From: Pseudomonas sp. FP2335
GTDB lineage: Bacteria; Pseudomonadota; Gammaproteobacteria; Pseudomonadales; Pseudomonadaceae
DNA length: 64,000 nt
Assembly: GCF_030687535.1 (NCBI RefSeq)
Contig: NZ_CP117437.1
Coordinates: 186,001 to 250,000, forward strand
Reading direction: 5' to 3'
Positions within the stretch are counted from its first letter, which is position 1; every line of letters begins with the position of its first letter. The notes beneath the pieces are model-generated. The model was not told the origin of the DNA, searched no databases, and saw nothing but the letters and a program-made list of their open reading frames with translations. The position numbers and the translations under genes are program-made. Positions 1 through 64,000 of this stretch are shown piece after piece.

Positions 1-374
1 TGTTCGAATACTGCCTGTCCACCGGCTGGGCGTTCACCTTCCTGCTCTCGGTGATCTTCTGGGGCCTGGGCAAGTTCATGGTGCTGCCACCGGCGATTGC
101 CGTGGACTCCCTGGTGCCCCCGGCGTTTACCGGCCTGGTGCTGGCGATGGTGTGCCTGGTGCAGTTTGCCGTGAGCATCCTGATTGACCGGCGCTACGAA
201 AAAGACCTGTGGAAAACCCTGTTCTGGACCGTGTGGTATCCGATGGTGTTCTGGCTGGTCAGCTTGTTCACTACATTGGTCAGCTTTCCCAAGGTGCTGT
301 TCAACCAGCACCAGAAGCGCGCGCGCTGGGTCAGCCCGGATCGTGGGATCAAACCCGCCAACGAGGAGGTGTGA
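1..374 (+). CDS. pgaC: PgaC, poly-beta-1,6-GlcNAc synthase (C-terminal part only)
   Basis: Only the last ~124 residues are in the window; the gene starts to the left. Known role of the family: an inner-membrane GT2 glycosyltransferase that polymerises UDP-GlcNAc into the biofilm polysaccharide PNAG together with PgaD. What is visible is the C-terminal membrane part, with hydrophobic segments separated by a short basic loop (RRYEKDLWK) and a basic cytoplasmic tail (QKRARW). The identification rests on this tail and on pgaD lying directly downstream. The strong ribosome site of pgaD (gaggagg, 362-368) lies inside the last codons, so the two genes are probably translationally coupled. Confidence 0.8.
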   Translation, partial: FEYCLSTGWAFTFLLSVIFWGLGKFMVLPPAIAVDSLVPPAFTGLVLAMVCLVQFAVSILIDRRYEKDLWKTLFWTVWYPMVFWLVSLFTTLVSFPKVLFNQHQKRARWVSPDRGIKPANEEV

Positions 375-376
375 TC

Positions 377-859
377 ATGAAACTGGTCAGAACTCGCCAA
401 AACACCGTGATGTGGATCGTCGACGTGGTGCTGACCCTGGCCGCCTGGGCCGGGTTGATCTGGCTGCTGGCACGCGGGATCGGCGCGATGCTCGAGACCC
501 ACGGCGGGCCGCGCATCGAGGCGCCCATCTTTGCGGCGCTCAACACCTTGCAGATCTATCTGTGGATCGCGCTGTTCAATGCGCTGATCCTGGTCACCTG
601 GGCGCGCTACCAGCAACGCAAAGGCCGCAAATTCGCCCAGCGCCGCGCCGAGGCCAACGCGCTCAGCGACACGCACCTCAGCGAGAGCTTCAAGCTCGGC
701 GCGGGTGATCTGGAACAACTGCGCAAACCCGGTGTGCTGGTGATCCACAACGACGAAGAGGGCGGTGTGGAAGAAGTGAAATCCCACGTCTCTCGCGACG
801 TGGAAAAACCCACATTGACCCTGGTGCCCGACCAGGATCGCAACAAAGACGCCAGTTGA
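377..859 (+). CDS. pgaD: PgaD, poly-beta-1,6-GlcNAc biosynthesis accessory protein
   Basis: 160 residues. In the family, PgaD is a small inner-membrane partner of PgaC needed for c-di-GMP-stimulated PNAG polymerisation. The sequence shows two transmembrane helices, about residues 13-35 and 56-76, joined by a short periplasmic loop, followed by a basic stretch (QQRKGRKFAQRR) and an acidic soluble tail. The ATG at 377 is 2 nt after the pgaC stop, with an ideal Shine-Dalgarno at 362-368. A reading extending upstream to 209 would overlap pgaC out of frame and is not credible. The tail is longer than in enterobacterial PgaD. It appears to be the last gene of the operon. Confidence 0.85.
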   Translation: MKLVRTRQNTVMWIVDVVLTLAAWAGLIWLLARGIGAMLETHGGPRIEAPIFAALNTLQIYLWIALFNALILVTWARYQQRKGRKFAQRRAEANALSDTHLSESFKLGAGDLEQLRKPGVLVIHNDEEGGVEEVKSHVSRDVEKPTLTLVPDQDRNKDAS

Positions 860-1473
860 TCTAAGCCCGTAGTGAGCGGGCTTGCCCGCGCTGGGCGGCG
901 CAGCCGCCCCAGGTCCAGACACCTCGGTCTTTCTGAAACACCGCAGCGTCCCGTTTGGGGCGGCTGCGCCGCCCAGCGCGGGGCAAGCCCGCTCACTACA
1001 GTCCCGTTAGGTTTCTGGCTTATTTGTCGGGGTTCATTCTGGATTTCGGCAAGGCGACCTAGATCAGGCCATAGCCAAACCTCCTCAAAGCGGCCCTCTG
1101 GCCCAGTGCTCAGTCGCTTGACCGCTCAGGTGAGGCAGAACCTCACGCGCCGTGTCTGCGACCCCGTTCACAAACCCAGCTCCCACCTCTACACCATTTG
1201 AACATTTCGTTTATCCCGGGGTCTCTACCCCGCCCACCCACACGCGGTCGGGCTGCATGGACTGCAGCGTTTTCAAATGACATTAAGGATTGATGTGAAC
1301 CTCTCCCCTCTATTCCCCTGCCTGCCACCGCCCCTTGCGGTGCGTCTTCGTGCGCCTGGGTTTTAGGCGGGCACCTGGGGGGAATGCACGCGGATCAATT
1401 GATCCATTCACTCGTTTTACCTACTGCCGTCGGGCGTATTGGCGGCAATGACCCGTAGTTCATGGAGTTAGAA
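860..1473. other. Intergenic region between pgaD and the autotransporter
   Basis: No convincing gene. It holds the long GC-rich inverted repeat described separately and then about 450 bp with no recognisable coding or RNA signal. A short hairpin (tgagg / cctca, around 1131-1145) and the 5' leader of the autotransporter gene lie here. Open frames in the region have no ribosome site and overlap the inverted repeat. Confidence 0.5.
869..999. repeat. Long REP-like inverted repeat downstream of pgaD
   Basis: Left arm 869-910 and right arm 957-999 are near-perfect reverse complements of about 42 nt (one inserted base), with a 46-nt loop. The outer part is the REP-type core gagcgggcttgcccgcg. The inner part, ctgggcggcgcagccgcccc, is a second GC-rich palindrome. 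It could form a large cruciform or hairpin and may end the pga transcript, but there is no T-run typical of an intrinsic terminator. Confidence 0.8.
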
Positions 1474-4062
1474 ATGAAGCGCAAGCCGTTCCAGAAAACC
1501 CTGTTGGCCCTCATGGTCGGCGCGATCAGCACCCAGCTGCTGGCCGTGGAGTTCGACCTGGGGCAGGGCAAGAATATTTGGGCCAGTGAGACCTTCAATG
1601 AGCCTGTGACCATCACCGGGCAGCTCTCCCAAGTGGTCGACCCCAGCACTACCCTGCCAGCGGGCCTGGGCTTTACCGATACCCACATCCAGGGTTCGCT
1701 GATCAACCGCGCCGACATTACGTTAGACTCGCAAGGCAAAACGATCCGTGCGATGGCCATCGACCCGATGTACTGGACCGGCCCGAACAACCTGCCCCCC
1801 AGCACCATCACGGGGGATGTGATTCAGGCCGGTAATATCCTGATGAGCCATGGCGGTTATGAAGGGCTGGAGATCGGTGACGCGACCATTGGCGGCAGTG
1901 TGATCAACTCGGGCACGATCCGCTCGACGGCGCCGCTGCCGAATGCACCGACGCTGGGTTTCGTGGGCGGTGGCGAAGGCATTTACCTGCACGGCACCAC
2001 CATTGGCGGCGACGTTTCCAACACCGGCGTGATCAACATGGATGGCCGTGGCGCCACGGGTTTGATCCTAGATGTCGACGGCGCCACCCCGACCACCATC
2101 GGCGGCAAGATCCTCAACTCCGGCTCGATCATCGCCACGGGTGAGGACGCCCTGGGCATTGAAGTGGAAACCGCGACCAGCGCGCTGCGTATCGAAAACA
2201 GTGGGCTGGTTTCTGCCGACGGCAGCGCGGCGCGCGGCGTGCTGTTTTACAACGGCACCATCGATTACATCCTCAACACCGGCACGCTTGAAGCCAAGGG
2301 CACCGATGCCAGTGCCTTCGAGTTCAGCGGTGCCACCTTCGCTGCCAACAGTGCGAGCGGCGCCCGAGGCATCGTCAACCGCGGCACCATCACCGCAGAC
2401 GGCACCGCGATCCTGGTCAACGCCAGCGAACAGACCTCGCCGTTCGAGATCAACCAGCAAGCCGGCGAAATTCGCAGCAACTCCGGGGTTGCCGTGGACG
2501 CCGCCAACCTGGCGACGCTGAACTGGACCGGCGGCGCCATCGTCGGCGACCTGCTCAACCTCAACGCGGTCAACGTCGCCGGCCAAGCGAACTTCACCGG
2601 CACGCGCATCAGCGCGCCAGTCTCGATCAACTCGGGCTCGCTGAACCTCTCTGCGCAGGGCACCAGCGTCACTGGCGACCTCAACGTCGCCAACGGTGCG
2701 GGCATCGACATGCACCTGTCCGACCGCGTGGTGCCGACCAGCGCCTACCTGACGGTCAACGGCACCGCCACCTTTGCCAACGCCTCGAAGCTGACCGTGA
2801 GCGCCAACCCCGGCGATTTCGCCAGCACCCGCGACGGCACGCAATACACCCTGCTGCAAGCCACCCGCGTGCAGGACAACGGCCTGTCGGTGGGCAGTTC
2901 TTCGGCACTGCTCGACGTGCTCAGCTACTCGGCCGATGCGCAGACGGTCAAGGCCGTGGTGGCGGTCAAGGCCGACGGGCAAGTCCAGCAAGACCTCGCC
3001 GCCGTCGGCGCCAGCGCGGCGTCGGCCACGGCGGTCAACCGCTTCAAGAATGGTGTGTTGAGCCAGCTCGGCAGCGATGACCAGGTGTTCCAGGCCCTGG
3101 CCAACGCCGGTACGGCCGAGCGACTGGCGCAGATCAGCGACCAGCTCAAGCCGGACGTCAATCGCGGTGCGCTGGACGTGGCCTTGTCCGGGCAAACCGT
3201 GGTCAACGGCGCGATCTTCAACCGCCTCACCGAGCAACGTGAACAACAACAGCGCGGTGGCGTGTGGGTGCAGGGCCTGAGCAGCAACATGGACCAGGAC
3301 GGTCGCGGCGGCGCCAACGGCTACTCGGCCAACAGCAGCGGCATGGCGGTGGGTGTGGACGGTCGGGTCAACGACACCACCACCCTGGGCGTGGCCTACA
3401 GCTACCTCAATTCCAACATCCATTCCGACCAGGGCAACAAGACTGACGTCGAGGGCCACGCGCTGTCGCTGTACGGTAACTGGTCGCTGCAAGACTGGTT
3501 TGTCGACGGCAGCCTCAGCTACGGCCATAACGATAACCAGAGCAAACGCCACATCGCCGGCACCACGGCCAAGGGCAGCTACGACAGCAATGTGTTGTCG
3601 GCCAGTGTGATCGGCGGCTACAGCTTCAAGCCGTCGCAGGCGGTGGTGATCGAGCCTCGTGTGGCTGCGCGTTATGCCAGCGTGCGCATGGACGGATACG
3701 ACGAGAAGGGTTCGTCGGCCGCGCTGAGCACACGTTCGCAGCGCTATGAAGTAGGCGAGTTGGGCGCCGGTGTGCGCCTGGCGGGTAACCTGCCGATGGG
3801 CGCGGGCAGCTTGCAGCCGGAAGCGACACTGATGGCGTATCACGACCTGATGGGGGATCGTGTCGCGCAAACCTCCAACTATGTGTTGGGTGGTTCGGCG
3901 TTTACCGTCACCGGCGCGTCGGTGGCGCGTGACAGCTACGAAGCCAGCGTGGGCGTGAATTACCAGGTGTCGGACTTCACCGTTGGCGCCAGCTACACGC
4001 GCCAGGCGCGCAGTGGGTTTGACGCTGATGGGGTGATGCTCAAGGCGCGCTACGCGTTCTAA
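1474..4062 (+). CDS. Type V autotransporter, probable adhesin
   Basis: 862 residues. An outer-membrane autotransporter: Sec-exported, with a C-terminal beta-barrel that carries an N-terminal passenger to the surface. A signal peptide (MKRKPFQK, then a hydrophobic stretch to about residue 24, LLA-VEF) is followed by a passenger of roughly 570 residues full of short beta-helix-like repeats such as GGSVINSGTI and GGDVSNTGVI. The barrel runs from about residue 594 (GGVWVQG) to the terminal aromatic ARYAF. I chose the ATG at 1474 because ggag at 1464-1467 is correctly spaced for it; the ATG at 1462 has no ribosome site and only adds MELE. The passenger shows no protease or lipase motif, so adhesin is an inference from the beta-helix repeats. 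Confidence 0.85.
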   Translation: MKRKPFQKTLLALMVGAISTQLLAVEFDLGQGKNIWASETFNEPVTITGQLSQVVDPSTTLPAGLGFTDTHIQGSLINRADITLDSQGKTIRAMAIDPMYWTGPNNLPPSTITGDVIQAGNILMSHGGYEGLEIGDATIGGSVINSGTIRSTAPLPNAPTLGFVGGGEGIYLHGTTIGGDVSNTGVINMDGRGATGLILDVDGATPTTIGGKILNSGSIIATGEDALGIEVETATSALRIENSGLVSADGSAARGVLFYNGTIDYILNTGTLEAKGTDASAFEFSGATFAANSASGARGIVNRGTITADGTAILVNASEQTSPFEINQQAGEIRSNSGVAVDAANLATLNWTGGAIVGDLLNLNAVNVAGQANFTGTRISAPVSINSGSLNLSAQGTSVTGDLNVANGAGIDMHLSDRVVPTSAYLTVNGTATFANASKLTVSANPGDFASTRDGTQYTLLQATRVQDNGLSVGSSSALLDVLSYSADAQTVKAVVAVKADGQVQQDLAAVGASAASATAVNRFKNGVLSQLGSDDQVFQALANAGTAERLAQISDQLKPDVNRGALDVALSGQTVVNGAIFNRLTEQREQQQRGGVWVQGLSSNMDQDGRGGANGYSANSSGMAVGVDGRVNDTTTLGVAYSYLNSNIHSDQGNKTDVEGHALSLYGNWSLQDWFVDGSLSYGHNDNQSKRHIAGTTAKGSYDSNVLSASVIGGYSFKPSQAVVIEPRVAARYASVRMDGYDEKGSSAALSTRSQRYEVGELGAGVRLAGNLPMGAGSLQPEATLMAYHDLMGDRVAQTSNYVLGGSAFTVTGASVARDSYEASVGVNYQVSDFTVGASYTRQARSGFDADGVMLKARYAF

Positions 4063-4095
4063 CCTTGCCCAATCAAGGGTAAACACGGTACCTGT

Positions 4096-4115
4096 GGCGA
4101 GGGAGCTCCCTCGCC
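4096..4115. repeat. Perfect 20-nt palindrome
   Basis: A self-complementary 20-mer (ggcgagggag and its reverse complement) lies just after the autotransporter stop. It belongs to the gtggcgagggagc class of dispersed Pseudomonas palindromes. No T-run follows, so it may stabilise the 3' end rather than terminate transcription. Confidence 0.6.
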
Positions 4116-4146
4116 ATGGGGTTCGGTGTGATTTTGGAGAGGGATT

Positions 4147-4449
4147 ATGAGGCGATATGAAGGCAAGCCATTCCTGCGGCTGTTGGAGTGCTATGTCCTG
4201 GCCGCCATCGGTGAGCTGAGTGATGAGCAGCAGGCCACCTTGCGCGCCATGGAACCCAAGCTGCATGAGGTGTATGGCACGTCGGGCAGTTGGCAGTCCG
4301 TGATCGAGGTGCAAATGGATTTCCCGGCGACCGTTGCCGACAAGATCCGGGCAATATGGCAGGCCAACGTCGAGAAGTTCGCCAACGCTGGCACCGCGAT
4401 CAACGCTGAAGATTTCGCGCAACACTTTGTGGACACCAATTTTCCTTAA
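4147..4449 (+). CDS. Conserved hypothetical protein, 100 aa
   Basis: A small soluble protein without signal peptide or transmembrane segment and predicted mostly helical. No domain recognised. The start is supported by a good ribosome site (gagaggg, 4137-4143). It sits 84 bp after the autotransporter and 9 bp before the signal peptidase gene, so it is probably the first gene of a three-gene operon with the peptidase and the lipoprotein. Function unknown; co-transcription with an export peptidase suggests, without proving, a link to envelope proteins. Confidence 0.75.
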   Translation: MRRYEGKPFLRLLECYVLAAIGELSDEQQATLRAMEPKLHEVYGTSGSWQSVIEVQMDFPATVADKIRAIWQANVEKFANAGTAINAEDFAQHFVDTNFP

Positions 4450-4458
4450 GGACCCGCC

Positions 4459-5247
4459 ATGAAACCCGCAAAACTCCCCCTTCAAGCCTTCCTGATGTCC
4501 TGCCTGGTGGCGGGCTGGGGGCTGGTCTACGTGGGCCGTGTCAAATGGGCGATCTGGGTCGCCGCGTTTATGTACGGCGGTGTGATCTTGCTCGGTGCAT
4601 GCGGTCTGATCGCCTCGCCTATCGGGCTGTACGTGTTTTTCGCCTTTGTGGTCGCGGTCAAGCTTGGTTCAGCCATCGTCTCGGCGGTGTTGGCCAAGCG
4701 CTACGATGGCCCGCCGGACGTGCCGCGCAAACGCTTCCACGCGCTGTATGTGGGCGTGCTGATCGTGCTGACCTTCGTGCTGCTGGAAGTGCTGCGGGTG
4801 CCATTGCTGGGCTTCAAGAACTACTACATTCCGAGCGGGTCGATGTCGCCGACGGTGTCGGTGGGCGACTACGTCATCGCCGATCTCAAGCCGGGTGCGC
4901 CGAAAGTCGGCGACATCGTGGTGTATCGCTGGAACGGCACCGAGGCGATCAAGCGCGTCGCCGGTGTGGGCGGCGATACCCTGGCCATCGTCAACGGCGA
5001 GCTGATCCACAATGGCGAAAACCTCGGCCTGTTCCACGCACCGGCGGATAGCGTGAACGGCGCTGCGTCGATGGAACTGGCGCCGCTTAAAGTCGAACCG
5101 GGTCACGTCTATTTGCTGGGCGACAACCGCAACAACAGCAACGACAGTCGCTTTATGGGCCAGGTTGCCGAAGCCGATGTGGTCGGCAAGATCACCGGGA
5201 TCTGGTTCTCCAGCGAGCGGGCGCGGATCGGGACGCGATTCCCATGA
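4459..5247 (+). CDS. lepB: Type I signal peptidase (S26 family), additional LepB
   Basis: 262 residues. Removes signal peptides from Sec-exported proteins at the periplasmic face of the inner membrane. The catalytic Ser128 lies in SGSMSPT and the Lys165 general base in AIKRVAG. The box E motif LGDNRNNSNDSR (Asp222) is intact. The N-terminus has several hydrophobic helices (about 8-30, 33-60, 95-113), more membrane sequence than the minimal enzyme. A housekeeping lepB normally lies next to lepA and rnc, which are absent, so this is likely a second copy. It follows the small gene by 9 bp and overlaps the lipoprotein start by 4 nt (ATGA). Confidence 0.85.
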   Translation: MKPAKLPLQAFLMSCLVAGWGLVYVGRVKWAIWVAAFMYGGVILLGACGLIASPIGLYVFFAFVVAVKLGSAIVSAVLAKRYDGPPDVPRKRFHALYVGVLIVLTFVLLEVLRVPLLGFKNYYIPSGSMSPTVSVGDYVIADLKPGAPKVGDIVVYRWNGTEAIKRVAGVGGDTLAIVNGELIHNGENLGLFHAPADSVNGAASMELAPLKVEPGHVYLLGDNRNNSNDSRFMGQVAEADVVGKITGIWFSSERARIGTRFP

Positions 5248-5843
5248 TCAGCACTTCTCGGATGTTCACCAGAACCTTGACGCTGCTCTGCCTGGCCGCA
5301 CTTGCCGGCTGCCAGGGCGTGCCTTATCGCGGCGCCGAAGATCAGGCGCGGATCAACAACGACCTCGCGCTTGGCGCCACGGCGGCGCAGTTCATTCCAT
5401 TGCGTTGGGCGTATTCGAACTACGGCATTCAAAACGGCGTGCAGACCGAGGACGCGATTGCCGTGGTGCAGCCTGGGCTGGTGACGTTGGTGGGCTATGA
5501 GAGCGGGCACTATGTGCGCAAGGCCAGTTTCCCGGCCGCGGCGGTGGACTGCGCCTACGTGTTTGAAAGCGAGCACAGTGACCGCCCGGTGTGGCTGTTG
5601 CAGCGCGAACGCATCATTTTCCTGTCGCCGAGCGACCATCGCGGCAACGGTGATCAGGCCAGACGCTTGCAGTTGGTCAAGCAACTGGCGGGTAGCGGCT
5701 TCAAGATCCAGACCGATGCCCAGGGCTCGGCGTACCGCCCCACCGGGAAGTCGGAGCGGCAGTTGGTGCTCAATACGGTGATAGGGCATCACATGGAGGA
5801 AGTTGCCGAGAATCAGGCATACAACGTGTGCCGGCCTCAGTAA
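5244..5843 (+). CDS. Putative lipoprotein, 199 aa
   Basis: The N-terminus is a lipoprotein signal with lipobox LAALAGC (Cys at about residue 23), giving a mature protein starting CQGVPYRG. No domain recognised; the rest is soluble mixed alpha/beta. The ATG overlaps the TGA of the signal peptidase (ATGA), indicating translational coupling. A second ATG at 5262 would also leave a complete lipobox. It ends just before the 163-bp repeat array. Confidence 0.75.
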   Translation: MISTSRMFTRTLTLLCLAALAGCQGVPYRGAEDQARINNDLALGATAAQFIPLRWAYSNYGIQNGVQTEDAIAVVQPGLVTLVGYESGHYVRKASFPAAAVDCAYVFESEHSDRPVWLLQRERIIFLSPSDHRGNGDQARRLQLVKQLAGSGFKIQTDAQGSAYRPTGKSERQLVLNTVIGHHMEEVAENQAYNVCRPQ

Positions 5844-5874
5844 ATCGGTTGGTCGACCCACCGCTCCCACCGTT

Positions 5875-6985
5875 GATTGGGGTTGCTGGGCGGTCAGCGT
5901 TCGGCTGGAGATAGACCAGACACTGCCAATCCCCTGTGGGAGCTGTCGAGCCCTAGCGAGGCTGCGAAGGCGGCGGCACTGTTGGTAGAGGTGTTGTCTG
6001 AACCACCGCTTTCGCGGGCAAGCCCGCTCCCACAGGTGATTGGGGTTGCTGGGCGGTCAGCGTTCGACTGGAGATCGCCCAGGCACTGCCAATCCCCTGT
6101 GGGAGTTGTCGAGCTTTAGCGAGGCTGCGAAGGCGGCGGTACTGTTGGTAGAGGTGTTGTCTGAACCACCGCTTTCGCAGGCAAGCCCGTTCCCACAGTT
6201 GATTGGGGTTGCTGGGTGGTCAGCGTTCGACTGGAGATCGCCCAGGCACTGCCAATCCCCTGTGGGAGCTGTCGAGCCCTAGCGAGGCTGCGAAGGCGGC
6301 GGTACTGCTGGCAGAGGAGTTGCCTGAACTGCCGCTTTCGCGGGCAAGCCCGCTCCCACAGTTGATTGGGGTTGCTAGGCTGTCAGTGCTCGGCCGGAGA
6401 TAGACCAGACACTGCCAATCCCCTGTGGGAGCTGTCGAGCCCTAGCGAGGCTGCGAAGGCGGCGGCACTGTTGGTAGAGGTGTTGTCTGAACCACCGCTT
6501 TCGCGGGCAAGCCCACTCCCACAGTTGATTGGGGTTGCTGGGCGGTCAGCGTTCGACTGGAGATCGCCCAGGCACTGCCAATCCCTTGTGGGAGTTGTCG
6601 AGCTTTAGCGAGGCTGCGAAGGCGGCGGTACTGCTGGTAGAGGTGTTGGCTGAACTACCGCTTTCGCGGGCAAGCCCGCTCCCACAGGTGATTGGGGTTG
6701 CTGGGCGGTCAGCGTTCGACTGGAGATCGCCCAGGCACTGCCAATCCCTTGTGGGAGTTGTCGAGCCCTAGCGAGGCTGCGAAGGCGGCGGTGCTGCTGG
6801 TGGAGATGTTGCCTGAACTACCGCTTTCGCGGGCAAGCCCGCTCCCACAGGTGATTGGGGGGTGCTGGGCTGTCAGTGTTTGGCTGGAGATTGCCCAGGC
6901 ACTGCCAATCCCCTGTGGGAGTTGTCGAGCTTTAGCGAGGCTGCGAAGGCGGCGGTACTGCTGGCAGAGAGGTTGCCTGAACCGA
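5875..6985. repeat. Seven-copy tandem array of a 163-bp REP-containing unit
   Basis: Units beginning gattggggt... start at 5875, 6038, 6201, 6364, 6527, 6690 and 6853, exactly 163 bp apart; the seventh is cut at about 6985. Each unit has about 60 bp of spacer (ggtcagcg...cactgccaatcccc), a REP-like element starting tgtgggag and containing gcgaggctgcgaaggcggcgg, then about 30 bp later an opposing REP (tcgcgggcaagcccgctcccaca). Copies differ by scattered substitutions. Because 163 is not a multiple of 3, the array cannot encode a repeat protein in one frame. It separates the lipoprotein operon from the convergent gene ending at 6987. Confidence 0.95.
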
Positions 6986-6986
6986 C

Positions 6987-7574
6987 TTACAGCAACTTGC
7001 GCTGCACCGCCTCATCCAGCGTACTGCGCGTCAACGCCTCCACGACTTCCCGTGTATCGGTCTGGAATGGAATACCCACGATCAGCACCAAATGCATCCA
7101 CGTGCGTACCGACTCGCTTTTTTTGACGCGACCCAGCTCTTTGCCATCCTTGTCTTTGAACACCGTTTCCAGGGTGAAGGTGTTCTTCGCCGTGGACGGG
7201 ATGATGAAGAAGGTCGCGCCGGTGATGATCGCCGAGGCCATGCTGAACTGTTCGTTGTTGGACAGGGTGGCGTCGGCATAAATATCCGAGTCGACCTTGT
7301 CGGTGCTCACCCGCGAAAAACGATTGGACTGGCGGAACGAGTCGGCCACGGCCTTTTCCCACAGCAGCGCCGGGGCGCCAGCCACTGCGTTGCCCGGGCC
7401 GCTGTTGACCTGGTGCAGAGCGGTGGTGCGTACGTACGCCGTCGGCTTCTGCGCCGGCACGTTGGCGGTCGGTGGCCAGGTCTGCACCGCCGGCAATTCG
7501 TGTTGCGAGTACGAAACGCAACCGCTCAGCAACGCGGCAGCGAGCACCAGGCTGTGTTTGATCAATCCTTTCAT
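6987..7574 (-). CDS. Putative lipoprotein, 195 aa
   Basis: A lipoprotein signal with lipobox ALLSGC gives a mature protein starting CVSYSQHE. No domain recognised with confidence. The body contains a hydrophobic stretch (SAIITGATFFIIPS) and a second one (LVLIVGIPF), a pattern seen in small envelope lipoproteins related to DUF4136-like families; this link is tentative. It starts 3 nt after the stop of the upstream lipoprotein gene, and its ribosome site (aaggag) overlaps that stop, so the two are translationally coupled. Its 3' end meets the 163-bp repeat array. Confidence 0.7.
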   Translation of the reverse strand: MKGLIKHSLVLAAALLSGCVSYSQHELPAVQTWPPTANVPAQKPTAYVRTTALHQVNSGPGNAVAGAPALLWEKAVADSFRQSNRFSRVSTDKVDSDIYADATLSNNEQFSMASAIITGATFFIIPSTAKNTFTLETVFKDKDGKELGRVKKSESVRTWMHLVLIVGIPFQTDTREVVEALTRSTLDEAVQRKLL

Positions 7575-7577
7575 GAC

Positions 7578-8189
7578 TTACTCCTTGGGCAGCTTGGCGG
7601 TGGCGCTGTCGAGCAGTTGCGACACCAATTCATTCAGTTGCTTGGCACCCATGGTCGGTGCCCAGTATTCACGCCCGTAGAGGCCGACGTTGCGCTCGAA
7701 CTTGACCTCTTGCTTGGCACTCGCCAGTTGCTTGCCGTCGCGGTCGACGATCGTCAGGTCACCGGCCACGTCAAAGGTGTCGACGAAGATCGGCCCGTTG
7801 ACCCAGATCCAGATCGTCAGCGTCAGCAACGCACCGGGCACGTAGGCCGGGTGCACGCCACGGTGGCCCTTGAGTGAGGTCATGTTGAATTTCAGCGACA
7901 CATCGTTTTCGCCCAGGCGCGTAGGGTATTCGGTGACTTGCTTGAAGTAACCGGCGCTGCGCACGTATTGATTGAGCTGCACGGTCAGGGAGCGGCTGAT
8001 GGCGGTCTTGTTGGCGTCGTTGATGTCGGCGGCAGTTACCGCGACATCGGCGATTTGCGCGCTACGCGGGCTGCTGACAGCGGCAGGGTGGAGCGGGGCG
8101 CCGACAGGGCCGGTGACGGTGTAGGACACACAGCCGGTCATCGACAGCGCGGCGATCAGGGCGGTAGCCCGCAGGAGGAGTTTAAACAC
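7578..8189 (-). CDS. Putative lipoprotein, 203 aa
   Basis: First gene of a two-gene minus-strand operon. It starts with GTG at 8189, preceded on its own strand by an aggga ribosome site. The lipobox is SMTGC, and the mature N-terminus CVSYTVTG resembles the CVSYSQHE of its partner, so the two may be diverged duplicates. The middle contains a hydrophobic stretch (PGALLTLTIWIWV) and the tail is charged. Function unknown. Confidence 0.7.
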   Translation of the reverse strand: MFKLLLRATALIAALSMTGCVSYTVTGPVGAPLHPAAVSSPRSAQIADVAVTAADINDANKTAISRSLTVQLNQYVRSAGYFKQVTEYPTRLGENDVSLKFNMTSLKGHRGVHPAYVPGALLTLTIWIWVNGPIFVDTFDVAGDLTIVDRDGKQLASAKQEVKFERNVGLYGREYWAPTMGAKQLNELVSQLLDSATAKLPKE

Positions 8190-8343
8190 GCAATTTCCCT
8201 ATAAAAAGAACGAACCAAGCCACTGTCTCGACCCCTCGGCGCAGAACTTGAATGAACAAGCTTTTACCGCGGGCGCCGCGCACGGCCGGGTTTCGAGCGT
8301 CAGGGCGGCGGTGTACAGTCACGGCCCGTTCTCGTAAAAAATC

Positions 8344-8847
8344 ATGATGAAGCCAAACAAATATCCCCACCTGAAAGTGTTCTTCGCCTTCTGGTTCATG
8401 CCCTTTGTGTTTGGGTTGGCCGCAGGCCCCGTGGTGTTTGTCGCCACGTTGGCACAGCTGTTCAGCAACCCGCGTGCACTCGGGGAAGTGCATGGGCTGG
8501 AACTCTGGATGGTGTTTGTCACTACGCCGATACTGGCGCAGGTGGTGTACCTGTTGCCCGCCCTGGGTTTTGCGCTGTTCGTGACCTTGTGCGCGTTCAG
8601 CAAAGGGCGCCGCACTTATACGATTATCGGGCTCAGCGGCGGGGCGGTCGCATTTGTGTGGCTGACGTGGCTGGACTACCTGGTGATGCGCGGCAGCACC
8701 AAGGGTTTTGTTTTTACAGACAATGCCTTAGCGCTGATTTCGGCGTTTTTCATTGGTGCTGCAGCCTGCGCCTTGATGGCGCTGATTGCCCTGCCGGAGC
8801 CGACAGACAGCAGCGAAACGGGCGGCCTGGGCTCAGAAATCCCTTGA
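8344..8847 (+). CDS. Small integral membrane protein, 167 aa
   Basis: Four hydrophobic helices (about residues 11-38, 57-84, 95-112 and 127-148) with short charged loops and a polar C-terminus. No family recognised. Two adjacent ATGs (8344 and 8347) are possible starts. It is divergent from the lipoprotein pair on the minus strand and lies upstream of another lipoprotein gene. Function unknown. Confidence 0.65.
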   Translation: MMKPNKYPHLKVFFAFWFMPFVFGLAAGPVVFVATLAQLFSNPRALGEVHGLELWMVFVTTPILAQVVYLLPALGFALFVTLCAFSKGRRTYTIIGLSGGAVAFVWLTWLDYLVMRGSTKGFVFTDNALALISAFFIGAAACALMALIALPEPTDSSETGGLGSEIP

Positions 8848-8918
8848 GAACCCCTCTCAACTCCGTAAAATGCCGCCGATTGTTTAAAGCTCGATACTGT
8901 TCAGGGATGAATTCTTAC

Positions 8919-9500
8919 ATGCGCGCGCTTGTCCTCTTTTTCGCCGCCTGCCTCATGGCTGGCTGTGCCTCCCAGCCGGATTACTACATCTCACCGGCGC
9001 CAGTCACCATTCCCAAGACTGCAACCTACTGGCTCGACACGCTCGACGTTGAGGTGGTGGGTAAAAACGAGCGCTTCCTGTCCGACGAAAAGGTTCGCAA
9101 AGCGTTGGGTGTCGATATGGTGAACCGCCTGCTCGAAGCAGGTCGCTACGCCACCAGCAAGGACAAGGCCGACTATCTGCTGGATATGAGCATTGTCTAC
9201 ACGCGGCATATCCAGGATTCGAAAGGCGGGCTCGCCACGCTGATCGTCGACGACAACAAACTGCTGCTCAGTGTCGATTTCAGCTACAAGGTCACGGTCA
9301 AGAAGAACGGCGCCGAGGTTCTTCACTTTTCCAAGGCCCTGTATGACCAAGTGCCCGGCGGCGTGATCGGCAACTTCGAGCAGTACAAGACCATGGGCGC
9401 CCTGGTGACCAATAACAGTAACTCCAGTGTCGAAGGCTTCTACTTCCGTGTTTACAGCCGCGACATCGTCAACGACATCCGCAACATCCCCACCCGCTAG
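8919..9500 (+). CDS. Putative lipoprotein, 193 aa
   Basis: Lipobox LMAGC gives a mature start CASQPDYY. The body is soluble, with TYWLDTLDVEVVGKNERFL and later TVKKNGAEVLHF; no domain recognised. Two starts are possible: ATG 8919 (MRALVLFF), with agggа-like Shine-Dalgarno about 11 nt upstream, or ATG 8907 (adds MNSY), where the same bases would be too close. I prefer 8919. It lies 44 bp before the CsgG-like gene and is probably co-transcribed with it. Confidence 0.7.
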   Translation: MRALVLFFAACLMAGCASQPDYYISPAPVTIPKTATYWLDTLDVEVVGKNERFLSDEKVRKALGVDMVNRLLEAGRYATSKDKADYLLDMSIVYTRHIQDSKGGLATLIVDDNKLLLSVDFSYKVTVKKNGAEVLHFSKALYDQVPGGVIGNFEQYKTMGALVTNNSNSSVEGFYFRVYSRDIVNDIRNIPTR

Positions 9501-9544
9501 TTTTACCTGCTGCACCTGCTGATTTCTCACTCTAGGAGCACCCT

Positions 9545-10216
9545 GTGAAAGCACTGTCCAAAATCCTGCTGACCGCCGCAGCGCTTCTGACCGTGGCCGG
9601 TTGCGCCACCGAGAGCAACCGCGCACTGCCGGTGGAGCAAGTCGCCAGCGCCAACGTTGCCTATTCAGGCGTGCGTGTACCGATCGCCGTAGGCAAGTTC
9701 GACAACCGCTCCAGCTACATGCGCGGCATCTTTTCCGATGGCGTCGACCGCCTCGGTGGCCAGGCCAAGACCATCCTGATCACCCACTTGCAACAGACCA
9801 ACCGCTTCAGCGTGCTGGACCGCGACAACATGGGCGAAATCTCCCAGGAAGCCGCGATCAAGGGCACGGTGCAGAAGCTCAAGGGCGCTGACTACGTGGT
9901 GACCGGCGATGTGACCGAGTTCGGCCGCAAGGAAACCGGCGACCGCCAGCTGTTCGGCATCCTGGGCCGCGGCAAGACGCAAGTGGCCTACGCCAAAGTC
10001 GCGTTGAACATTGTCAACATCAACACTTCCGAAGTGGTGTATTCCACCCAGGGCGCCGGTGAATACGCGCTGTCCAACCGTGAAGTGGTCGGCTTCGGTG
10101 GCACCGCCAGCTACGACTCCACCCTCAATGGCAAGGTCCTCGACCTGGCCATGCGCGAAGCCATCAACCGCCTGGTGGACGGCATCAACGCCGGCGCCTG
10201 GAACCCGCGCAACTGA
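9545..10216 (+). CDS. CsgG/HfaB-family outer-membrane lipoprotein
   Basis: 223 residues, GTG start at 9545 with aggag 7 nt upstream. Lipobox TVAGC. The core matches the CsgG-like fold: VPIAVGKFDNRSS, TILITHLQQTNRFSVLDRDN, then GADYVVTGDVTEFG and a C-terminal helix AMREAINRLVDGI. CsgG proper is the curli export pore; this shorter form occurs in many proteobacteria beside DUF4810 and DUF799 lipoproteins, as here, without curli subunits. I see no csgA, csgB, csgE or csgF nearby, so curli secretion is not implied; an envelope role is the safe reading. Confidence 0.85.
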   Translation: MKALSKILLTAAALLTVAGCATESNRALPVEQVASANVAYSGVRVPIAVGKFDNRSSYMRGIFSDGVDRLGGQAKTILITHLQQTNRFSVLDRDNMGEISQEAAIKGTVQKLKGADYVVTGDVTEFGRKETGDRQLFGILGRGKTQVAYAKVALNIVNINTSEVVYSTQGAGEYALSNREVVGFGGTASYDSTLNGKVLDLAMREAINRLVDGINAGAWNPRN

Positions 10217-10245
10217 TCAGCAACACCTCAAGGAGCAGTACACGG

Positions 10246-10608
10246 ATGAGCAAGGCAGTGAAGTTGGCGCTGATGCTGACAGCAACCGCAGTAGTCGCCG
10301 GGTGCCACACGGCGCCCCAGCCCCTGTATCAATGGGAAAGCTACCAGCCGCAGGTTTACGAGTACTTCAAGGGCGAGCCCAAGGAAGCACAGGTCGAGGC
10401 GCTGGAACGGGATCTGCAAAAGATCAACGCCAGTGGCCGCAAGGCCCCGCCGGGTTACCACGCCCACCTGGGCATGCTGTACCTGAGCATGGGCAAGGAT
10501 GACCAGATGGTGCAGGAGTTTCGCACCGAGAAGGCATTGTTCCCCGAGTCCGCGTCGTACATGGACTTCCTGCTGAAAAACGCCAAGACCGGAGTCGCCA
10601 CCAAATGA
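10246..10608 (+). CDS. DUF4810 lipoprotein, 120 aa
   Basis: Lipobox VVAGC, then a short mature protein with the features of the DUF4810 family: PLYQWESYQPQVYEYFK near the start and a TPR-like segment (GYHAHLGMLYLSMGKDDQ) in the middle. It lies 29 bp after the CsgG-like gene and overlaps the DUF799 gene by 4 nt. The conserved trio suggests the three lipoproteins form one envelope complex; that is inference from gene order. Confidence 0.85.
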   Translation: MSKAVKLALMLTATAVVAGCHTAPQPLYQWESYQPQVYEYFKGEPKEAQVEALERDLQKINASGRKAPPGYHAHLGMLYLSMGKDDQMVQEFRTEKALFPESASYMDFLLKNAKTGVATK

Positions 10609-11255
10609 GCCTGTTGAAACTCACCGGCGCCCTGCTGGCCTTGGCCTTGCTCGGCGGTTGCGCTGCGCCGAAGACCATCGATTACACCGCGTACAAACAG
10701 TCGCGCCCCAAGTCGATCCTGGTGCTGCCGCCGCTCAATGAGTCGCCGGAAGTGCAGGCGTCCTACAGCTTGGTGTCGCAAGTCACCTACCCGTTGGCCG
10801 AAGCCGGCTACTACGTGTTGCCGATTGCCCTGGTGGACGAAACCTTCCGCCAGAACGGCCTGACCACCGCCAACGACATCCAGGCGGTGCCACCGACCAA
10901 GCTGCATGACATCTTCGGTGCGGACGCGGCGCTGTACATCACCGTTACCGAGTACGGCACCAAGTACATGCTGATCACCAGCGATACAGCGGTGACGGCC
11001 TCGGCCAAACTGGTCGACCTGCGCACCGGCACCACCCTGTGGACCGGCTCGGCGCGGGCCTCCAGCGAGGAAGGCAACAACAACGGCGGCGGCCTGGTGG
11101 GCATGCTGATCACGGCAGCGGTCAAGCAGGTGATCAACAGCTCCACCGACGCGGCGCATCCGATTGCCGGCATCACCAGCGCGCGCCTGCTGTCGCCGGG
11201 CCAGCGCACGGGGATCCTGTACGGTCCGCGTAACCCGAAGTACGGTACTGACTAA
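10605..11255 (+). CDS. DUF799 (GNA1162-like) lipoprotein, 216 aa
   Basis: Lipobox LLGGC. The mature protein has the family features: RPKSILVLPPLNESPEV, AEAGYYVLPIALVDETF, the segment LHDIFGADAALYITVTEYG, and a late GGGLVGMLITAAVKQVI. Neisserial GNA1162, a member of this family, has a TolB-like N-terminal fold and was proposed to take part in an envelope transport complex. It is the last gene of the CsgG-like / DUF4810 / DUF799 set and is followed by a strong terminator. Confidence 0.85.
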   Translation: MSLLKLTGALLALALLGGCAAPKTIDYTAYKQSRPKSILVLPPLNESPEVQASYSLVSQVTYPLAEAGYYVLPIALVDETFRQNGLTTANDIQAVPPTKLHDIFGADAALYITVTEYGTKYMLITSDTAVTASAKLVDLRTGTTLWTGSARASSEEGNNNGGGLVGMLITAAVKQVINSSTDAAHPIAGITSARLLSPGQRTGILYGPRNPKYGTD

Positions 11256-11273
11256 ACCCTCGGCACCGCAGGC

Positions 11274-11310
11274 AAAGGCCCTTCCCGGCAATGATCGGGG
11301 AGGGCCTTTG
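11274..11310. terminator. Intrinsic terminator after the lipoprotein operon
   Basis: aaaggcccttccc (11274-11286) pairs with ggggagggccttt (11297-11309), a 12-13 bp GC-rich stem with short flanking A and T tracts. It can serve both the plus-strand operon and the convergent protease gene. Confidence 0.85.
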
Positions 11311-11339
11311 TCGTTGTGGATGGCGTTTTTTCGGCGTTT

Positions 11340-12884
11340 TCAGCCACGTCGATTGTTCCAGCGATTACGGCTGCGTACGTCGCTTTGAACAATATCCTCG
11401 GGTTTGACCTGCCCATGCGTCTTGATCAGCAGATCGGCGCGGCCATTGCCATTCAGGTCGATGGAGACACTGCCTTTGCCGGTGGCTTGGTCATACGTCA
11501 GCAGCGTTTCGCCCTCCTTGCCGCTGAAGGCCTGGACAAAATTCAGTCCCGAGACCCGGGCTTTTTGCAGGGCGCCGGACACATCGATCTTGTCGGTGCC
11601 GCTGGTGAAGTCCATGAGCGTGTCGGGCTGTTCGGGGGTGGAGTCACGGGCGTCGTTGTAGACGAAGGTATCCGCGCCGTCGCCGCCACGTATCTGGTCC
11701 GCCCCCAGGCCCCCGGTGAGCCGGTTGTTGGCTTCATTGCCGATCAACGCGTCGTGGCCTGCGCCGCCGACGGCGTTCTCGATGGTGCAGCCCCTGGCGA
11801 TGGACACGTTGCCCTTGAGCCCGCCAATGTCTGAAAAAGCACCGGCCTTGAGATTGATGACCTGGTTGGACTTGTAGCCGGATACGTCCAGGGTGTCATT
11901 GCCGGCACCGTCCCAGATGCAGGCGATCATCCGGTCCTGTGCGGAATTGAGGGTGTAGTAATCCCGCTGGGTATTGGAATTGAAGCCGTAGGTATTGTCT
12001 TCTTTGCGGGTCTGATAATTGGCGCCGTACTTTTTCTGGATCGCGGCAATGTCATCCATCATCGGTGCGAGGGGCTTGGCGCCGAGCTGTTTGCCACTGC
12101 TCTGATCGCCGAAATAGCTCATGACGGTGTGGGCGGTGGAATCCTGGGCATAAACGCGCTGGCTTTCCGAGGCGCTGCCGTCGTAGTTGCCGGGGTGTTT
12201 CAGGCCGAGGGCATGCCCGATCTCGTGGGTCATCACTGTGCGTGTGGCCATGCGGGAGTTGTAGAGCGTTGCGCCACCGCCTCCTCCATAGGGTGTCGGA
12301 TATGTGCCCTGTGCGGTGCGGACCCGGTTTGAAATTCCGAACGTCACCCGGCCTTCGGAGGGCCCTCCGTTCTCGGTGAATTGCAGGTTGGCGACATCAC
12401 TCCAAGAGGTTAAAGAGCGTCGTGCTTCCTGTTTCTGGTACTCGTTGAACCCGCCTGGGTTGAATGAAACTGAAATTTCGGTGGTGTTGTTCTGGTTCTT
12501 GTCCTGCCACGTCGGCACGTTGCGTGTGAGCTGCTCGATGATCTGCTGATTATCGTAGGAGCGTTTGTTCACCCGGGCGATGTGAGGGTCATTTGGCCGT
12601 TGAGTCATGTCCTTGCCATCCCAGGTGTGGGGGCTGGGTTTGTCGGGGCCTGGGGGAAGCGTAAGGCGCTCGGGACGCACGGGCCTGTTCTCGGGCAGAG
12701 GGGTCGGGCGAGGCATTGGGCGAGGCATTGGGGGCTTAAAAGGTCGCAGCCAGGGGTGAGTGACAAATGGTCGGATAAAGGGGCGAAAAATCGGCGGAAT
12801 AGAGAAGGGCCTAAAGAAACGTTGTGGCCTTGGAGGTGCACTGTAGGGAGCGAAAAAAGTAGGCACGCCAGAATGTATTTTCAT
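11340..12884 (-). CDS. Serralysin-like zinc metalloprotease (M10B) with RTX repeats
   Basis: 514 residues. The zinc site HEIGHALGLKH (residues 220-230) and Met-turn VMSYF identify a metzincin of the serralysin group, normally a secreted calcium-dependent protease. A short RTX block follows (GGAGHDALIG, GGLGADQIRG, GGDGADTFVY), then the usual C-terminal beta domain (DTLMDFTSGTDKIDVS). Two features are odd. The first ~90 residues are a proline/arginine-rich tail with repeated RPF, not the usual short propeptide. The C-terminus continues past the family's hydrophobic type I secretion end (EDIV) with a basic RSRNRWNNRRG. No aprDEF transporter or inhibitor gene is nearby, so secretion would rely on genes elsewhere. 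Confidence 0.85.
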   Translation of the reverse strand: MKIHSGVPTFFAPYSAPPRPQRFFRPFSIPPIFRPFIRPFVTHPWLRPFKPPMPRPMPRPTPLPENRPVRPERLTLPPGPDKPSPHTWDGKDMTQRPNDPHIARVNKRSYDNQQIIEQLTRNVPTWQDKNQNNTTEISVSFNPGGFNEYQKQEARRSLTSWSDVANLQFTENGGPSEGRVTFGISNRVRTAQGTYPTPYGGGGGATLYNSRMATRTVMTHEIGHALGLKHPGNYDGSASESQRVYAQDSTAHTVMSYFGDQSSGKQLGAKPLAPMMDDIAAIQKKYGANYQTRKEDNTYGFNSNTQRDYYTLNSAQDRMIACIWDGAGNDTLDVSGYKSNQVINLKAGAFSDIGGLKGNVSIARGCTIENAVGGAGHDALIGNEANNRLTGGLGADQIRGGDGADTFVYNDARDSTPEQPDTLMDFTSGTDKIDVSGALQKARVSGLNFVQAFSGKEGETLLTYDQATGKGSVSIDLNGNGRADLLIKTHGQVKPEDIVQSDVRSRNRWNNRRG

Positions 12885-13278
12885 TGTGTTACCGTCACAC
12901 GCTGCTTGATTTTTCCTTGGTGAAAGTCTGTAGGCAAAGTCCTTTTGCGCAGGACCAAGTTCTCACCGCTGAAAACCACTGCCAATCGCTCAAGTGTTAC
13001 CCAATGGTGGTTTATCCGATGCTGTCGTAAGTTGTTGCAGTGAGCTGTGGCGTCTGTTTTTTTGCAGATGAGGCGGGGCAGAGCGGGTTCCTATTTTGTT
13101 TGTCTTGGGGTTTTTCCTGATCGCGTCCGATGGACAACAAAAGAACCACACACGCACTTACAGGACAGCGCCATTCCCGAGCGCTGGTTTAAGAAAGATC
13201 CTCTATGTTTAACCCGAGCCCCGATCCGGTTGCGTCTGAAGGAGTGAACACATCATTCACCCCCGAGGTTCAGCCGCC
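12885..13278. other. Intergenic region, no gene seen
   Basis: Divergent promoter region between the protease and the VWA gene. It is less GC-rich than its neighbours. I see no coding frame with a ribosome site and no RNA structure that I can name. Confidence 0.4.
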
Positions 13279-14925
13279 ATGCCCCGTCTTTTCTTGCCGC
13301 TCCTGCGCCCTGTCGCACAAGGCCTTGCCATCACCTCCTGCATGGCAATGGCAGGCTGTGGCGTGCCCACGTCCCAAGACACCGCCACGCCCCACGAAGA
13401 AGCCGCGACGGTGATGCCCAGCGTCGCGCAGGCACGCCTCGAAGGCGCACTGGTCAAGGGTGTGGCGCCGGCGCCGATGGCGGCGCCGTTGATGATGAGT
13501 GACGAGCGGGTCAATCCATCTCGTAACGAGCCTGGGGAGCAGTACGAACGCCTGCCGGACAACCCGGTGCAGCGGGTCGCCGAAATGCCCGTCTCGACCT
13601 TCAGCGCTGACGTGGACACTGGCAGTTACGCCAACGTACGACGTTTCCTCAATCAGGGCAGCCTGCCGCCCGAGGGGGCTGTGCGACTGGAGGAAATGGT
13701 CAATTACTTCCCCTACCGTTACGCATTACCCACCGATGGCTCACCCTTTGGAGTGACCACCGAACTCGCCCCGACGCCGTGGAACCCGCACACCCAGTTG
13801 TTGCGCATCGGCATCCGGGCATCCGACCGCGCCGTGGCAGACCTGGCGCCAGCCAACCTGGTGTTTTTGGTGGACGTGTCCGGCTCCATGGACCGCCGCG
13901 AAGGTTTGCCGCTGGTGAAAAGCACCCTGAAATTGTTGGTGGATCAACTGCGCGATCAGGACCGCGTGTCATTGGTGGTCTACGCCGGTGAGTCCCGCGT
14001 GGTGCTCAAGCCTACCTCCGGCCGCGACAAGGCCAAGATCCGCAATGCCATCGAGCAACTCACCGCCGGCGGCTCGACCGCGGGCGCCTCGGGCATCGAA
14101 CTGGCCTACCAGATGGCTCGCGAAGGGTTTATCGACAACGGCATCAACCGCATCCTGCTGGCCACCGACGGTGACTTCAACGTTGGCGTCAGCGACTTCG
14201 ACAGCCTCAAGCAGATGGCCACGCTCCAGCGCAAAAGCGGGGTTTCCCTGACGACCCTGGGCTTCGGTGTGGATAACTACAACGAACACCTGATGGAACA
14301 GCTGGCCGATGCCGGCGACGGTAACTACGCCTACATCGACAACCTGCGCGAGGCCCGCAAGGTGCTGGTCGACCAGCTCAGCTCGACCCTCGCCGTGGTG
14401 GCGCGGGATGTGAAATTGCAGGTGGAGTTCAATCCGGCACGGGTCAGCGAATACCGGTTGCTCGGCTATGAGAACCGCGCCCTGAAGCGTGAGGATTTCA
14501 ACAACGACAAGGTCGATGCCGGTGAAATGGGTGCAGGGCATACCGTAACCGCGCTGTACGAAATTGTGCCGAAGGGCGAGAAGGGTTGGCTGGAGCCGCT
14601 GCGCTATGCCGCAGAGCCCAAGGCCGAAAGCAAAGCCGTTGAACTGGCGATGCTGCGCGTGCGCTACAAACCCGCCGCGGGCGGTGACAGCCAACTGATC
14701 GAGCGCCCCATCGGCCCTCAACCCGTCCAGGCCAGCGATGACCTGCGCTTCGCCGCCGCCGTGGCCGCCTTCGCCCAACAGCTCAAGGGAGATGGCCGCT
14801 ACACTGGCAGCATGCGCCTGCACGACATCGCTGCACTGGCCCGCTCGGCACGGGGCGATGACCCGTTCGGGCTGCGCAATGAGTTCGTGCAATTGGTGGA
14901 ATTGGCGCAAAGCCTCAAACATTGA
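13279..14925 (+). CDS. VWA-domain lipoprotein (YfbK-like, DUF3520)
   Basis: 548 residues. A lipoprotein signal (lipobox MAMAGC) is followed by a low-complexity linker, then the YfbK-type N-terminal segment (STFSADVDTGSYANVRRFL). A von Willebrand A domain has an intact MIDAS, DVSGSM at residues 199-204, with a later conserved ATDGDFNVG. The C-terminal DUF3520-like part ends at about 545. VWA domains bind metal-dependent protein ligands. The gene lies upstream of an ECF sigma factor and a one-TM partner, an arrangement that suggests an envelope-sensing module; its actual role is unknown. Confidence 0.85.
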   Translation: MPRLFLPLLRPVAQGLAITSCMAMAGCGVPTSQDTATPHEEAATVMPSVAQARLEGALVKGVAPAPMAAPLMMSDERVNPSRNEPGEQYERLPDNPVQRVAEMPVSTFSADVDTGSYANVRRFLNQGSLPPEGAVRLEEMVNYFPYRYALPTDGSPFGVTTELAPTPWNPHTQLLRIGIRASDRAVADLAPANLVFLVDVSGSMDRREGLPLVKSTLKLLVDQLRDQDRVSLVVYAGESRVVLKPTSGRDKAKIRNAIEQLTAGGSTAGASGIELAYQMAREGFIDNGINRILLATDGDFNVGVSDFDSLKQMATLQRKSGVSLTTLGFGVDNYNEHLMEQLADAGDGNYAYIDNLREARKVLVDQLSSTLAVVARDVKLQVEFNPARVSEYRLLGYENRALKREDFNNDKVDAGEMGAGHTVTALYEIVPKGEKGWLEPLRYAAEPKAESKAVELAMLRVRYKPAAGGDSQLIERPIGPQPVQASDDLRFAAAVAAFAQQLKGDGRYTGSMRLHDIAALARSARGDDPFGLRNEFVQLVELAQSLKH

Positions 14926-14932
14926 TGCCCGA

Positions 14933-14959
14933 TGTGGGAGGGGGTTGCTTCCTCCCACA
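14933..14959. repeat. Short inverted repeat between VWA and sigma genes
   Basis: tgtgggagg (14933-14941) and cctcccaca (14951-14959) form a perfect 9-bp stem, a single REP-like palindrome. Confidence 0.7.
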
Positions 14960-15001
14960 CCTGATTCACCGTCGACTTTCAGAAAGGAGTTCGCCATCGA
15001 C

Positions 15002-15574
15002 ATGGCCGTTCCAGATGACCTGCCCAGCGACGAATCGCTGCTGGCCCGCTACCGGAGCGGTGACAGTGCCGCGTTCGAGGCCTTGTACGCGCGACATCGC
15101 CAGGGCCTGTACCGATTCCTCGTGTCCCTGAGCAACAAAGCCGAACTGGCCGAGGAAATCTACCAGGAGACCTGGCTCAGCCTGATCCGCAGCACTACCC
15201 AGCCACAGGGGAGGGCGAGTTTTCGTACGTGGTTGTTCCAGATCGCCCGCAACCGCCTGATCGATTACTGGCGCAAGCACGGCATCCACAACCCGCTGCA
15301 CGACAGCTACGACGAACAGCTGCACGCCCAGCCCGACGCCAGCCCCGGCCCCGAGCAACAACTGAGCCTGAGCCGCGACCAGGCGCGCCTCGACGCCGCG
15401 CTGCAAGACCTGCCCGAAGACCAGCGCGAAGTCTTCCTGCTGCGCCTGCACGGCGACCTCGAAGTGCCGCAAATCGCCGCCCTCACCAAAGCCCCGCTGG
15501 AAACCGTAAAAAGCCGCCTGCGTTACGCCCAGCAGAAACTGCGCCGGTTGCTGGCCGAGGAGATACCCGCATGA
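15002..15574 (+). CDS. ECF-family RNA polymerase sigma factor
   Basis: 190 residues. Region 2 is clear (FEALYARHRQGLYRFL, then LAEEIYQETWLSLIR and FRTWLFQIARNRLIDYWR). Region 4 is a helix-turn-helix (LPEDQREVFLLRLHG, EVPQIAALTKAPLETVKSRL). Such factors redirect RNA polymerase to envelope-stress or similar promoters. The ATG at 15002 has aaggag about 12 nt upstream, a rather long spacing. The last codon overlaps the start of the next gene (ATGA), the usual layout for a sigma/anti-sigma pair. Confidence 0.9.
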   Translation: MAVPDDLPSDESLLARYRSGDSAAFEALYARHRQGLYRFLVSLSNKAELAEEIYQETWLSLIRSTTQPQGRASFRTWLFQIARNRLIDYWRKHGIHNPLHDSYDEQLHAQPDASPGPEQQLSLSRDQARLDAALQDLPEDQREVFLLRLHGDLEVPQIAALTKAPLETVKSRLRYAQQKLRRLLAEEIPA

Positions 15575-16164
15575 CCGACTCTCGACACCCCCAGGACTCT
15601 GACGACGTGCTCATCCAGCACTTGCGTCAACACAGCACCGGCGAACCACCCGCGTCCCTCGACGCCTTCATCCTCGCCACCGCCCGCCGCGAAGCCCCGG
15701 CACCACAGCCGAGCCTGTGGCAACGCTGGCTGCACGCCTGCCAACGACCACGCTGGCAAATGGCATTCGCCACCGTCGCCGGTTTGGCATTGATGATCGG
15801 CGTGGTCATGCGCTCGCCCGTGCCGCAGCCGGAAATCTCCACCGCGACCTTCTCCGCACTCCACGAAGAGGTCGCCAGCCCACCACCGCCGATGATGTCC
15901 GCCCCGGCGCCGGTGGCCCGGATGGCTGCTGCGCCACAGGCCGAGAGTGCGCAGGTCATGGGCTCGATGGCGGACGAGTCCCCCGCCAAACTCAGCAAAC
16001 GTGCGCCGGTGGCGTTGCCTTCGCTGGAGGAGGGGTTGCGGGAGATTGTGCGGTTGCGGGCGGTGGGGCAGAGCAGAGCGGCAGATGAGAGGCTGCTGGC
16101 GTTGCACGAACGCTTTCCCGAGGAGGATTTGCCGGCGCGGTTGGAGGCGCTGAAACTGCGCTGA
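15571..16164 (+). CDS. Putative one-TM anti-sigma partner
   Basis: 197 residues. A cytoplasmic N-terminal region of about 65 residues is followed by one transmembrane helix (around residues 64-80, MAFATVAGLALMIGVVM), a proline/alanine-rich linker and a helical periplasmic tail (ALPSLEEGLREIVRLR). Topology and the 4-nt overlap with the sigma gene fit an anti-sigma factor. The HxxxCxxC zinc motif of the common ZAS anti-sigma domain is absent, so the family is uncertain. A terminator follows. Confidence 0.7.
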   Translation: MTDSRHPQDSDDVLIQHLRQHSTGEPPASLDAFILATARREAPAPQPSLWQRWLHACQRPRWQMAFATVAGLALMIGVVMRSPVPQPEISTATFSALHEEVASPPPPMMSAPAPVARMAAAPQAESAQVMGSMADESPAKLSKRAPVALPSLEEGLREIVRLRAVGQSRAADERLLALHERFPEEDLPARLEALKLR

Positions 16165-16176
16165 CTCAACGCCCAC

Positions 16177-16211
16177 AAAAAAGCCCCAGGCCATTCGACC
16201 TGGGGCTTTTT
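16177..16211. terminator. Intrinsic terminator after the sigma/anti-sigma operon
   Basis: aaaaaagccccagg pairs with cctggggcttttt around the loop ccattcga. Strong stem with T-run on the plus strand and A-run in front. Confidence 0.95.
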
Positions 16212-16221
16212 CGTCTGTATC

Positions 16222-16245
16222 TGGTGCCCCCGGCGTCGTTTGAAC
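16222..16245. other. Candidate island left end: degenerate tRNA-Arg 3'-end copy (attL-like)
   Basis: These 24 bases match 26680-26703, the CCA end and T-arm of tRNA-Arg, at 19 of 24 positions (tggtgc, cccggcg, tt, gaac conserved). Orientation is the same. Since the tRNA is on the minus strand with its 3' end facing left, an element integrated at its 3' end would leave its distal repeat here. It lies immediately after the terminator at 16177-16211. The divergence means an old event or chance; about even odds or better. Confidence 0.5.
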
Positions 16246-16303
16246 TGGAGGGTGAGAGCCCCGTATTCATTGGGTATGTTTGATGGCGAGTCAGTTAGGC
16301 ATA

Positions 16304-16322
16304 CATGTGGGCATACACGGCG
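16304..16322. repeat. 19-bp repeat near left island end (pair with 26545-26563)
   Basis: The sequence around gtgggcatacacggcg matches 26545-26563 at 17 of 19 positions, same orientation. One copy lies just inside each proposed island end. They could be integrase arm-type sites or remnants of one duplicated segment. Confidence 0.4.
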
Positions 16323-16409
16323 CGTCCTTCTGGACACTTTTTTCGTGGTATCCCCGTAGGGTAAAGCAACACCAAATGGTTACTGATGTGGTGCCTTCCA
16401 GCTGAGTCG

Positions 16410-16631
16410 TTACTTCTTCGTTCGACCTTCTGCCGCCAGTGATGCGAGCGCAAGGGTGATGAATCCTGCATTTTCATCAAGGGTATCCAGTGCCCCTCGA
16501 ATGTTCTGTGCAACTTCCGTAGATCCGCTTTGCTCAACCCAGTTTGACAGCTCCTCGATAGCTGCCCCCAGCGCCAGTTGGTTTTCATTCATGCGCTTGA
16601 GTAATGACGCAAGCAAAGGGGTGTCTTCCAT
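16410..16631 (-). CDS. Small hypothetical protein, 73 aa
   Basis: A short, acidic, probably all-helical protein (LLASLLKRMNENQLALGAAI near the start, LDENAGFITLALASL near the end, basic tail GRTKK). No domain recognised. Small proteins of this kind are frequent in Pseudomonas mobile elements, and it lies just inside the proposed left end of the island. The ribosome site is weak, but the composition is that of a real helical protein rather than a random frame. Confidence 0.6.
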   Translation of the reverse strand: MEDTPLLASLLKRMNENQLALGAAIEELSNWVEQSGSTEVAQNIRGALDTLDENAGFITLALASLAAEGRTKK

Positions 16632-17678
16632 GATGGTCTCTCGCCGTTTTGTCAGGTAGTCAATCTACCTCGAGCCAGTGGCATTGCATATCAGCTGTCC
16701 TCACCACCTGGTGATCATAAATCATGGCGACCATCTTGATTCACTAGAGGCCAACAATGTGGTGTAGGACCAATTTGGAAAGACAGCATGAGCGCACATA
16801 CCCAACCCCCTCCAAAACTGGTGTAACTGGTGTTACGAGTGTAACACCCTCCACCAAACGCCCGTTTTCATTGGCTTTCACGCCTGTTACACAGTTGAGC
16901 GGCATCGCGTACATCGGATGTAACGCTGCCCGTGCGTGTAACGCTAACGTCAGCATCCAGATGTCGTGGGCAGGCGCTTTGCGCTCCAGCCTACCAAGCG
17001 AATTTCGCTTGCTCCGCCTCTCGATGACAGGAAATCACGCTGGGGACCCTGAGAGGTTTCGCGTTACACGGGGCATGAAACCCGCGGGATCGTGGTAGCG
17101 GCAACTACACCAGCTTACTGAAATTTCAATGTTGAAATTGAAAGGATTTTGAAGAGAAAAGGCTACCTTTACCGTATTGGTCACGGTGCTCGCAGATGGC
17201 TGAAATGGTAGGGCAAATGCACAAGTTAATGGAATTCACTGGGGACCTTCCAGCGGAGACAATCTCGCAGTATCCGCTGTCATCGTTCAGATGAGTCTAA
17301 GTGCTCACTTCGTATTAATGATAAATATTTCACATCCTCGCCGCTGAGGGGATGATAAACGGGGTAGGGGGGATGACGATATCTAGAGGTGTAGTCTGCG
17401 TAACGAATAAGCTTAGGTTATTGATTTTATTAGGTAATTAAAAGCGTACGCCCTGTTGAAGGTAATGAGAGTTCTGGTGGATCGAACTTGGAGTGTGGAG
17501 CTGGTCGCGATCACTAGTGTTTGCTCGGCTGACTTCTTAACAACCTAAGAGGAGGGAGTGTTGCTCCTTCGTTGAAGTTGAAATGAGTGGGTAAAACTTT
17601 TACGTTCTACTCTCCCCTCCGTGGTGGCATTATGCTCCCTCGTCACTATTAAAATAACGACAGCAAGGAGCAACCGTT
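16632..17678. other. 1-kb non-coding stretch at the left of the island
   Basis: The first half holds the gttac/gtaac motif cluster described separately. The second half (about 17100-17678) becomes AT-rich and contains no supported gene. It ends with the ribosome site of the OLD nuclease gene (aaggag, 17665-17670). The start of the defence operon's transcript must lie here, but I cannot place -10/-35 boxes with confidence. Confidence 0.5.
16820..17069. repeat. Cluster of gtaac/gttac motifs including a perfect 8-bp inverted repeat
   Basis: ggtgttac (16829-16836) and gtaacacc (16841-16848) form a perfect inverted repeat with a 4-nt spacer. Further tgtaac or gttaca hexamers lie at about 16822, 16885, 16919, 16938 and 17063. 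The density and symmetry look like iterons or operator half-sites rather than chance. In some primase-helicase proteins of related elements similar DNA encodes a VTGVT-rich linker, so a coding remnant is the alternative. Confidence 0.45.
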
Positions 17679-19763
17679 TTGTATATAGCCCATGTGAAAA
17701 TTGAGAATTTCCGACTCTTTGGCGCGGATGATCAAGCATTTGAACTCTCACTCAACCCTGGTTTGACCGCGTTTGTTGGTGAAAACGATGCAGGAAAAAC
17801 GGCGTTGGTGGATGCTCTGAGATTTGTCTTAGGGACCCGTGATCAAGAGTCGTTGAGGCTCGAACAAACAGACTTTCATTTGCCGTCATCTGGTGAACAG
17901 GCTAAAGAAATCAAGATTCGTCTCGTTTTTTTGGGACTGACCGCGGGCGATCGGAGCGCCTTTGCAGAATATCTTACTTATTCTAACGAGGGATCGGATA
18001 CGGTTCTTATATTAACTTGGATTGCGCGTCGAACTGAGATTAGCTCCAGCTCGCGACGATATATACCCATTGAGTGGCGAACTGGAAAGAATGGAGATGG
18101 GCCTCTGCTTGATTCTGGCGCGCGGTTTATGTTGCAAGCGACTTACTTGCGACCATTGAGAGATGCCGAAAGAGCTATGTCTGCTGGGCGAGGTTCAAGG
18201 CTCTCTCAAATTTTACAACACACAAAAGAAATTCGCGATCACGGTGTAAGGTTTGACTTGAAAACGATGCCAAGGCCAGTGCCTGAAGATCTCAGTGTTC
18301 TTGGTATAGGAGATTACTCTAGTCACTTAATAGAAAATGCCCATGGGGTGAAAACCACCCGAGAAAAGCTGAATAGGGATTACTTGCAGCCGCTGTCTTT
18401 CAAAGATGATGATTTAGCGGCGAGAATAAGAATTAGTGGTCATCGCGATGATGGGGTGAGGCTTAGGCAGCTTCTTGAAAAGTTAGAAGTTAACTTAGGT
18501 GTTGGTCTGGAGGATCCCTATCTGCGAGGTTTAGGCTCCAATAATCTGTTGTTTATGGCTTGTGAGCTTCTCTTGATGGGAACTGAGGCAGATGGGTTTC
18601 CACTGCTTCTCATCGAAGAGCCCGAAGCTCATCTACATCCACAGCGTCAACTACGGTTAATTTCATTTCTTAAAAGCCAAGCCGAAAAACGTCGGTTAGA
18701 CGGCCAGCAGATTCAGATAATTGTAACAACCCATAGTCCGAATTTTGGCGCTGATGTCAAACTCGACAATCTTGTTTTAATTAAGGACGGACGCGGCTTT
18801 TCAATGGCAAAAGGAAACACCAAACTTACCGAGTCCGATTACCGCTTTTTACAACGCTTTCTTGACGTAACTAAGTCCAATCTATTTTTTGCTCGTGGTG
18901 TTGTGATAGTAGAAGGGGATGCTGAAAATATACTGATGCCGACCTTAGCTAAGCTAGTTGGCCGGGATTTCGAACATTACGGAGTGTCGATAGTCAATGT
19001 CGGCGGTGTAGGCTTAGGGCGATACGGGCGCATATTTATTCGAGAAACTCCAGGTGTTGATGGTGAGCTAAAAATTCCAGTTTCCTGCATCACAGATATG
19101 GACGTAATGCCGGACTGTGCTCCGCATATAATAGGGAAGCTAGAACTCTCTACACCTATACCACCTCTTACGGTTTCTAAACGTCGGTGGAGGGTTAAGT
19201 CAGACTTTCCAGGATGCAAACTGGAGGAGAAACGAAGCACTATCAGGGATAAAGCGAACGAACAATGGGTTAAAACTTTCGTAGCAGATGAATGGACACT
19301 GGAATACGACTTGGCTTTTTTCGGGTTAAGTGAGCAGTTGTTTCTTGCTGCTGCACTTGCAAAAAATGATGATAAGTTGAACGAGGGGGCAATTAAAAGA
19401 TTGGATGTAATATCAGCAGCTCGGAAAGAGTACTCTGTTTTGTTAGCCAAATCTCTTTCAAATGAAGAGCTTTCTTCTACTGTTTACGCTCCATATACAA
19501 CCTCGGCAGTATCTAAGGCTATAGCTGCTCAATATTTGTCTGAAATATTAGAAGATGAAATGCGCAATGGGTTACTGTCCGTAGATACCCTAATAGGGCA
19601 ACTGCCTCCTTACATAAAGAACGCAATAGCTCATGTTACAGAGCAATTTTCTATCACGGTTCCACCAAAAAAATCTGATGTTACAGTCAATCAAGATACT
19701 CCTTCTGTTTCGACGCCGACAACACCGGCATCACCAACTGTTCTAGATGGTAAATCTGCATAG
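17679..19763 (+). CDS. OLD-family ATPase / TOPRIM nuclease (GajA-like)
   Basis: 694 residues, TTG start at 17679 with aaggag 8 nt upstream. N-terminal ABC-type ATPase: Walker A GENDAGKT (34-41), signature-like LGSNNLLFMA, Walker B LLLIEEPEAHLHP (309-321), H-loop VTTHSP. C-terminal TOPRIM nuclease: acidic VEGDAE (Glu412, Glu416) and the metal-binding pair DMD (Asp473, Asp475). A Pro/Thr/Ser-rich tail ends the protein. With the UvrD-like helicase 10 nt downstream this is the layout of class 2 OLD proteins, as in Gabija GajA-GajB, where the nuclease cuts phage DNA when nucleotides are depleted. It is somewhat longer than the ~580-residue GajA I recall. Base composition is clearly more AT-rich than the chromosome. 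Confidence 0.85.
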   Translation: MYIAHVKIENFRLFGADDQAFELSLNPGLTAFVGENDAGKTALVDALRFVLGTRDQESLRLEQTDFHLPSSGEQAKEIKIRLVFLGLTAGDRSAFAEYLTYSNEGSDTVLILTWIARRTEISSSSRRYIPIEWRTGKNGDGPLLDSGARFMLQATYLRPLRDAERAMSAGRGSRLSQILQHTKEIRDHGVRFDLKTMPRPVPEDLSVLGIGDYSSHLIENAHGVKTTREKLNRDYLQPLSFKDDDLAARIRISGHRDDGVRLRQLLEKLEVNLGVGLEDPYLRGLGSNNLLFMACELLLMGTEADGFPLLLIEEPEAHLHPQRQLRLISFLKSQAEKRRLDGQQIQIIVTTHSPNFGADVKLDNLVLIKDGRGFSMAKGNTKLTESDYRFLQRFLDVTKSNLFFARGVVIVEGDAENILMPTLAKLVGRDFEHYGVSIVNVGGVGLGRYGRIFIRETPGVDGELKIPVSCITDMDVMPDCAPHIIGKLELSTPIPPLTVSKRRWRVKSDFPGCKLEEKRSTIRDKANEQWVKTFVADEWTLEYDLAFFGLSEQLFLAAALAKNDDKLNEGAIKRLDVISAARKEYSVLLAKSLSNEELSSTVYAPYTTSAVSKAIAAQYLSEILEDEMRNGLLSVDTLIGQLPPYIKNAIAHVTEQFSITVPPKKSDVTVNQDTPSVSTPTTPASPTVLDGKSA

Positions 19764-19773
19764 GGCGCGAGCG

Positions 19774-21771
19774 ATGACAGGCTTTAAAGAAATAGTTGGG
19801 AACATTTCTAAATTGGATGTCGAATGGGTTTGCTCTGCTATGGGTTTACCTCTAAATGCTTTTTCCGGTGAGGATGGTTTAGATCCAAGATATGCAGCAC
19901 TTTGCTCATTAGATTCGTTGGATGTGGAAGCTTGTCCTGGAAGTGGAAAAACAACATTGTTAGTTGCGAAGCTCGCAATACTTGCTAACCGTTGGCAACC
20001 AAAGCAGCAAGGACTCTGCGTAATTTCTCATACAAATGCTGCCCGTTTGGAAATTGGGGAGCGACTTAGCTCAGGTACAGCAGCGCAACGATTATTACGG
20101 TATCCCCATTTTGTGGGAACAATTCATTCTTTTGTTAATGAGTTTTTGGCGGTTCCCTGGCTTCGTTCAAAGGGAATGATAGTAAAAATTATTGATACCG
20201 AACTGGCCGAGAAGGATAGATGGTACAGGCTTCCCTATGGCACTAGGAAATACTTGGAAAGTCAAAAAGAACATACTTCCCTGATATATACGAAAAGTGA
20301 CTTTTCTGGCAACCGCCATGCTTCGCACACTGATACGTCTAAGCTTATTCAGAAAGCTTGTAAGGAATCAACAGAAGCGGGTTATTACTGTTTTGATGAG
20401 ATGTTTGTCTGGGCTAATGAGCTGATTGAGAAGTTTCCTGAAGTTAAGGAAAGTATTCGTCGAAGATTTCCGATCTTATTTGTTGATGAGGTGCAAGATA
20501 ATAGTGAGCTTCAGTCTGACTTTATCAATCGGCTTTTCTGCGCAGACGAAAGTCCGGTAATTTGTCAGCGATTCGGTGATTCTAACCAAGCTATTTATAA
20601 TGCAGTAGGTTCAAGTCTAACGTCTGGTGTTTTTTTTAGCCAAAATAGGATCGACCTCCCAAATAGTTTCCGGTTTTCACAGTCTATCGCAGACTGTGCC
20701 GCCCCTCTTGGACTTATCCCTCAACCACTGATCGGTCGAGGCCCAACGTCGGGAAAAGTTAATCATCCGAGTTGTCAAAGCGCTATTTTTCTATTTGAAG
20801 ATGAAACGGTTTTAAATGTTCTTCCTAACTACGCTAAGTATTTAATTAAGGTATTCTCCGCTGATGCCCTAGCGGGTGGAGAGTTTACTGCAGTTGCAGG
20901 GGTTCATAGGTCTGATAAGGACGATCACCTCCCTCGCTTTATGGGCCATTATGCGCCCCGATATATCTCGCAGTTATCAGGGCAGCCGAAGCCAACATCA
21001 CTCTCCATGTACCTCGCGTGTGCAAGGATAGAGTTATTAAAAAATCAAAGTACGCATCCCGTATCGAATCGATCTGCTGAAGCTGTCTTGCATTTTTTGA
21101 GAGAGACAGGATTTTCAATATCCAATCCTTTGCGTAAGTCACCTTTTCGATATGTCCTCGAGTTGTTAGTCGAAAAGGAAGGGTCTAAATTACAATATTT
21201 AGAGTTGGTCGATCTTCTTATTTTGCGGAAGTGTAAATTTATAGAGAGTGAGTGGTGTGCAGTTACTGCGAAATTTAAAGTAGTGGCGGAAGCAATTGCA
21301 GGAAAAGATATCTATGGTATGGATGAGTTTTTTGCATGGTTTTCTATAGAGCCTGTGATTGATAACTCGTCGGACGTGACTCAGTCTCAGCCAAATAAGT
21401 TTCAATATCCTGAATCTGCACCGTTAGTATCTATTCGGTTAGGGTCTATACATAGTGTTAAGGGAGAGACTCACACAGCTACACTGGTGTTGGACAGTTT
21501 TCATCGCACTCATCATTTGAAGAGCCTCATTCCCTGGCTTATGCGTAAAAAACCAAAAGCGGGGGCTACTAACGTTGGGGAAAATGCTTCTCTGCAAGAG
21601 AGACTTAAGCTTCACTATGTAGCGATGACGCGCCCCTCTCACCTTCTTTGCCTCGCGATGCGGAAGGATTCATTAAAAAGTAAGGAGATTGAGAGTTTGC
21701 GCGCACTAGGTTGGGAGATTATTGATTGTGTGAATCACGAGCAGCTTGACGCGGAAAAAGCGTCTTCGTGA
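19774..21771 (+). CDS. UvrD/Rep-like superfamily 1 helicase (GajB-like)
   Basis: 665 residues. SF1A motifs are all visible: Walker A CPGSGKTT (54-61), Ia ISHTNAARLE, the TIHSF motif, II VDEVQD (237-242), III FGDSNQAIY, IV NSFRFSQSI, V GSIHSVKGETHTATLVL and VI LHYVAMTRPSHLL. The enzyme should be an active ATP-dependent 3'-5' translocase. I use ATG 19774 rather than 19747 because aggg lies about 9 nt before it and the earlier ATG has no ribosome site and falls inside the previous gene. It is longer than the ~490-residue GajB I recall. Partner of the upstream OLD nuclease. Confidence 0.85.
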   Translation: MTGFKEIVGNISKLDVEWVCSAMGLPLNAFSGEDGLDPRYAALCSLDSLDVEACPGSGKTTLLVAKLAILANRWQPKQQGLCVISHTNAARLEIGERLSSGTAAQRLLRYPHFVGTIHSFVNEFLAVPWLRSKGMIVKIIDTELAEKDRWYRLPYGTRKYLESQKEHTSLIYTKSDFSGNRHASHTDTSKLIQKACKESTEAGYYCFDEMFVWANELIEKFPEVKESIRRRFPILFVDEVQDNSELQSDFINRLFCADESPVICQRFGDSNQAIYNAVGSSLTSGVFFSQNRIDLPNSFRFSQSIADCAAPLGLIPQPLIGRGPTSGKVNHPSCQSAIFLFEDETVLNVLPNYAKYLIKVFSADALAGGEFTAVAGVHRSDKDDHLPRFMGHYAPRYISQLSGQPKPTSLSMYLACARIELLKNQSTHPVSNRSAEAVLHFLRETGFSISNPLRKSPFRYVLELLVEKEGSKLQYLELVDLLILRKCKFIESEWCAVTAKFKVVAEAIAGKDIYGMDEFFAWFSIEPVIDNSSDVTQSQPNKFQYPESAPLVSIRLGSIHSVKGETHTATLVLDSFHRTHHLKSLIPWLMRKKPKAGATNVGENASLQERLKLHYVAMTRPSHLLCLAMRKDSLKSKEIESLRALGWEIIDCVNHEQLDAEKASS

Positions 21772-21857
21772 GGTTTCGTCCTAGATAAGCACTCTTAAGT
21801 ATAGGGTTTTATAGTGCGAATTTGGAATTCCTTTTTGGACTTGTGCTGAGGAAATAT

Positions 21858-23495
21858 ATGGACATTAATGTGCAGCAGACGCCGGTGGATGAACCGGTTG
21901 CGGAGTTGAATATTGCAGTTTTGGGCGAAATAGTAAATGCGGTTAATCGTCAAGTTGCAGGAGGTTCTGAGTTACAAGATTCTAAGTTTTTATTAAATTC
22001 GGCTTATAAGATTGCCCTTGAGCGTCTTCATAAAATATTAGGTTCTAGGAATTCCGCTAGCTGGCTTTTAGAAGCATATAAGCAATTGTTTATGTGGACG
22101 GCAGTCTATAGAAAAGGGCTAATGCCTTGGCAGCATTTTGATGCTTCGGAAAGTCTTGCCCCAATTGGAAGGTACGGTTGGCGCTATGCAATTGATTATT
22201 GTCTGTCTAAAAGTAGCCCTCAGAGTCTTCAAAATGGGAAACCTAATTGCGAGGATGTGTCGAAAGTTTTCTCTATACTTGCTGTTATGACGATTTCTGC
22301 TGAGTGGTCAAATCTTATACATTACTTTCCTGATGTATACGGTGATGTAACGTTTGATCTATCCAAACCTGAAGGGATTCTGTTTCCGATATTATCTGAG
22401 GAAGCGTTGGGTAAAGTTTCTAATCGCTCCGATTACATGTTGAAAAAAGAGGGTGAGGCATGGACAAAGTTTTCGGGTTTTGAGGGTGATTATGATGATG
22501 ATCATTTAAAGCCGAAACTCAGCTCTGCTCTTCTAGAGTCAAAGGGCTTTGATTTGGATCAGCTTGAAAGATTTATCGATATTTTGCTTCACAATGTTTT
22601 ATCTTCAGGATGGGTCCTTGTAATTCCAGGGGGGTATTTGATCGATTGGATTTCAGAAGAAGGAGATATGGAGAAGAATGTAGTTATTAAAATTTTAGAT
22701 TTTATGCTTTTATCTGCCGACGCTTTAGTTAATAAGAATAGGGATTTTTTAAACAAAAAAGATCAAGTGCGTATGATAAATTTCTCGGGTGTGCGTATTG
22801 ATCGATTGAAGAACTTAAAATCAATCTATCCTAAGGAGGCAGTACATAAGCCTCATATTAAAAAGGCAAGCTGGCATGCTATTATGAATATTTTTATGGT
22901 TGCTGAGTGGTACGATACATTCATGCATCGATGCTTGGTCGGCCAGCGTCAAGATTTGAAAGCTGACCCTATATTTAATAAGGCTCTGGAAGATATCGAG
23001 CAGTATCAACGGCGTGATATTTTTGAGTCGCTAATAGGAAAGATTTTTGCATCTCATGGATTTAATTTCATTAAGGGTTTGAAGAAATGGCCGAATAAGC
23101 AGGGGAGTTCAGTAATGCTGCCTTGTGGAGAAATTGACCTGCTGGCCTATCACGAAGTGTCTCGAATATTATATGTTGTTGAGTGTAAATGTGGCGCTCC
23201 GGCAATCGATTCAAGAGGGTACTCTCAGCAGTATAATGATCATTTTGAGCAAAAAAAATATCACTCTAAATTTAAAGCGAAAATTGACTGGGTTGGTGCT
23301 AATTTAAAAGGGCTTAGTCATCTTGAACATTTGGGTTGCGGTATAGTGAAGTGTAGCCCGGTGCAGGTGGTTCCTGTATTTGTAACTAGGTATCCATCGA
23401 TAGCTAAGTTTTATGTTGACGATTATAAGGTTTTAACGTTTGCAGAGTTGGATGATTTTCTGGGTGGGCTTCTTCATGAATTTTCAAATAAGTGA
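21858..23495 (+). CDS. Large unknown protein with C-terminal PD-(D/E)xK nuclease motif
   Basis: 545 residues, ATG 21858 with gagga 5 nt upstream; a TTG at 21822 is less likely. The N-terminal ~380 residues match nothing I recognise and are mainly helical. The C-terminal part has a restriction-endonuclease-like pattern: Glu390 in IFESLIGKIF, Asp427 in GEIDLLAY, then VECK with Glu442 and Lys444, a standard alpha-beta-beta order. It lies 86 bp after the helicase gene, same strand, same low GC, and before a region of different character, so it belongs to the operon. A nuclease acting with the OLD/helicase pair is inference; the catalytic motif itself is clear. Confidence 0.8.
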   Translation: MDINVQQTPVDEPVAELNIAVLGEIVNAVNRQVAGGSELQDSKFLLNSAYKIALERLHKILGSRNSASWLLEAYKQLFMWTAVYRKGLMPWQHFDASESLAPIGRYGWRYAIDYCLSKSSPQSLQNGKPNCEDVSKVFSILAVMTISAEWSNLIHYFPDVYGDVTFDLSKPEGILFPILSEEALGKVSNRSDYMLKKEGEAWTKFSGFEGDYDDDHLKPKLSSALLESKGFDLDQLERFIDILLHNVLSSGWVLVIPGGYLIDWISEEGDMEKNVVIKILDFMLLSADALVNKNRDFLNKKDQVRMINFSGVRIDRLKNLKSIYPKEAVHKPHIKKASWHAIMNIFMVAEWYDTFMHRCLVGQRQDLKADPIFNKALEDIEQYQRRDIFESLIGKIFASHGFNFIKGLKKWPNKQGSSVMLPCGEIDLLAYHEVSRILYVVECKCGAPAIDSRGYSQQYNDHFEQKKYHSKFKAKIDWVGANLKGLSHLEHLGCGIVKCSPVQVVPVFVTRYPSIAKFYVDDYKVLTFAELDDFLGGLLHEFSNK

Positions 23496-23597
23496 GATTC
23501 GTGAGTTTGGTCTGGCACGGTGCATCAGCACAGTCGGCTGTATGGATTTGTAGCGTATATCTAAATTGTGGAGCTACAGTTTTCACAATGGTAAAAG

Positions 23598-23615
23598 CAG
23601 CCCGCGTATGCGGGC
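23598..23615 (-). terminator. Hairpin terminator for the coiled-coil gene
   Basis: agcccgc / gcgggct with a 4-nt loop. On the minus strand it is followed by gctttta, which gives a short T-run, so it mainly serves the gene ending at 23626. It may also slow transcription from the defence operon. Confidence 0.6.
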
Positions 23616-23625
23616 TGATTCGGGG

Positions 23626-24483
23626 TCATGCCGCTATTAGCTCCTCTAGGGAGATGTTACGGGCTGCTGCTGCCAAATCCGAGCGCTCAAGCTTCGAATG
23701 GAAGGGCCCGAAGCGAGGCACTTCAAGTCTAGACAAGGCATCGCCCATCCCGCCTTTTAGGTAGCTGACGGCAAGTATTCGGGCACCCACAGCAAGCAGT
23801 TGCTCCGTCGCCGCGTTCCACTCCTCATCCAATGCAAACCCCACCGCGTTCAATGCGGCTGTCTTGGATTCATCTCCTCGTTGGCGAGCACTCGTGATCT
23901 GAGCCTCAAGAGTATCAAGCTCGACTTGCAGAGCTCCAAGGATCAGGTCTTGCCTCCTGACCTGCTCGTCCGTTGTTGCCACCTGCTTAGCGGCCTTTTG
24001 CATTTCGCCGCTTGCTGATTTTTCCCCTTCGGCATCACCGCATGCGAGGCATCTGGCGTAGGACGTTGCAGCATCGCGCTCGGCTTGTTGCGCCTTTTCT
24101 AGGGCTTGATCGGCTTCTGATTGAATTGCCTGAAACCTCTCATCCAAGTGCGATTTTTTTCGTTCCAATGCTTCGACTTCATCGGTTGCGTCGGTCATTG
24201 CTCGAATAGCGTCAGCTTTAATCTGACCAATTTTTTCCAAGCGTTCCAGATGTTGGATCTTCCGATCAATTGATGCGAGCTCACCTGGAATTGCTCGTAT
24301 GCGGGCCTGGACGCTTGAAACCTTCTCCATGGCCTCGCGCTTCTCAGGGCTCCCAATTACGTTGCCATTAGCACTGAATCCGCTGGGCGCATTGCGCCAC
24401 TCAGCCTCCATTTGCGGTAGGCTTTCTTCCAGGGTTTCCAGTTCTTGAATCAAGGCGACTTGTTGCTGTTTTAGCTGGTTCAT
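23626..24483 (-). CDS. Coiled-coil hypothetical protein, 285 aa
   Basis: Heptad-rich over most of its length (QELETLEESLPQMEAEW, AIPGELASIDRKIQHLERL, VEALERKKSHLDERF, then TLEAQITSARQR), with a single CLAC dicysteine motif near residue 145. The C-terminal 80 residues are less regular. No enzymatic motif. Similar coiled-coil genes accompany DUF927 primase genes in Pseudomonas integrative elements, and here it lies 90 bp downstream of the decayed DUF927 gene on the same strand. Likely part of the old element backbone rather than of the defence cargo. GC content is higher than in the cargo. Confidence 0.7.
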   Translation of the reverse strand: MNQLKQQQVALIQELETLEESLPQMEAEWRNAPSGFSANGNVIGSPEKREAMEKVSSVQARIRAIPGELASIDRKIQHLERLEKIGQIKADAIRAMTDATDEVEALERKKSHLDERFQAIQSEADQALEKAQQAERDAATSYARCLACGDAEGEKSASGEMQKAAKQVATTDEQVRRQDLILGALQVELDTLEAQITSARQRGDESKTAALNAVGFALDEEWNAATEQLLAVGARILAVSYLKGGMGDALSRLEVPRFGPFHSKLERSDLAAAARNISLEELIAA

Positions 24484-24573
24484 GTTGCGTTCCTAAAGGC
24501 GAAAGGTTGATTGGTTTTTTTCGTTGGCAGGCCAGGCCAAGGTGAGCCTGCATTCCTCATGAAGCAGCCGTTA

Positions 24574-26383
24574 TTACGCCGCCTGGGCGCCGTGATCACC
24601 TTGTTCTGGCACTGCAACAACCACATAGCAGCGCTGCAAGCCCAGCCCCGGTAGACGCACTGCGGTCGAAGCTTTGCCATCCTTTCCAGGCTCTAAGACG
24701 CCTCGTCGCAGGAGCTCTTTGTTAACCGCACTCAGGTTCATGCCTCGGAAGATTTCGGAGCGCCACGCTTCCGGCAGCACGTAGTAAGTGTTGGTGGTGT
24801 GCAAGGCATCGCCCATGCCGTGTTCCATCGTCTTGCGAAAGCCCAGCCGATCAATCGTGCGTGGGCCGTGCTCGTCGATCTTGGCGGCGGCGGATTCCCA
24901 GCGGGTAAAGCGGCTTTCGCCAAAGCGTTCGATGACCTGGCGCAGTCGCGTCAGGATCGCATCGCCCTCGAAGTTACCGGCGCCGCCGCGTTCGGCCAGC
25001 CACGCATGCAGGCACACCCGTGCAGCGGTCGTGGCTGTACCGTCCGGCCAGCCGGTGACGCCGAAGGCGGTAGCCAACTCACCGGCCGCTGCTGCGAGCC
25101 CGAAGCGAAGGGCGGCACGTTGGGCTTGCCCGCTGGCCGAGGCTGGCAGGTTTTGGCTGATGAACTGCTCCACCGTACGGCGAACGATCACCGACCACCG
25201 GAGCATTTCCCCAGGCGCACACAGTGCGTGCAGGAAGGCGGTGAGGGGCGTGCCGTAGTATTTGGCGACACGCGCCTTGAGAGCATCGGAGAGGGCAGCA
25301 GCATCCTCAAAACCGTTCAGCACATCGAACATACCGAGACCTTTGCTCGCATCGGCTGGGACAGCGAGCATGCGCACCTCCATACCGGCTTTCAGCTCCT
25401 TGTTGGCATCTGCCATGTGCTGCGCCAACGTCTTCTCGCCCGTCGAGAGAAACAGCAAGCGCCACTCCTGCACCTGTCGGCCCGCTTGTCCTCGATCATT
25501 CGCCCGGGCCTTACCGGTGCCGTTGCCGAGCATGTAGACCGTCTCGCCGATAATGCGCGGATCGCACATGCCGATTTCATCAAGCACCAGGAGACCGTCT
25601 GAGTGTGCAGCTGCGATGGACTCCAGGGCGTTATCGGTCGAGCGCCACGAACGAACTAAGCGCGGCCCGCCATAAACCGATGCAGTGACTTGCAGGTGAG
25701 TGGTCTTGCCCCCGGACCTGTCGCCATACAGGTGGAAGCCACCCGACTCATGTCCCAGCAGGTTCAGCAACGGGCCTGCAAAGGGCACAGAAACGACAAA
25801 CGCCAAGCGATGACTTCCAACACACAGTGCGCCAATTTGTTGCTGCCATTGCTCCAGAGAGCTTGTCTTGCTGATCGGAGGCAACTGCGCCCCGGCTTCA
25901 TAAAAATGCTGGTGTTCGGCGTACGAGCTGATCTGTTGTTCGGGCAGAAGGAAGGCGTTGGCGTGCCAATTCAAGCGCGTTACCAAACGTGTGCGCTGGG
26001 CGCTGTCGAAGCCGCCGAGATAACCTGCCGGTCGTTGCGTGCGTTACGTTTGGATCGACTTCCGGCAAGGCGCAAGCCCATGTCCACCAGCGGGCCTAGT
26101 ACGTCCTTGCTGAAGTCATCGTTCTAACTGGAATGTTCCAGCGTTTTTTGGCATCGCCCGGGTCGTCGAATTCGAACAGCAAACCCCAGAGGCGAACACA
26201 CAGGACGTGCCTCACCATCATCACCTGAATAGAACGCCCCTTCAGGCTTCAAGCGAAAGCCGCCCGGCATCAGACCATTTTTCGATTTCGCTGGATGTTT
26301 GGCGTGCGCCTTGGCGTTCTGTTCTTGAAGTTAAGTTGGCTCAGAGGCACCGCCAACTCGCCCTTGCGCGAGAGCTCTGCCAT
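24574..26383 (-). pseudogene. DUF927 primase-helicase, N-terminal half broken by frameshifts
   Basis: An intact frame of 470 residues (24574-25986) carries the DUF927 ATPase core: Walker A GDRSGGKTT, Walker B-like GLLVLDEIG, and the family's downstream GNGTGKARA. Family members extend much further upstream, and that part is present but in different frames: YLGGFDSAQRTR joined to the start of the intact frame, DMGLRLAGSRSKRNA one frame off (about 26030-26115), WGLLFEFDDPGDAKKRW in another (about 26125-26190), and MPGGFRLKPEGAFYSG in a third (about 26215-26270). A plausible original start is the ATG at 26383 (MAELSRKGEL). At least four frameshifts separate them. The element's replication gene is therefore dead or reduced to its C-terminal part. 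Confidence 0.75.
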
Positions 26384-26544
26384 GTGTCCAAGCGGTCCAG
26401 CCTTTGGCTAATGCGTCCGTGCATCGTCACCGCCTGCCCATTTGCCACCTTGATGAGCGTCGGCTTGCCACGTTTGTTGCTGGGCTTGGGCTTGAACACT
26501 TCGAGCACAATTCGTTTTACTGACGCGACACCCAACTCAATCAG

Positions 26545-26563
26545 CACGTGGGCATATACGGCG
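26545..26563. repeat. 19-bp repeat near right island end (pair with 16304-16322)
   Basis: Seventeen of 19 positions match the copy at 16304-16322 in the same orientation. It lies 116 bp inside the tRNA end of the proposed island. Confidence 0.4.
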
Positions 26564-26608
26564 TGAAGTTGAAGTTATAGAGGGGGACAGGGACGGATAG
26601 CCAGAAAC

Positions 26609-26637
26609 AAGAAAGCCCGCACAGGGCGGGCTTCTTG
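26609..26637 (-). terminator. Terminator downstream of tRNA-Arg
   Basis: aagcccgc / gcgggctt stem with a 5-nt loop; read on the minus strand it ends with tttcttg. It lies about 45 bp beyond the 3' end of the tRNA gene. Confidence 0.75.
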
Positions 26638-26679
26638 GGGCGTTTCGTAGACTGTCTGAGACAGCCCGAGACTGCTATA

Positions 26680-26756
26680 TGGTGCACCCGGCGGGATTCG
26701 AACCCACGACCCCTGCCTTCGGAGGGCAGTACTCTATCCAGCTGAGCTACGGATGC
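26680..26756 (-). tRNA. tRNA-Arg, anticodon CCG
   Basis: 77 nt. On the minus strand it starts gcatccgtagctcagctgg and ends gggtgcacca, with encoded CCA. The anticodon loop ctCCGaa sits on the stem ctgcc/ggcag, giving anticodon CCG (Arg CGG codons). The T-arm has the invariant ggttcgaat. The gene lies upstream of gabD, as I recall for P. aeruginosa. The 3' end faces the island, consistent with use as an integration site. Confidence 0.95.
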
Positions 26757-27127
26757 TTGTGCGGGCGACATCATACCCATGTCGCCCTTGGGCGTCCATG
26801 CTGGTTTTTGGCCGCTGGAACGTAGGAAATCCGCGCGCTGACGCCCTGGGCCGGGCACCGCCGATCATTGCGGTGGAACCCTGCCCAATCACGCTGATCC
26901 GAAAGTTTCGGCAAAAGCGCCGTTTTCGTTCTTTTTTTCGAACAGACTATTGCCCTGTACCCCCATTGATCCTAGGATTCGTTTGAGATTTCAAACGCTC
27001 TGTCTCCCGCGTGCGCTTCACCTGAGTCCGCGCGCTGGGGCTGATTTCCCTGACGGCAGCCCACAAGGCGCCTTTCAACAACTCTAATTCGCTCCGCGTG
27101 CGCGCGGTGCTGTTAAGGAAAGCCGAC
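26757..27127. other. Intergenic region between tRNA-Arg and gabD
   Basis: No gene supported. It contains the tRNA promoter on the minus strand and the gabD leader; the gabD ribosome site aagga is at 27115-27119. Confidence 0.4.
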
Positions 27128-28570
27128 ATGCAGCTTAAAGATGCCCAGTTGTTCCGCCAGCAAGCCTTTATCGATGGCGCTTGGGTCGATGCGGACAACG
27201 GTCAGACCATCAAGGTCAACAACCCGGCCACGGGCGAGATTCTCGGCACCGTGCCAAAGATGGGCGCCGCGGAAACCCGCCGCGCCATCGAAGCCGCCGA
27301 CAACGCCTTGCCGGCCTGGCGTGCGCTGACCGCCAAGGAGCGCGCGAACAAGCTGCGCCGTTGGTTCGAGCTGCTGATCGAAAACCAGGACGACCTCGCG
27401 CGCCTGATGACCCTCGAACAAGGCAAGCCGCTGGCCGAAGCCAAGGGCGAAATCGTCTACGCCGCGTCCTTTATCGAGTGGTTCGCTGAAGAAGCCAAGC
27501 GCATCTACGGCGACGTGATTCCCGGCCACCAGCCCGACAAGCGTCTGATCGTGATCAAGCAGCCGATCGGCGTGACCGCTGCCATCACCCCGTGGAACTT
27601 CCCGGCTGCGATGATCACCCGCAAAGCCGGCCCGGCCCTGGCCGCCGGTTGCACCATGGTCATCAAGCCCGCTTCGCAAACCCCGTTCTCGGCCCTGGCC
27701 CTGGTTGAACTGGCACACCGTGCCGGTATTCCGAAAGGCGTGCTGAGCGTGGTCACCGGTAGCGCTGGCGACATCGGCGGCGAGCTGACCGGCAACCCGA
27801 TCGTGCGTAAATTGTCCTTCACCGGCTCGACCGAAATCGGTCGCCAGCTGATGGCCGAATGCGCCAAGGACATCAAGAAAGTCTCCCTGGAACTGGGCGG
27901 CAACGCGCCGTTCATCGTGTTTGACGACGCCGACCTGGATAAGGCCGTCGAAGGCGCGATCATCTCCAAGTACCGCAACAACGGCCAGACCTGCGTCTGC
28001 GCCAACCGCCTGTACATCCAGGATTCGGTGTACGACGCGTTCGCCGAAAAACTCAAAGTGGCGGTAGCCAAGTTGAAGATCGGCAACGGTCTGGAAGACG
28101 GCACCACCACCGGCCCGCTGATCGACGAAAAGGCTGTGGCCAAGGTGCAGGAACACATCGCCGATGCCCTGAGCAAAGGCGCTACGTTGCTGGCGGGCGG
28201 CAAGGTCATGGAAGGCAATTTCTTCGAGCCGACCATCCTCACCAACGTGCCGAAAAATGCCGCTGTGGCGAAGGAAGAAACCTTCGGCCCGCTGGCGCCG
28301 CTGTTCCGTTTCAAAGACGAAGCCGAAGTGATCGCGATGTCCAACGACACCGAATTCGGCCTGGCTTCGTACTTCTACGCCCGCGACCTGGGCCGTGTGT
28401 TCCGCGTGGCCGAAGCCCTGGAATACGGCATGGTTGGCGTCAACACCGGGTTGATCTCCAACGAAGTGGCGCCGTTCGGCGGCATCAAGGCCTCCGGCCT
28501 GGGCCGTGAAGGTTCCAAGTACGGGATCGAGGACTACCTGGAAATCAAATACCTCTGCCTGGGCATCTGA
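27128..28570 (+). CDS. gabD: NADP-dependent succinate-semialdehyde dehydrogenase
   Basis: 480 residues. Oxidises succinic semialdehyde to succinate, the last step of GABA breakdown, in the cytoplasm. Aldehyde dehydrogenase hallmarks: ITPWNFPAAMITRK, the cofactor site FTGSTEIGRQL, the catalytic Glu in LELGGNAPFIVF and the catalytic Cys in GQTCVCANR. ATG 27128 has aagga at the right distance; an upstream extension to 27098 has none. gabT follows 185 bp downstream with a hairpin in between, the usual Pseudomonas gabDT order. Confidence 0.95.
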   Translation: MQLKDAQLFRQQAFIDGAWVDADNGQTIKVNNPATGEILGTVPKMGAAETRRAIEAADNALPAWRALTAKERANKLRRWFELLIENQDDLARLMTLEQGKPLAEAKGEIVYAASFIEWFAEEAKRIYGDVIPGHQPDKRLIVIKQPIGVTAAITPWNFPAAMITRKAGPALAAGCTMVIKPASQTPFSALALVELAHRAGIPKGVLSVVTGSAGDIGGELTGNPIVRKLSFTGSTEIGRQLMAECAKDIKKVSLELGGNAPFIVFDDADLDKAVEGAIISKYRNNGQTCVCANRLYIQDSVYDAFAEKLKVAVAKLKIGNGLEDGTTTGPLIDEKAVAKVQEHIADALSKGATLLAGGKVMEGNFFEPTILTNVPKNAAVAKEETFGPLAPLFRFKDEAEVIAMSNDTEFGLASYFYARDLGRVFRVAEALEYGMVGVNTGLISNEVAPFGGIKASGLGREGSKYGIEDYLEIKYLCLGI

Positions 28571-28595
28571 CCCGCCCGGCAAGGCATTGCTGCAA

Positions 28596-28629
28596 ACGCA
28601 AAGGGCACGAGAGCGCTGACCCTTTGCGT
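28596..28629. repeat. Hairpin between gabD and gabT
   Basis: acgcaaaggg and cccttgcgt-type arms (28596-28605 and 28620-28629) are perfect reverse complements with a 14-nt loop. It may attenuate or separate the two transcripts. Confidence 0.7.
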
Positions 28630-28755
28630 GTTTCAAGACGTTATTCGTAGTGGCCGGGAACGCTGTGGCAGTCGATCATCGCATGCTGCCGCAGTTGCCT
28701 CCCCGTCACGTATTCCTTGGACCCCGCCACCCGATGAGTGGCGAATGAGGACTTT

Positions 28756-30033
28756 ATGAGCAAGACCAACGCATCCCTGATGAAACGCCGCGAAGCCGCT
28801 GTACCGCGCGGTGTTGGCCAGATTCACCCGATCTTCGCCGACTCCGCGAAGAATGCCACCGTGACCGACGTTGAAGGTCGCGAGTTCATCGATTTCGCCG
28901 GCGGTATCGCCGTGCTGAACACCGGCCACGTGCACCCGAAAATCATCGCTGCCGTGACCGAGCAACTGAACAAGCTGACTCACACCTGCTTCCAGGTACT
29001 GGCCTACGAGCCTTACGTGGAAGTGTGCGAGAAAGTGAACGCCAAGGTGCCAGGTGATTTCGCCAAGAAAACCCTGCTGGTCACCACCGGTTCCGAAGCC
29101 GTTGAAAACGCCGTCAAGATCGCCCGTGCCGCCACTGGCCGTGCTGGCGTGATCGCCTTCACCGGCGCCTACCACGGCCGTACCATGATGACCCTGGGCC
29201 TGACGGGTAAAGTCGTGCCGTACTCGGCCGGCATGGGCCTGATGCCAGGCGGCGTGTTCCGCGCGCTGTACCCGAACGAACTGCACGGTGTGAGCGACGA
29301 CGATTCCATCGCCAGCATCGAACGCATCTTCAAGAACGATGCCGAGCCGCGTGACATCGCGGCCATCATCATCGAGCCGGTGCAGGGCGAAGGCGGTTTC
29401 TACGTCGCGCCAAAATCCTTCATGAAGCGCCTGCGCGAACTGTGCGACAAGCACGGCATCCTGCTGATCGCCGACGAAGTGCAAACCGGTGCCGGCCGTA
29501 CCGGCACGTTCTTCGCCATGGAACAGATGGGCGTTGCTGCCGACCTGACCACCTTCGCCAAATCCATCGCCGGTGGCTTCCCCCTGGCCGGTGTGTGCGG
29601 CAAGGCTGAATACATGGACGCCATCGCCCCAGGCGGCCTGGGCGGCACCTATGCCGGCAGCCCGATCGCTTGCGCCGCTGCGCTGGCGGTCATGGAAGTG
29701 TTCGAAGAAGAGCACCTGCTGGACCGCAGCAAGGCCGTTGGCGAGCGTCTGGTCACTGGCCTGAAAGCCATCCAGGCCAAGTACCCGGTGATCGGCGACG
29801 TACGTGCCCTGGGCGCGATGATCGCGGTCGAGCTGTTCGACAACGGCGACACCCACAAGCCAAACGCTGCGGCCGTGGCTGCCGTGGTGGCCAAGGCGCG
29901 TGACAAGGGCCTGATCCTGCTGAGCTGCGGTACCTACGGCAACGTATTGCGCGTACTGGTCCCGCTGACCGCGCCGGACGAGCAATTGGACAAAGGCCTG
30001 GCGATCATCGAAGAGTGCTTCTCCGAGCTGTAA
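28756..30033 (+). CDS. gabT: 4-aminobutyrate aminotransferase
   Basis: 425 residues. PLP-dependent transfer of the GABA amino group to 2-oxoglutarate, giving succinic semialdehyde for GabD. Class III aminotransferase features: TTGSEAVENAVKIAR, GAYHGRT, IIEPVQGEGGF, IADEVQTGAGRTG and the PLP-lysine motif TTFAKSIAGGFP. ATG 28756 has gagg 5 nt upstream; the earlier in-frame start at 28738 adds six residues and is less likely. A strong terminator follows at 30057. Confidence 0.95.
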   Translation: MSKTNASLMKRREAAVPRGVGQIHPIFADSAKNATVTDVEGREFIDFAGGIAVLNTGHVHPKIIAAVTEQLNKLTHTCFQVLAYEPYVEVCEKVNAKVPGDFAKKTLLVTTGSEAVENAVKIARAATGRAGVIAFTGAYHGRTMMTLGLTGKVVPYSAGMGLMPGGVFRALYPNELHGVSDDDSIASIERIFKNDAEPRDIAAIIIEPVQGEGGFYVAPKSFMKRLRELCDKHGILLIADEVQTGAGRTGTFFAMEQMGVAADLTTFAKSIAGGFPLAGVCGKAEYMDAIAPGGLGGTYAGSPIACAAALAVMEVFEEEHLLDRSKAVGERLVTGLKAIQAKYPVIGDVRALGAMIAVELFDNGDTHKPNAAAVAAVVAKARDKGLILLSCGTYGNVLRVLVPLTAPDEQLDKGLAIIEECFSEL

Positions 30034-30056
30034 GCGGACGCTGACTTGATCGACAG

Positions 30057-30084
30057 AAAAAACCCGCTTCGGCGGGTTTTTTTT
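30057..30084. terminator. Intrinsic terminator after gabT
   Basis: aacccgcttcggcgggtt stem-loop with a uucg tetraloop, flanked by six A and eight T. Confidence 0.95.
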
Positions 30085-30166
30085 GCCTGCAGATTTAGCT
30101 GACGTAAGGCAGTGGAAATGTCCATTACAACGGACATGTTCTTTATTTTATGTGGCTAAGTCCTAT

Positions 30167-30451
30167 ATGGGTGACATTTTGCTGATCACAAATCCACCAA
30201 CCCTCGGCGCAAGAGTACGAGAACTACGCCGTGCCAAAGGCTTCAGTCAACAGCAGTTGGCTGAAAAGGCCAATTGCAATCGCAAGACGATCATTGATCT
30301 GGAGGCGGGGGAGAATGTGGCGATGAATACCGTGTTCAGGGTCATTTCAGCGTTGGGCATGGCGCTGGAAGTGGTCGACAAGCGGATAGACCTTAAATCC
30401 CTCGCCGATCCGTGCGCAGGTTGGGCTGCAGCAGATTCTTTCGGCAGATAG
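30167..30451 (+). CDS. XRE-family HTH regulator (HipB-like)
   Basis: 94 residues. The helix-turn-helix lies at about residues 12-65 (LGARVRELRRAKGFSQQQLA, NCNRKTIIDLEAG, TVFRVISALGMALEVV). This is the antitoxin type found before hipA toxins, where it binds and represses the hipBA promoter. The last ~12 residues (CAGWAAADSFGR) are not antitoxin-like: they read into hipA remnant DNA in the wrong frame, so the natural C-terminus has been replaced by a deletion junction. The ribosome site is weak. May still be expressed as an orphan regulator. Confidence 0.7.
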   Translation: MGDILLITNPPTLGARVRELRRAKGFSQQQLAEKANCNRKTIIDLEAGENVAMNTVFRVISALGMALEVVDKRIDLKSLADPCAGWAAADSFGR

Positions 30452-30632
30452 CTCGAAGGGGATTTTCGAGTTTTTGGTCGATACCTATTTTGCGTCAGGG
30501 ATCTCGGGTGTGCAGCCCAAGGTGCTGGTGCCGGACCTGGATAAGCTGACAGGCAGTCGCAAAACCTTGCTCAGTTCCGACCTGATTGTTAAGTCGGGCG
30601 CAGATCAGTATGCGCATCATGGCGCTGAATGA
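30411..30632 (+). pseudogene. hipA toxin remnant
   Basis: A 73-codon frame without its own start reads GIFEFLVDTYFASGISGVQ, then PKVLVPD and DLIVKSGADQY before a stop. GISGVQPK and IVKSGADQY are characteristic of the start of the HipA-like kinase core. The N-terminal domain and the whole catalytic C-terminal domain are missing. It overlaps the end of the XRE gene in another frame, consistent with an internal deletion that fused the two genes out of phase. No toxin can be made from it. Confidence 0.75.
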
Positions 30633-30770
30633 TTCGCTCAAGACGGGGCTGAGGCGAAAGCCGGTTTTCAAGCCGATGCCTTGAATGGGGTTGGTGGTTT
30701 TTAGCCACGTTCATTGTACGTACGCGCCAGCATTGACTAAGGTGCAAGCATTGCCGATGGAGCGTGCAGG

Positions 30771-31979
30771 ATGACGGCTGTTGATCTACCCGCTGTACCC
30801 CGAGTGTTGATCGCTGAAGCAGACCCCTGGTCACTGGACCTGCTCAAGCAAGTGTTGTTGAACGTGCGCTGTGACGCACGGCTGGACGTGTGTGCCGATG
30901 GTCTGCAAGCGGCTACGCTGCTGCGGGACAAGGCCTACGACCTGATCCTGGCCGATTGGGAGCTGCCGGGCGTCGATGGCCTGAGTCTGCTGCGCCACGT
31001 GCGTCAGCAGCGCCGTACGCCGGCGCTGCCGTTCATTCTGCTGAGCAGTCGCAATGACACCGCCAGCGTGCGTGAAGCCTTGCCCCTGGCGCCCACGGCG
31101 TACCTGACCAAACCCCTGAACATGGAAAGCCTGACCCAGCGCCTGCAGGACCTGCTGCTCAATGAAGGCGAGAGCGTGTATTGCGAGATCCCGCCGTTGG
31201 CGCCGGGCATGACGTTGCCGGTGTTTCTGGAGCGTCGTCGCGACGCCTGCGATGGCGCGCCGCTGCGCGTTGATGTGAAAGCGGCAGTGCAAAAGAGCCT
31301 TGGCCCCGACGGCCTGGATCTCAAGCGCCTGGAAGACCTGGTGCGCACGGACCCGCAAATCACCGCTGTGCTGATCGCCGCCGCCAACAGCGCCGGCCAT
31401 CACGGCACGCCGGTACAGACCTTGCCGGCGGCGTTGCACAAGCTGGCGGCGGGGCAAAGCATGAACCTGATTCTCGGCCTGGCCCTCAAGCACAACGTGG
31501 TGCTGGGCGACCCGGGGCTGGTGGCGTATGCCGAACGGCACTGGCAGTTTTCCCAGGACACCGCCGACTTCGCCCGACGCCTGGCGCGCCTTTTGGAACT
31601 CGATCACGAGCGCTGTTATGCCGCCGGCCTGCTGCATCGGCTCGGTGACCTGGCGCTGCTGCGCTGCCTGGAGGACTGGCGCCAGGGTGGCGGGGCATTG
31701 GACGACGAGGCGATTGGCGAGTCGCTCTACACCTTCGGTGCCGCCTATGGCTCGGCACTGCGCGCGCGTTGGCGCTTGCCCCATGAACTGCGCCAGTTGA
31801 TCGCGGCGATCTATTCGCTGGAAGGTGGGGTGTATGCGCGGGATGCGCTGGTGGTCAACCTGGCGGCGCAGATGGCGCGCCTGACCGAGCATGAAGGGCT
31901 GGAAGCACTGGCCAATGGCAAGACCGCGCGGTTGCTCAAGATGGGCCTGTCGGAGCTGACGCGGGTGCGCAAGGCCTAG
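30771..31979 (+). CDS. Response regulator with HDOD output domain
   Basis: 402 residues. Receiver domain at about 10-125, with phosphoacceptor Asp in LILADWELPG and the conserved Lys in YLTKPL. An HDOD domain follows from about residue 165 to 370 (VLIAAANSAGHHG, AAGLLHRLGDLALLR). HDOD modules are catalytically inactive HD-fold signalling domains linked in Pseudomonas to motility, c-di-GMP and stress control. No cognate kinase lies adjacent; a diguanylate cyclase is convergent downstream. Confidence 0.85.
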   Translation: MTAVDLPAVPRVLIAEADPWSLDLLKQVLLNVRCDARLDVCADGLQAATLLRDKAYDLILADWELPGVDGLSLLRHVRQQRRTPALPFILLSSRNDTASVREALPLAPTAYLTKPLNMESLTQRLQDLLLNEGESVYCEIPPLAPGMTLPVFLERRRDACDGAPLRVDVKAAVQKSLGPDGLDLKRLEDLVRTDPQITAVLIAAANSAGHHGTPVQTLPAALHKLAAGQSMNLILGLALKHNVVLGDPGLVAYAERHWQFSQDTADFARRLARLLELDHERCYAAGLLHRLGDLALLRCLEDWRQGGGALDDEAIGESLYTFGAAYGSALRARWRLPHELRQLIAAIYSLEGGVYARDALVVNLAAQMARLTEHEGLEALANGKTARLLKMGLSELTRVRKA

Positions 31980-31990
31980 AGAACAGTGAG

Positions 31991-32092
31991 ATCCAAATGT
32001 GGGAGCGGGCTTGCCCGCGATGAGGGTGTGTCAGTCAGCAAATTTTTAGCTGACCCACCGCCATCGCGGGCAAACCCGCTCCCAGATTGGAT
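31991..32092. repeat. REP pair (REPIN-like)
   Basis: Two opposed REP elements, tgtgggagcgggcttgcccg and its near-complement, with a ~40-bp spacer, between convergent genes. Confidence 0.9.
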
Positions 32093-32115
32093 CTGCTTCA
32101 CCGTTGGATCTGTGT

Positions 32116-33117
32116 CTAGCTGGCGACGACGCGATTCTTGCCCTGGCGCTTGGCCTCATACATCGCTGCATCCGCACGGGCGAACAGGCTGTCCAGGGTC
32201 GAGTCCTGTTCGTCCAGGCTGGCCAAGCCCTGGCTGACGGTCACGCTGAATGCCTGGCCTTCATAGTTGAAACTCAACTCCTGAATCTCCCTGCCCAGGC
32301 GCTCGGCCACCTGCAACGCCATCTCTGGCGCGCAACCGGGCAGTACGGCGGCGAATTCTTCGCCGCCAATGCGCCCGAACAGGTCGCCACGGCGCAATAC
32401 CCCGCGACCGCTCTCGGCGATGCGGCGCAGTACCTGATCGCCCTCCAGGTGGCCGTAGGTGTCGTTGATGTCCTTGAAGTCATCGATGTCCAGCAGCAGG
32501 AACGCCAGCGGCGCGGCCTGGACGCAGGCACTGTCGAACGCCTGGTTGGCGCATTCGAAGAAGTGCCGGCGGTTGCTGCTCTGGGTCAGCACGTCGGTGG
32601 TGGCGAGGCGGTGCAGTTCCAGTTCCAACTGCTTCTTTTCGGTTATGTCTTCGGCCATGCCGACCACGATCACCGGCTTACCGGGCTCGACCTGCTGGTT
32701 GATGTAGCACTTGTCGCTGAGCCAGCGGATCTGCCCGTCCGCGGTGATGATGCGGTATTCGCGGTCTTCCACGGTGCCTTGTTCCAGCACGCGGGCCAGG
32801 CTGTGTTCGGCGTAGTCGAGGTCTTCGGGGTGAATGCTGTTGCGCCATTCCCGATGGTCGGCCAGCAGCAATCCGGCGGGTCGCCCGAACACGCGCTCAT
32901 AGGCCGGGCTCACGTACAGCACGCGGCGCGTTTCCCAATCGATGGCCCACAGCACGGCGTTGACGCTGACCAGCAGCGAGCTCAACAGCTGCTCGCGCTC
33001 GCTCAGCCGCTCGACTTCACCCTGGGCATGCACCAGCGCCAGCAGGGTTGCCGCCGCCGTCGGAAGGGGCGGTTCAGTGGTGGGGGTATCGGGCAGATAG
33101 GGCTTTTCGTGAACCAT
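32116..33117 (-). CDS. PAS-GGDEF diguanylate cyclase
   Basis: 333 residues. An N-terminal helix is followed by a PAS/PAC domain (about 45-165, VLWAIDWETRRVLYVSPAYE, ending GMAEDITEKK) and a GGDEF domain. The active site GGEEF is intact, and an inhibitory RxxD site (RRGD) lies five residues before it, so it should make c-di-GMP and be product-inhibited. No transmembrane segment, hence cytosolic. ATG 33117 is chosen; a GTG two codons upstream is possible. Confidence 0.85.
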   Translation of the reverse strand: MVHEKPYLPDTPTTEPPLPTAAATLLALVHAQGEVERLSEREQLLSSLLVSVNAVLWAIDWETRRVLYVSPAYERVFGRPAGLLLADHREWRNSIHPEDLDYAEHSLARVLEQGTVEDREYRIITADGQIRWLSDKCYINQQVEPGKPVIVVGMAEDITEKKQLELELHRLATTDVLTQSSNRRHFFECANQAFDSACVQAAPLAFLLLDIDDFKDINDTYGHLEGDQVLRRIAESGRGVLRRGDLFGRIGGEEFAAVLPGCAPEMALQVAERLGREIQELSFNYEGQAFSVTVSQGLASLDEQDSTLDSLFARADAAMYEAKRQGKNRVVAS

Positions 33118-33305
33118 CGGCACAACTCTCTCTGGGCGCGCCGCAGGATGAAGCAGCGGTCACTACAAGGGGCCACCATGATGGCGAAGTGTTCATTGAG
33201 AGAGGGGAATTGCAGTGAAGTTCCGTCAACAGCACCGATTGCCGGTGCCCGGTAAATGACGCCAAAAAGCCGATACGTGGGAGGGCAGGCCCTCCCACTG
33301 CACCG

Positions 33306-34490
33306 TCAGGCTGCCGCAGGACGCAGCGAATAGGTCTTCAACTGGTGGGCAAAATCGCGCAGGGACTGGATGCCGCTGGCCTCTGCCTCGTGTACCCATT
33401 CCTTGATCGCGGCGAGCATATCGTGGCCGTTGCTGCTGGTCTTGAGCCAGATCTGTTGCAGCGCCAGGCGCTTCTCGTAGATCACGGTCAGGGCGTGGCT
33501 GTGCTCCAGCATGCTCTGGATGCGCACGTGATGGCGCTCATCCAGCAGGCTGGTCTCGCGCGACAGCAAGCGCTTGGCGCGATGGAACTGGTGGCGTACC
33601 GAATGATCGACCTTTTCCAGCTCTTGCTTGACCAGCGGGCCGATCACCAACTTGCGGTACTGGGCCATGATCTGGAAGCGGTTGTTGAGGATCGCCATGG
33701 CGGTGTCCATGTCCAGGTGGCCCTTGCCTTCGACCCGGTGGGCAATCGGTGCCACGCGCTGCACCTTGGCCAGGCGCAGGAAGCTGAACACTTTGATCCA
33801 GGCCCAGCCCAGGTCGAACTCCCACTTCTTCACCGACAGCTTGGCGGAGTTGGGGTAGGTGTGATGATTGTTGTGCAGCTCTTCGCCACCGACGATGATG
33901 CCCCACGGCACCAGGTTGGTCGCCGCATCACGGCATTCGAAATTGCGATAGCCGACGGCATGGCCCAGGCCGTTGATCACACCGGCGGCCCAGAACGGGA
34001 TCCACATCATCTGGATCGCCCAGATGGTGATGCCGATGGTGCCGAACAGCAGCAGATCGATCACGCCCATGATCGCCACGCCCAGCAGCGGGTAGGGGGT
34101 GTAAAGTTTGCGTTCGATCCAGTCGTCCGGGCAGTTCTTGCCGTAGATGCGCAGGGTCTCGGGGTTTTCCGCTTCGGCGCGGTACAGCTCGGCACCTTTG
34201 CGCAATACCGTGGACAAGCCCTTGATCACCGGGCTGTGCGGGTCATCGACGGTTTCGCATTTGGCGTGGTGCTTGCGGTGGATGGCCGTCCACTCGCGGG
34301 TGTTCTGCGCCGTGGTCAGCCACAGCCAGAAGCGGAAGAAGTGTTTCAGGCCGCCATTGAGTTCCAGGGAACGATGGGCTGAATAACGGTGTAGATAGAC
34401 GGTGACCCCAACGATGGTCACGTGGGTCATCAACAGAGTGACTGCCACCAGTTGCCAGGCTGACAAGTCAAGAAAACCGTTGTACCACAT
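33306..34490 (-). CDS. desA: Delta-9 acyl-lipid/acyl-CoA desaturase
   Basis: 394 residues. Membrane di-iron desaturase that introduces a double bond in membrane acyl chains. The three histidine boxes are intact: HRYSAHR, HRKHH and HNNHH. Two pairs of transmembrane helices surround them. The family start MWYNGFLDLS supports ATG 34490 over the GTG at 34529. The order next to a PAS-GGDEF-EAL gene matches PA0286/PA0285 in P. aeruginosa, where the desaturase is DesA. The C-terminal ~110 residues are a helical extension. Confidence 0.85.
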   Translation of the reverse strand: MWYNGFLDLSAWQLVAVTLLMTHVTIVGVTVYLHRYSAHRSLELNGGLKHFFRFWLWLTTAQNTREWTAIHRKHHAKCETVDDPHSPVIKGLSTVLRKGAELYRAEAENPETLRIYGKNCPDDWIERKLYTPYPLLGVAIMGVIDLLLFGTIGITIWAIQMMWIPFWAAGVINGLGHAVGYRNFECRDAATNLVPWGIIVGGEELHNNHHTYPNSAKLSVKKWEFDLGWAWIKVFSFLRLAKVQRVAPIAHRVEGKGHLDMDTAMAILNNRFQIMAQYRKLVIGPLVKQELEKVDHSVRHQFHRAKRLLSRETSLLDERHHVRIQSMLEHSHALTVIYEKRLALQQIWLKTSSNGHDMLAAIKEWVHEAEASGIQSLRDFAHQLKTYSLRPAAA

Positions 34491-34656
34491 AGGCTGTATG
34501 GCCCTCAGATAAAGAAAAAAACAGCTCACGCATTATCACTAAGCCCACAGAGAAAACCAGCCGCCCTTTCAGATAGGAGTGACTGGATGTTTCTTACTCT
34601 ATAATCCGCATCGGTTGTAGGACGATTCTGTTTTTTTGGTAAGGATTACTGAGCAT

Positions 34657-36570
34657 ATGCTGTTTTCATACCGAGGTGCCCTACGCGTAGGGCTGGTATA
34701 CCTACTGGTTTCCATTGCCTGGCTCCAGCTCAGTCGCCAGGTATTGATCAACTTTCTCGATGAACCGAGCCAGTTGAGCCATTGGATGCAGATGCGCGGC
34801 TACGTATGGGTGGCCCTCAGCGCCTTGGCGATTTACCTGATCTGCCGGCGCTTCGACCGCACCAGCCTGCAGGATCAACCCCTCAAGGAAAACCGCGAAC
34901 GCCTGCGCCAGGCCGCCGCCGTGTTCGATTGCACCCGCGAAGGTGTGCTGGTCACCGACGCCAAGGGCCTGATCGTGCACGTGAACCGGGCCTTCATGGA
35001 GATCACCGGCTACCGGCGTGAAGATGTGATGGGGCAGCAGCCGAGCCTGTTCAAATCCGGGCGCCATTCGTCGAGTTTTTACCAACAGATGTTCCATACC
35101 CTGGGGCGCACCGGCGAATGGAGCGGGGAAATCTGGAACCGACGCGAAAGCGGCGAGATTTATCCACAGTGGCAAACCATCCGCGCCGTGCAGGACGATC
35201 AGGGCCATGTCAGCCACTACGTCGCGGTATTTTCCGACATCAGCGCCATCAAGCATTCCGAACGCGAACTGGCCCACCTGGCGCACCACGACCCTCTCAC
35301 CGACCTGCCCAACCGGCTGCTGTTCACCGACCGCGCCGAGCAGGCACTCGCTTCGGCGCAAGTGCACAAGCGTGGCTGTGCCTTGCTGCTGCTGGACCTG
35401 GACCACTTCAAGATCATCAACGACAGCCTTGGCCACGCCGTCGGCGATCAACTGCTGAAACAGGTGGGCGAACGGCTCAAGGCACTGTTCGGCCCCGGTG
35501 TGACCCTGGCGCGCCTGGGCGGCGACGAATTTGCGGTGCTGGCGGAAAGTTGTCCACAGGTCGCGCAAGCCGCCGGCGTGGCGCAACGCATGCTGGATGC
35601 GATGAAACAACCGTTCATCTTCGACGGCCACCAGTTGTTCATCAGCGCCAGCATTGGCATCAGCGTGTTCCCCAGCGACGCCCTGAGCGCCGAACAACTA
35701 CTGCGCAACGCCGACTCCGCGCTGTTCAAGGCCAAGAGCGCCGGGCGCGAAAGCTACGCGTTGTACACCGAAGAGCTCACCGCCCACGCGCAAAACCGCG
35801 TGGAAATCGCCAGCGAGTTGCGCCGCGCCCTCGACCAGCACGAGTTGCGCGTCTACTACCAGCCCGTGCACAACCTGCAAGACAGCCGCCTGGTGGGCGT
35901 CGAAGCGCTGGTGCGCTGGGAACACCCCGAACGCGGCCTGGTGCCCCCGGGGGATTTCATCCCCATCGCCGAACGCACCGGGCTGATCGCCGACATCGAC
36001 GCCTGGGTGCTGCACCAGGCGTGCCGCCAGATGTGCCAATGGTTGGCGGACGGCGTCCCATTGAGCTTTATCGCGGTCAACGTTTCCAGCCGCTTGTTCG
36101 CCCGGCGCGAGCTGTACGACCAGGTCGCCCAAGTGCTGCACGAAACTGGCCTGGACCCGGCGTATCTGGAGCTGGAAGTCACCGAAAGCGCAGTGATGGA
36201 AGACCCCGAAGTGGCCCTGGAGCAACTGCACCGCCTGCGCGAACTGGGTTTGCGCCTGGCCATCGACGATTTTGGCACCGGCTATTCCTCACTGCTGCGC
36301 CTCAAGCGCCTGCCGGTGCAGAAGCTCAAGATCGACCAGGGGTTTGTCGCTGGGTTGCCATGGGATGAGGATGATGCCGCCATCGTGCGCGTGGTGATTG
36401 CCTTGGCGAAAAGCATGGGCATGCAAGTGCATGCCGAGGGGATCGAACAGGTGGAGCAGGCGCGGTTTCTGTTGGCCGAGGATTGCGATATGGGGCAGGG
36501 CTATTGGTTTGGCCGGCCGGTGCCGGCTGACCAAATCGATTGGTCACGCGCCCCCCCGATCCAGACTTGA
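34657..36570 (+). CDS. PAS-GGDEF-EAL c-di-GMP enzyme (PA0285/PipA-like)
   Basis: 637 residues. Two N-terminal transmembrane helices (about 10-28 and 48-65) are followed by PAS (about 92-200), GGDEF (ALLLLDLDHFK to about 375) and EAL domains. Both active sites look intact: LGGDEF and EALVRW, with the EAL metal-site motif DDFGTGYSS. It may make or degrade c-di-GMP; its P. aeruginosa positional counterpart PA0285 has been described as a phosphodiesterase. Divergent from desA. A ribosome site aagga precedes ATG 34657. Confidence 0.85.
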   Translation: MLFSYRGALRVGLVYLLVSIAWLQLSRQVLINFLDEPSQLSHWMQMRGYVWVALSALAIYLICRRFDRTSLQDQPLKENRERLRQAAAVFDCTREGVLVTDAKGLIVHVNRAFMEITGYRREDVMGQQPSLFKSGRHSSSFYQQMFHTLGRTGEWSGEIWNRRESGEIYPQWQTIRAVQDDQGHVSHYVAVFSDISAIKHSERELAHLAHHDPLTDLPNRLLFTDRAEQALASAQVHKRGCALLLLDLDHFKIINDSLGHAVGDQLLKQVGERLKALFGPGVTLARLGGDEFAVLAESCPQVAQAAGVAQRMLDAMKQPFIFDGHQLFISASIGISVFPSDALSAEQLLRNADSALFKAKSAGRESYALYTEELTAHAQNRVEIASELRRALDQHELRVYYQPVHNLQDSRLVGVEALVRWEHPERGLVPPGDFIPIAERTGLIADIDAWVLHQACRQMCQWLADGVPLSFIAVNVSSRLFARRELYDQVAQVLHETGLDPAYLELEVTESAVMEDPEVALEQLHRLRELGLRLAIDDFGTGYSSLLRLKRLPVQKLKIDQGFVAGLPWDEDDAAIVRVVIALAKSMGMQVHAEGIEQVEQARFLLAEDCDMGQGYWFGRPVPADQIDWSRAPPIQT

Positions 36571-36597
36571 AATGCACTCAAACTGGGGGCGCGGGCT

Positions 36598-36693
36598 TGT
36601 GTGGGAGCGGGCTTGCCCGCGAAAGCGGTGGATCAGACAACACATCTGTCACTGACAGACCGCATTCGCGGGCAAGCCCGCTCCCACATTTGG
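36598..36693. repeat. REP pair (REPIN-like)
   Basis: Opposed REP elements (tgtgggagcgggcttgcccg ... gcgggcaagcccgctcccac) separated by about 40 bp. Confidence 0.9.
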
Positions 36694-36782
36694 CTCTATG
36701 CAAGGCTTGATTTCAGTGTCGACGCCTGAAAGTCCCGCGCAACCCCACGCTCCAGCAGAAAATTCTTTCTGGTTATATAAAC

Positions 36783-36807
36783 ATTCTTAAATAGTATTTT
36801 TAAGAAT
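36783..36807. promoter_or_regulatory. Palindromic candidate operator upstream of oscA (CysB-type?)
   Basis: attcttaaa and tttaagaat form a perfect 9-bp inverted repeat with a 7-nt spacer in an AT-rich island 81 bp before oscA. AT-rich sites of this kind upstream of sulfate genes are typical for the LysR regulator CysB. The assignment to CysB is inference. Confidence 0.4.
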
Positions 36808-36887
36808 ATCTGCGCTTATCTACTATCGCTCTCACGCCGCAAGCAGTGCCGCCACTGCGAGGCACTATTCATTTCAGGAGCGAGACC

Positions 36888-37070
36888 ATGAGCGCATCTC
36901 TACGTAGCGTCGACGGCCAGGACGAAGCAGCCATTTTGCGTGAGATCCAGAGCGCGTTGCGCGATCTGCGGTTCGGCGCGGTGGAAATCACTGTGCACAA
37001 CGCGCAAGTGGTACAGATCGAACGCAAAGAAAAATTCCGCCTGCAGAACCCGGGTAACAAACCGAGCTGA
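36888..37070 (+). CDS. oscA: OscA, small sulfur-starvation protein (DUF2292)
   Basis: 60 residues. OscA is needed for use of organosulfur compounds during sulfur limitation in Pseudomonas; its molecular function is not known. The core [19 protein letters not shown] followed by [10 protein letters not shown] is the YezD/DUF2292 signature. ATG 36888 has aggag well placed. It lies 74 bp before sbp and is the first gene of the sulfate operon, matching PA0284. Confidence 0.85.
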
Positions 37071-37144
37071 GCAGCAACGGCGATTCGCATGCTAGACCCG
37101 CACTTATAAGAAAAAGCCAACACCCAGAATTTTCAGGAGCTTCT

Positions 37145-38155
37145 ATGTCGTCGATTCGCCGTTATGCCCTGGCCGCCCTGGCCAGCGCCGTGTTTGCCGG
37201 TTCCGCCGTTGCCAAGGACTACGAGTTGCTCAACGTCTCGTACGACCCGACCCGTGAGCTGTACCAGGACTACAACGCTGAGTTCACCAGCTACTGGAAG
37301 CAGGCTCACCCTGGCGACAATGTGAAGATCCAGCAATCCCACGGCGGTTCGGGCAAGCAAGGCCGCGCCGTGATTGACGGCCTGCGTGCCGACGTCGTGA
37401 CCCTGGCCCTGGCCGGTGACATCGACGAAATCGCCAAGCTAGGCAAGACCCTTCCGGAAAACTGGCAGACCCGCCTGCCGGACGCCAGCACCCCGTATAC
37501 CTCGACCATCGTGTTCCTGGTGCGCAAGGGCAACCCCAAAGGCATCAAGGATTGGGGCGACCTGATCAAAAAAGACGTGTCGGTGATCACCCCGAACCCG
37601 AAAACCTCCGGCGGCGCCCGCTGGAACTTCCTCGCCGCCTGGGCCTACGGCCTGAAAACCGGCGGTAGCGAAGCCAAGGCCCAGGAATACGTGAAAGAGC
37701 TGTTCAAACACGTGCCTGTGCTGGACACCGGCGCTCGCGGTTCGACCATTACCTTTGTCAACAACGGTCAGGGTGACGTGTTGCTGGCCTGGGAAAACGA
37801 AGCCTTCCTGGCACTCAAGGAAGACGGCGGCGCCGACAAGTTCGACATCGTCGTACCATCCCTGTCGATCCTTGCCGAACCACCGGTTGCCGTGGTCGAC
37901 AAGAACGCCGAGAAAAAGGGTAACACCGAGATCGCCACCGAATACCTGAAACACCTGTACAGCCCGGCTGGCCAGGAGATTGCGGCGAAAAACTTCTACC
38001 GCCCACGCGATGCCAAAGTCGCCGCCAAATACGCCCAACAGTTCCCGAAACTGGACCTGGTGACTATCGACAAAGACTTCGGCGGCTGGAAAACTGCCCA
38101 GCCGAAGTTCTTTAACGACGGTGGCGTGTTCGACCAGATCTACACGGCGCAGTAA
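37145..38155 (+). CDS. sbp: Periplasmic sulfate-binding protein
   Basis: 336 residues. Captures sulfate for the CysTWA transporter. Sec signal peptide to about residue 23 ([10 protein letters not shown]). Binding-protein hallmarks: [12 protein letters not shown], the sulfate site QSHGGSGKQ, and [14 protein letters not shown] 37145 has aggag. A REP pair lies between it and cysT, which may keep sbp mRNA more abundant than the permease message. Confidence 0.95.
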
Positions 38156-38198
38156 GCAACACTACCTGTAGTAACCCGCTTTTCTGTGAGATCTGGCT

Positions 38199-38290
38199 TG
38201 TGTGGGAGCTGACTTGCCTGCGATAGCATCACCAAGGTGTGACTGACACACCGAGGTGCCTGCATCGCGGGCAAGCCCAGCTTCCACCGA
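38199..38290. repeat. REP pair between sbp and cysT
   Basis: tgtgggagctgacttgcctgcgat and an imperfect opposed partner (catcgcgggcaagcccagcttcca). The arms have diverged from the consensus. Confidence 0.8.
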
Positions 38291-38353
38291 AAAGCCAGCC
38301 CCACAGAAGGCTTGTTCCTACAGTGGTATCTTCCCCGCTAACCAAGGACTCTT

Positions 38354-39172
38354 ATGTCGCGTCGTATCTCCCCCGTCATACCCGGCTTCGGGCTGACGCT
38401 GGGCTACACCGTGGTGTACCTCAGCCTGATCGTACTCATCCCCCTGGCGGCGATGTTTGTACACGCCGCCCAACTCACCTGGGATCAGTTCTGGAACATC
38501 ATCTCCGCTCCGCGCGTGTTGGCGGCGTTGCAATTGAGCTTCAGCACCGCGTTGTACGCCGCGCTGATCAACGGCGTGATCGGCACCCTGCTGGCCTGGG
38601 TGCTGGTGCGCTACACCTTCCCCGGCCGCAAGATCATCGACGCGATGATCGACCTGCCGTTCGCCTTGCCCACGGCTGTCGCCGGTATCGCGCTGACCGC
38701 GCTGTACACGCCGAACGGCTTCGTCGGCCAGTTCGCCGCTGACCTGGGCTTCAAGATCGCCTACACCCCCCTGGGCATCACCCTGGCGCTGACGTTCGTC
38801 ACGCTGCCGTTCGTGGTGCGCACGGTGCAGCCGGTACTGGCCGACATCCCCCGCGAAGTCGAAGAAGCCGCCGCCTGCCTGGGCGCCAAGCCGTTGCAGG
38901 TGTTCCGCTACATCCTGGTGCCGGCATTGCTGCCCGCCTGGCTGACCGGCTTTGCCCTGGCGTTTGCCCGTGGCGTCGGTGAGTACGGCTCGGTGATCTT
39001 CATCGCCGGCAACATGCCGATGAAAACCGAGATCCTGCCGCTGCTGATCATGGTCAAGCTCGACCAATACGACTACCGCGGCGCCACCTCCATCGGGGTG
39101 TTGATGCTGGTGGTTTCCTTTGTCTTGCTGCTGCTGATCAACTTGTTGCAGCGGCGCATCGAACGTCCATAA
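38354..39172 (+). CDS. cysT: Sulfate ABC transporter permease CysT
   Basis: 272 residues with six transmembrane helices and the binding-protein-dependent permease loop [20 protein letters not shown], which contacts CysA. Forms the channel with CysW. aagga precedes ATG 38354, and cysW begins 13 bp after the stop. Confidence 0.95.
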
Positions 39173-39185
39173 GGAGGCGCGGAAC

Positions 39186-40058
39186 ATGTCCCAATCGTCT
39201 ATTTCCGCCGCGTCTTCGGCCAACGCCGCCCGCCGTGGCAGCGCGACGTCACGACGAATCCTGATCGGCCTCGGCTGGCTGGTGTTTGTGCTGTTCCTGC
39301 TGTTGCCGCTGTTGATCGTGGTGACCCAGGGCCTGAAGAACGGCCTGGGGTCGTTCTTCACCGCGATCCTTGAACCCGACGCGCTGTCGGCGTTGAAACT
39401 CACCGTGATCGCCGTATTGATCTCGGTGCCGCTCAACCTGGTGTTTGGCGTCAGCGCCGCGTGGTGCGTGAGCAAGTACTCGTTCCGTGGCAAGAGCATC
39501 CTGGTCACGCTGATCGACCTGCCGTTCTCGGTGTCGCCGGTCATTGCGGGCCTGGTCTACGTGCTGATGTTCGGCGCCCAGGGCTTCTTTGGCCCGTGGT
39601 TGCAGGAGCATGACATCCAGATCGTGTTCGCCTTGCCCGGCATCGTGCTCGCGACCATCTTCGTCACCGTGCCGTTCGTGGCCCGTGAACTGATCCCGCT
39701 GATGCAAGAGCAGGGCACCCAGGAAGAAGAAGCCGCGCGGCTGCTCGGTGCGAACGGCTGGCAGATGTTCTGGCACGTTACCGTGCCGAACATCAAATGG
39801 GGCCTGATCTACGGCGTGGTGCTGTGCACCGCGCGGGCCATGGGCGAGTTCGGCGCGGTGTCGGTGGTGTCCGGCCACATTCGCGGCGTCACCAACACCC
39901 TGCCGCTGCACGTCGAGATTCTCTATAACGAATACAACCACGTTGCCGCGTTTGCGGTGGCCAGCCTGTTGCTGATCCTGGCGCTCTTTATCCTGCTGCT
40001 CAAGCAGTGGAGCGAGAACCGTATCAACCGCCTGCGCAAAAGTGCCGGTGAGGAATAA
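39186..40058 (+). CDS. cysW: Sulfate ABC transporter permease CysW
   Basis: 290 residues. A Ser/Ala-rich cytoplasmic N-terminus is followed by six helices and the permease loop [19 protein letters not shown]. Partner of CysT. cysA starts 3 nt after its stop, indicating tight coupling. Confidence 0.95.
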
Positions 40059-40061
40059 GTC

Positions 40062-41042
40062 ATGTCGATCGAAGTGCGTAATGTCAGCAAGAACTTCAAT
40101 GCCTTCAAGGCCCTGAACAGCATCAATCTGGACATCCAGAGTGGCGAGCTGGTGGCGTTGCTCGGGCCCTCCGGCTGCGGCAAGACTACCTTGCTGCGCA
40201 TCATCGCCGGCCTGGAAACCCCGGATGACGGCAGCATCGTGTTCCACGGTGAAGACGTCTCCGGCCACGACGTGCGTGATCGCAACGTCGGCTTCGTGTT
40301 CCAGCATTACGCGTTGTTCCGGCACATGACCGTGTTCGACAACGTGGCGTTCGGCCTGCGCATGAAACCGAAAAACCAGCGCCCGAGCGAAAGCCAGATC
40401 GCCAGCAAGGTCCACGAACTGCTGAACATGGTGCAGCTGGATTGGTTGTCGGATCGTTACCCGGAACAACTCTCCGGTGGCCAGCGCCAGCGTATCGCCC
40501 TGGCCCGCGCCCTGGCGGTGGAGCCCAAAGTGCTGCTGCTCGACGAACCCTTCGGCGCCCTCGACGCCAAGGTACGCAAGGAGCTGCGCCGCTGGCTGGC
40601 GCGTCTGCACGAAGACATCAACCTGACCTCGGTGTTCGTGACCCACGACCAGGAAGAGGCCATGGAAGTTGCCGACCGTATCGTGGTGATGAACAAGGGC
40701 GTGATCGAGCAGATCGGCTCACCGGGCGACGTCTACGAAAACCCGGCCAGCGATTTCGTCTATCACTTCCTCGGTGATTCGAACCGTCTGCACCTGGGCG
40801 AAGACAATCATGTGTTGTTCCGCCCGCATGAAGTGTCGCTGTCGCGCCATGAACTGGAAGACCACCACGCCGCCGAAGTGCGCGACATCCGCCCCCTGGG
40901 CGCGACCACGCGGGTGACGTTGAAAGTGGAAGGCCAGAGCGAACTGATCGAAGCTGAAGTGGTTAAAGACCACGACAGCCTCACGGGTCTGGCCCGTGGC
41001 GAGACCCTGTTCTTCAAGCCCAAGGTCTGGCAAAAAGCCTAA
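40062..41042 (+). CDS. cysA: Sulfate ABC transporter ATPase CysA
   Basis: 326 residues. Walker A GPSGCGKT, signature LSGGQRQR, Walker [14 protein letters not shown]-loop VTHD. A C-terminal TOBE-like domain ([11 protein letters not shown]) follows the nucleotide-binding domain. Powers sulfate/thiosulfate import with CysTW and Sbp. Last gene of the oscA-sbp-cysTWA block. Confidence 0.95.
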
Positions 41043-41080
41043 GAACCCACCGCCAGGCCCAATCTGGAATGGGACCAGAC

Positions 41081-41169
41081 TGTGGGAGCGGGCTTGCTCG
41101 CGAATGCAGTGTGTCAGTCAATGCAGTTGGTACTGATACACCGCCTTCGCGAGCAAGCCCGCTCCCACA
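41081..41169. repeat. REP pair after cysA
   Basis: Opposed elements with the variant core gcgggcttgctcgcgaatg, between convergent genes. Confidence 0.9.
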
Positions 41170-41170
41170 T

Positions 41171-41698
41171 CTAGACCTTTCTCGGCTCAAGATCGCGGCG
41201 CGTCACAGGGCCCGACCGTGCTTCGATCTGCTGCTTGAGGTCATGGCGCAGCCCCAGCAGAAACGCCAACTCGGCCACCACAAACAACGGCCCGACGATC
41301 AACCCCGACACGTCATCCACAAACGCGGGCTTTTTGCCTTCGTAGTAGTGCCCGACAAACTGGATCACCCAGCCCACCACAAACATCCCGATGCCGCTGC
41401 CGAGCCACACCGCTGTGCTCTGCGCCGCCAGCACATGCCCGGCCCACACCGACAAGCCCATCAGCACCGTCATCAGTGCACCCAGCGCCAGTTCCAGGCG
41501 CAGGTAAAACACTGCGCTGAACAACGCGAGAAGAACCGCCGGTGAAATCCACAGCCCAGCCACCGCCCATTCCGGGCGTGACAGCAGCACGGCCACTGCG
41601 ACGACAATCAACGGGATGCCGATAAAGTGGCTGGCGATATTGCGTGGGTCGCGGTGGTAGGCGGCGTATTGGCTAAGATGCTCGACGAGGCTTTTCAT
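41171..41698 (-). CDS. DUF962 / Mpo1-like membrane protein
   Basis: 175 residues, about four to five transmembrane helices. The N-terminal HRDPRNIASHFIGIP and the central QFVGHYYEGKKPAF are signatures of the family whose yeast member Mpo1 is an Fe-dependent dioxygenase acting on 2-hydroxy fatty acids. The key histidines of these motifs are present. An ideal aggagg before ATG 41698 decides the start. Matches PA0278 in position. Confidence 0.85.
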   Translation of the reverse strand: MKSLVEHLSQYAAYHRDPRNIASHFIGIPLIVVAVAVLLSRPEWAVAGLWISPAVLLALFSAVFYLRLELALGALMTVLMGLSVWAGHVLAAQSTAVWLGSGIGMFVVGWVIQFVGHYYEGKKPAFVDDVSGLIVGPLFVVAELAFLLGLRHDLKQQIEARSGPVTRRDLEPRKV

Positions 41699-41781
41699 TC
41701 TTGTTCCTCCTGTAGGATGTTTGATCATGCTCTGTCAGTCGTTGCCTGACTGTCAGTTGGGCGACAATCTCTGGAGTTCCC

Positions 41782-42468
41782 ATGGACGCAGCTCAATGGC
41801 ACGCGCGGCTCGCCGCCGGTCACTGGTTCAGCCACCTGCCTACAGCGTTTCAGCATAGCTTGCTGGCTCACGCCCGATTGCGCTCGCTGGTGGCTGGGCA
41901 ATGCCTGTTCAAACGCGGTGATCCACCCTGCGGCCTGTATGCGGTGCTGGACGGCAGCCTGCGCATCAGCGCGGTGAACGAACACGGCAAGGAGGCGGTA
42001 TTGAGCCTGGTGGAGTCGCCGTTCTGGTTCGGCGAAATCTGCCTGTTCGACGGCCTGCCGCGTACCCACGACGCCAGCGCCGTCGGGCCGTGCACGCTAT
42101 TGCAGGTGCCGCAGCAGGCGCTGCTCGGCATTCTTGAGCAAAACCCCCGGTATTGGCGCGACCTGGCCTTACTGATGAGCCAGAAACTGCGCCTGAGTTT
42201 TATCGGCCTGGAACACCTGAGCCTGATGCCCGCCTCGGTGCGCCTGGCCCATCGTTTGCTGATGATGGTCGCGGGCTACGGCGACATCGAGCCCTCACGG
42301 CGCAGCGTGCAACTGCCCCAGGAAGACCTCGCCGCGATGCTCAGCCTGTCACGCCAGACCACCAACGCCCTGCTCAAGGACCTGCAAGCCCGAGGCATCG
42401 TGCGCCTGGGCTACGGCGCAATCGAAATCCTCGACGCCGAGCGCCTGCGGGAGGCGGCGCACACCTGA
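41782..42468 (+). CDS. Crp/Fnr-family transcriptional regulator
   Basis: 228 residues. Cyclic-nucleotide-binding-like beta-barrel (about 30-120, LFKRGDPPCGLYAVLDGSL) and a C-terminal winged helix (PQEDLAAMLSLSRQTTNALL). No Fnr-type cysteine cluster at the N-terminus and the cAMP-contact residues are not clearly conserved, so the ligand is unknown. Divergent from the DUF962 gene. Confidence 0.9.
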   Translation: MDAAQWHARLAAGHWFSHLPTAFQHSLLAHARLRSLVAGQCLFKRGDPPCGLYAVLDGSLRISAVNEHGKEAVLSLVESPFWFGEICLFDGLPRTHDASAVGPCTLLQVPQQALLGILEQNPRYWRDLALLMSQKLRLSFIGLEHLSLMPASVRLAHRLLMMVAGYGDIEPSRRSVQLPQEDLAAMLSLSRQTTNALLKDLQARGIVRLGYGAIEILDAERLREAAHT

Positions 42469-42506
42469 GGGTGTTAGCCTGCAGGCCTGATCAATCGAGG
42501 TGTGTT

Positions 42507-42872
42507 ATGCGCGTGCTGTTAGTGGAACATGAATCCGATGAGGCACAGCAGATGGCCCAGGGCCTGAACGAGGCGGGCTACAGCGTGGAAGTCGCGGCCA
42601 ACGGCATGGCGGCCCAGCGCTTTGTGGAAAGCAGCGAGTACGATCTGGTGATCCTGGATGTGATGCTGCCGGGGCTGAATGCCTGGAAGTTGCAGCAGTC
42701 GATTCGCCAGAAGGGCGACACGCCGCTGTTGTTCCTGACCACGCCCGGTGGAATTGAAGACCGCCTGCGCGGGTTGGAACTGCATGAGGATGACTACTTG
42801 CTCAAGCCGTTCGCGGCCAAGGCGTTGGTGGCGCGGGTGCGCAACGTGTTACGGCGTGATCGTGGGCGTTGA
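42507..42872 (+). CDS. Stand-alone receiver-domain protein
   Basis: 121 residues, a single REC domain: VLLVEHESDEA, phosphoacceptor Asp in LVILDVMLPG, conserved Lys in YLLKPF. It resembles the receiver of OmpR-type regulators but ends before a DNA-binding domain; nothing homologous to the winged helix follows before the REP pair. It may act through protein contacts, or be a regulator truncated in the past. 38 bp after the Crp-like gene, so probably co-transcribed. Confidence 0.8.
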   Translation: MRVLLVEHESDEAQQMAQGLNEAGYSVEVAANGMAAQRFVESSEYDLVILDVMLPGLNAWKLQQSIRQKGDTPLLFLTTPGGIEDRLRGLELHEDDYLLKPFAAKALVARVRNVLRRDRGR

Positions 42873-42883
42873 CGGTACTGGCG

Positions 42884-42970
42884 CCATCGCGGGCAAGCCC
42901 GCTCCCACATTTGATTGCATTCCAAGGTTGGAACCCGGTCACCTGTGGGAGCGGGCTTGCCCGCGATGAG
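42884..42970. repeat. REP pair, outward orientation
   Basis: gcgggcaagcccgctcccac followed after ~40 bp by gtgggagcgggcttgcccgc. Confidence 0.9.
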
Positions 42971-42995
42971 GCCCTCAACCCCCCCATAAATCCCG

Positions 42996-44000
42996 CTACC
43001 GCAACCCATCCCGGAACTGCCCCGGCGTCACCCCCGTCCAGCGCTTGAACGCGCGGCTGAAACTGCTGGTATCGGCAAACCCGAGCAAATGACTGATCTC
43101 CGCCAACGAGCATTGCGGGTCCCGCAAGTGCAGCAACGCCAGATTCTCCCGGCACTCGTTGAGCAGCGCATCAAACCGACAGCCTTCATCCGCCAGATGC
43201 CGCTGCAAACTGCGCAGGCTCAAGTGCAACGCCTGGGCAACCCGCTCCGCGCTCGGCTCGCCGTCGGGCAGTTGCGCTTCGATCACCCGGCGCACCCTGC
43301 GCTCCCAGGTCAGCGGTTGCAGTTGCGCGAGGGTGCGCTTGAGCACGGTTTCATTGTGTTCGGCCAGCTCGGGGTTGGCGTCGTCGAGGTGGCTGTCGAA
43401 GTCCTGGGCGGCGAATTCCAGGCGGTCTTCCTCGGCGGCAAAAAACACCGGCGCGCGAAACACCGTGTGCCACGGCGTGGGGTCAGCCGGCTGCGGGCGC
43501 CGCAAGTACACGGCGAGCGGTGCATAGTCACGCCCCAGGCGATTGCGGCAGGTGCGCACATAGATCGCCGCAAACGCATCGATGGCTTCGAACGCCGGCG
43601 CCGGGCTGCCCTGCGGTTGCAGCAGGCGAAAACGGTAGCGTTCGCCATCCCCGCTCAGCTCCAGGGTCAGGGCATCGCTGACCACCTGGTGATACCGCAC
43701 GATGCGCTCGAACACCTCGCGCAGGCTGCCGCTGGCCACCAGCGCATAGCCCAACGCGTGAAAGGTGGTGGGGCTGACAAACCGCGACACCCGCAAACCG
43801 ATCGCCGGGTCGCCGCTGGCCTGCACCGCCAGCGCCCACAGGCGTGTGGTGGCCGACAGCGGGTAGCGCGCATTGGGATCGTCCATGAGCTGCGGGTCGA
43901 GCCCGGCCGCGATGCACAGCGCGGCGCTGTCGAGGCCGAGGGCGTCGAGTTGCTTGCGCAGGGCGCGGGTCCAGCTGGCGAGGGAAGTGGCTTCGGGCAT
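42996..44000 (-). CDS. AraC-family transcriptional regulator
   Basis: 334 residues. An Arabinose_bd-type N-terminal domain (about 20-200; FVSPTTFHALGYALVASG) is followed by the AraC double helix-turn-helix (about 235-334; LRSLQRHLADEGCRFDALL, LAEISHLLGFADTSSFSRAF). Divergent from a desaturase-like gene 100 bp away, its likely target. The layout resembles regulators of fatty-acid or alkane genes; the ligand cannot be told. Confidence 0.9.
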   Translation of the reverse strand: MPEATSLASWTRALRKQLDALGLDSAALCIAAGLDPQLMDDPNARYPLSATTRLWALAVQASGDPAIGLRVSRFVSPTTFHALGYALVASGSLREVFERIVRYHQVVSDALTLELSGDGERYRFRLLQPQGSPAPAFEAIDAFAAIYVRTCRNRLGRDYAPLAVYLRRPQPADPTPWHTVFRAPVFFAAEEDRLEFAAQDFDSHLDDANPELAEHNETVLKRTLAQLQPLTWERRVRRVIEAQLPDGEPSAERVAQALHLSLRSLQRHLADEGCRFDALLNECRENLALLHLRDPQCSLAEISHLLGFADTSSFSRAFKRWTGVTPGQFRDGLR

Positions 44001-44100
44001 GGTGATTGGCGCTTGCGGTCAACAGGTTGGCGTGTGGAGCTGATGCCCTGGGGGACCGCATGGGCCAGGATGCATCCATCGATAACCAGAGGATGGAAGC

Positions 44101-45195
44101 ATGGACGGTACTTCTGCAAGTCCCCAACAGATGAACGCACAACAGCGTGCGGCGCATATCCGTGACGTGGTGCTGGCCGAAGGCGTGCGCCTGCGCCAGC
44201 AGCACCCCTGGCTGCTGCATCAGGACGCCCTGGGCGCCGGCATCCTGGCCTTTGCGTTGCTTGGCATGCTCGGCTCGGCGGCGCTCTACATCAGCGGTCA
44301 CGTGGCTTGGTGGGCGTGCCTGCTGGTCAATGCGTTCCTCGCCTCGCTGACCCACGAGCTGGAACACGACCTGATCCACAGCATGTACTTTCGCAAGCAG
44401 CGCATCCCCCACAACCTGATGATGGGCCTGGTCTGGCTGGCGCGGCCGAGCACGATCAACCCGTGGGTCCGCCGTCATCTGCATCTGAACCACCACAAGG
44501 TCTCCGGCACCGAGGCCGACATGGAGGAGCGCGCCATCACCAACGGTGAACCCTGGGGGCTGGCGCGGCTGTTGATGGTCGGTGACAACGTCATGTCGGC
44601 GTTTATCCGAATGCTGCGGGCCAAAACCTGGAAGCACAAACTCAGCATCCTCAAGCGCGCGCTGCTGGTCTACGCACCGCTGGCGCTGCTGCATTGGGGC
44701 GCGTGGTATGTGTTCCTCGGCTTTCACGCGGCCAATGGCATCGCCAGCCTGCTGGGGGCGCCCATCGAGTGGTCGGCCGGCACCTTGCAGATGATGCACG
44801 TGATCGACATCGCCGCCGTGGTGATCATCGGCCCCAACGTGCTGCGCACCTTTTGCCTGCACTTTGTCAGCTCCAACATGCACTACTACGGCGATGTGGA
44901 ACCGGGCAACGTGATCCAGCAGACCCAGGTGCTGAACCCGTGGTGGCTGTGGCCGCTGCAGGCGTTCTGCTTCAACTTCGGCAGCACCCACGGCATCCAC
45001 CATTTTGTGGTCAAGGAGCCGTTTTACATCCGCCAACTGACCGCCAGGGTCGCGCATCAGGTCATGGCGCAGATGGGCGTACGCTTCAATGATTTCGGGA
45101 CGTTTGCGCGGGCCAATCGGCTTGGCTTTCCACCGCCTGCAGCGTCTCGATCAACGCCTTCGCCGCAGGCGACAAGCGCACCCCAGCGCGGCTGA
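44101..45195 (+). CDS. Fatty-acid desaturase family membrane protein
   Basis: 364 residues. Di-iron membrane enzyme with histidine clusters HELEHDLIH, HLHLNHHK and HGIHH, and helices at about 40-75 and 175-200. Substrate unknown: the boxes differ in spacing from DesA, so it may hydroxylate or desaturate a different lipid. Probably controlled by the divergent AraC gene. The last ~36 residues (PPPAASRSTPSPQ) are low complexity and overlap the convergent LysR gene by 110 bp, so the natural stop may have been lost. Confidence 0.8.
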   Translation: MDGTSASPQQMNAQQRAAHIRDVVLAEGVRLRQQHPWLLHQDALGAGILAFALLGMLGSAALYISGHVAWWACLLVNAFLASLTHELEHDLIHSMYFRKQRIPHNLMMGLVWLARPSTINPWVRRHLHLNHHKVSGTEADMEERAITNGEPWGLARLLMVGDNVMSAFIRMLRAKTWKHKLSILKRALLVYAPLALLHWGAWYVFLGFHAANGIASLLGAPIEWSAGTLQMMHVIDIAAVVIIGPNVLRTFCLHFVSSNMHYYGDVEPGNVIQQTQVLNPWWLWPLQAFCFNFGSTHGIHHFVVKEPFYIRQLTARVAHQVMAQMGVRFNDFGTFARANRLGFPPPAASRSTPSPQATSAPQRG

Positions 45196-46021
45196 TCACG
45201 CCGCAGCGGTTGCTCAGGCTGTCGAGGGCGTGGGGCAGGTTGCGCCAGTGCAGCACCTGCAACGCGCCGCTGGCGAACGCTTCGACGAAGGCTTCTTCGG
45301 CGCCCAGGCCAATCGCATCGGACTGGCGCACGATGCTCGCCAGTGTCGAGAACTGCTCAAGCTCGATGGCGGGCACAAAGTCGATACGCCCGCTGAGGTT
45401 GGCCAGCAGTTTGCGAATGCCCGGCGCGATCAGCGGCGTGGCCAGCGGGTAGCCGAACAGGTCGTTGGTGGACAGGCTGTCCTTGGCCAGCAACGGGTGC
45501 CCGGCGCGGCAGAAAAACACACTGCGCCGGGGTGTCAGGGCCCGGGTCTGGAAGTTCGGGTCGGCCTCGAAGTGGCGCACATCGGCGATAAAAAACTCGA
45601 TCTCTTCGCGGCTCAGGCTACGCCCGAGTTTTTCCCAGTTATCTACCTGCAACGCGCTGCGCACCTTGGGGTAGGTGGTAATAAACCGCGCGAGGGCCTG
45701 GGGCACCAGATTGACCGCCGCCGCCCCATCACTGCCAAAACGTACTTCACCGGCGTCGAGCTTGGTCATGCGCGTGACTTCGTGGCTGAGCAACGCCGCG
45801 CCTTGCACCAGGCTCAGGGCATGTTGCAGCACCACCTGGCCTTCGGGGGTGGGGCGCAGCTCCTTGTGGGCGCGGTCCACCAGCACGCAGCCGAACTCCT
45901 GCTCCAGGCCCTGGATGCTGCGGCTGAACGCCGGTTGCGTGATGCCCATGGCGTCGGCGGCTCGCACGAAACTGCGGTGCTCGTTGAGCGCGATGAAGTA
46001 GCGCAGTTGGCGAAGATCCAT
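45086..46021 (-). CDS. LysR-family transcriptional regulator
   Basis: 311 residues. N-terminal winged helix (MDLRQLRYFIALNEHRSFVR, then GITQPAFSRSIQGLE), followed by the substrate-binding domain. ATG 46021 starts the family-typical MDLRQLRYF; an upstream TTG at 46039 has no ribosome site. Its 3' end overlaps the convergent desaturase-like gene by 110 bp. Target unknown. Confidence 0.85.
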   Translation of the reverse strand: MDLRQLRYFIALNEHRSFVRAADAMGITQPAFSRSIQGLEQEFGCVLVDRAHKELRPTPEGQVVLQHALSLVQGAALLSHEVTRMTKLDAGEVRFGSDGAAAVNLVPQALARFITTYPKVRSALQVDNWEKLGRSLSREEIEFFIADVRHFEADPNFQTRALTPRRSVFFCRAGHPLLAKDSLSTNDLFGYPLATPLIAPGIRKLLANLSGRIDFVPAIELEQFSTLASIVRQSDAIGLGAEEAFVEAFASGALQVLHWRNLPHALDSLSNRCGVISRAGVRLSPAAKALIETLQAVESQADWPAQTSRNH

Positions 46022-46119
46022 GGGGCGCCCGGCGTCCAAGAGGGGAAACCGGGATTTTAAGGGGCTCGCTTATTCCGTCAATGAAGCATGTTTGTTTTAT
46101 CTAGATCTTAAATGCATAT

Positions 46120-47289
46120 CTATAGAGCGGCTGCCGTGCGGTAGGTGGCCGGGCTGAACACTCGCGTCACCACCAGCATTGCCACGGCGGTGACGGTCAG
46201 CACCACCCAGGCGCTGACAAAATTGCCGCTGAGTTCGCGCAGCCAGCCGGTCATCCACGGCGACACCGCGTTGATCAGGAAGCCCACGCCCTGCACGAAG
46301 GCCGCCAGTTGCCCGGCTTGGCGCGGGTCGCGGTGATGGTCGAGGGTCAGCAGCAGGCTCAGGGCAAAACACGCGCCCAGGCCGAAGCCGCACAGCGCCA
46401 CCCACACATGGGGAAATTGCAGCGGGGCCATGATCAGCCCCAGGTACCCGATGGTCTGCGCCAGCAGGCTGACGCCGAGCAACGGCCGCCGGTCGATGCC
46501 GCGTTGCGCCAGCACCGGCATCAACAGCGCGGCGAGCACCTGGAAGATGGTCATGAACGCCAGCAACGAACCACTGGGCAGCACGCCCCAACCCAGTTGC
46601 TGATAGAACGCCGGCAGCCACGCCACCAGGCTCATGTAGCCGCAATTGACCAGGCCGAAATACAACGCCAGCAGCCAGGCGCGGCGGTTGCGCAGGCCCT
46701 TGAACGCCGGTATCTGCCTGGCGCTTTTCGCCGCGCCCAGGGGCAAACAGGCCCACAGCAACAACGCCGCCAGCGCGGGCAGCAGCCACACGCCGAGCCC
46801 CGCCTGCCAAGCGCCGAACTGCGTGGCCACCAGCGGGCTGAGCAGCGCCGCCAAACCGCCGCCGGCCATCAACGAGGCCGAATACACGCCCATCGCCACT
46901 GGCACGCGGTGCTGGAATTCGCGCTTGATCATCGCCGGCACCAACGCCTGGATCAGCGCCACGCCCGCCCCCCCCAACAACGCCGTCACCAGCAGCGCCG
47001 CGCCCTGGCCCATCAGCCAGCGCGCCAGGCACGCCAGCAGAATCATCATCAGGCCCAACGCGATGCCGCGCCGCTCGCCCAGTTGCGCCTCGACGCGCAC
47101 GCCGACCAGTGCGACCAGGCCCATGCAAATCACCGGCAGGCTGGTGAGCAGGGCGCTGCTCTGGAAACTCAGGCCGGTGGCCAGGCGGATTTCGCCGAGC
47201 AGCGGGCTGATGGAACTGAGGATCGGCCGCAGGTTGAGGCCCAACACGATCAGCAGGCCCCAGCCGGCGAAGGATTTATTGAGGGTCAT
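46120..47289 (-). CDS. MFS transporter, CynX/NimT type
   Basis: 389 residues with 12 hydrophobic helices. The N-terminus GLLIVLGLNLRPILSSISPLL is characteristic of the CynX (cyanate/nitroimidazole) branch of the major facilitator superfamily. Substrate unknown. ATG 47289 is preceded by aaggg. Divergent from the LysR gene at 47398, which probably regulates it. Confidence 0.85.
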   Translation of the reverse strand: MTLNKSFAGWGLLIVLGLNLRPILSSISPLLGEIRLATGLSFQSSALLTSLPVICMGLVALVGVRVEAQLGERRGIALGLMMILLACLARWLMGQGAALLVTALLGGAGVALIQALVPAMIKREFQHRVPVAMGVYSASLMAGGGLAALLSPLVATQFGAWQAGLGVWLLPALAALLLWACLPLGAAKSARQIPAFKGLRNRRAWLLALYFGLVNCGYMSLVAWLPAFYQQLGWGVLPSGSLLAFMTIFQVLAALLMPVLAQRGIDRRPLLGVSLLAQTIGYLGLIMAPLQFPHVWVALCGFGLGACFALSLLLTLDHHRDPRQAGQLAAFVQGVGFLINAVSPWMTGWLRELSGNFVSAWVVLTVTAVAMLVVTRVFSPATYRTAAAL

Positions 47290-47397
47290 GCGGCGCCCTT
47301 GCGGCAGGTAAATGAGGCGTGAGTATGGGCAGCGCCGCAGGTATTCTGAAATTAAATATAACCATGCCAATCAGTGGCAAGTTGAATGGTGAGTGCC

Positions 47398-48249
47398 ATG
47401 TTCGATCCCGTGTTGTTACGCAGCTTTGTTGCCGTAGTGGACTGCGGCAACTTCACCCGCGCCGCCGAGCGCCTGCACCTGACCCAATCCACCGTAAGCC
47501 AGCAGATCCGCCGCCTGGAGGACGTCGCCGGTTGCCAGTTGCTCGACCGCGATCAGCGCCGCGTGGTCGCCACCACCGAGGGTGAGCGCTTGCTGGCCTA
47601 CGCGCGGCGCATCCTGGCGCTGCATGAAGAGGCCGCCGACGTGCTGATCAACCAGCAAAGCGACGGCGTGCTGCGCCTGGGCGTGCCGGAGGATTTCGCC
47701 TCCGAGCGCTTGCTGCCGCTGCTCTCGGCGTTTGTCGGGGCGTATCCACGGGTGCGCCTGGAAGTCACCAGTGGCCTTGGCCCCGAGTTGCAGCGCCAAT
47801 ACCGCAGTGGTGAGTTTGACGTGCTGCTGGTCAAGCAAATGGGCGACAGCGATGACTGCCTGGCCTCGTGGCCGGAGCCATTGTGCTGGGTCGACAGCCG
47901 CAGCATGCCGTGCCTGGACCGCGAGCCGCTGCCGCTGGTGGCGTTCCCGGTGGGCGGGCTGTACCGCAACGAGATGCTGCAACACCTGGAAGTCGGCGGC
48001 TGGCGCTGGCGCATCGGCTATTCCAGCGCCAGCCTGGCAGGTGTGTGTGCGGCGGTGGCGGCGGGCTTGGGCATCAGCTTGCTGCCGCTGCGGGTGGTGC
48101 AGGCCGGGCACCAGATCCTGGGTGAGGACAGCGGCCTGCCGGCGGTGCAGGGCGTGCGCCTGGCGTTGTATGCGCGCAGCGGCCTGGGGGCGGCGGGGCA
48201 GTGTCTACAGAGCGAGTTGTTCGATTTATGTGCAAACAGCCCGTGTTGA
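47398..48249 (+). CDS. LysR-family transcriptional regulator
   Basis: 283 residues. Winged helix near the start (LLRSFVAVVDCGNFTRAAER, LTQSTVSQQIRRLE) and a LysR substrate domain. ATG 47398 gives the typical MFDPVLLRSF. Divergent from the CynX-type transporter with 108 bp in between. Confidence 0.9.
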   Translation: MFDPVLLRSFVAVVDCGNFTRAAERLHLTQSTVSQQIRRLEDVAGCQLLDRDQRRVVATTEGERLLAYARRILALHEEAADVLINQQSDGVLRLGVPEDFASERLLPLLSAFVGAYPRVRLEVTSGLGPELQRQYRSGEFDVLLVKQMGDSDDCLASWPEPLCWVDSRSMPCLDREPLPLVAFPVGGLYRNEMLQHLEVGGWRWRIGYSSASLAGVCAAVAAGLGISLLPLRVVQAGHQILGEDSGLPAVQGVRLALYARSGLGAAGQCLQSELFDLCANSPC

Positions 48250-48489
48250 GTCATGCCTTTGCTGAATATTTTGTATGCCTGTAAAGCATTGAAAAAACAC
48301 ACCTCGGCGCCAGGCCACGAACGGCGAGGGTTTGGCGTTTCAGTCCGGTTCGGTTATGCAGTTTAGGTCTATGTATAACTTTAAAGATTACTTTAAGAGA
48401 TAAGCGTCTGGCCCCGATGATTCAGTCCTCGACGGCCTTCCAACGCAGGCCCGTCGGTTTTTTGTTTGAAAACCGTAGGGAGTGAATCC

Positions 48490-49302
48490 ATGGGCAATGT
48501 CCAGACCGCCGCCAGTGCACACGAGGCGCAATGGCGCCAGGCACCGGGTGGTGAGTTGGTCGACCTTGGCCGGCCGCATCGCGCGCCGCTGGGGCAACTG
48601 CGCACGCAGCAAACCCCCAAGCGTTTCTCCAGCCGTCGCGAAGGCATTCTGCTGGGTTTGCTGGTGCTGGCCCTGCACGCTGCGGTGATCTACTGGGTGG
48701 CGCAGAAGCCGACACCGGTGCTGCCGATCGTGCCGCCGGAAATTCCGCCGATGACCATCGAATTTTCCCAGCCGGCGCCGCCGGTGGTCGAACCGCCACC
48801 GCCTGTGCCGCCACCACCACCGCCGCCTGTGGTTGAGCCACCGCCGCCCGTGGTGGATGAGTTGGCCGCCAAGCCGGCGCCGAAAAAGCCGATTCCAAAA
48901 CCCAAGCCCGTGCCGAAGCCGGTGCCCAAGCCTGAGCCCGCCCCCAAACCGGTCGAGCCGCCGCCCGCACCCCCGACCCCGGCACCGCCCGCGCCGCCTG
49001 CGCCACCGGCACCGGCGCCGGTAACGCCCGCTTCGGCCAACGCCGCGTATTTGAAGAACCCGGCGCCCGAATACCCGTCACTGGCCCAGCGCCGTGGCTG
49101 GGAAGGCACGGTGTTGCTGCGGGTGCAGGTGCTGGCCAGTGGCAAGCCGGGTGAGATCCAGATCCAGAAGAGCAGCGGTCGCCAGCAACTCGACGACGCC
49201 GCGCTGGCTGCGGTGAAACGTTGGAGCTTCGTACCGGCCAAGCAGGGCGACGTCGCCCAGAACGGCTGGGTCAGCGTCCCGATCGATTTCAAGATTCACT
49301 AA
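48490..49302 (+). CDS. tonB: TonB energy-transducing protein
   Basis: 270 residues. Long cytoplasmic N-terminal region (about 50 residues), one transmembrane helix (about 52-70), a long periplasmic proline-rich spacer (PPPP and PKP repeats, 85-180) and the C-terminal TonB domain (YPSLAQRRGWEGTVLLRVQV, AALAAVKRWSFVPA). It transmits proton-motive force to outer-membrane receptors. gggag precedes ATG 48490. The long cytoplasmic extension is typical of pseudomonad TonB. In an operon with exbB and exbD. Confidence 0.95.
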   Translation: MGNVQTAASAHEAQWRQAPGGELVDLGRPHRAPLGQLRTQQTPKRFSSRREGILLGLLVLALHAAVIYWVAQKPTPVLPIVPPEIPPMTIEFSQPAPPVVEPPPPVPPPPPPPVVEPPPPVVDELAAKPAPKKPIPKPKPVPKPVPKPEPAPKPVEPPPAPPTPAPPAPPAPPAPAPVTPASANAAYLKNPAPEYPSLAQRRGWEGTVLLRVQVLASGKPGEIQIQKSSGRQQLDDAALAAVKRWSFVPAKQGDVAQNGWVSVPIDFKIH

Positions 49303-49356
49303 CTATTCGGCTGCGGTGTGTTGCACACGCCGCGACCTGCACAGAGGGAAGACATC

Positions 49357-50076
49357 ATGGCATTAGCATCTCCACTTGAATCCATCGAAAGCGCGGTGAT
49401 CTGGCTGCTGGTGGTTTTTTCGGTCGCCACCTGGGGCCTGGCCCTGCTCAAGGGCGTGCAGTTCGGTCGCCTCAAGGCGCAGGATCGCAAGTTCCATAAA
49501 CAGTTCTGGGCGGCGTCGAGCCTCGACTCAGCTGCCGAGCTGGCAGAAACACAACCCGGCGCCGCAGCCCGTGTGGCCCAGGCCGGTTACGCCGCGATCC
49601 AGGTGGGCGAGACGCCACACGCTGCCGACCTGAGCCAGGCCATCAACCACCAGGACCGCCTCGAACGCGCCCTGCGCCAACAGATCGTGCGTGAACGCCG
49701 TTCCCTGGAGACCGGCCTGGCCGTGGTCGCCAGTATCGGCAGCACCTCGCCGTTCATCGGCCTGTTCGGCACCGTGTGGGGCATCATGGAAGCGCTCAAG
49801 GGCATCAGTGCCGCCGGTTCCGCCAGCCTCGAAACCGTGGCCGGCCCGATTGGTGCCGCGCTGGTGGCCACGGGTGTAGGTATCGCCGTCGCCGTACCGG
49901 CGGTGCTGGTCTACAACTACTTCCTGCGCCGTCTAAAGCTGACGGCTGCGGACCTCGACGACTTTGCCCACGACTTCTACAGCCTGGCGCAGAAAAATTC
50001 GTTCCGCGTGCTGCTGCACCCGACCCTGAACAAAACCGCGGCCGGCAACCCGCAGAAAGTGAAGGAGGCGTCCTGA
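49357..50076 (+). CDS. exbB: ExbB proton-channel subunit
   Basis: 239 residues, three transmembrane helices (about 10-30, 125-150 and 165-190). MotA/TolQ/ExbB domain with GLAVVASIGSTSPFIGLFGT and VWGIMEALKGI. With ExbD it energises TonB. 54 bp after tonB; exbD begins 1 nt after its stop. Confidence 0.95.
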   Translation: MALASPLESIESAVIWLLVVFSVATWGLALLKGVQFGRLKAQDRKFHKQFWAASSLDSAAELAETQPGAAARVAQAGYAAIQVGETPHAADLSQAINHQDRLERALRQQIVRERRSLETGLAVVASIGSTSPFIGLFGTVWGIMEALKGISAAGSASLETVAGPIGAALVATGVGIAVAVPAVLVYNYFLRRLKLTAADLDDFAHDFYSLAQKNSFRVLLHPTLNKTAAGNPQKVKEAS

Positions 50077-50077
50077 G

Positions 50078-50479
50078 ATGGCCTTCTCCACGCAAGACAG
50101 TGATGAGGTGCTGAGCGAGATCAACGTCACGCCGCTGGTGGACGTGATGCTGGTGCTGCTGGTGGTGTTTATCGTCACCGCGCCGCTGTTGACCAACGCG
50201 ATCCCGATCAACCTGCCCAAGACCGAGGCTGTGGCCCCGGTGGAGCAGAAGGACCCGCTGGTGGTGAGCATCGACGGCGCCGGTAAAGTGTTTATCAACA
50301 AGGACGAAATCCAGCCGGACCTGCTGGAATTCAACCTGCAGGCGGCGAAAGCCAAGGACCCCGATGTGCGGGTGCAACTGCAGGCTGACGATGGTGTGAA
50401 CTACGGCGAAGTGGCGCGAGCCATGGCGTCGATCGAACGCGCGGGCATTACCAAGTTGTCGGTGATTACCGCCCGTTGA
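50078..50479 (+). CDS. exbD: ExbD proton-channel subunit
   Basis: 133 residues. One N-terminal helix containing the conserved Asp (PLVDVMLVLLVVFIV) and a periplasmic domain. Completes the TonB-ExbB-ExbD motor. A terminator follows. Confidence 0.95.
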   Translation: MAFSTQDSDEVLSEINVTPLVDVMLVLLVVFIVTAPLLTNAIPINLPKTEAVAPVEQKDPLVVSIDGAGKVFINKDEIQPDLLEFNLQAAKAKDPDVRVQLQADDGVNYGEVARAMASIERAGITKLSVITAR

Positions 50480-50503
50480 TTGCAAAAGCCTCGACAAGTT
50501 TTT

Positions 50504-50537
50504 GGCCGTCTCCTTGGCAGGGTGCGGCCTTTTTTTT
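50504..50537 (+). terminator. Terminator after exbD
   Basis: ggccg / cggcc stem with a 16-nt loop followed by eight T. Confidence 0.65.
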
Positions 50538-50586
50538 GCCTGGAATTTAACCAGCAACACAAACGCCAGCCTGGAATGAGGGCCCC

Positions 50587-50677
50587 TGTGGGAGCGGGCT
50601 TGCTCGCGAATGCGGTGTGCCAGTCGGCATCTTCATCGCTGACCCACCGCATTCGCGAGCAAGCCCGCTCCCACATT
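50587..50677. repeat. REP pair
   Basis: Opposed elements with core gcgggcttgctcgcgaatgc, followed by an AT-rich promoter region (about 50695-50765) for the next gene. Confidence 0.9.
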
Positions 50678-50795
50678 TGGATCTTTATTGGGTTTAAGTT
50701 TTTGGTTATTAATAAATAGCTTCTTATTCCTTAACGAATATAAACCTCGTCCCTATACTGTCCTACAACGTTAAACGCTGCAGGAGGGCACACCC

Positions 50796-51377
50796 ATGCA
50801 CAGCGAGTCGATTCGTTATCTGATCGTGCCGGGCTGGCAAGGATCGCCAGAAGATCATTGGCAAAGTCATTGGCAGAACAGCCTGCCCAACAGTGCACGC
50901 GTGGAACAGGCCGACTGGCTGACCCCGCGCCGTGAAGACTGGGTGGCCGCGCTGGCCGAGGCCATCGCCGCCGACAGCACGCCGGTGATCCTGATCGCCC
51001 ATAGCCTGGGGTGCATCACCGTGGCGCATTGGGCTGCGACTGCCCCGGTGCAGTTCTTGCGCCAGGTGCGGGGTGCCTTGCTGGTGGCCCCGGCCGATGT
51101 CGAACGGCCTGCCTGCTCGCCTGCCTTGCGTAATTTCGCGCCGATTCCCACTGACCTGCTGCCGTTTCCGAGCCAAGTGGTCAGCTCCGACAACGACGCC
51201 GCTGTCAGCGCCCCGCGGGCCCTGGAGCTGGCGCGTCACTGGGGCGCCGAAGCCGGCATCCTCGCGGGCGCCGGGCATATCAACGTGAAGTCCGGCCACC
51301 AGCGCTGGGAACAGGGCTTCGCCTACCTCTATCGCCTGCAAAGCCGCCTCGAGCACCACGCCCGGCGCAGTGCCTGA
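50796..51377 (+). CDS. RBBP9/YdeN-type alpha/beta hydrolase
   Basis: 193 residues. Serine-hydrolase nucleophile motif HSLGC, an early LIVPGWQGSP and a late GAGHINVKSGH that supplies the catalytic His. Cytosolic; substrate unknown. Ribosome site aggagg. It starts a cluster with a sigma-54 activator and a MetQ-like protein that I associate, by gene order, with sulfur limitation. Confidence 0.85.
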   Translation: MHSESIRYLIVPGWQGSPEDHWQSHWQNSLPNSARVEQADWLTPRREDWVAALAEAIAADSTPVILIAHSLGCITVAHWAATAPVQFLRQVRGALLVAPADVERPACSPALRNFAPIPTDLLPFPSQVVSSDNDAAVSAPRALELARHWGAEAGILAGAGHINVKSGHQRWEQGFAYLYRLQSRLEHHARRSA

Positions 51378-51426
51378 ACACTTTTCAACGCCCCGTCCCT
51401 GAGTGGATCTGGGGCGGGAGCCTGCC

Positions 51427-52347
51427 ATGAGTCTGCATGAAACCTACGGCCAGCCATTGCTGACCTTTCCCGACGCCGATAAAAGCCCGTTGAGCATCCG
51501 CGCCAAGGCGCTGGTGTTTGTCGACCCACGCTCGCGCCAGTTGCGCGAAGACCTCGAAAGCCTCGCGCCCCGCGCCTTGCCGGTGTTGATTCGCGGCGAG
51601 ACCGGCAGCGGTAAAGAGTTGCTGGCGCGGCATATCCACCGTGGCAGCGATCGCGGCGGCTTGTTTGTGTCGGTCAACTGCGGTGCGATCAGCCCGACCT
51701 ACGCCGACGCCGAGCTGTTCGGCTACGCCGCCGGTGCCCACAGCGGCGCGGCCAGCAGCCGGGCCGGCTGGTTCGGATCGGCCAACGGCGGCACCTTGTA
51801 CCTGGACGAGATCGGCGACTTGCCGCTGCCGATCCAGGTCAAATTGCTCGCCGCCCTGGAAAACCACGAAGTCACCCGCGTCGGCGCCCATCAGCCAAGC
51901 CCGGTGGATGTGCGCCTGGTTGCCGCCACCAGCATCGACCTGGCCCAGGCCGTGGCAGCGGGCAAGTTCAATGAGCGCCTGTTCCATTACCTGAGCGAAG
52001 GCCAGCTGGAGTTGCCAGCACTGCGCGAGCGGGTTGGCGACATCCTGTCCCTGGCCGAATATTTTCTCGGCATCTACAGTCAGCGCCTGGACCTGCCGGT
52101 GCCGCTGATCAGCGATGCGGCCCAGCAGGTGCTGGAACAACACAGTTGGCCGGGCAATACCCGCGAGCTGGAAAACGTCATTCACTTTGCCTTGCTGGTA
52201 AGCAGTGGCGACGAGATCTTGCCCGAGCATTTGAATCTGCCCGTGGCCGGTTCGCCCCTTGAGCAGGTGCAGCGGATTTTCAATAACGCCAGCGCCGCTG
52301 AACGGGAAAGCTTGCGCAACTTTCTATCTCAAAAAGCCGCTACATGA
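51427..52347 (+). CDS. Short sigma-54-dependent activator (AAA+ core only)
   Basis: 306 residues. AAA+ domain with Walker A GETGSGKE, Walker B GTLYLDEIG, and the late SWPGNTRELENVI. Two features are unusual. The sigma-54 contact loop reads GAHSGA in place of GAFTGA. No DNA-binding HTH is seen: the protein ends about 45 residues after the AAA+ core (AERESLRNFLSQKAAT). There is also no sensor domain. It may act through a partner or from solution, or be inactive. The layout resembles SfnR-type regulators of sulfone metabolism. Confidence 0.8.
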   Translation: MSLHETYGQPLLTFPDADKSPLSIRAKALVFVDPRSRQLREDLESLAPRALPVLIRGETGSGKELLARHIHRGSDRGGLFVSVNCGAISPTYADAELFGYAAGAHSGAASSRAGWFGSANGGTLYLDEIGDLPLPIQVKLLAALENHEVTRVGAHQPSPVDVRLVAATSIDLAQAVAAGKFNERLFHYLSEGQLELPALRERVGDILSLAEYFLGIYSQRLDLPVPLISDAAQQVLEQHSWPGNTRELENVIHFALLVSSGDEILPEHLNLPVAGSPLEQVQRIFNNASAAERESLRNFLSQKAAT

Positions 52348-52491
52348 ACAAAATGGAATATCAACGTGAATAAAAGATATTGTTCGGGAATAAAAAATCT
52401 AGGTATTGTCCGCTTCACGCCGCGATAGCACATCGCTGGCACACCACATAACAAGCGGCCGTCACCGACGCCCCGGAATTAAGGACACTGC

Positions 52492-53274
52492 ATGAAAAAG
52501 GTTCTGTTGTTTACCGCACTGACGGCTGCCCTGACTGCAAGCTTCGCCCAGGCCAACGAGAAGCTGGTGGTTGCTGCCACCCCGATCCCGCACGCCGAGA
52601 TCCTCGAACTGGTCAAGCCAACCCTGGCCAAAGAAGGCGTGGACCTGGAAATCAAAGTCTTCACTGACTACGTACAACCCAACGTACAGGTCGCCGAGAA
52701 GCGCCTGGACGCCAACTACTTCCAGACCCTGCCGTACCTGGAAAACTTCAACAAGGGCAAGGGCACCAACCTGGTCACCGTGGTTGGTGTGCACGTTGAA
52801 CCCTTCGGCGGTTATTCGAAAAAGATCAAAAACATTTCCGAGCTCAAAGATGGCGCCACCGTGGCCATCCCGAACGAAGGCTCCAACAGCGGCCGCGCCC
52901 TGTTGCTGCTGCAGAAAGCCGGCGTGATCACCCTGAAAGACCCGACCAATGCCTTGTCCACGCCAAAAGACATCAAGGACAACCCCAAGCACCTGAAATT
53001 CAAGGAGCTGGAATCGGCGTTGCTGCCACGCGTGCTGGACCAGGTTGACCTGGACCTGATCAACACCAACTACGCCCTGGAAGCGGGTCTGAACCCGGCC
53101 AAGGATGCGCTGATCATCGAAGACGCCAAGTCGCCGTACGTGAACTTCCTGGTGGCTCGCCCGGACAACAAGGACAGCGACGCGATCCAGAAGCTCTCCA
53201 AGGCCCTGACCAGCCCGGAAGTCAAAGCTTTCATCGAGAAAAAGTACAACGGCGCGGTAGTGCCTGCGTTCTGA
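52492..53274 (+). CDS. MetQ/NlpA-family substrate-binding protein
   Basis: 260 residues. A Sec signal peptide (to about residue 22, FAQA-NEK) without a lipobox Cys, so a free periplasmic protein rather than the usual MetQ lipoprotein. The family core is clear: VAATPIPHAEILELVKP, VQVAEKRLDANYFQ, IPNEGSNSGRALLLLQ and NTNYALEAGL. Likely ligand is methionine or another sulfur compound. metN and metI are not adjacent. Confidence 0.85.
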   Translation: MKKVLLFTALTAALTASFAQANEKLVVAATPIPHAEILELVKPTLAKEGVDLEIKVFTDYVQPNVQVAEKRLDANYFQTLPYLENFNKGKGTNLVTVVGVHVEPFGGYSKKIKNISELKDGATVAIPNEGSNSGRALLLLQKAGVITLKDPTNALSTPKDIKDNPKHLKFKELESALLPRVLDQVDLDLINTNYALEAGLNPAKDALIIEDAKSPYVNFLVARPDNKDSDAIQKLSKALTSPEVKAFIEKKYNGAVVPAF

Positions 53275-53301
53275 TGTAGCCCAAAACCCCTTCAAGGTTT
53301 C

Positions 53302-53336
53302 AACGCCGACGGCTCCTACAGCGTCGGCGTTTTTTA
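53302..53336 (+). terminator. Terminator after the MetQ-like gene
   Basis: aacgccgacg / cgtcggcgtt perfect 10-bp stem followed by a T-run. Confidence 0.9.
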
Positions 53337-53363
53337 TTGCCTGAAATCTGGAATGCAATCAAA

Positions 53364-53395
53364 CCTGTGGGAGCAGGCAAGCCAGCTCCCACAGG
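53364..53395. repeat. Single palindromic REP element
   Basis: cctgtgggagc and gctcccacagg are perfect 11-bp arms around a 10-nt loop. Confidence 0.85.
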
Positions 53396-53560
53396 GGATT
53401 TGTGTAGGTTTGCAAGGGTTAGCTTTTTGCGTGATATGAATATGCTATTTGGGTATTTAAAATTTCTTTTTTATGCCTTTAAAGTCTGCGCTACCCGGCG
53501 TTACCCACGCCGGCTCGAACCGCGCACGCCGCATTACCCCTGTGGCGTTTTGGACTTCCG

Positions 53561-54226
53561 ATGACCTTCGATTTCGCGTTTATCCTCAGCACCCTGCCGG
53601 CGTTTCTCAACGCCGTCGGGGTGACGCTGCAAGTCGGCCTGATCGCCATTGCCACCTCGCTGCTGGTGGCACTGATCAACGCTGCGCTGCTGGTGTTCCG
53701 CACGCCCTACCTGTCGCGCCTGGTGGCGCTGTACGTGGAGCTGGCGCGCAACACGCCGCTGCTGATCCAACTGTTTTTCGTCTACTTCGCGCTGCCGGCC
53801 CTGGGCTTGAATATCTCCGGGTTCTGGGCGGCGATCATCACCATGACGTTCCTCGGCGGCGCCTACCTCACCGAAGTACTGCGCGCCGGGGTGGAAGCGG
53901 TGCCGCTGGCGCAGATCGAGTCGGGCAAGTCCATCGGCCTGTCCGACTGGCAACTGCTGCGCCACGTGATCCTGCCCCAGGCCGGCATTCTCAGCCTGCC
54001 GGCGCTGTTCGCCAATTTCATCTTCCTGCTCAAGGAGACCACTGTGGTGTCCGCCGTGGCGGTGCCAGAGATTCTCTACACCACCAAGAGCTACATCGCG
54101 CTCTACTACAAGACCTACGAGATGCTCGCCGTGCTGACGCTGATCTGCGTGTTGCTGTTCTTGCCGCTGTCGCTGCTGCTCAGCCGCCTGGAAAGGAGGC
54201 TCCAGCATGGCCAGTTCGGGTCTTGA
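53561..54226 (+). CDS. Polar amino-acid ABC transporter permease (first)
   Basis: 221 residues, His/Glu/Gln/Arg/opine family. Permease loop (QIESGKSIGLSDWQLLRHVI) and five hydrophobic helices. First of a four-gene operon. Cystine or a related sulfur amino acid is possible from context, but the sequence does not decide it. Its end overlaps the second permease by 20 nt. Confidence 0.9.
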   Translation: MTFDFAFILSTLPAFLNAVGVTLQVGLIAIATSLLVALINAALLVFRTPYLSRLVALYVELARNTPLLIQLFFVYFALPALGLNISGFWAAIITMTFLGGAYLTEVLRAGVEAVPLAQIESGKSIGLSDWQLLRHVILPQAGILSLPALFANFIFLLKETTVVSAVAVPEILYTTKSYIALYYKTYEMLAVLTLICVLLFLPLSLLLSRLERRLQHGQFGS

Positions 54227-54866
54227 GTTGCTGTGGGTGTCGTTGCCGCAACTGGGCAAGGGCGCTGCGCAAACCCTGTCGATTTCCTTCTTGAGCATCG
54301 CCTTCAGCACCGTCGGCGGCGTGGTGTATGGCGTGTTGCGCAGCTTGAACAAGCGCCTGCTCAACGCGGTGTTGCGGGTGTACCTGGAGCTGTTTCGCGC
54401 GATCCCGGTGCTGGTGTGGCTGTACCTGCTGTTTTTCGGCCTGCCGATTTTCTTCGGCCTGAGCATTCCGAGCTTCTGGTGTGCGGTGCTGGTGCTGTCG
54501 CTGTGGGGGGCCAGTGAAGTCGGCGAGGTGGTGCGCGGCGCGTTGCATTCGCTGCCCCGTGGCCAGCGAGAGGCGGGCTTGTCGATTGGCCTGTCCGGCC
54601 CGCAGCTGTACGGCTATGTGCTGCTGCCCCAGGCGCTCAAGCGCATGACGCCGCCGACCATCAACGTCTACACGCGCATCATCAAGACCAGTTCCCTGGC
54701 GGTGCTGATCGGCGTGGTGGACGTGATCAAGGTCGGTCAGCAAATCATCGAACGCACCTACGAATCCGTGTTGATTTACGGCGTGCTGTTTCTGTTTTTC
54801 TTCTTTATCTGCTACCCGTTGTCGGCCGCCTCCAAGGTGCTGGAACGGCGCTGGGCCCAAGCATGA
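54207..54866 (+). CDS. Polar amino-acid ABC transporter permease (second)
   Basis: 219 residues. Permease loop REAGLSIGLSGPQLYGYVL and five helices. aaaggagg before ATG 54207 lies inside the previous gene. Forms a heterodimeric channel with the first permease. Confidence 0.9.
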   Translation: MASSGLELLWVSLPQLGKGAAQTLSISFLSIAFSTVGGVVYGVLRSLNKRLLNAVLRVYLELFRAIPVLVWLYLLFFGLPIFFGLSIPSFWCAVLVLSLWGASEVGEVVRGALHSLPRGQREAGLSIGLSGPQLYGYVLLPQALKRMTPPTINVYTRIIKTSSLAVLIGVVDVIKVGQQIIERTYESVLIYGVLFLFFFFICYPLSAASKVLERRWAQA

Positions 54867-55639
54867 GCGCATTGATCGAGTTTCAGGGTTTCAACAAATT
54901 CTTCGGCGAAACGCAGGTGCTCAAGGGCATCGACTTGCGTGTGCGCAGCGGCGAAGTCGTGGTGATCCTCGGCCCCAGCGGCTGCGGCAAAAGCACCTTG
55001 CTGCGCTGCCTGAACGGGCTGGAAGTGGCCCACAGCGGTAGCCTGCGTTTTGCCGGCAACGAGCTGTTGGACACAAGCACCGACTGGCGCCAGGTGCGCC
55101 AGGACATCGGCATGGTGTTCCAGAGTTACCACCTGTTCCCGCACATGAGCGTGCTCGACAACATCCTGCTCGGCCCGCTGAAAGTGCAAAAACGTGACCC
55201 CCGCGAAGCCCGCGAGCAAGCCGAAAAACTCCTCGAACGCGTCGGCCTGGCCGACAAGCGCGACGCCTTCCCGCGCCAGCTCTCCGGAGGCCAGCAGCAA
55301 CGCATCGCCATCGTCCGTTCGTTGTGCATGAACCCGCAAGTCATGCTGTTTGACGAAGTCACCGCTGCCCTCGACCCGGAAATGGTCAAGGAAGTGCTGG
55401 AAGTGATCCAGGGCCTGGCCCGCGATGGCATGACCCTGCTGATCGTCACCCACGAAATGGCCTTCGCCCGCGCCGTCGCCGACCGCGTGGTGTTTATGGA
55501 GGCCGGGCGCATCCTCGAACACAACACCCCCGAAGAATTCTTTACGAACCCGCAAACCGCACGCGCGCAGCAGTTCCTGGAGAAGTTCTCCTTTGTCTCA
55601 ACACTGCCCAAGAAAACCAAGGAACTGGAGCTGCTATGA
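54863..55639 (+). CDS. Polar amino-acid ABC transporter ATPase
   Basis: 258 residues. Walker A GPSGCGKST, signature LSGGQQQR, Walker B VMLFDEVTAALDPE (note VTAALD in place of the common TSALD), H-loop VTHEM. Overlaps its neighbours by 4 nt on both sides. Confidence 0.95.
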   Translation: MSALIEFQGFNKFFGETQVLKGIDLRVRSGEVVVILGPSGCGKSTLLRCLNGLEVAHSGSLRFAGNELLDTSTDWRQVRQDIGMVFQSYHLFPHMSVLDNILLGPLKVQKRDPREAREQAEKLLERVGLADKRDAFPRQLSGGQQQRIAIVRSLCMNPQVMLFDEVTAALDPEMVKEVLEVIQGLARDGMTLLIVTHEMAFARAVADRVVFMEAGRILEHNTPEEFFTNPQTARAQQFLEKFSFVSTLPKKTKELELL

Positions 55640-56490
55640 AAAAACTACTGCTGCCACTGTTGGCCGTCGCCGTACTGGCCGGCTGCGATAAAAAGGCCGA
55701 AGAGCCGGCCAAACCCGTCGCCGCTGCCGCGAGCTACATCGACAAGATCAAGGCGCGCGACAAGCTGATCGTCGGCGTGTTCACCGACAAGCCGCCGTTC
55801 GGCTTCGTCAACGAAGCCGGGCGCTACGTTGGCTTCGATACCGACATCGGCCGCCAATTCGCCAAGGATCTGCTGGGCGATGAAAACAAGGTGGAATTCG
55901 TCGCGGTCGAGCCGGCCAGCCGCATTCCGTTCCTGCAAAGCGACAAGGTCGACCTGATCCTCGCCAACATGACCGTGACGCCGGAGCGCAAGGAAGCGGT
56001 GGACTTCACCAACCCCAACCTGAAAGTCGCGGTACAGGCCCTGGTGCCCAACGACAGCGCGGTGAAAAGCCTGGATGACCTGGCGACCCGCACCACCATC
56101 GTGACCACCGGCACCACCGCCGACATCTGGCTGACCAAGAACCACCCGGACTGGAAGCTGCTCAAGTTCGAGAAAAACTCCGAGTCGCTGCAAGCGTTGT
56201 CGGCGGGTCGTGGTGACGCTTATGCGCAAGACAACCTGGTGCTGTTCAGCTGGGCCAAGCAGAACCCGGGTTACCGCGTGCTGGAAGAGAAGCTCGGCGA
56301 TGAAGCGCCGATTGCGCCGGCGGTGAAGAAGGGCAACGTTGAGCTGCGTGACTGGGTGAATGCCGAGTTGGCGAAGTTGGGTGAGGAGAAGTTCCTGCTC
56401 AAGCTGTATGACCAATATGTGCGTAAAGAGCTGAGCGATGACACCAAGCCTGAGAGCGTGATTGTTGAAGGGGGCAAGTGGCAGGGTTGA
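55636..56490 (+). CDS. Polar amino-acid ABC transporter binding lipoprotein
   Basis: 284 residues. Lipobox VLAGC. SBP_bac_3 domain: KLIVGVFTDKPPFGFVNEAG, YVGFDTDIGRQFAKDLLGD, then LILANMTVTPERKEAVDFT. The lipid anchor is unusual for Gram-negative members, which are mostly free. It overlaps the ATPase gene (ATGA). Confidence 0.9.
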   Translation: MKKLLLPLLAVAVLAGCDKKAEEPAKPVAAAASYIDKIKARDKLIVGVFTDKPPFGFVNEAGRYVGFDTDIGRQFAKDLLGDENKVEFVAVEPASRIPFLQSDKVDLILANMTVTPERKEAVDFTNPNLKVAVQALVPNDSAVKSLDDLATRTTIVTTGTTADIWLTKNHPDWKLLKFEKNSESLQALSAGRGDAYAQDNLVLFSWAKQNPGYRVLEEKLGDEAPIAPAVKKGNVELRDWVNAELAKLGEEKFLLKLYDQYVRKELSDDTKPESVIVEGGKWQG

Positions 56491-56521
56491 TCCTTTGCTT
56501 TTGTGGTGACTGAACTACCGC

Positions 56522-56605
56522 TTTCGCGAGCAAGCCCGCTCCCACATTTTCCCGCATTCCAAAGGAAGAACTCGGTCAAATGTGGGAGCGGGCTTGCTCG
56601 CGAAG
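56522..56605. repeat. REP pair, outward orientation
   Basis: ttcgcgagcaagcccgctcccac and, ~35 bp on, gtgggagcgggcttgctcgcgaa. Confidence 0.9.
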
Positions 56606-56624
56606 AGGCCCTCCCAGTCACAAC

Positions 56625-57785
56625 TTACTCCGGCCAATGCCAAGCCGGCGCATCCAGAATCCCCTGCCCCACAATCTGGGTCTCCCCCAACACCTTCTCC
56701 AGCACAATCGAGTTGCACCCCTCATCCTGCTGCAACGCCGCAATCAACCGGCTGGCATGGGACACCACCCACACCTGGCACTGGCGCGACGCCTGGATAA
56801 TCAAGCGCGCCAACGCCGGCAACAGATCCGGGTGCAAGCTGGTTTCCGGCTCGTTCAGCACCATCATGGTCGGTGGCCGTGGCGTCAGCAGTGCAGCAAT
56901 CAGCAGCAGATAACGCAAGGTGCCGTCGGACAACTCCGCCGCCGACAACGGCCGCAATAAGCCCTCTTGATAAAACTCAATTGCAAAACGCCCGCCCTGT
57001 AACGGCTGGATGTTCAGGCGTGCGCCGGGAAACGCATCGCTGACCGCGTTCTGCAACGCCTCGGGGTCGCCGATTTCGCGGATGGTCTGCAACGCCGCCG
57101 CCAAGTCGCGCCCGTCATGGTGCAGCACCGGCGTGCGCGTCCCTAGTTGCGGTTGGCGCACCGGCGCGTCCACGTCGCTGCGAAAGTGATCATAAAAGCG
57201 CCAACCGCGAATGCTTTCGCGCAGCAACAGCACTTCCGGCGAGCCGCGCAGGCTGCCGACCTGATCGAACAGGCTGTGGTAATTCGGCGTGTGTTGGGCC
57301 ACTACATCCCAGGCGCGGCCGTCGCGGGCACGCACCATTGGCCCGGAACGTTGCACCAGCAGGCTGGCCGGGCGGTAGACGTGGCCGGCCCAGATGCATT
57401 CCTTTTTTACTTCAGGGTCCATGGAAAAATAGGACTGGGTCAGTTCCGGCAGGCCCAGGGAGATCGCGTAGCTGAAATCTTCGGCGGCAAATCCCAGGCG
57501 CAGGCGTTTGACCTTATGGCGCACGGTGGGCTCTATTGGCGCCTCGCCGTTGCGCATGCGTCGGGTGATAGTCTCCGGCCCGGCCCAGAAGGTCGAATCC
57601 AGCCCGCCCTCACGGGCCAGTGCATTGATTACCCCGCCCTGGGCGGTTTCGGCCAGCAGGCGCAGGGCGCGGTACAAGTTGGACTTGCCGGAGCCATTGG
57701 GGCCGGTGATCAGATTCAAGCGGTCCAGGGGCACCACCAATTTATTGATCGAGCGGTAATTGGCCACCGCGAGGGTCTTGAGCAT
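56625..57785 (-). CDS. AAA family ATPase (ABC-like, RecF/OLD N-terminal type)
   Basis: 386 residues. Starts with the LAVANYRSINKL motif of this group, then Walker A GPNGSGKS, a signature-like LSDGTLRYLLL, Walker B MMVLNEPETSLHP and an H-loop VSHAS. No TOPRIM domain follows, unlike OLD nucleases, and no partner gene is adjacent. Cytosolic, function unknown; such solitary ATPases are widespread in Pseudomonas chromosomes and this one has normal GC content. Confidence 0.85.
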   Translation of the reverse strand: MLKTLAVANYRSINKLVVPLDRLNLITGPNGSGKSNLYRALRLLAETAQGGVINALAREGGLDSTFWAGPETITRRMRNGEAPIEPTVRHKVKRLRLGFAAEDFSYAISLGLPELTQSYFSMDPEVKKECIWAGHVYRPASLLVQRSGPMVRARDGRAWDVVAQHTPNYHSLFDQVGSLRGSPEVLLLRESIRGWRFYDHFRSDVDAPVRQPQLGTRTPVLHHDGRDLAAALQTIREIGDPEALQNAVSDAFPGARLNIQPLQGGRFAIEFYQEGLLRPLSAAELSDGTLRYLLLIAALLTPRPPTMMVLNEPETSLHPDLLPALARLIIQASRQCQVWVVSHASRLIAALQQDEGCNSIVLEKVLGETQIVGQGILDAPAWHWPE

Positions 57786-57906
57786 GGGTCTTCAATCAAT
57801 GGGGGGAACCGCTGGAGTATGGGAGCCTGCATGCAGTTTAGGAACCCTCAACTAAGCTCACAGTCGCATACACATCTGGTTTATCGCATCACGCAAAGGA
57901 GCCTGC

Positions 57907-58989
57907 ATGGGCGGTCGTATTTGCACCTGTATTTTCGGACTTGGCCTACTGACGCTGTTAAGCGGTTGCGGTGAGGAAAAGGCCGAGCCCAAACAGCATT
58001 CACGGGTCTTTGTCCAAACCGTGCAACCGGCGGATTTCGCCGCAGCGGTCACCCTCACCGGCGACATCCAGGCCCGTGTGCAAACCGACTTGTCCTTTCG
58101 CGTCGGCGGCAAGATCATCCAGCGCATGGTCGACGTGGGTGACCGCGTCAGCGCCAAGCAGGTGCTGGCCAAGCTCGATCCCAAGGATTTGCAGACCAAC
58201 GTTGATTCCGCCCAGGCCCAGGTCGTGGCCGAGCAGGCGCGGGTCAAGCAGACGGCCGCCGCCTTTGTGCGCCAGGAAAAGCTGCTGCCCAAGGGCTACA
58301 CCAGCCGCAGCGAATACGACGCCGCCCAGGCCGCGCTGCGCAGCAGCCAAAGCGCCCTGGCCGCCGCGCAAGCCCAATTGGCCAACGCCCGCGAACAACT
58401 GGGCTACACCGCGTTGATCGCTGAGGCACCGGGCGTGATCACTGCGCGTCAGGCCGAAGTCGGCCAAGTGGTGCAGGCCACCGTGCCGATCTTCAGCCTG
58501 GCCCGCGACGGCGAACGCGATGCGGTGTTCAACGTGTATGAATCGCTGCTGATGGAGCCGCCGCCGGATGCGCCGATCACTGTCAGCCTGTTGGAAAACC
58601 CCAGCATCAAGGCCCAAGGCAAAGTCCGCGAAGTCACCCCGGCCGTGGCCGCCAACACCGGCACCGTTCAGGTGAAGATTGCCCTGGAGGCGCTGCCCAA
58701 GGGCATGCAACTCGGCTCGGTGGTCAGCGCCACCGCCAGTGGCCCGGCCAGGCCCAGCATCGAGTTGCCCTGGTCAGCCCTGACCAAAGACCTCAACGAA
58801 CCGGCTGTTTGGTTGGTCGACGGCGACGGCAAGGCGCAGTTGCACAAGGTCAGCGTGGCGCGGTATCTCACCGGCAAAGTCATCATCGGCGACGGCCTCA
58901 AGGGCGGCGAAAAAGTCGTGGTGGCCGGTGGGCAACTGCTGCACCCCGGCATGCTCGTCGAGATCGCCCAGCAAGGAGCCCAGCCATGA
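57907..58989 (+). CDS. triA: RND efflux periplasmic adaptor, first (TriA-like)
   Basis: 360 residues. Lipobox LLSGC. Membrane fusion protein: lipoyl halves around LTGDIQARVQTDLSFRVGG and APGVITARQAEVGQ, an alpha-hairpin (about 95-150) and a beta-barrel region. Two adaptors before one RND pump is the layout of P. aeruginosa TriABC, and the symbol is given on that basis. aaaggag before ATG 57907; overlaps the next gene by 4 nt. Confidence 0.85.
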   Translation: MGGRICTCIFGLGLLTLLSGCGEEKAEPKQHSRVFVQTVQPADFAAAVTLTGDIQARVQTDLSFRVGGKIIQRMVDVGDRVSAKQVLAKLDPKDLQTNVDSAQAQVVAEQARVKQTAAAFVRQEKLLPKGYTSRSEYDAAQAALRSSQSALAAAQAQLANAREQLGYTALIAEAPGVITARQAEVGQVVQATVPIFSLARDGERDAVFNVYESLLMEPPPDAPITVSLLENPSIKAQGKVREVTPAVAANTGTVQVKIALEALPKGMQLGSVVSATASGPARPSIELPWSALTKDLNEPAVWLVDGDGKAQLHKVSVARYLTGKVIIGDGLKGGEKVVVAGGQLLHPGMLVEIAQQGAQP

Positions 58990-60056
58990 AGCACCTGACG
59001 GCCATACTCGCCGCCAGCCTGTTGCTGGCGGCGTGCTCCAAGCAGGAACCCGCGCCCGAGCCCGTGCGCCCGGTGCTGTCCATGGAAGTGAAAGCCGAAG
59101 ACCAGGAAACCCTCGGCCGCTTCGCCGGCACTATCCAGGCCCGCTATGAAAGCAACCTGGGGTTCCGTGTGCCCGGCCTTATCGCCCGGCGTGCCGTGGA
59201 TGTCGGCGCAGAGGTGGAGAAGGGCGCCTTGCTCGCCGTCCTCGACCCCACCGACCAGCAAAACCAACTGCGCGCCGCCCAAGGCGACCTGGCGCGCGTG
59301 CAGGCGCAATACATCAATGCCCAGGCCAACGCGCGGCGCCAGCAGGAACTGTTCAACCGTGGCGTCGGCGCCCAGGCCCAGCTGGACATCGCCCAGACCG
59401 ACCTGAAAACCACCCAGGCCTCCCTCGATCAAGCCCAGGCCGCCGTCAACCAGGCCAAGGACCAGCTCAACTACGCCGAGTTGCGCACCGACCACGGTGG
59501 CATCGTCACCGCGTGGAGCGCCGAGGCCGGCCAGGTGGTCAGCGCCGGCCAGCAAGTGGTGACCCTGGCGCGCCCGGACATCAAGGAAGCGGTGATCGAC
59601 CTGCCCGCAGGCCTCGCCGAACGGCTGCCCCATGACGTGGTGTTCCTGGTTGCCGGGCAACTGGACCCGAGCGTCAACACCACCGCCATCGTGCGCGAGA
59701 TCGAACCCCAGGCCCAAAGCGCCACCCGCACCCGTCGCGCGCGCCTGAGCCTGGCCGAGACGCCGCCCGCGTTCCGCCTCGGCACAGCAATCAGCGTGAC
59801 CTTGAGCAGCGCCATCGCGCCGCGTATCGAACTGCCCCTGAGCGCCTTGCAGCAGGTCGACGGCAAGAGCCGCATCTGGCTGCTCGACACCCAGAACCAG
59901 ACCGTACAGCCGCGTGAGGTCAGCGTCATCAGCCGTGACGCCAGCAGCGCCGTGCTCAGCGGTGGCGTACAGCCCGGTGAACGTATCGTCACCGCCGGCG
60001 TGAACAGCCTGAAACCCGGGCAGAAAGTCAAAATCGACGAGGACAGCCCGCGATGA
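58986..60056 (+). CDS. triB: RND efflux periplasmic adaptor, second (TriB-like)
   Basis: 356 residues. Lipobox LLAAC. Adaptor features: FAGTIQARYESNLGFRVPG, a coiled-coil hairpin (RVQAQYINAQANARRQQEL) and DHGGIVTAWSAEAGQVV. Differs clearly in sequence from TriA, so the pair probably forms a mixed adaptor ring as described for TriAB. Overlaps both neighbours by 4 nt. Confidence 0.85.
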   Translation: MKHLTAILAASLLLAACSKQEPAPEPVRPVLSMEVKAEDQETLGRFAGTIQARYESNLGFRVPGLIARRAVDVGAEVEKGALLAVLDPTDQQNQLRAAQGDLARVQAQYINAQANARRQQELFNRGVGAQAQLDIAQTDLKTTQASLDQAQAAVNQAKDQLNYAELRTDHGGIVTAWSAEAGQVVSAGQQVVTLARPDIKEAVIDLPAGLAERLPHDVVFLVAGQLDPSVNTTAIVREIEPQAQSATRTRRARLSLAETPPAFRLGTAISVTLSSAIAPRIELPLSALQQVDGKSRIWLLDTQNQTVQPREVSVISRDASSAVLSGGVQPGERIVTAGVNSLKPGQKVKIDEDSPR

Positions 60057-63000
60057 AAGGCAGCTTCAACTTATCCGACTGGGCGCTCAAGCATCAGTCC
60101 TTCGTCTGGTACCTGATGTTCGTCGCGCTGCTGATGGGCGTGTTCTCCTACATGAACCTGGGCCGCGAGGAAGACCCTTCCTTCACCATCAAAACCATGG
60201 TGATCCAGACCCGCTGGCCGGGCGCGACCCAGGAAGAAACCCTCAAGCAGGTCACCGACCGCATCGAGAAAAAACTCGAGGAACTCGACTCCCTCGACTA
60301 CGTGAAAAGCTACACGCGGCCGGGCGAGTCCACGGTGTTCGTCTTCTTGAAGGACACCACCAGCGCCAAGGCCATCCCGGAAATCTGGTACCAGGTGCGC
60401 AAGAAGATCGACGACATTCGCGGCACCTTTCCCCAGGGTTTGCAGGGGCCGTCGTTCAACGACGAGTTCGGTGATGTGTTCGGCTCGGTCTACGCGTTTA
60501 CCGGCGACGGCCTGTCGATGCGCCAGTTGCGCGACTACGTCGAGCAGGTGCGCGCCGAGATCCGTTCGGTGCCGGGGCTGGGCAAGGTCGAGATGATCGG
60601 CCAGCAGGACGAAGTGATTTACCTGAACTTCTCCACGCGCAAACTCGCCGCGCTGGGCATCGATCAGCGCCAGGTGGTGCAGAGCCTGCAATCGCAGAAC
60701 GCCGTGACTCCGGCCGGAGTGATCGAGGCCGGGCCGGAGCGGATTTCTGTGCGCACTTCGGGGCAGTTCGCCTCCGAGAAGGACCTGGCCGACGTCAATC
60801 TGCGGCTCAACGATCGTTTTTACCGGCTGGCGGACATCGCCGAGATCAGCCGTGGCTACGTCGACCCGGCGCGGCCGCTGTTCCGGTTCAACGGCCAACC
60901 GGCAATCGGCCTGGCCATCGCCATGCAGAAGGGCGGCAATATCCAGGCGTTCGGCGCGGCCCTGCACGGGCGCATGGATGAGCTGACCGCCGACCTGCCG
61001 GTGGGCGTCGGCGTGCACAAGGTGTCTGACCAGGCCGAAGTGGTGGAGGAGGCTGTCGGCGGCTTCACCAGCGCGTTGTTCGAAGCCGTGATCATCGTGC
61101 TGGTGGTGAGTTTTATCAGCCTCGGCCTGCGCGCCGGGCTGGTGGTGGCGTGCTCGATTCCATTGGTGCTGGCGCTGGTGTTCGTGTTCATGGAATACAG
61201 CGGCATCACCATGCAGCGTGTGTCGTTGGGCGCGTTGATCATCGCCCTCGGCCTGTTGGTGGACGACGCGATGATCACCGTGGAGATGATGATCACGCGC
61301 CTGGAAAAAGGCGAAACCAAGGAACAGGCGGCGACTTACGCCTACACGTCGACGGCGTTTCCGATGCTCACCGGCACCTTGGTGACGGTCGCCGGTTTTG
61401 TGCCGATTGGCCTCAATGCCAGTTCGGCGGGCGAGTACACCTTCACCCTGTTCGCGGTGATTGCCGTGGCGATGCTGGTGTCCTGGGTGGTGGCGGTGCT
61501 GTTTGCGCCGGTGATTGGCGTGCATATCCTCAGCGCCAAAGTGAAACCCCACGATGCCGAGCCGGGGCGGATTGGCCGCGCGTTCAACGGCGGCATGCTG
61601 TGGGCCATGCGCAACCGTTGGTGGGCCATCGGCATCACCGTGGCGTTGTTCGTGGCGTCGGTGTTTTCCATGCAGTTTGTGCAGAACCAGTTCTTTCCAT
61701 CGTCGGACCGCCCGGAGATCCTGGTTGACCTCAACCTGCCGCAAAACGCCTCGATCAATGAGACCCGCCGCGCCGTGGACCGTCTTGAGGCGATCATCAA
61801 GGACGACCCGGACATTGCCCGCTGGAGCACCTATATCGGCCAGGGCGCGATCCGTTTCTACCTGCCGCTGGACCAGCAACTGGAGAACCCCTACTACGCG
61901 CAGTTGGTGATCGTGAGCAAAGGCCTGGAAGAGCGCGGCGCCCTGATCGCGCGTCTGCAAAAGCGCCTGCGCGACGACTTCGTCGGTATCGGCAGCTTTG
62001 TGCAGCCGCTGGAAATGGGCCCGCCGGTGGGGCGGCCGATTCAGTATCGGGTGTCGGGCAAAGACACCGACCAGGTGCGCAAACACGCGATCGAGCTGGC
62101 GACCTTACTGGACAAAAATACGCACCTGGGCGAGATCATTTACGACTGGAACGAGCCAGGCAAAGTGCTGCGGGTGGACATCGCCCAGGACAAGGCGCGG
62201 CAGTTGGGGTTTTCTTCGGAAGACGTCGCGCAACTGATGAACAGCGTGGTCAGTGGCGCGTCCGTGACCCAGGTGCACGACGACATCTACCTGATCAATG
62301 TGGTCGGCCGTGCCGAAGACGCCGAGCGCGGTACGCCGGAAACCTTGCAGAACCTGCAGATCGTCACGCCCAACGGCACCTCTATCCCGCTTTTGGCGTT
62401 CGCCACCGTGCGCTATGAGCTGGAGCAACCGCTGGTGTGGCGCCGCGACCGCAAGCCGACCATCACCATCAAGGCCTCGGTGCGCGATGAGATGCAGCCC
62501 ACCGACTTGGTCAAACAGCTGGCGCCGACCATCGAAAAATTCAGCGCCGGTTTGCCGGTGGGTTACAAGGTGGCCACCGGCGGCACCGTGGAAGAAAGCG
62601 GCAAGGCCCAAGGCCCGATTGCCAGCGTGGTGCCGTTGATGTTGTTCCTGATGGCGACGTTCCTGATGATCCAGTTGCACAGCGTGCAGAAGATGTTCCT
62701 GGTGGCGAGCGTCGCGCCGCTGGGGCTGATCGGCGTGGTGTTGGCGCTGATCCCCACGGGCACGCCGATGGGGTTTGTGGCGATCCTCGGCATCCTCGCG
62801 CTGATCGGCATCATCATCCGCAACTCGGTGATCCTGGTGACGCAGATCGATGAATATGAGCAGGCGGGTTTTACCCCGTGGGATGCGGTGGTGGAGGCCA
62901 CCGAACATCGGCGTCGGCCGATCCTGCTGACGGCGGCGGCGGCGAGCCTGGGCATGATCCCCATCGCCCGCGAAGTGTTCTGGGGGCCGATGGCGTACGC

Positions 63001-63112
63001 GATGATTGGCGGGATCATCATTGCCACGTTGTTGACCCTGTTGTTCCTGCCGGCGCTGTATGTGGCCTGGTACAAGATCCGCGAGCCGAAACAGGAGCAA
63101 CAGGCCGAATAA
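60053..63112 (+). CDS. triC: RND efflux transporter (TriC-like)
   Basis: 1019 residues, 12 transmembrane helices with two large periplasmic loops. The proton-relay Asp pair is in LLVDDAMITVEMM (TM4). N-terminal NLGREEDPSF is typical of the TriC/heavy-metal-independent HAE branch. Expected to export hydrophobic compounds such as triclosan with an outer-membrane channel, which is not encoded here (TriABC uses a separate OpmH). Overlaps triB by 4 nt. Confidence 0.9.
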   Translation: MKGSFNLSDWALKHQSFVWYLMFVALLMGVFSYMNLGREEDPSFTIKTMVIQTRWPGATQEETLKQVTDRIEKKLEELDSLDYVKSYTRPGESTVFVFLKDTTSAKAIPEIWYQVRKKIDDIRGTFPQGLQGPSFNDEFGDVFGSVYAFTGDGLSMRQLRDYVEQVRAEIRSVPGLGKVEMIGQQDEVIYLNFSTRKLAALGIDQRQVVQSLQSQNAVTPAGVIEAGPERISVRTSGQFASEKDLADVNLRLNDRFYRLADIAEISRGYVDPARPLFRFNGQPAIGLAIAMQKGGNIQAFGAALHGRMDELTADLPVGVGVHKVSDQAEVVEEAVGGFTSALFEAVIIVLVVSFISLGLRAGLVVACSIPLVLALVFVFMEYSGITMQRVSLGALIIALGLLVDDAMITVEMMITRLEKGETKEQAATYAYTSTAFPMLTGTLVTVAGFVPIGLNASSAGEYTFTLFAVIAVAMLVSWVVAVLFAPVIGVHILSAKVKPHDAEPGRIGRAFNGGMLWAMRNRWWAIGITVALFVASVFSMQFVQNQFFPSSDRPEILVDLNLPQNASINETRRAVDRLEAIIKDDPDIARWSTYIGQGAIRFYLPLDQQLENPYYAQLVIVSKGLEERGALIARLQKRLRDDFVGIGSFVQPLEMGPPVGRPIQYRVSGKDTDQVRKHAIELATLLDKNTHLGEIIYDWNEPGKVLRVDIAQDKARQLGFSSEDVAQLMNSVVSGASVTQVHDDIYLINVVGRAEDAERGTPETLQNLQIVTPNGTSIPLLAFATVRYELEQPLVWRRDRKPTITIKASVRDEMQPTDLVKQLAPTIEKFSAGLPVGYKVATGGTVEESGKAQGPIASVVPLMLFLMATFLMIQLHSVQKMFLVASVAPLGLIGVVLALIPTGTPMGFVAILGILALIGIIIRNSVILVTQIDEYEQAGFTPWDAVVEATEHRRRPILLTAAAASLGMIPIAREVFWGPMAYAMIGGIIIATLLTLLFLPALYVAWYKIREPKQEQQAE

Positions 63113-63121
63113 GGTCAAAAA

Positions 63122-63216
63122 ATGTGGGAGCGGGCTTGCCCGCGAAAGCGGTCTGTCAGTTAGAAGTGTGCTGACTGATCCACCGCCTTCGCGGGCAAGC
63201 CCGCTCCCACATTTGG
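63122..63216. repeat. REP pair after triC
   Basis: Opposed elements gtgggagcgggcttgcccgc and gcgggcaagcccgctcccac with a ~45-bp spacer. Confidence 0.9.
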
Positions 63217-63327
63217 GTCTCCGCATGCCTTTTGGCTTGTGGGAAACCTCCTGAAATATTGACTGCGGTCGTTTGAGGCTGTGCAGTGTTCTACCCTCTC
63301 GACCTTCACCTCAAACGGTCGAAGAAA

Positions 63328-64000
63328 ATGAACTGGCATCGTCACCTTTTGCTGCTCTGTACATTCCTCATCTCCCCGCTGGCCCTTGCCAGCACCGTCC
63401 TCGAAAACCCGCTATGGCGTATCGAACTCGACCCCGCGACCCTCGCCATCCGTGCCACGCCCAACGGCCAGGCGCCGGTACAGGCCTCTAGCGGCGTTGC
63501 CACACGCGCGGTCAGCGATCTCGCGCAGAGCGCCCTGCAAGCCAGTTGGCAGTGGGGAGCCTTTCGCGTCACGGCCAGCCTTGCGCAACGCGACCTGATG
63601 CTTGCCATCACCGCACGCGAACCGGGTGAATTAACGATCCTTCAACAACCCGCCAGCGCCCTCGGCAAGGGCCTGATCTGGCCGTTGGCCGAAGGGCATT
63701 ACGTGCCCGCCGACAATGCCGTCTGGAGAGCCTTTCTGGTGGAACAGGGCGACCTCAACACCACCCAGGACCTCAGCCTGCCCTTGTGGGGCATGGACCA
63801 CGGTGCCTTCACCTTGAACTGGCTATTGACCAATCCTTACAACAACCGCCTGAGCTGGAAAGACGCGCTGGCGTTGTCGGTGGCCCACGAATTCACCGCG
63901 CTGGACCCCACCGCGCCGATGACCTTGGTGTTGCACCTGGGCGATGCCGATCCGCTGGCCGGCGCCAAGCGTTATCGCCAATGGCGGGTGGAGCAGGGCC
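63328..64000 (+). CDS. Secreted protein, 5' part (window ends inside the gene)
   Basis: 224 codons from ATG 63328 without a stop. Signal peptide to about residue 21 (FLISPLALA-STV). The visible part looks like a beta-rich N-terminal domain (ENPLWRIELDPATLAI, LWGMDHGAFTLNWL). It resembles the start of secreted glycoside-hydrolase-like proteins, but no catalytic motif is in view, so function is unassigned. Confidence 0.7.
   Translation, partial: MNWHRHLLLLCTFLISPLALASTVLENPLWRIELDPATLAIRATPNGQAPVQASSGVATRAVSDLAQSALQASWQWGAFRVTASLAQRDLMLAITAREPGELTILQQPASALGKGLIWPLAEGHYVPADNAVWRAFLVEQGDLNTTQDLSLPLWGMDHGAFTLNWLLTNPYNNRLSWKDALALSVAHEFTALDPTAPMTLVLHLGDADPLAGAKRYRQWRVEQG

Follow-up and report, generated by a model that had tools for sequence, protein, structure and literature searches.

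In the window, i.e., the whole 64,000-nt stretch of Pseudomonas sp. FP2335 DNA analyzed here, gajA (17679..19763, plus strand, 694 aa, TTG start), predicted to encode an OLD-family ATPase/TOPRIM nuclease, is followed after 10 nt by gajB (19774..21771, plus strand, 665 aa, ATG start) for a UvrD-like SF1 helicase, and after a further 86 nt by a third gene on the same strand (21858..23495, 545 aa, ATG start). Starts at 19747 for gajB and 21822 for the third gene are disfavored because the downstream ATG (19774 and 21858) is where most homologues start in the alignments. GajA displays the Walker A motif GENDAGKT at position 34, LLIEEPE at 310, EGD at 412 and DMD at 473–475, with E412, D473 and D475 invariant in 9/9 aligned GajA sequences, such that the acidic TOPRIM residues named in an earlier note on this DNA were indeed located and found to be conserved. 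GajB carries the SF1 motifs GSGKT, VDEVQD, GDSNQAIY, GSIHSVKGET and YVAMTR as well as RF at 300–301, which verifies the helicase motif set; the spacing of 10 nt from the OLD gene is confirmed too. The HMM search suggested in the same note matched GajA to the PADLOC model PDLC00099 (E 1.4e-199, residues 1–657) and GajB to PDLC00105 (E 1.1e-174), the best GajA and GajB models comprising 626 and 649 positions. Pfam returned AAA_15 and OLD-like_TOPRIM above cut-off for GajA and UvrD-helicase (E 7.3e-24) for GajB, the GajB query in both the PADLOC and Pfam searches being the longer frame from 19747. As far as sequence comparison goes, the two proteins are thus supported as a regular two-gene Gabija pair.

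The pair had been described as longer than canonical Gabija. This holds relative to the GajA chains of 578 residues deposited in the PDB, but not within its own branch, where relatives with unbroken frames from Pseudomonas loci and plasmids span 672–777 aa for GajA and 660–717 aa for GajB (open frames from the first start for Pseudomonas, annotated lengths for plasmids), so that proteins of 694 and 665 aa are of ordinary size. In the plasmid collection, 13 records harbor a GajA of at least 60% identity, the GajB proteins of those records being 45–55% identical; annotation was inspected for six of the 20 plasmids listed (H1, H2, H4, H5, H7 and H8).

The third protein consists of an N-terminal helical part and a C-terminal PD-(D/E)xK domain, as judged by its motif and an AlphaFold2 model. 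In 28 aligned rows, namely the window protein plus 27 of the 47 clusters found in the protein search (own cluster included, two being fragments), every row has F389, E390, G424, I426, D427, E442 and K444, and nearly every row has E425; a profile search with these rows returned the same 47 clusters. The motif noted earlier at the end of this gene is hence present and conserved, which supports the assignment of its product as a putative PD-(D/E)xK nuclease. Its nearest homologue, P0002, is 78% identical, further homologues come from P. putida, P. peli, P. bubulae, P. monteilii and P. viridiflava, and queries of Pfam, PADLOC, NCBIfam and PHROGs with the window protein returned no family name. A kinship emerged at the level of the fold. 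Upx is a single-gene PD-(D/E)xK defense protein, reportedly described by Gao et al. in 2020, and the AlphaFold2 model of the third protein (pLDDT 86) matches the Upx structure 9wuf; the family profile reaches this structure at E 2.9e-4. The hhalign probability to a single Upx was only 70%. The PADLOC Upx model did not match the window protein and gave weak matches in 4/28 family rows (best E 1.6e-4), which are not Upx-specific, since HEC-02B yields the same best E in 2/28 rows. The genome of the window also contains, between PEP-mutase and LysR genes, a lone 548-aa ORF (C1:2961359-2963005; L054:6360-8006, minus strand) whose C-terminal part resembles the nuclease domain of the third protein (E 1.3e-16) and for which Pfam and PADLOC searches were without match.

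All three genes lie in a variable island of approximate limits 16214..26596, bordered on the right by a tRNA-Arg (CCG) gene (26680..26756, minus strand). The limits derive from the closest relative compared (G017), in which homology to the window ends at ~16214 and resumes at ~26596; in G005, G010, G011 and G016 the left homology stops earlier. These five relatives have ~0.7–3.6 kb where the window has 10.4 kb, in agreement with the tRNA-associated island proposed earlier. At the left edge, positions 16173-16235 resemble sequence beside tRNA-Arg in three of the five relatives, as if they were the trace of an old integration. The low GC content previously ascribed to all three genes is confirmed at 44.5% (gajA), 43.0% (gajB) and 39.0% (third gene), compared with ~60% in most flanking kilobases. 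Downstream of them are minus-strand genes for a coiled-coil-like protein of 285 aa (23626..24483, GC 53.9%, weak SMC/SbcC-like matches only) and a DUF927 primase-helicase of 470 aa (24574..25986, GC 61.6%; Pfam DUF927 E 2.3e-52, PHROG DNA primase E 4.5e-64, weak match to SCCmec Cch1), both probably remnants of the element that carried the island; no integrase was recognized among the ORFs scanned.

To call the three genes an extended Gabija system, in which GajAB would have recruited the third nuclease and gained a second cutting activity, has some appeal on the basis of the window itself, considering their common strand, adjacency, shared low GC and the 86-nt gap (21772..21857, plus strand), where a pattern scan detected neither a sigma-70-like promoter nor an intrinsic terminator; the sequence GAGGA immediately precedes the ATG of the third gene. 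At the places compared, however, the genes do not travel together. A species-genome scan yielded seven loci of the third gene and a viral-contig scan two; repeating the viral scan with 14 Bacteroidota-like members as queries returned the identical two contigs. As one locus (L010) duplicates that of P. fulva (L003), eight distinct loci besides the window were available. Six of these had 10 kb of flanking DNA on either side, while the upstream flank was 6.5 kb at L004 and 2.7 kb at L009. GajA or GajB was found at 0/8 of these loci in BLASTP searches of ORFs of at least 80 aa with the window proteins at E 1e-3, a setting that very divergent Gabija proteins could escape. Neighborhoods were readable for a minority of the 47 clusters, P0002 not being among them. 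In 398 genomes of the genus, the third protein had matches in nine, full-length in only three: the genome to which the window belongs, plus the loci of P. gingeri and P. fulva that are included in the eight above (equated by coordinates and alignments); the other six matches are partial, that in G040 lying inside an Upx. Viewed from the pair's side, GajB was present at E 1e-60 or better in 16/398 genomes, own included, and GajA adjoins GajB at 16/16 Pseudomonas places outside the window, with frames split in some. The third gene occurs at none of these 16 places within the DNA taken, which was 6 kb downstream except for 4.5 kb at L047 and only 71 nt, up to the contig end, at L053. The picture is the same over 4.9 kb of a viral contig whose GajA is 47% identical, and tblastn with the third protein found nothing among 72,556 records of plasmids and 50,697 of phages. 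Because the neighborhood survey, as recommended in the earlier note, finds separation from the third gene's side, the outcome that the note itself had named as refuting a three-gene unit, and from that of the OLD/UvrD pair, the notion that the third gene forms part of an extended Gabija system finds no support. Together with the normal sizes of GajA and GajB and the kinship of the third protein to Upx, this renders the recruited-nuclease explanation highly improbable, and there is a similarly slim chance that a small three-gene branch exists that is limited to close relatives of the third protein.

What surrounds the third gene elsewhere bears on two further explanations. At 3/8 loci, restriction-modification genes lie within ~4.5 kb of the short Upx-like gene: type I genes with a single YgjP-like gene in between (L005), type I genes at a distance of 3.1 kb (L004), and type IIG plus type II methyltransferase genes at 4.4 kb (L008). 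A PADLOC scan of chosen neighbors (10 proteins from five loci plus two more) gave no match below E 0.001 for those at L002, L006 and L007. In P. fulva, the short Upx-like gene abuts a tyrosine integrase gene and another homologue resides on a viral contig (L009), as might be expected if the gene encoded a DNA-processing nuclease of the carrying mobile element rather than a defense protein. We nevertheless regard this as quite improbable in view of the homologues near restriction-modification genes, the fold match to the defense protein Upx, and a GC content of 39% versus 54–62% in the presumed remnant genes of the element.

Small neighboring genes recur as well. A Crr6-family gene (PF08847, above the Pfam cut-off, 159–170 aa) directly follows the short Upx-like gene at 3/4 Bacteroidota loci (L006:11469-11948, L007:11509-12021, L008:11451-11948, mutually homologous), and the two possibly constitute a two-gene unit. 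P. gingeri (L002:8257-11778) and the viral contig (L009:926-4446) have in common a 3.5-kb block, 86% identical, in which a gene for a protein of 267 aa (P. gingeri) or 264 aa (viral contig), without Pfam match, precedes the short Upx-like gene; as the rest of the compared DNA is not shared, this block is a mobile cassette. One could therefore imagine the third gene as one half of a split Upx-like system, with the function of the ~725 extra N-terminal Upx residues supplied in trans by GajAB or an unlinked gene in the present strain, and by the Crr6-like protein in Bacteroidota or the 267-aa protein in P. gingeri. Yet the putative partners are not the same from one group to the next, no copy of either small gene was found in the window, and phmmer detected no homologue of the N-terminal Upx half among ORFs of at least 80 aa in the window and at the loci checked, a search that is insensitive, since it missed the C-terminal half too. 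On balance, we consider a split system unlikely.

We thus favor, with a probability of roughly 0.84, the interpretation that the Gabija pair and the short Upx-like nuclease are two separate defense systems that ended up as neighbors in a tRNA-Arg hotspot island. Directly demonstrated are the kinships in sequence and fold, the presence of the catalytic motifs and the fact that pair and third gene occur apart at other loci. The gajAB and third genes may well share a transcript, given the single strand, the 86-nt gap and the lack of a terminator or promoter in the scan, but a shared transcript alone is no evidence of a joint machine, and neither system would depend on the other. By analogy with its homologues, a complex of GajA, which combines an ATPase with a TOPRIM DNA nuclease, and the SF1 helicase GajB would attack invading phage DNA. 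Publications on such homologues describe phage protection (PMC10822852, PMC12407980), an octameric GajA–GajB ring whose DNA cutting is controlled by nucleotides (PMC10822852), a GajA tetramer core with GajB dimers (PMC10781630), and, in a preprint, P. aeruginosa Gabija stopping the circularization of phage DNA free of RecBCD (PMC12407980). In the third protein, the helical part would probably recognize DNA or a phage-dependent state as trigger, and DNA would be the presumed substrate for cutting at the site formed by E390, GEID (424–427) and ExK (442–444), thereby likewise conferring protection against phage. As a more tentative idea, to which we give a little less than even odds, the short Upx-like nucleases of 519–590 aa may represent a phage-defense system in its own right that defense-gene finders have overlooked, acting either with no counterpart of the large N-terminal Upx half or together with a small partner that can be exchanged, candidates being the Crr6-like gene in Bacteroidota and the 267-aa protein in P. 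gingeri. Beyond correcting the label of an extended Gabija, our analysis supplies a kinship for a nuclease family left unnamed by the databases queried. The short form reveals which part of Upx is common as a nuclease core and raises the question of the role of the other half.

Compared with known systems, the GajA and GajB of the window match the Gabija profiles near full length and agree with them in motifs and gene order; we see no essential difference, apart from their position in a branch with proteins longer than the solved GajA chains. Shedu SduA, a PD-(D/E)xK defense nuclease, was listed among the nearest known systems for the third protein. On two Cupriavidus plasmids (L056:3841-11060, L058:3760-11060), a close Gabija pair is preceded by genes for a Shedu nuclease and a protein of the phage-integrase family, which is another instance of nuclease defenses stacked side by side. 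The CRISPR ancillary nucleases Card1, Can2 and Cdn1 align with only 113–148 residues of the third protein, and none of them is among the 50 matches listed for its residues 1–380. The kinship is with Upx: in the modeled fold, the third protein can be superposed with its residues 7–535 on residues 725–1272 of Upx, covering the helical part as well as the nuclease domain, and the sequence alignment is collinear, structurally aligned positions being ~12% identical. The third protein thus has a counterpart of the C-terminal Upx half, whereas at 545 aa it falls short of the full length of ~1270 aa and lacks the ~725 N-terminal residues, and it looks like a half-length cousin of Upx, akin to its C-terminal half.
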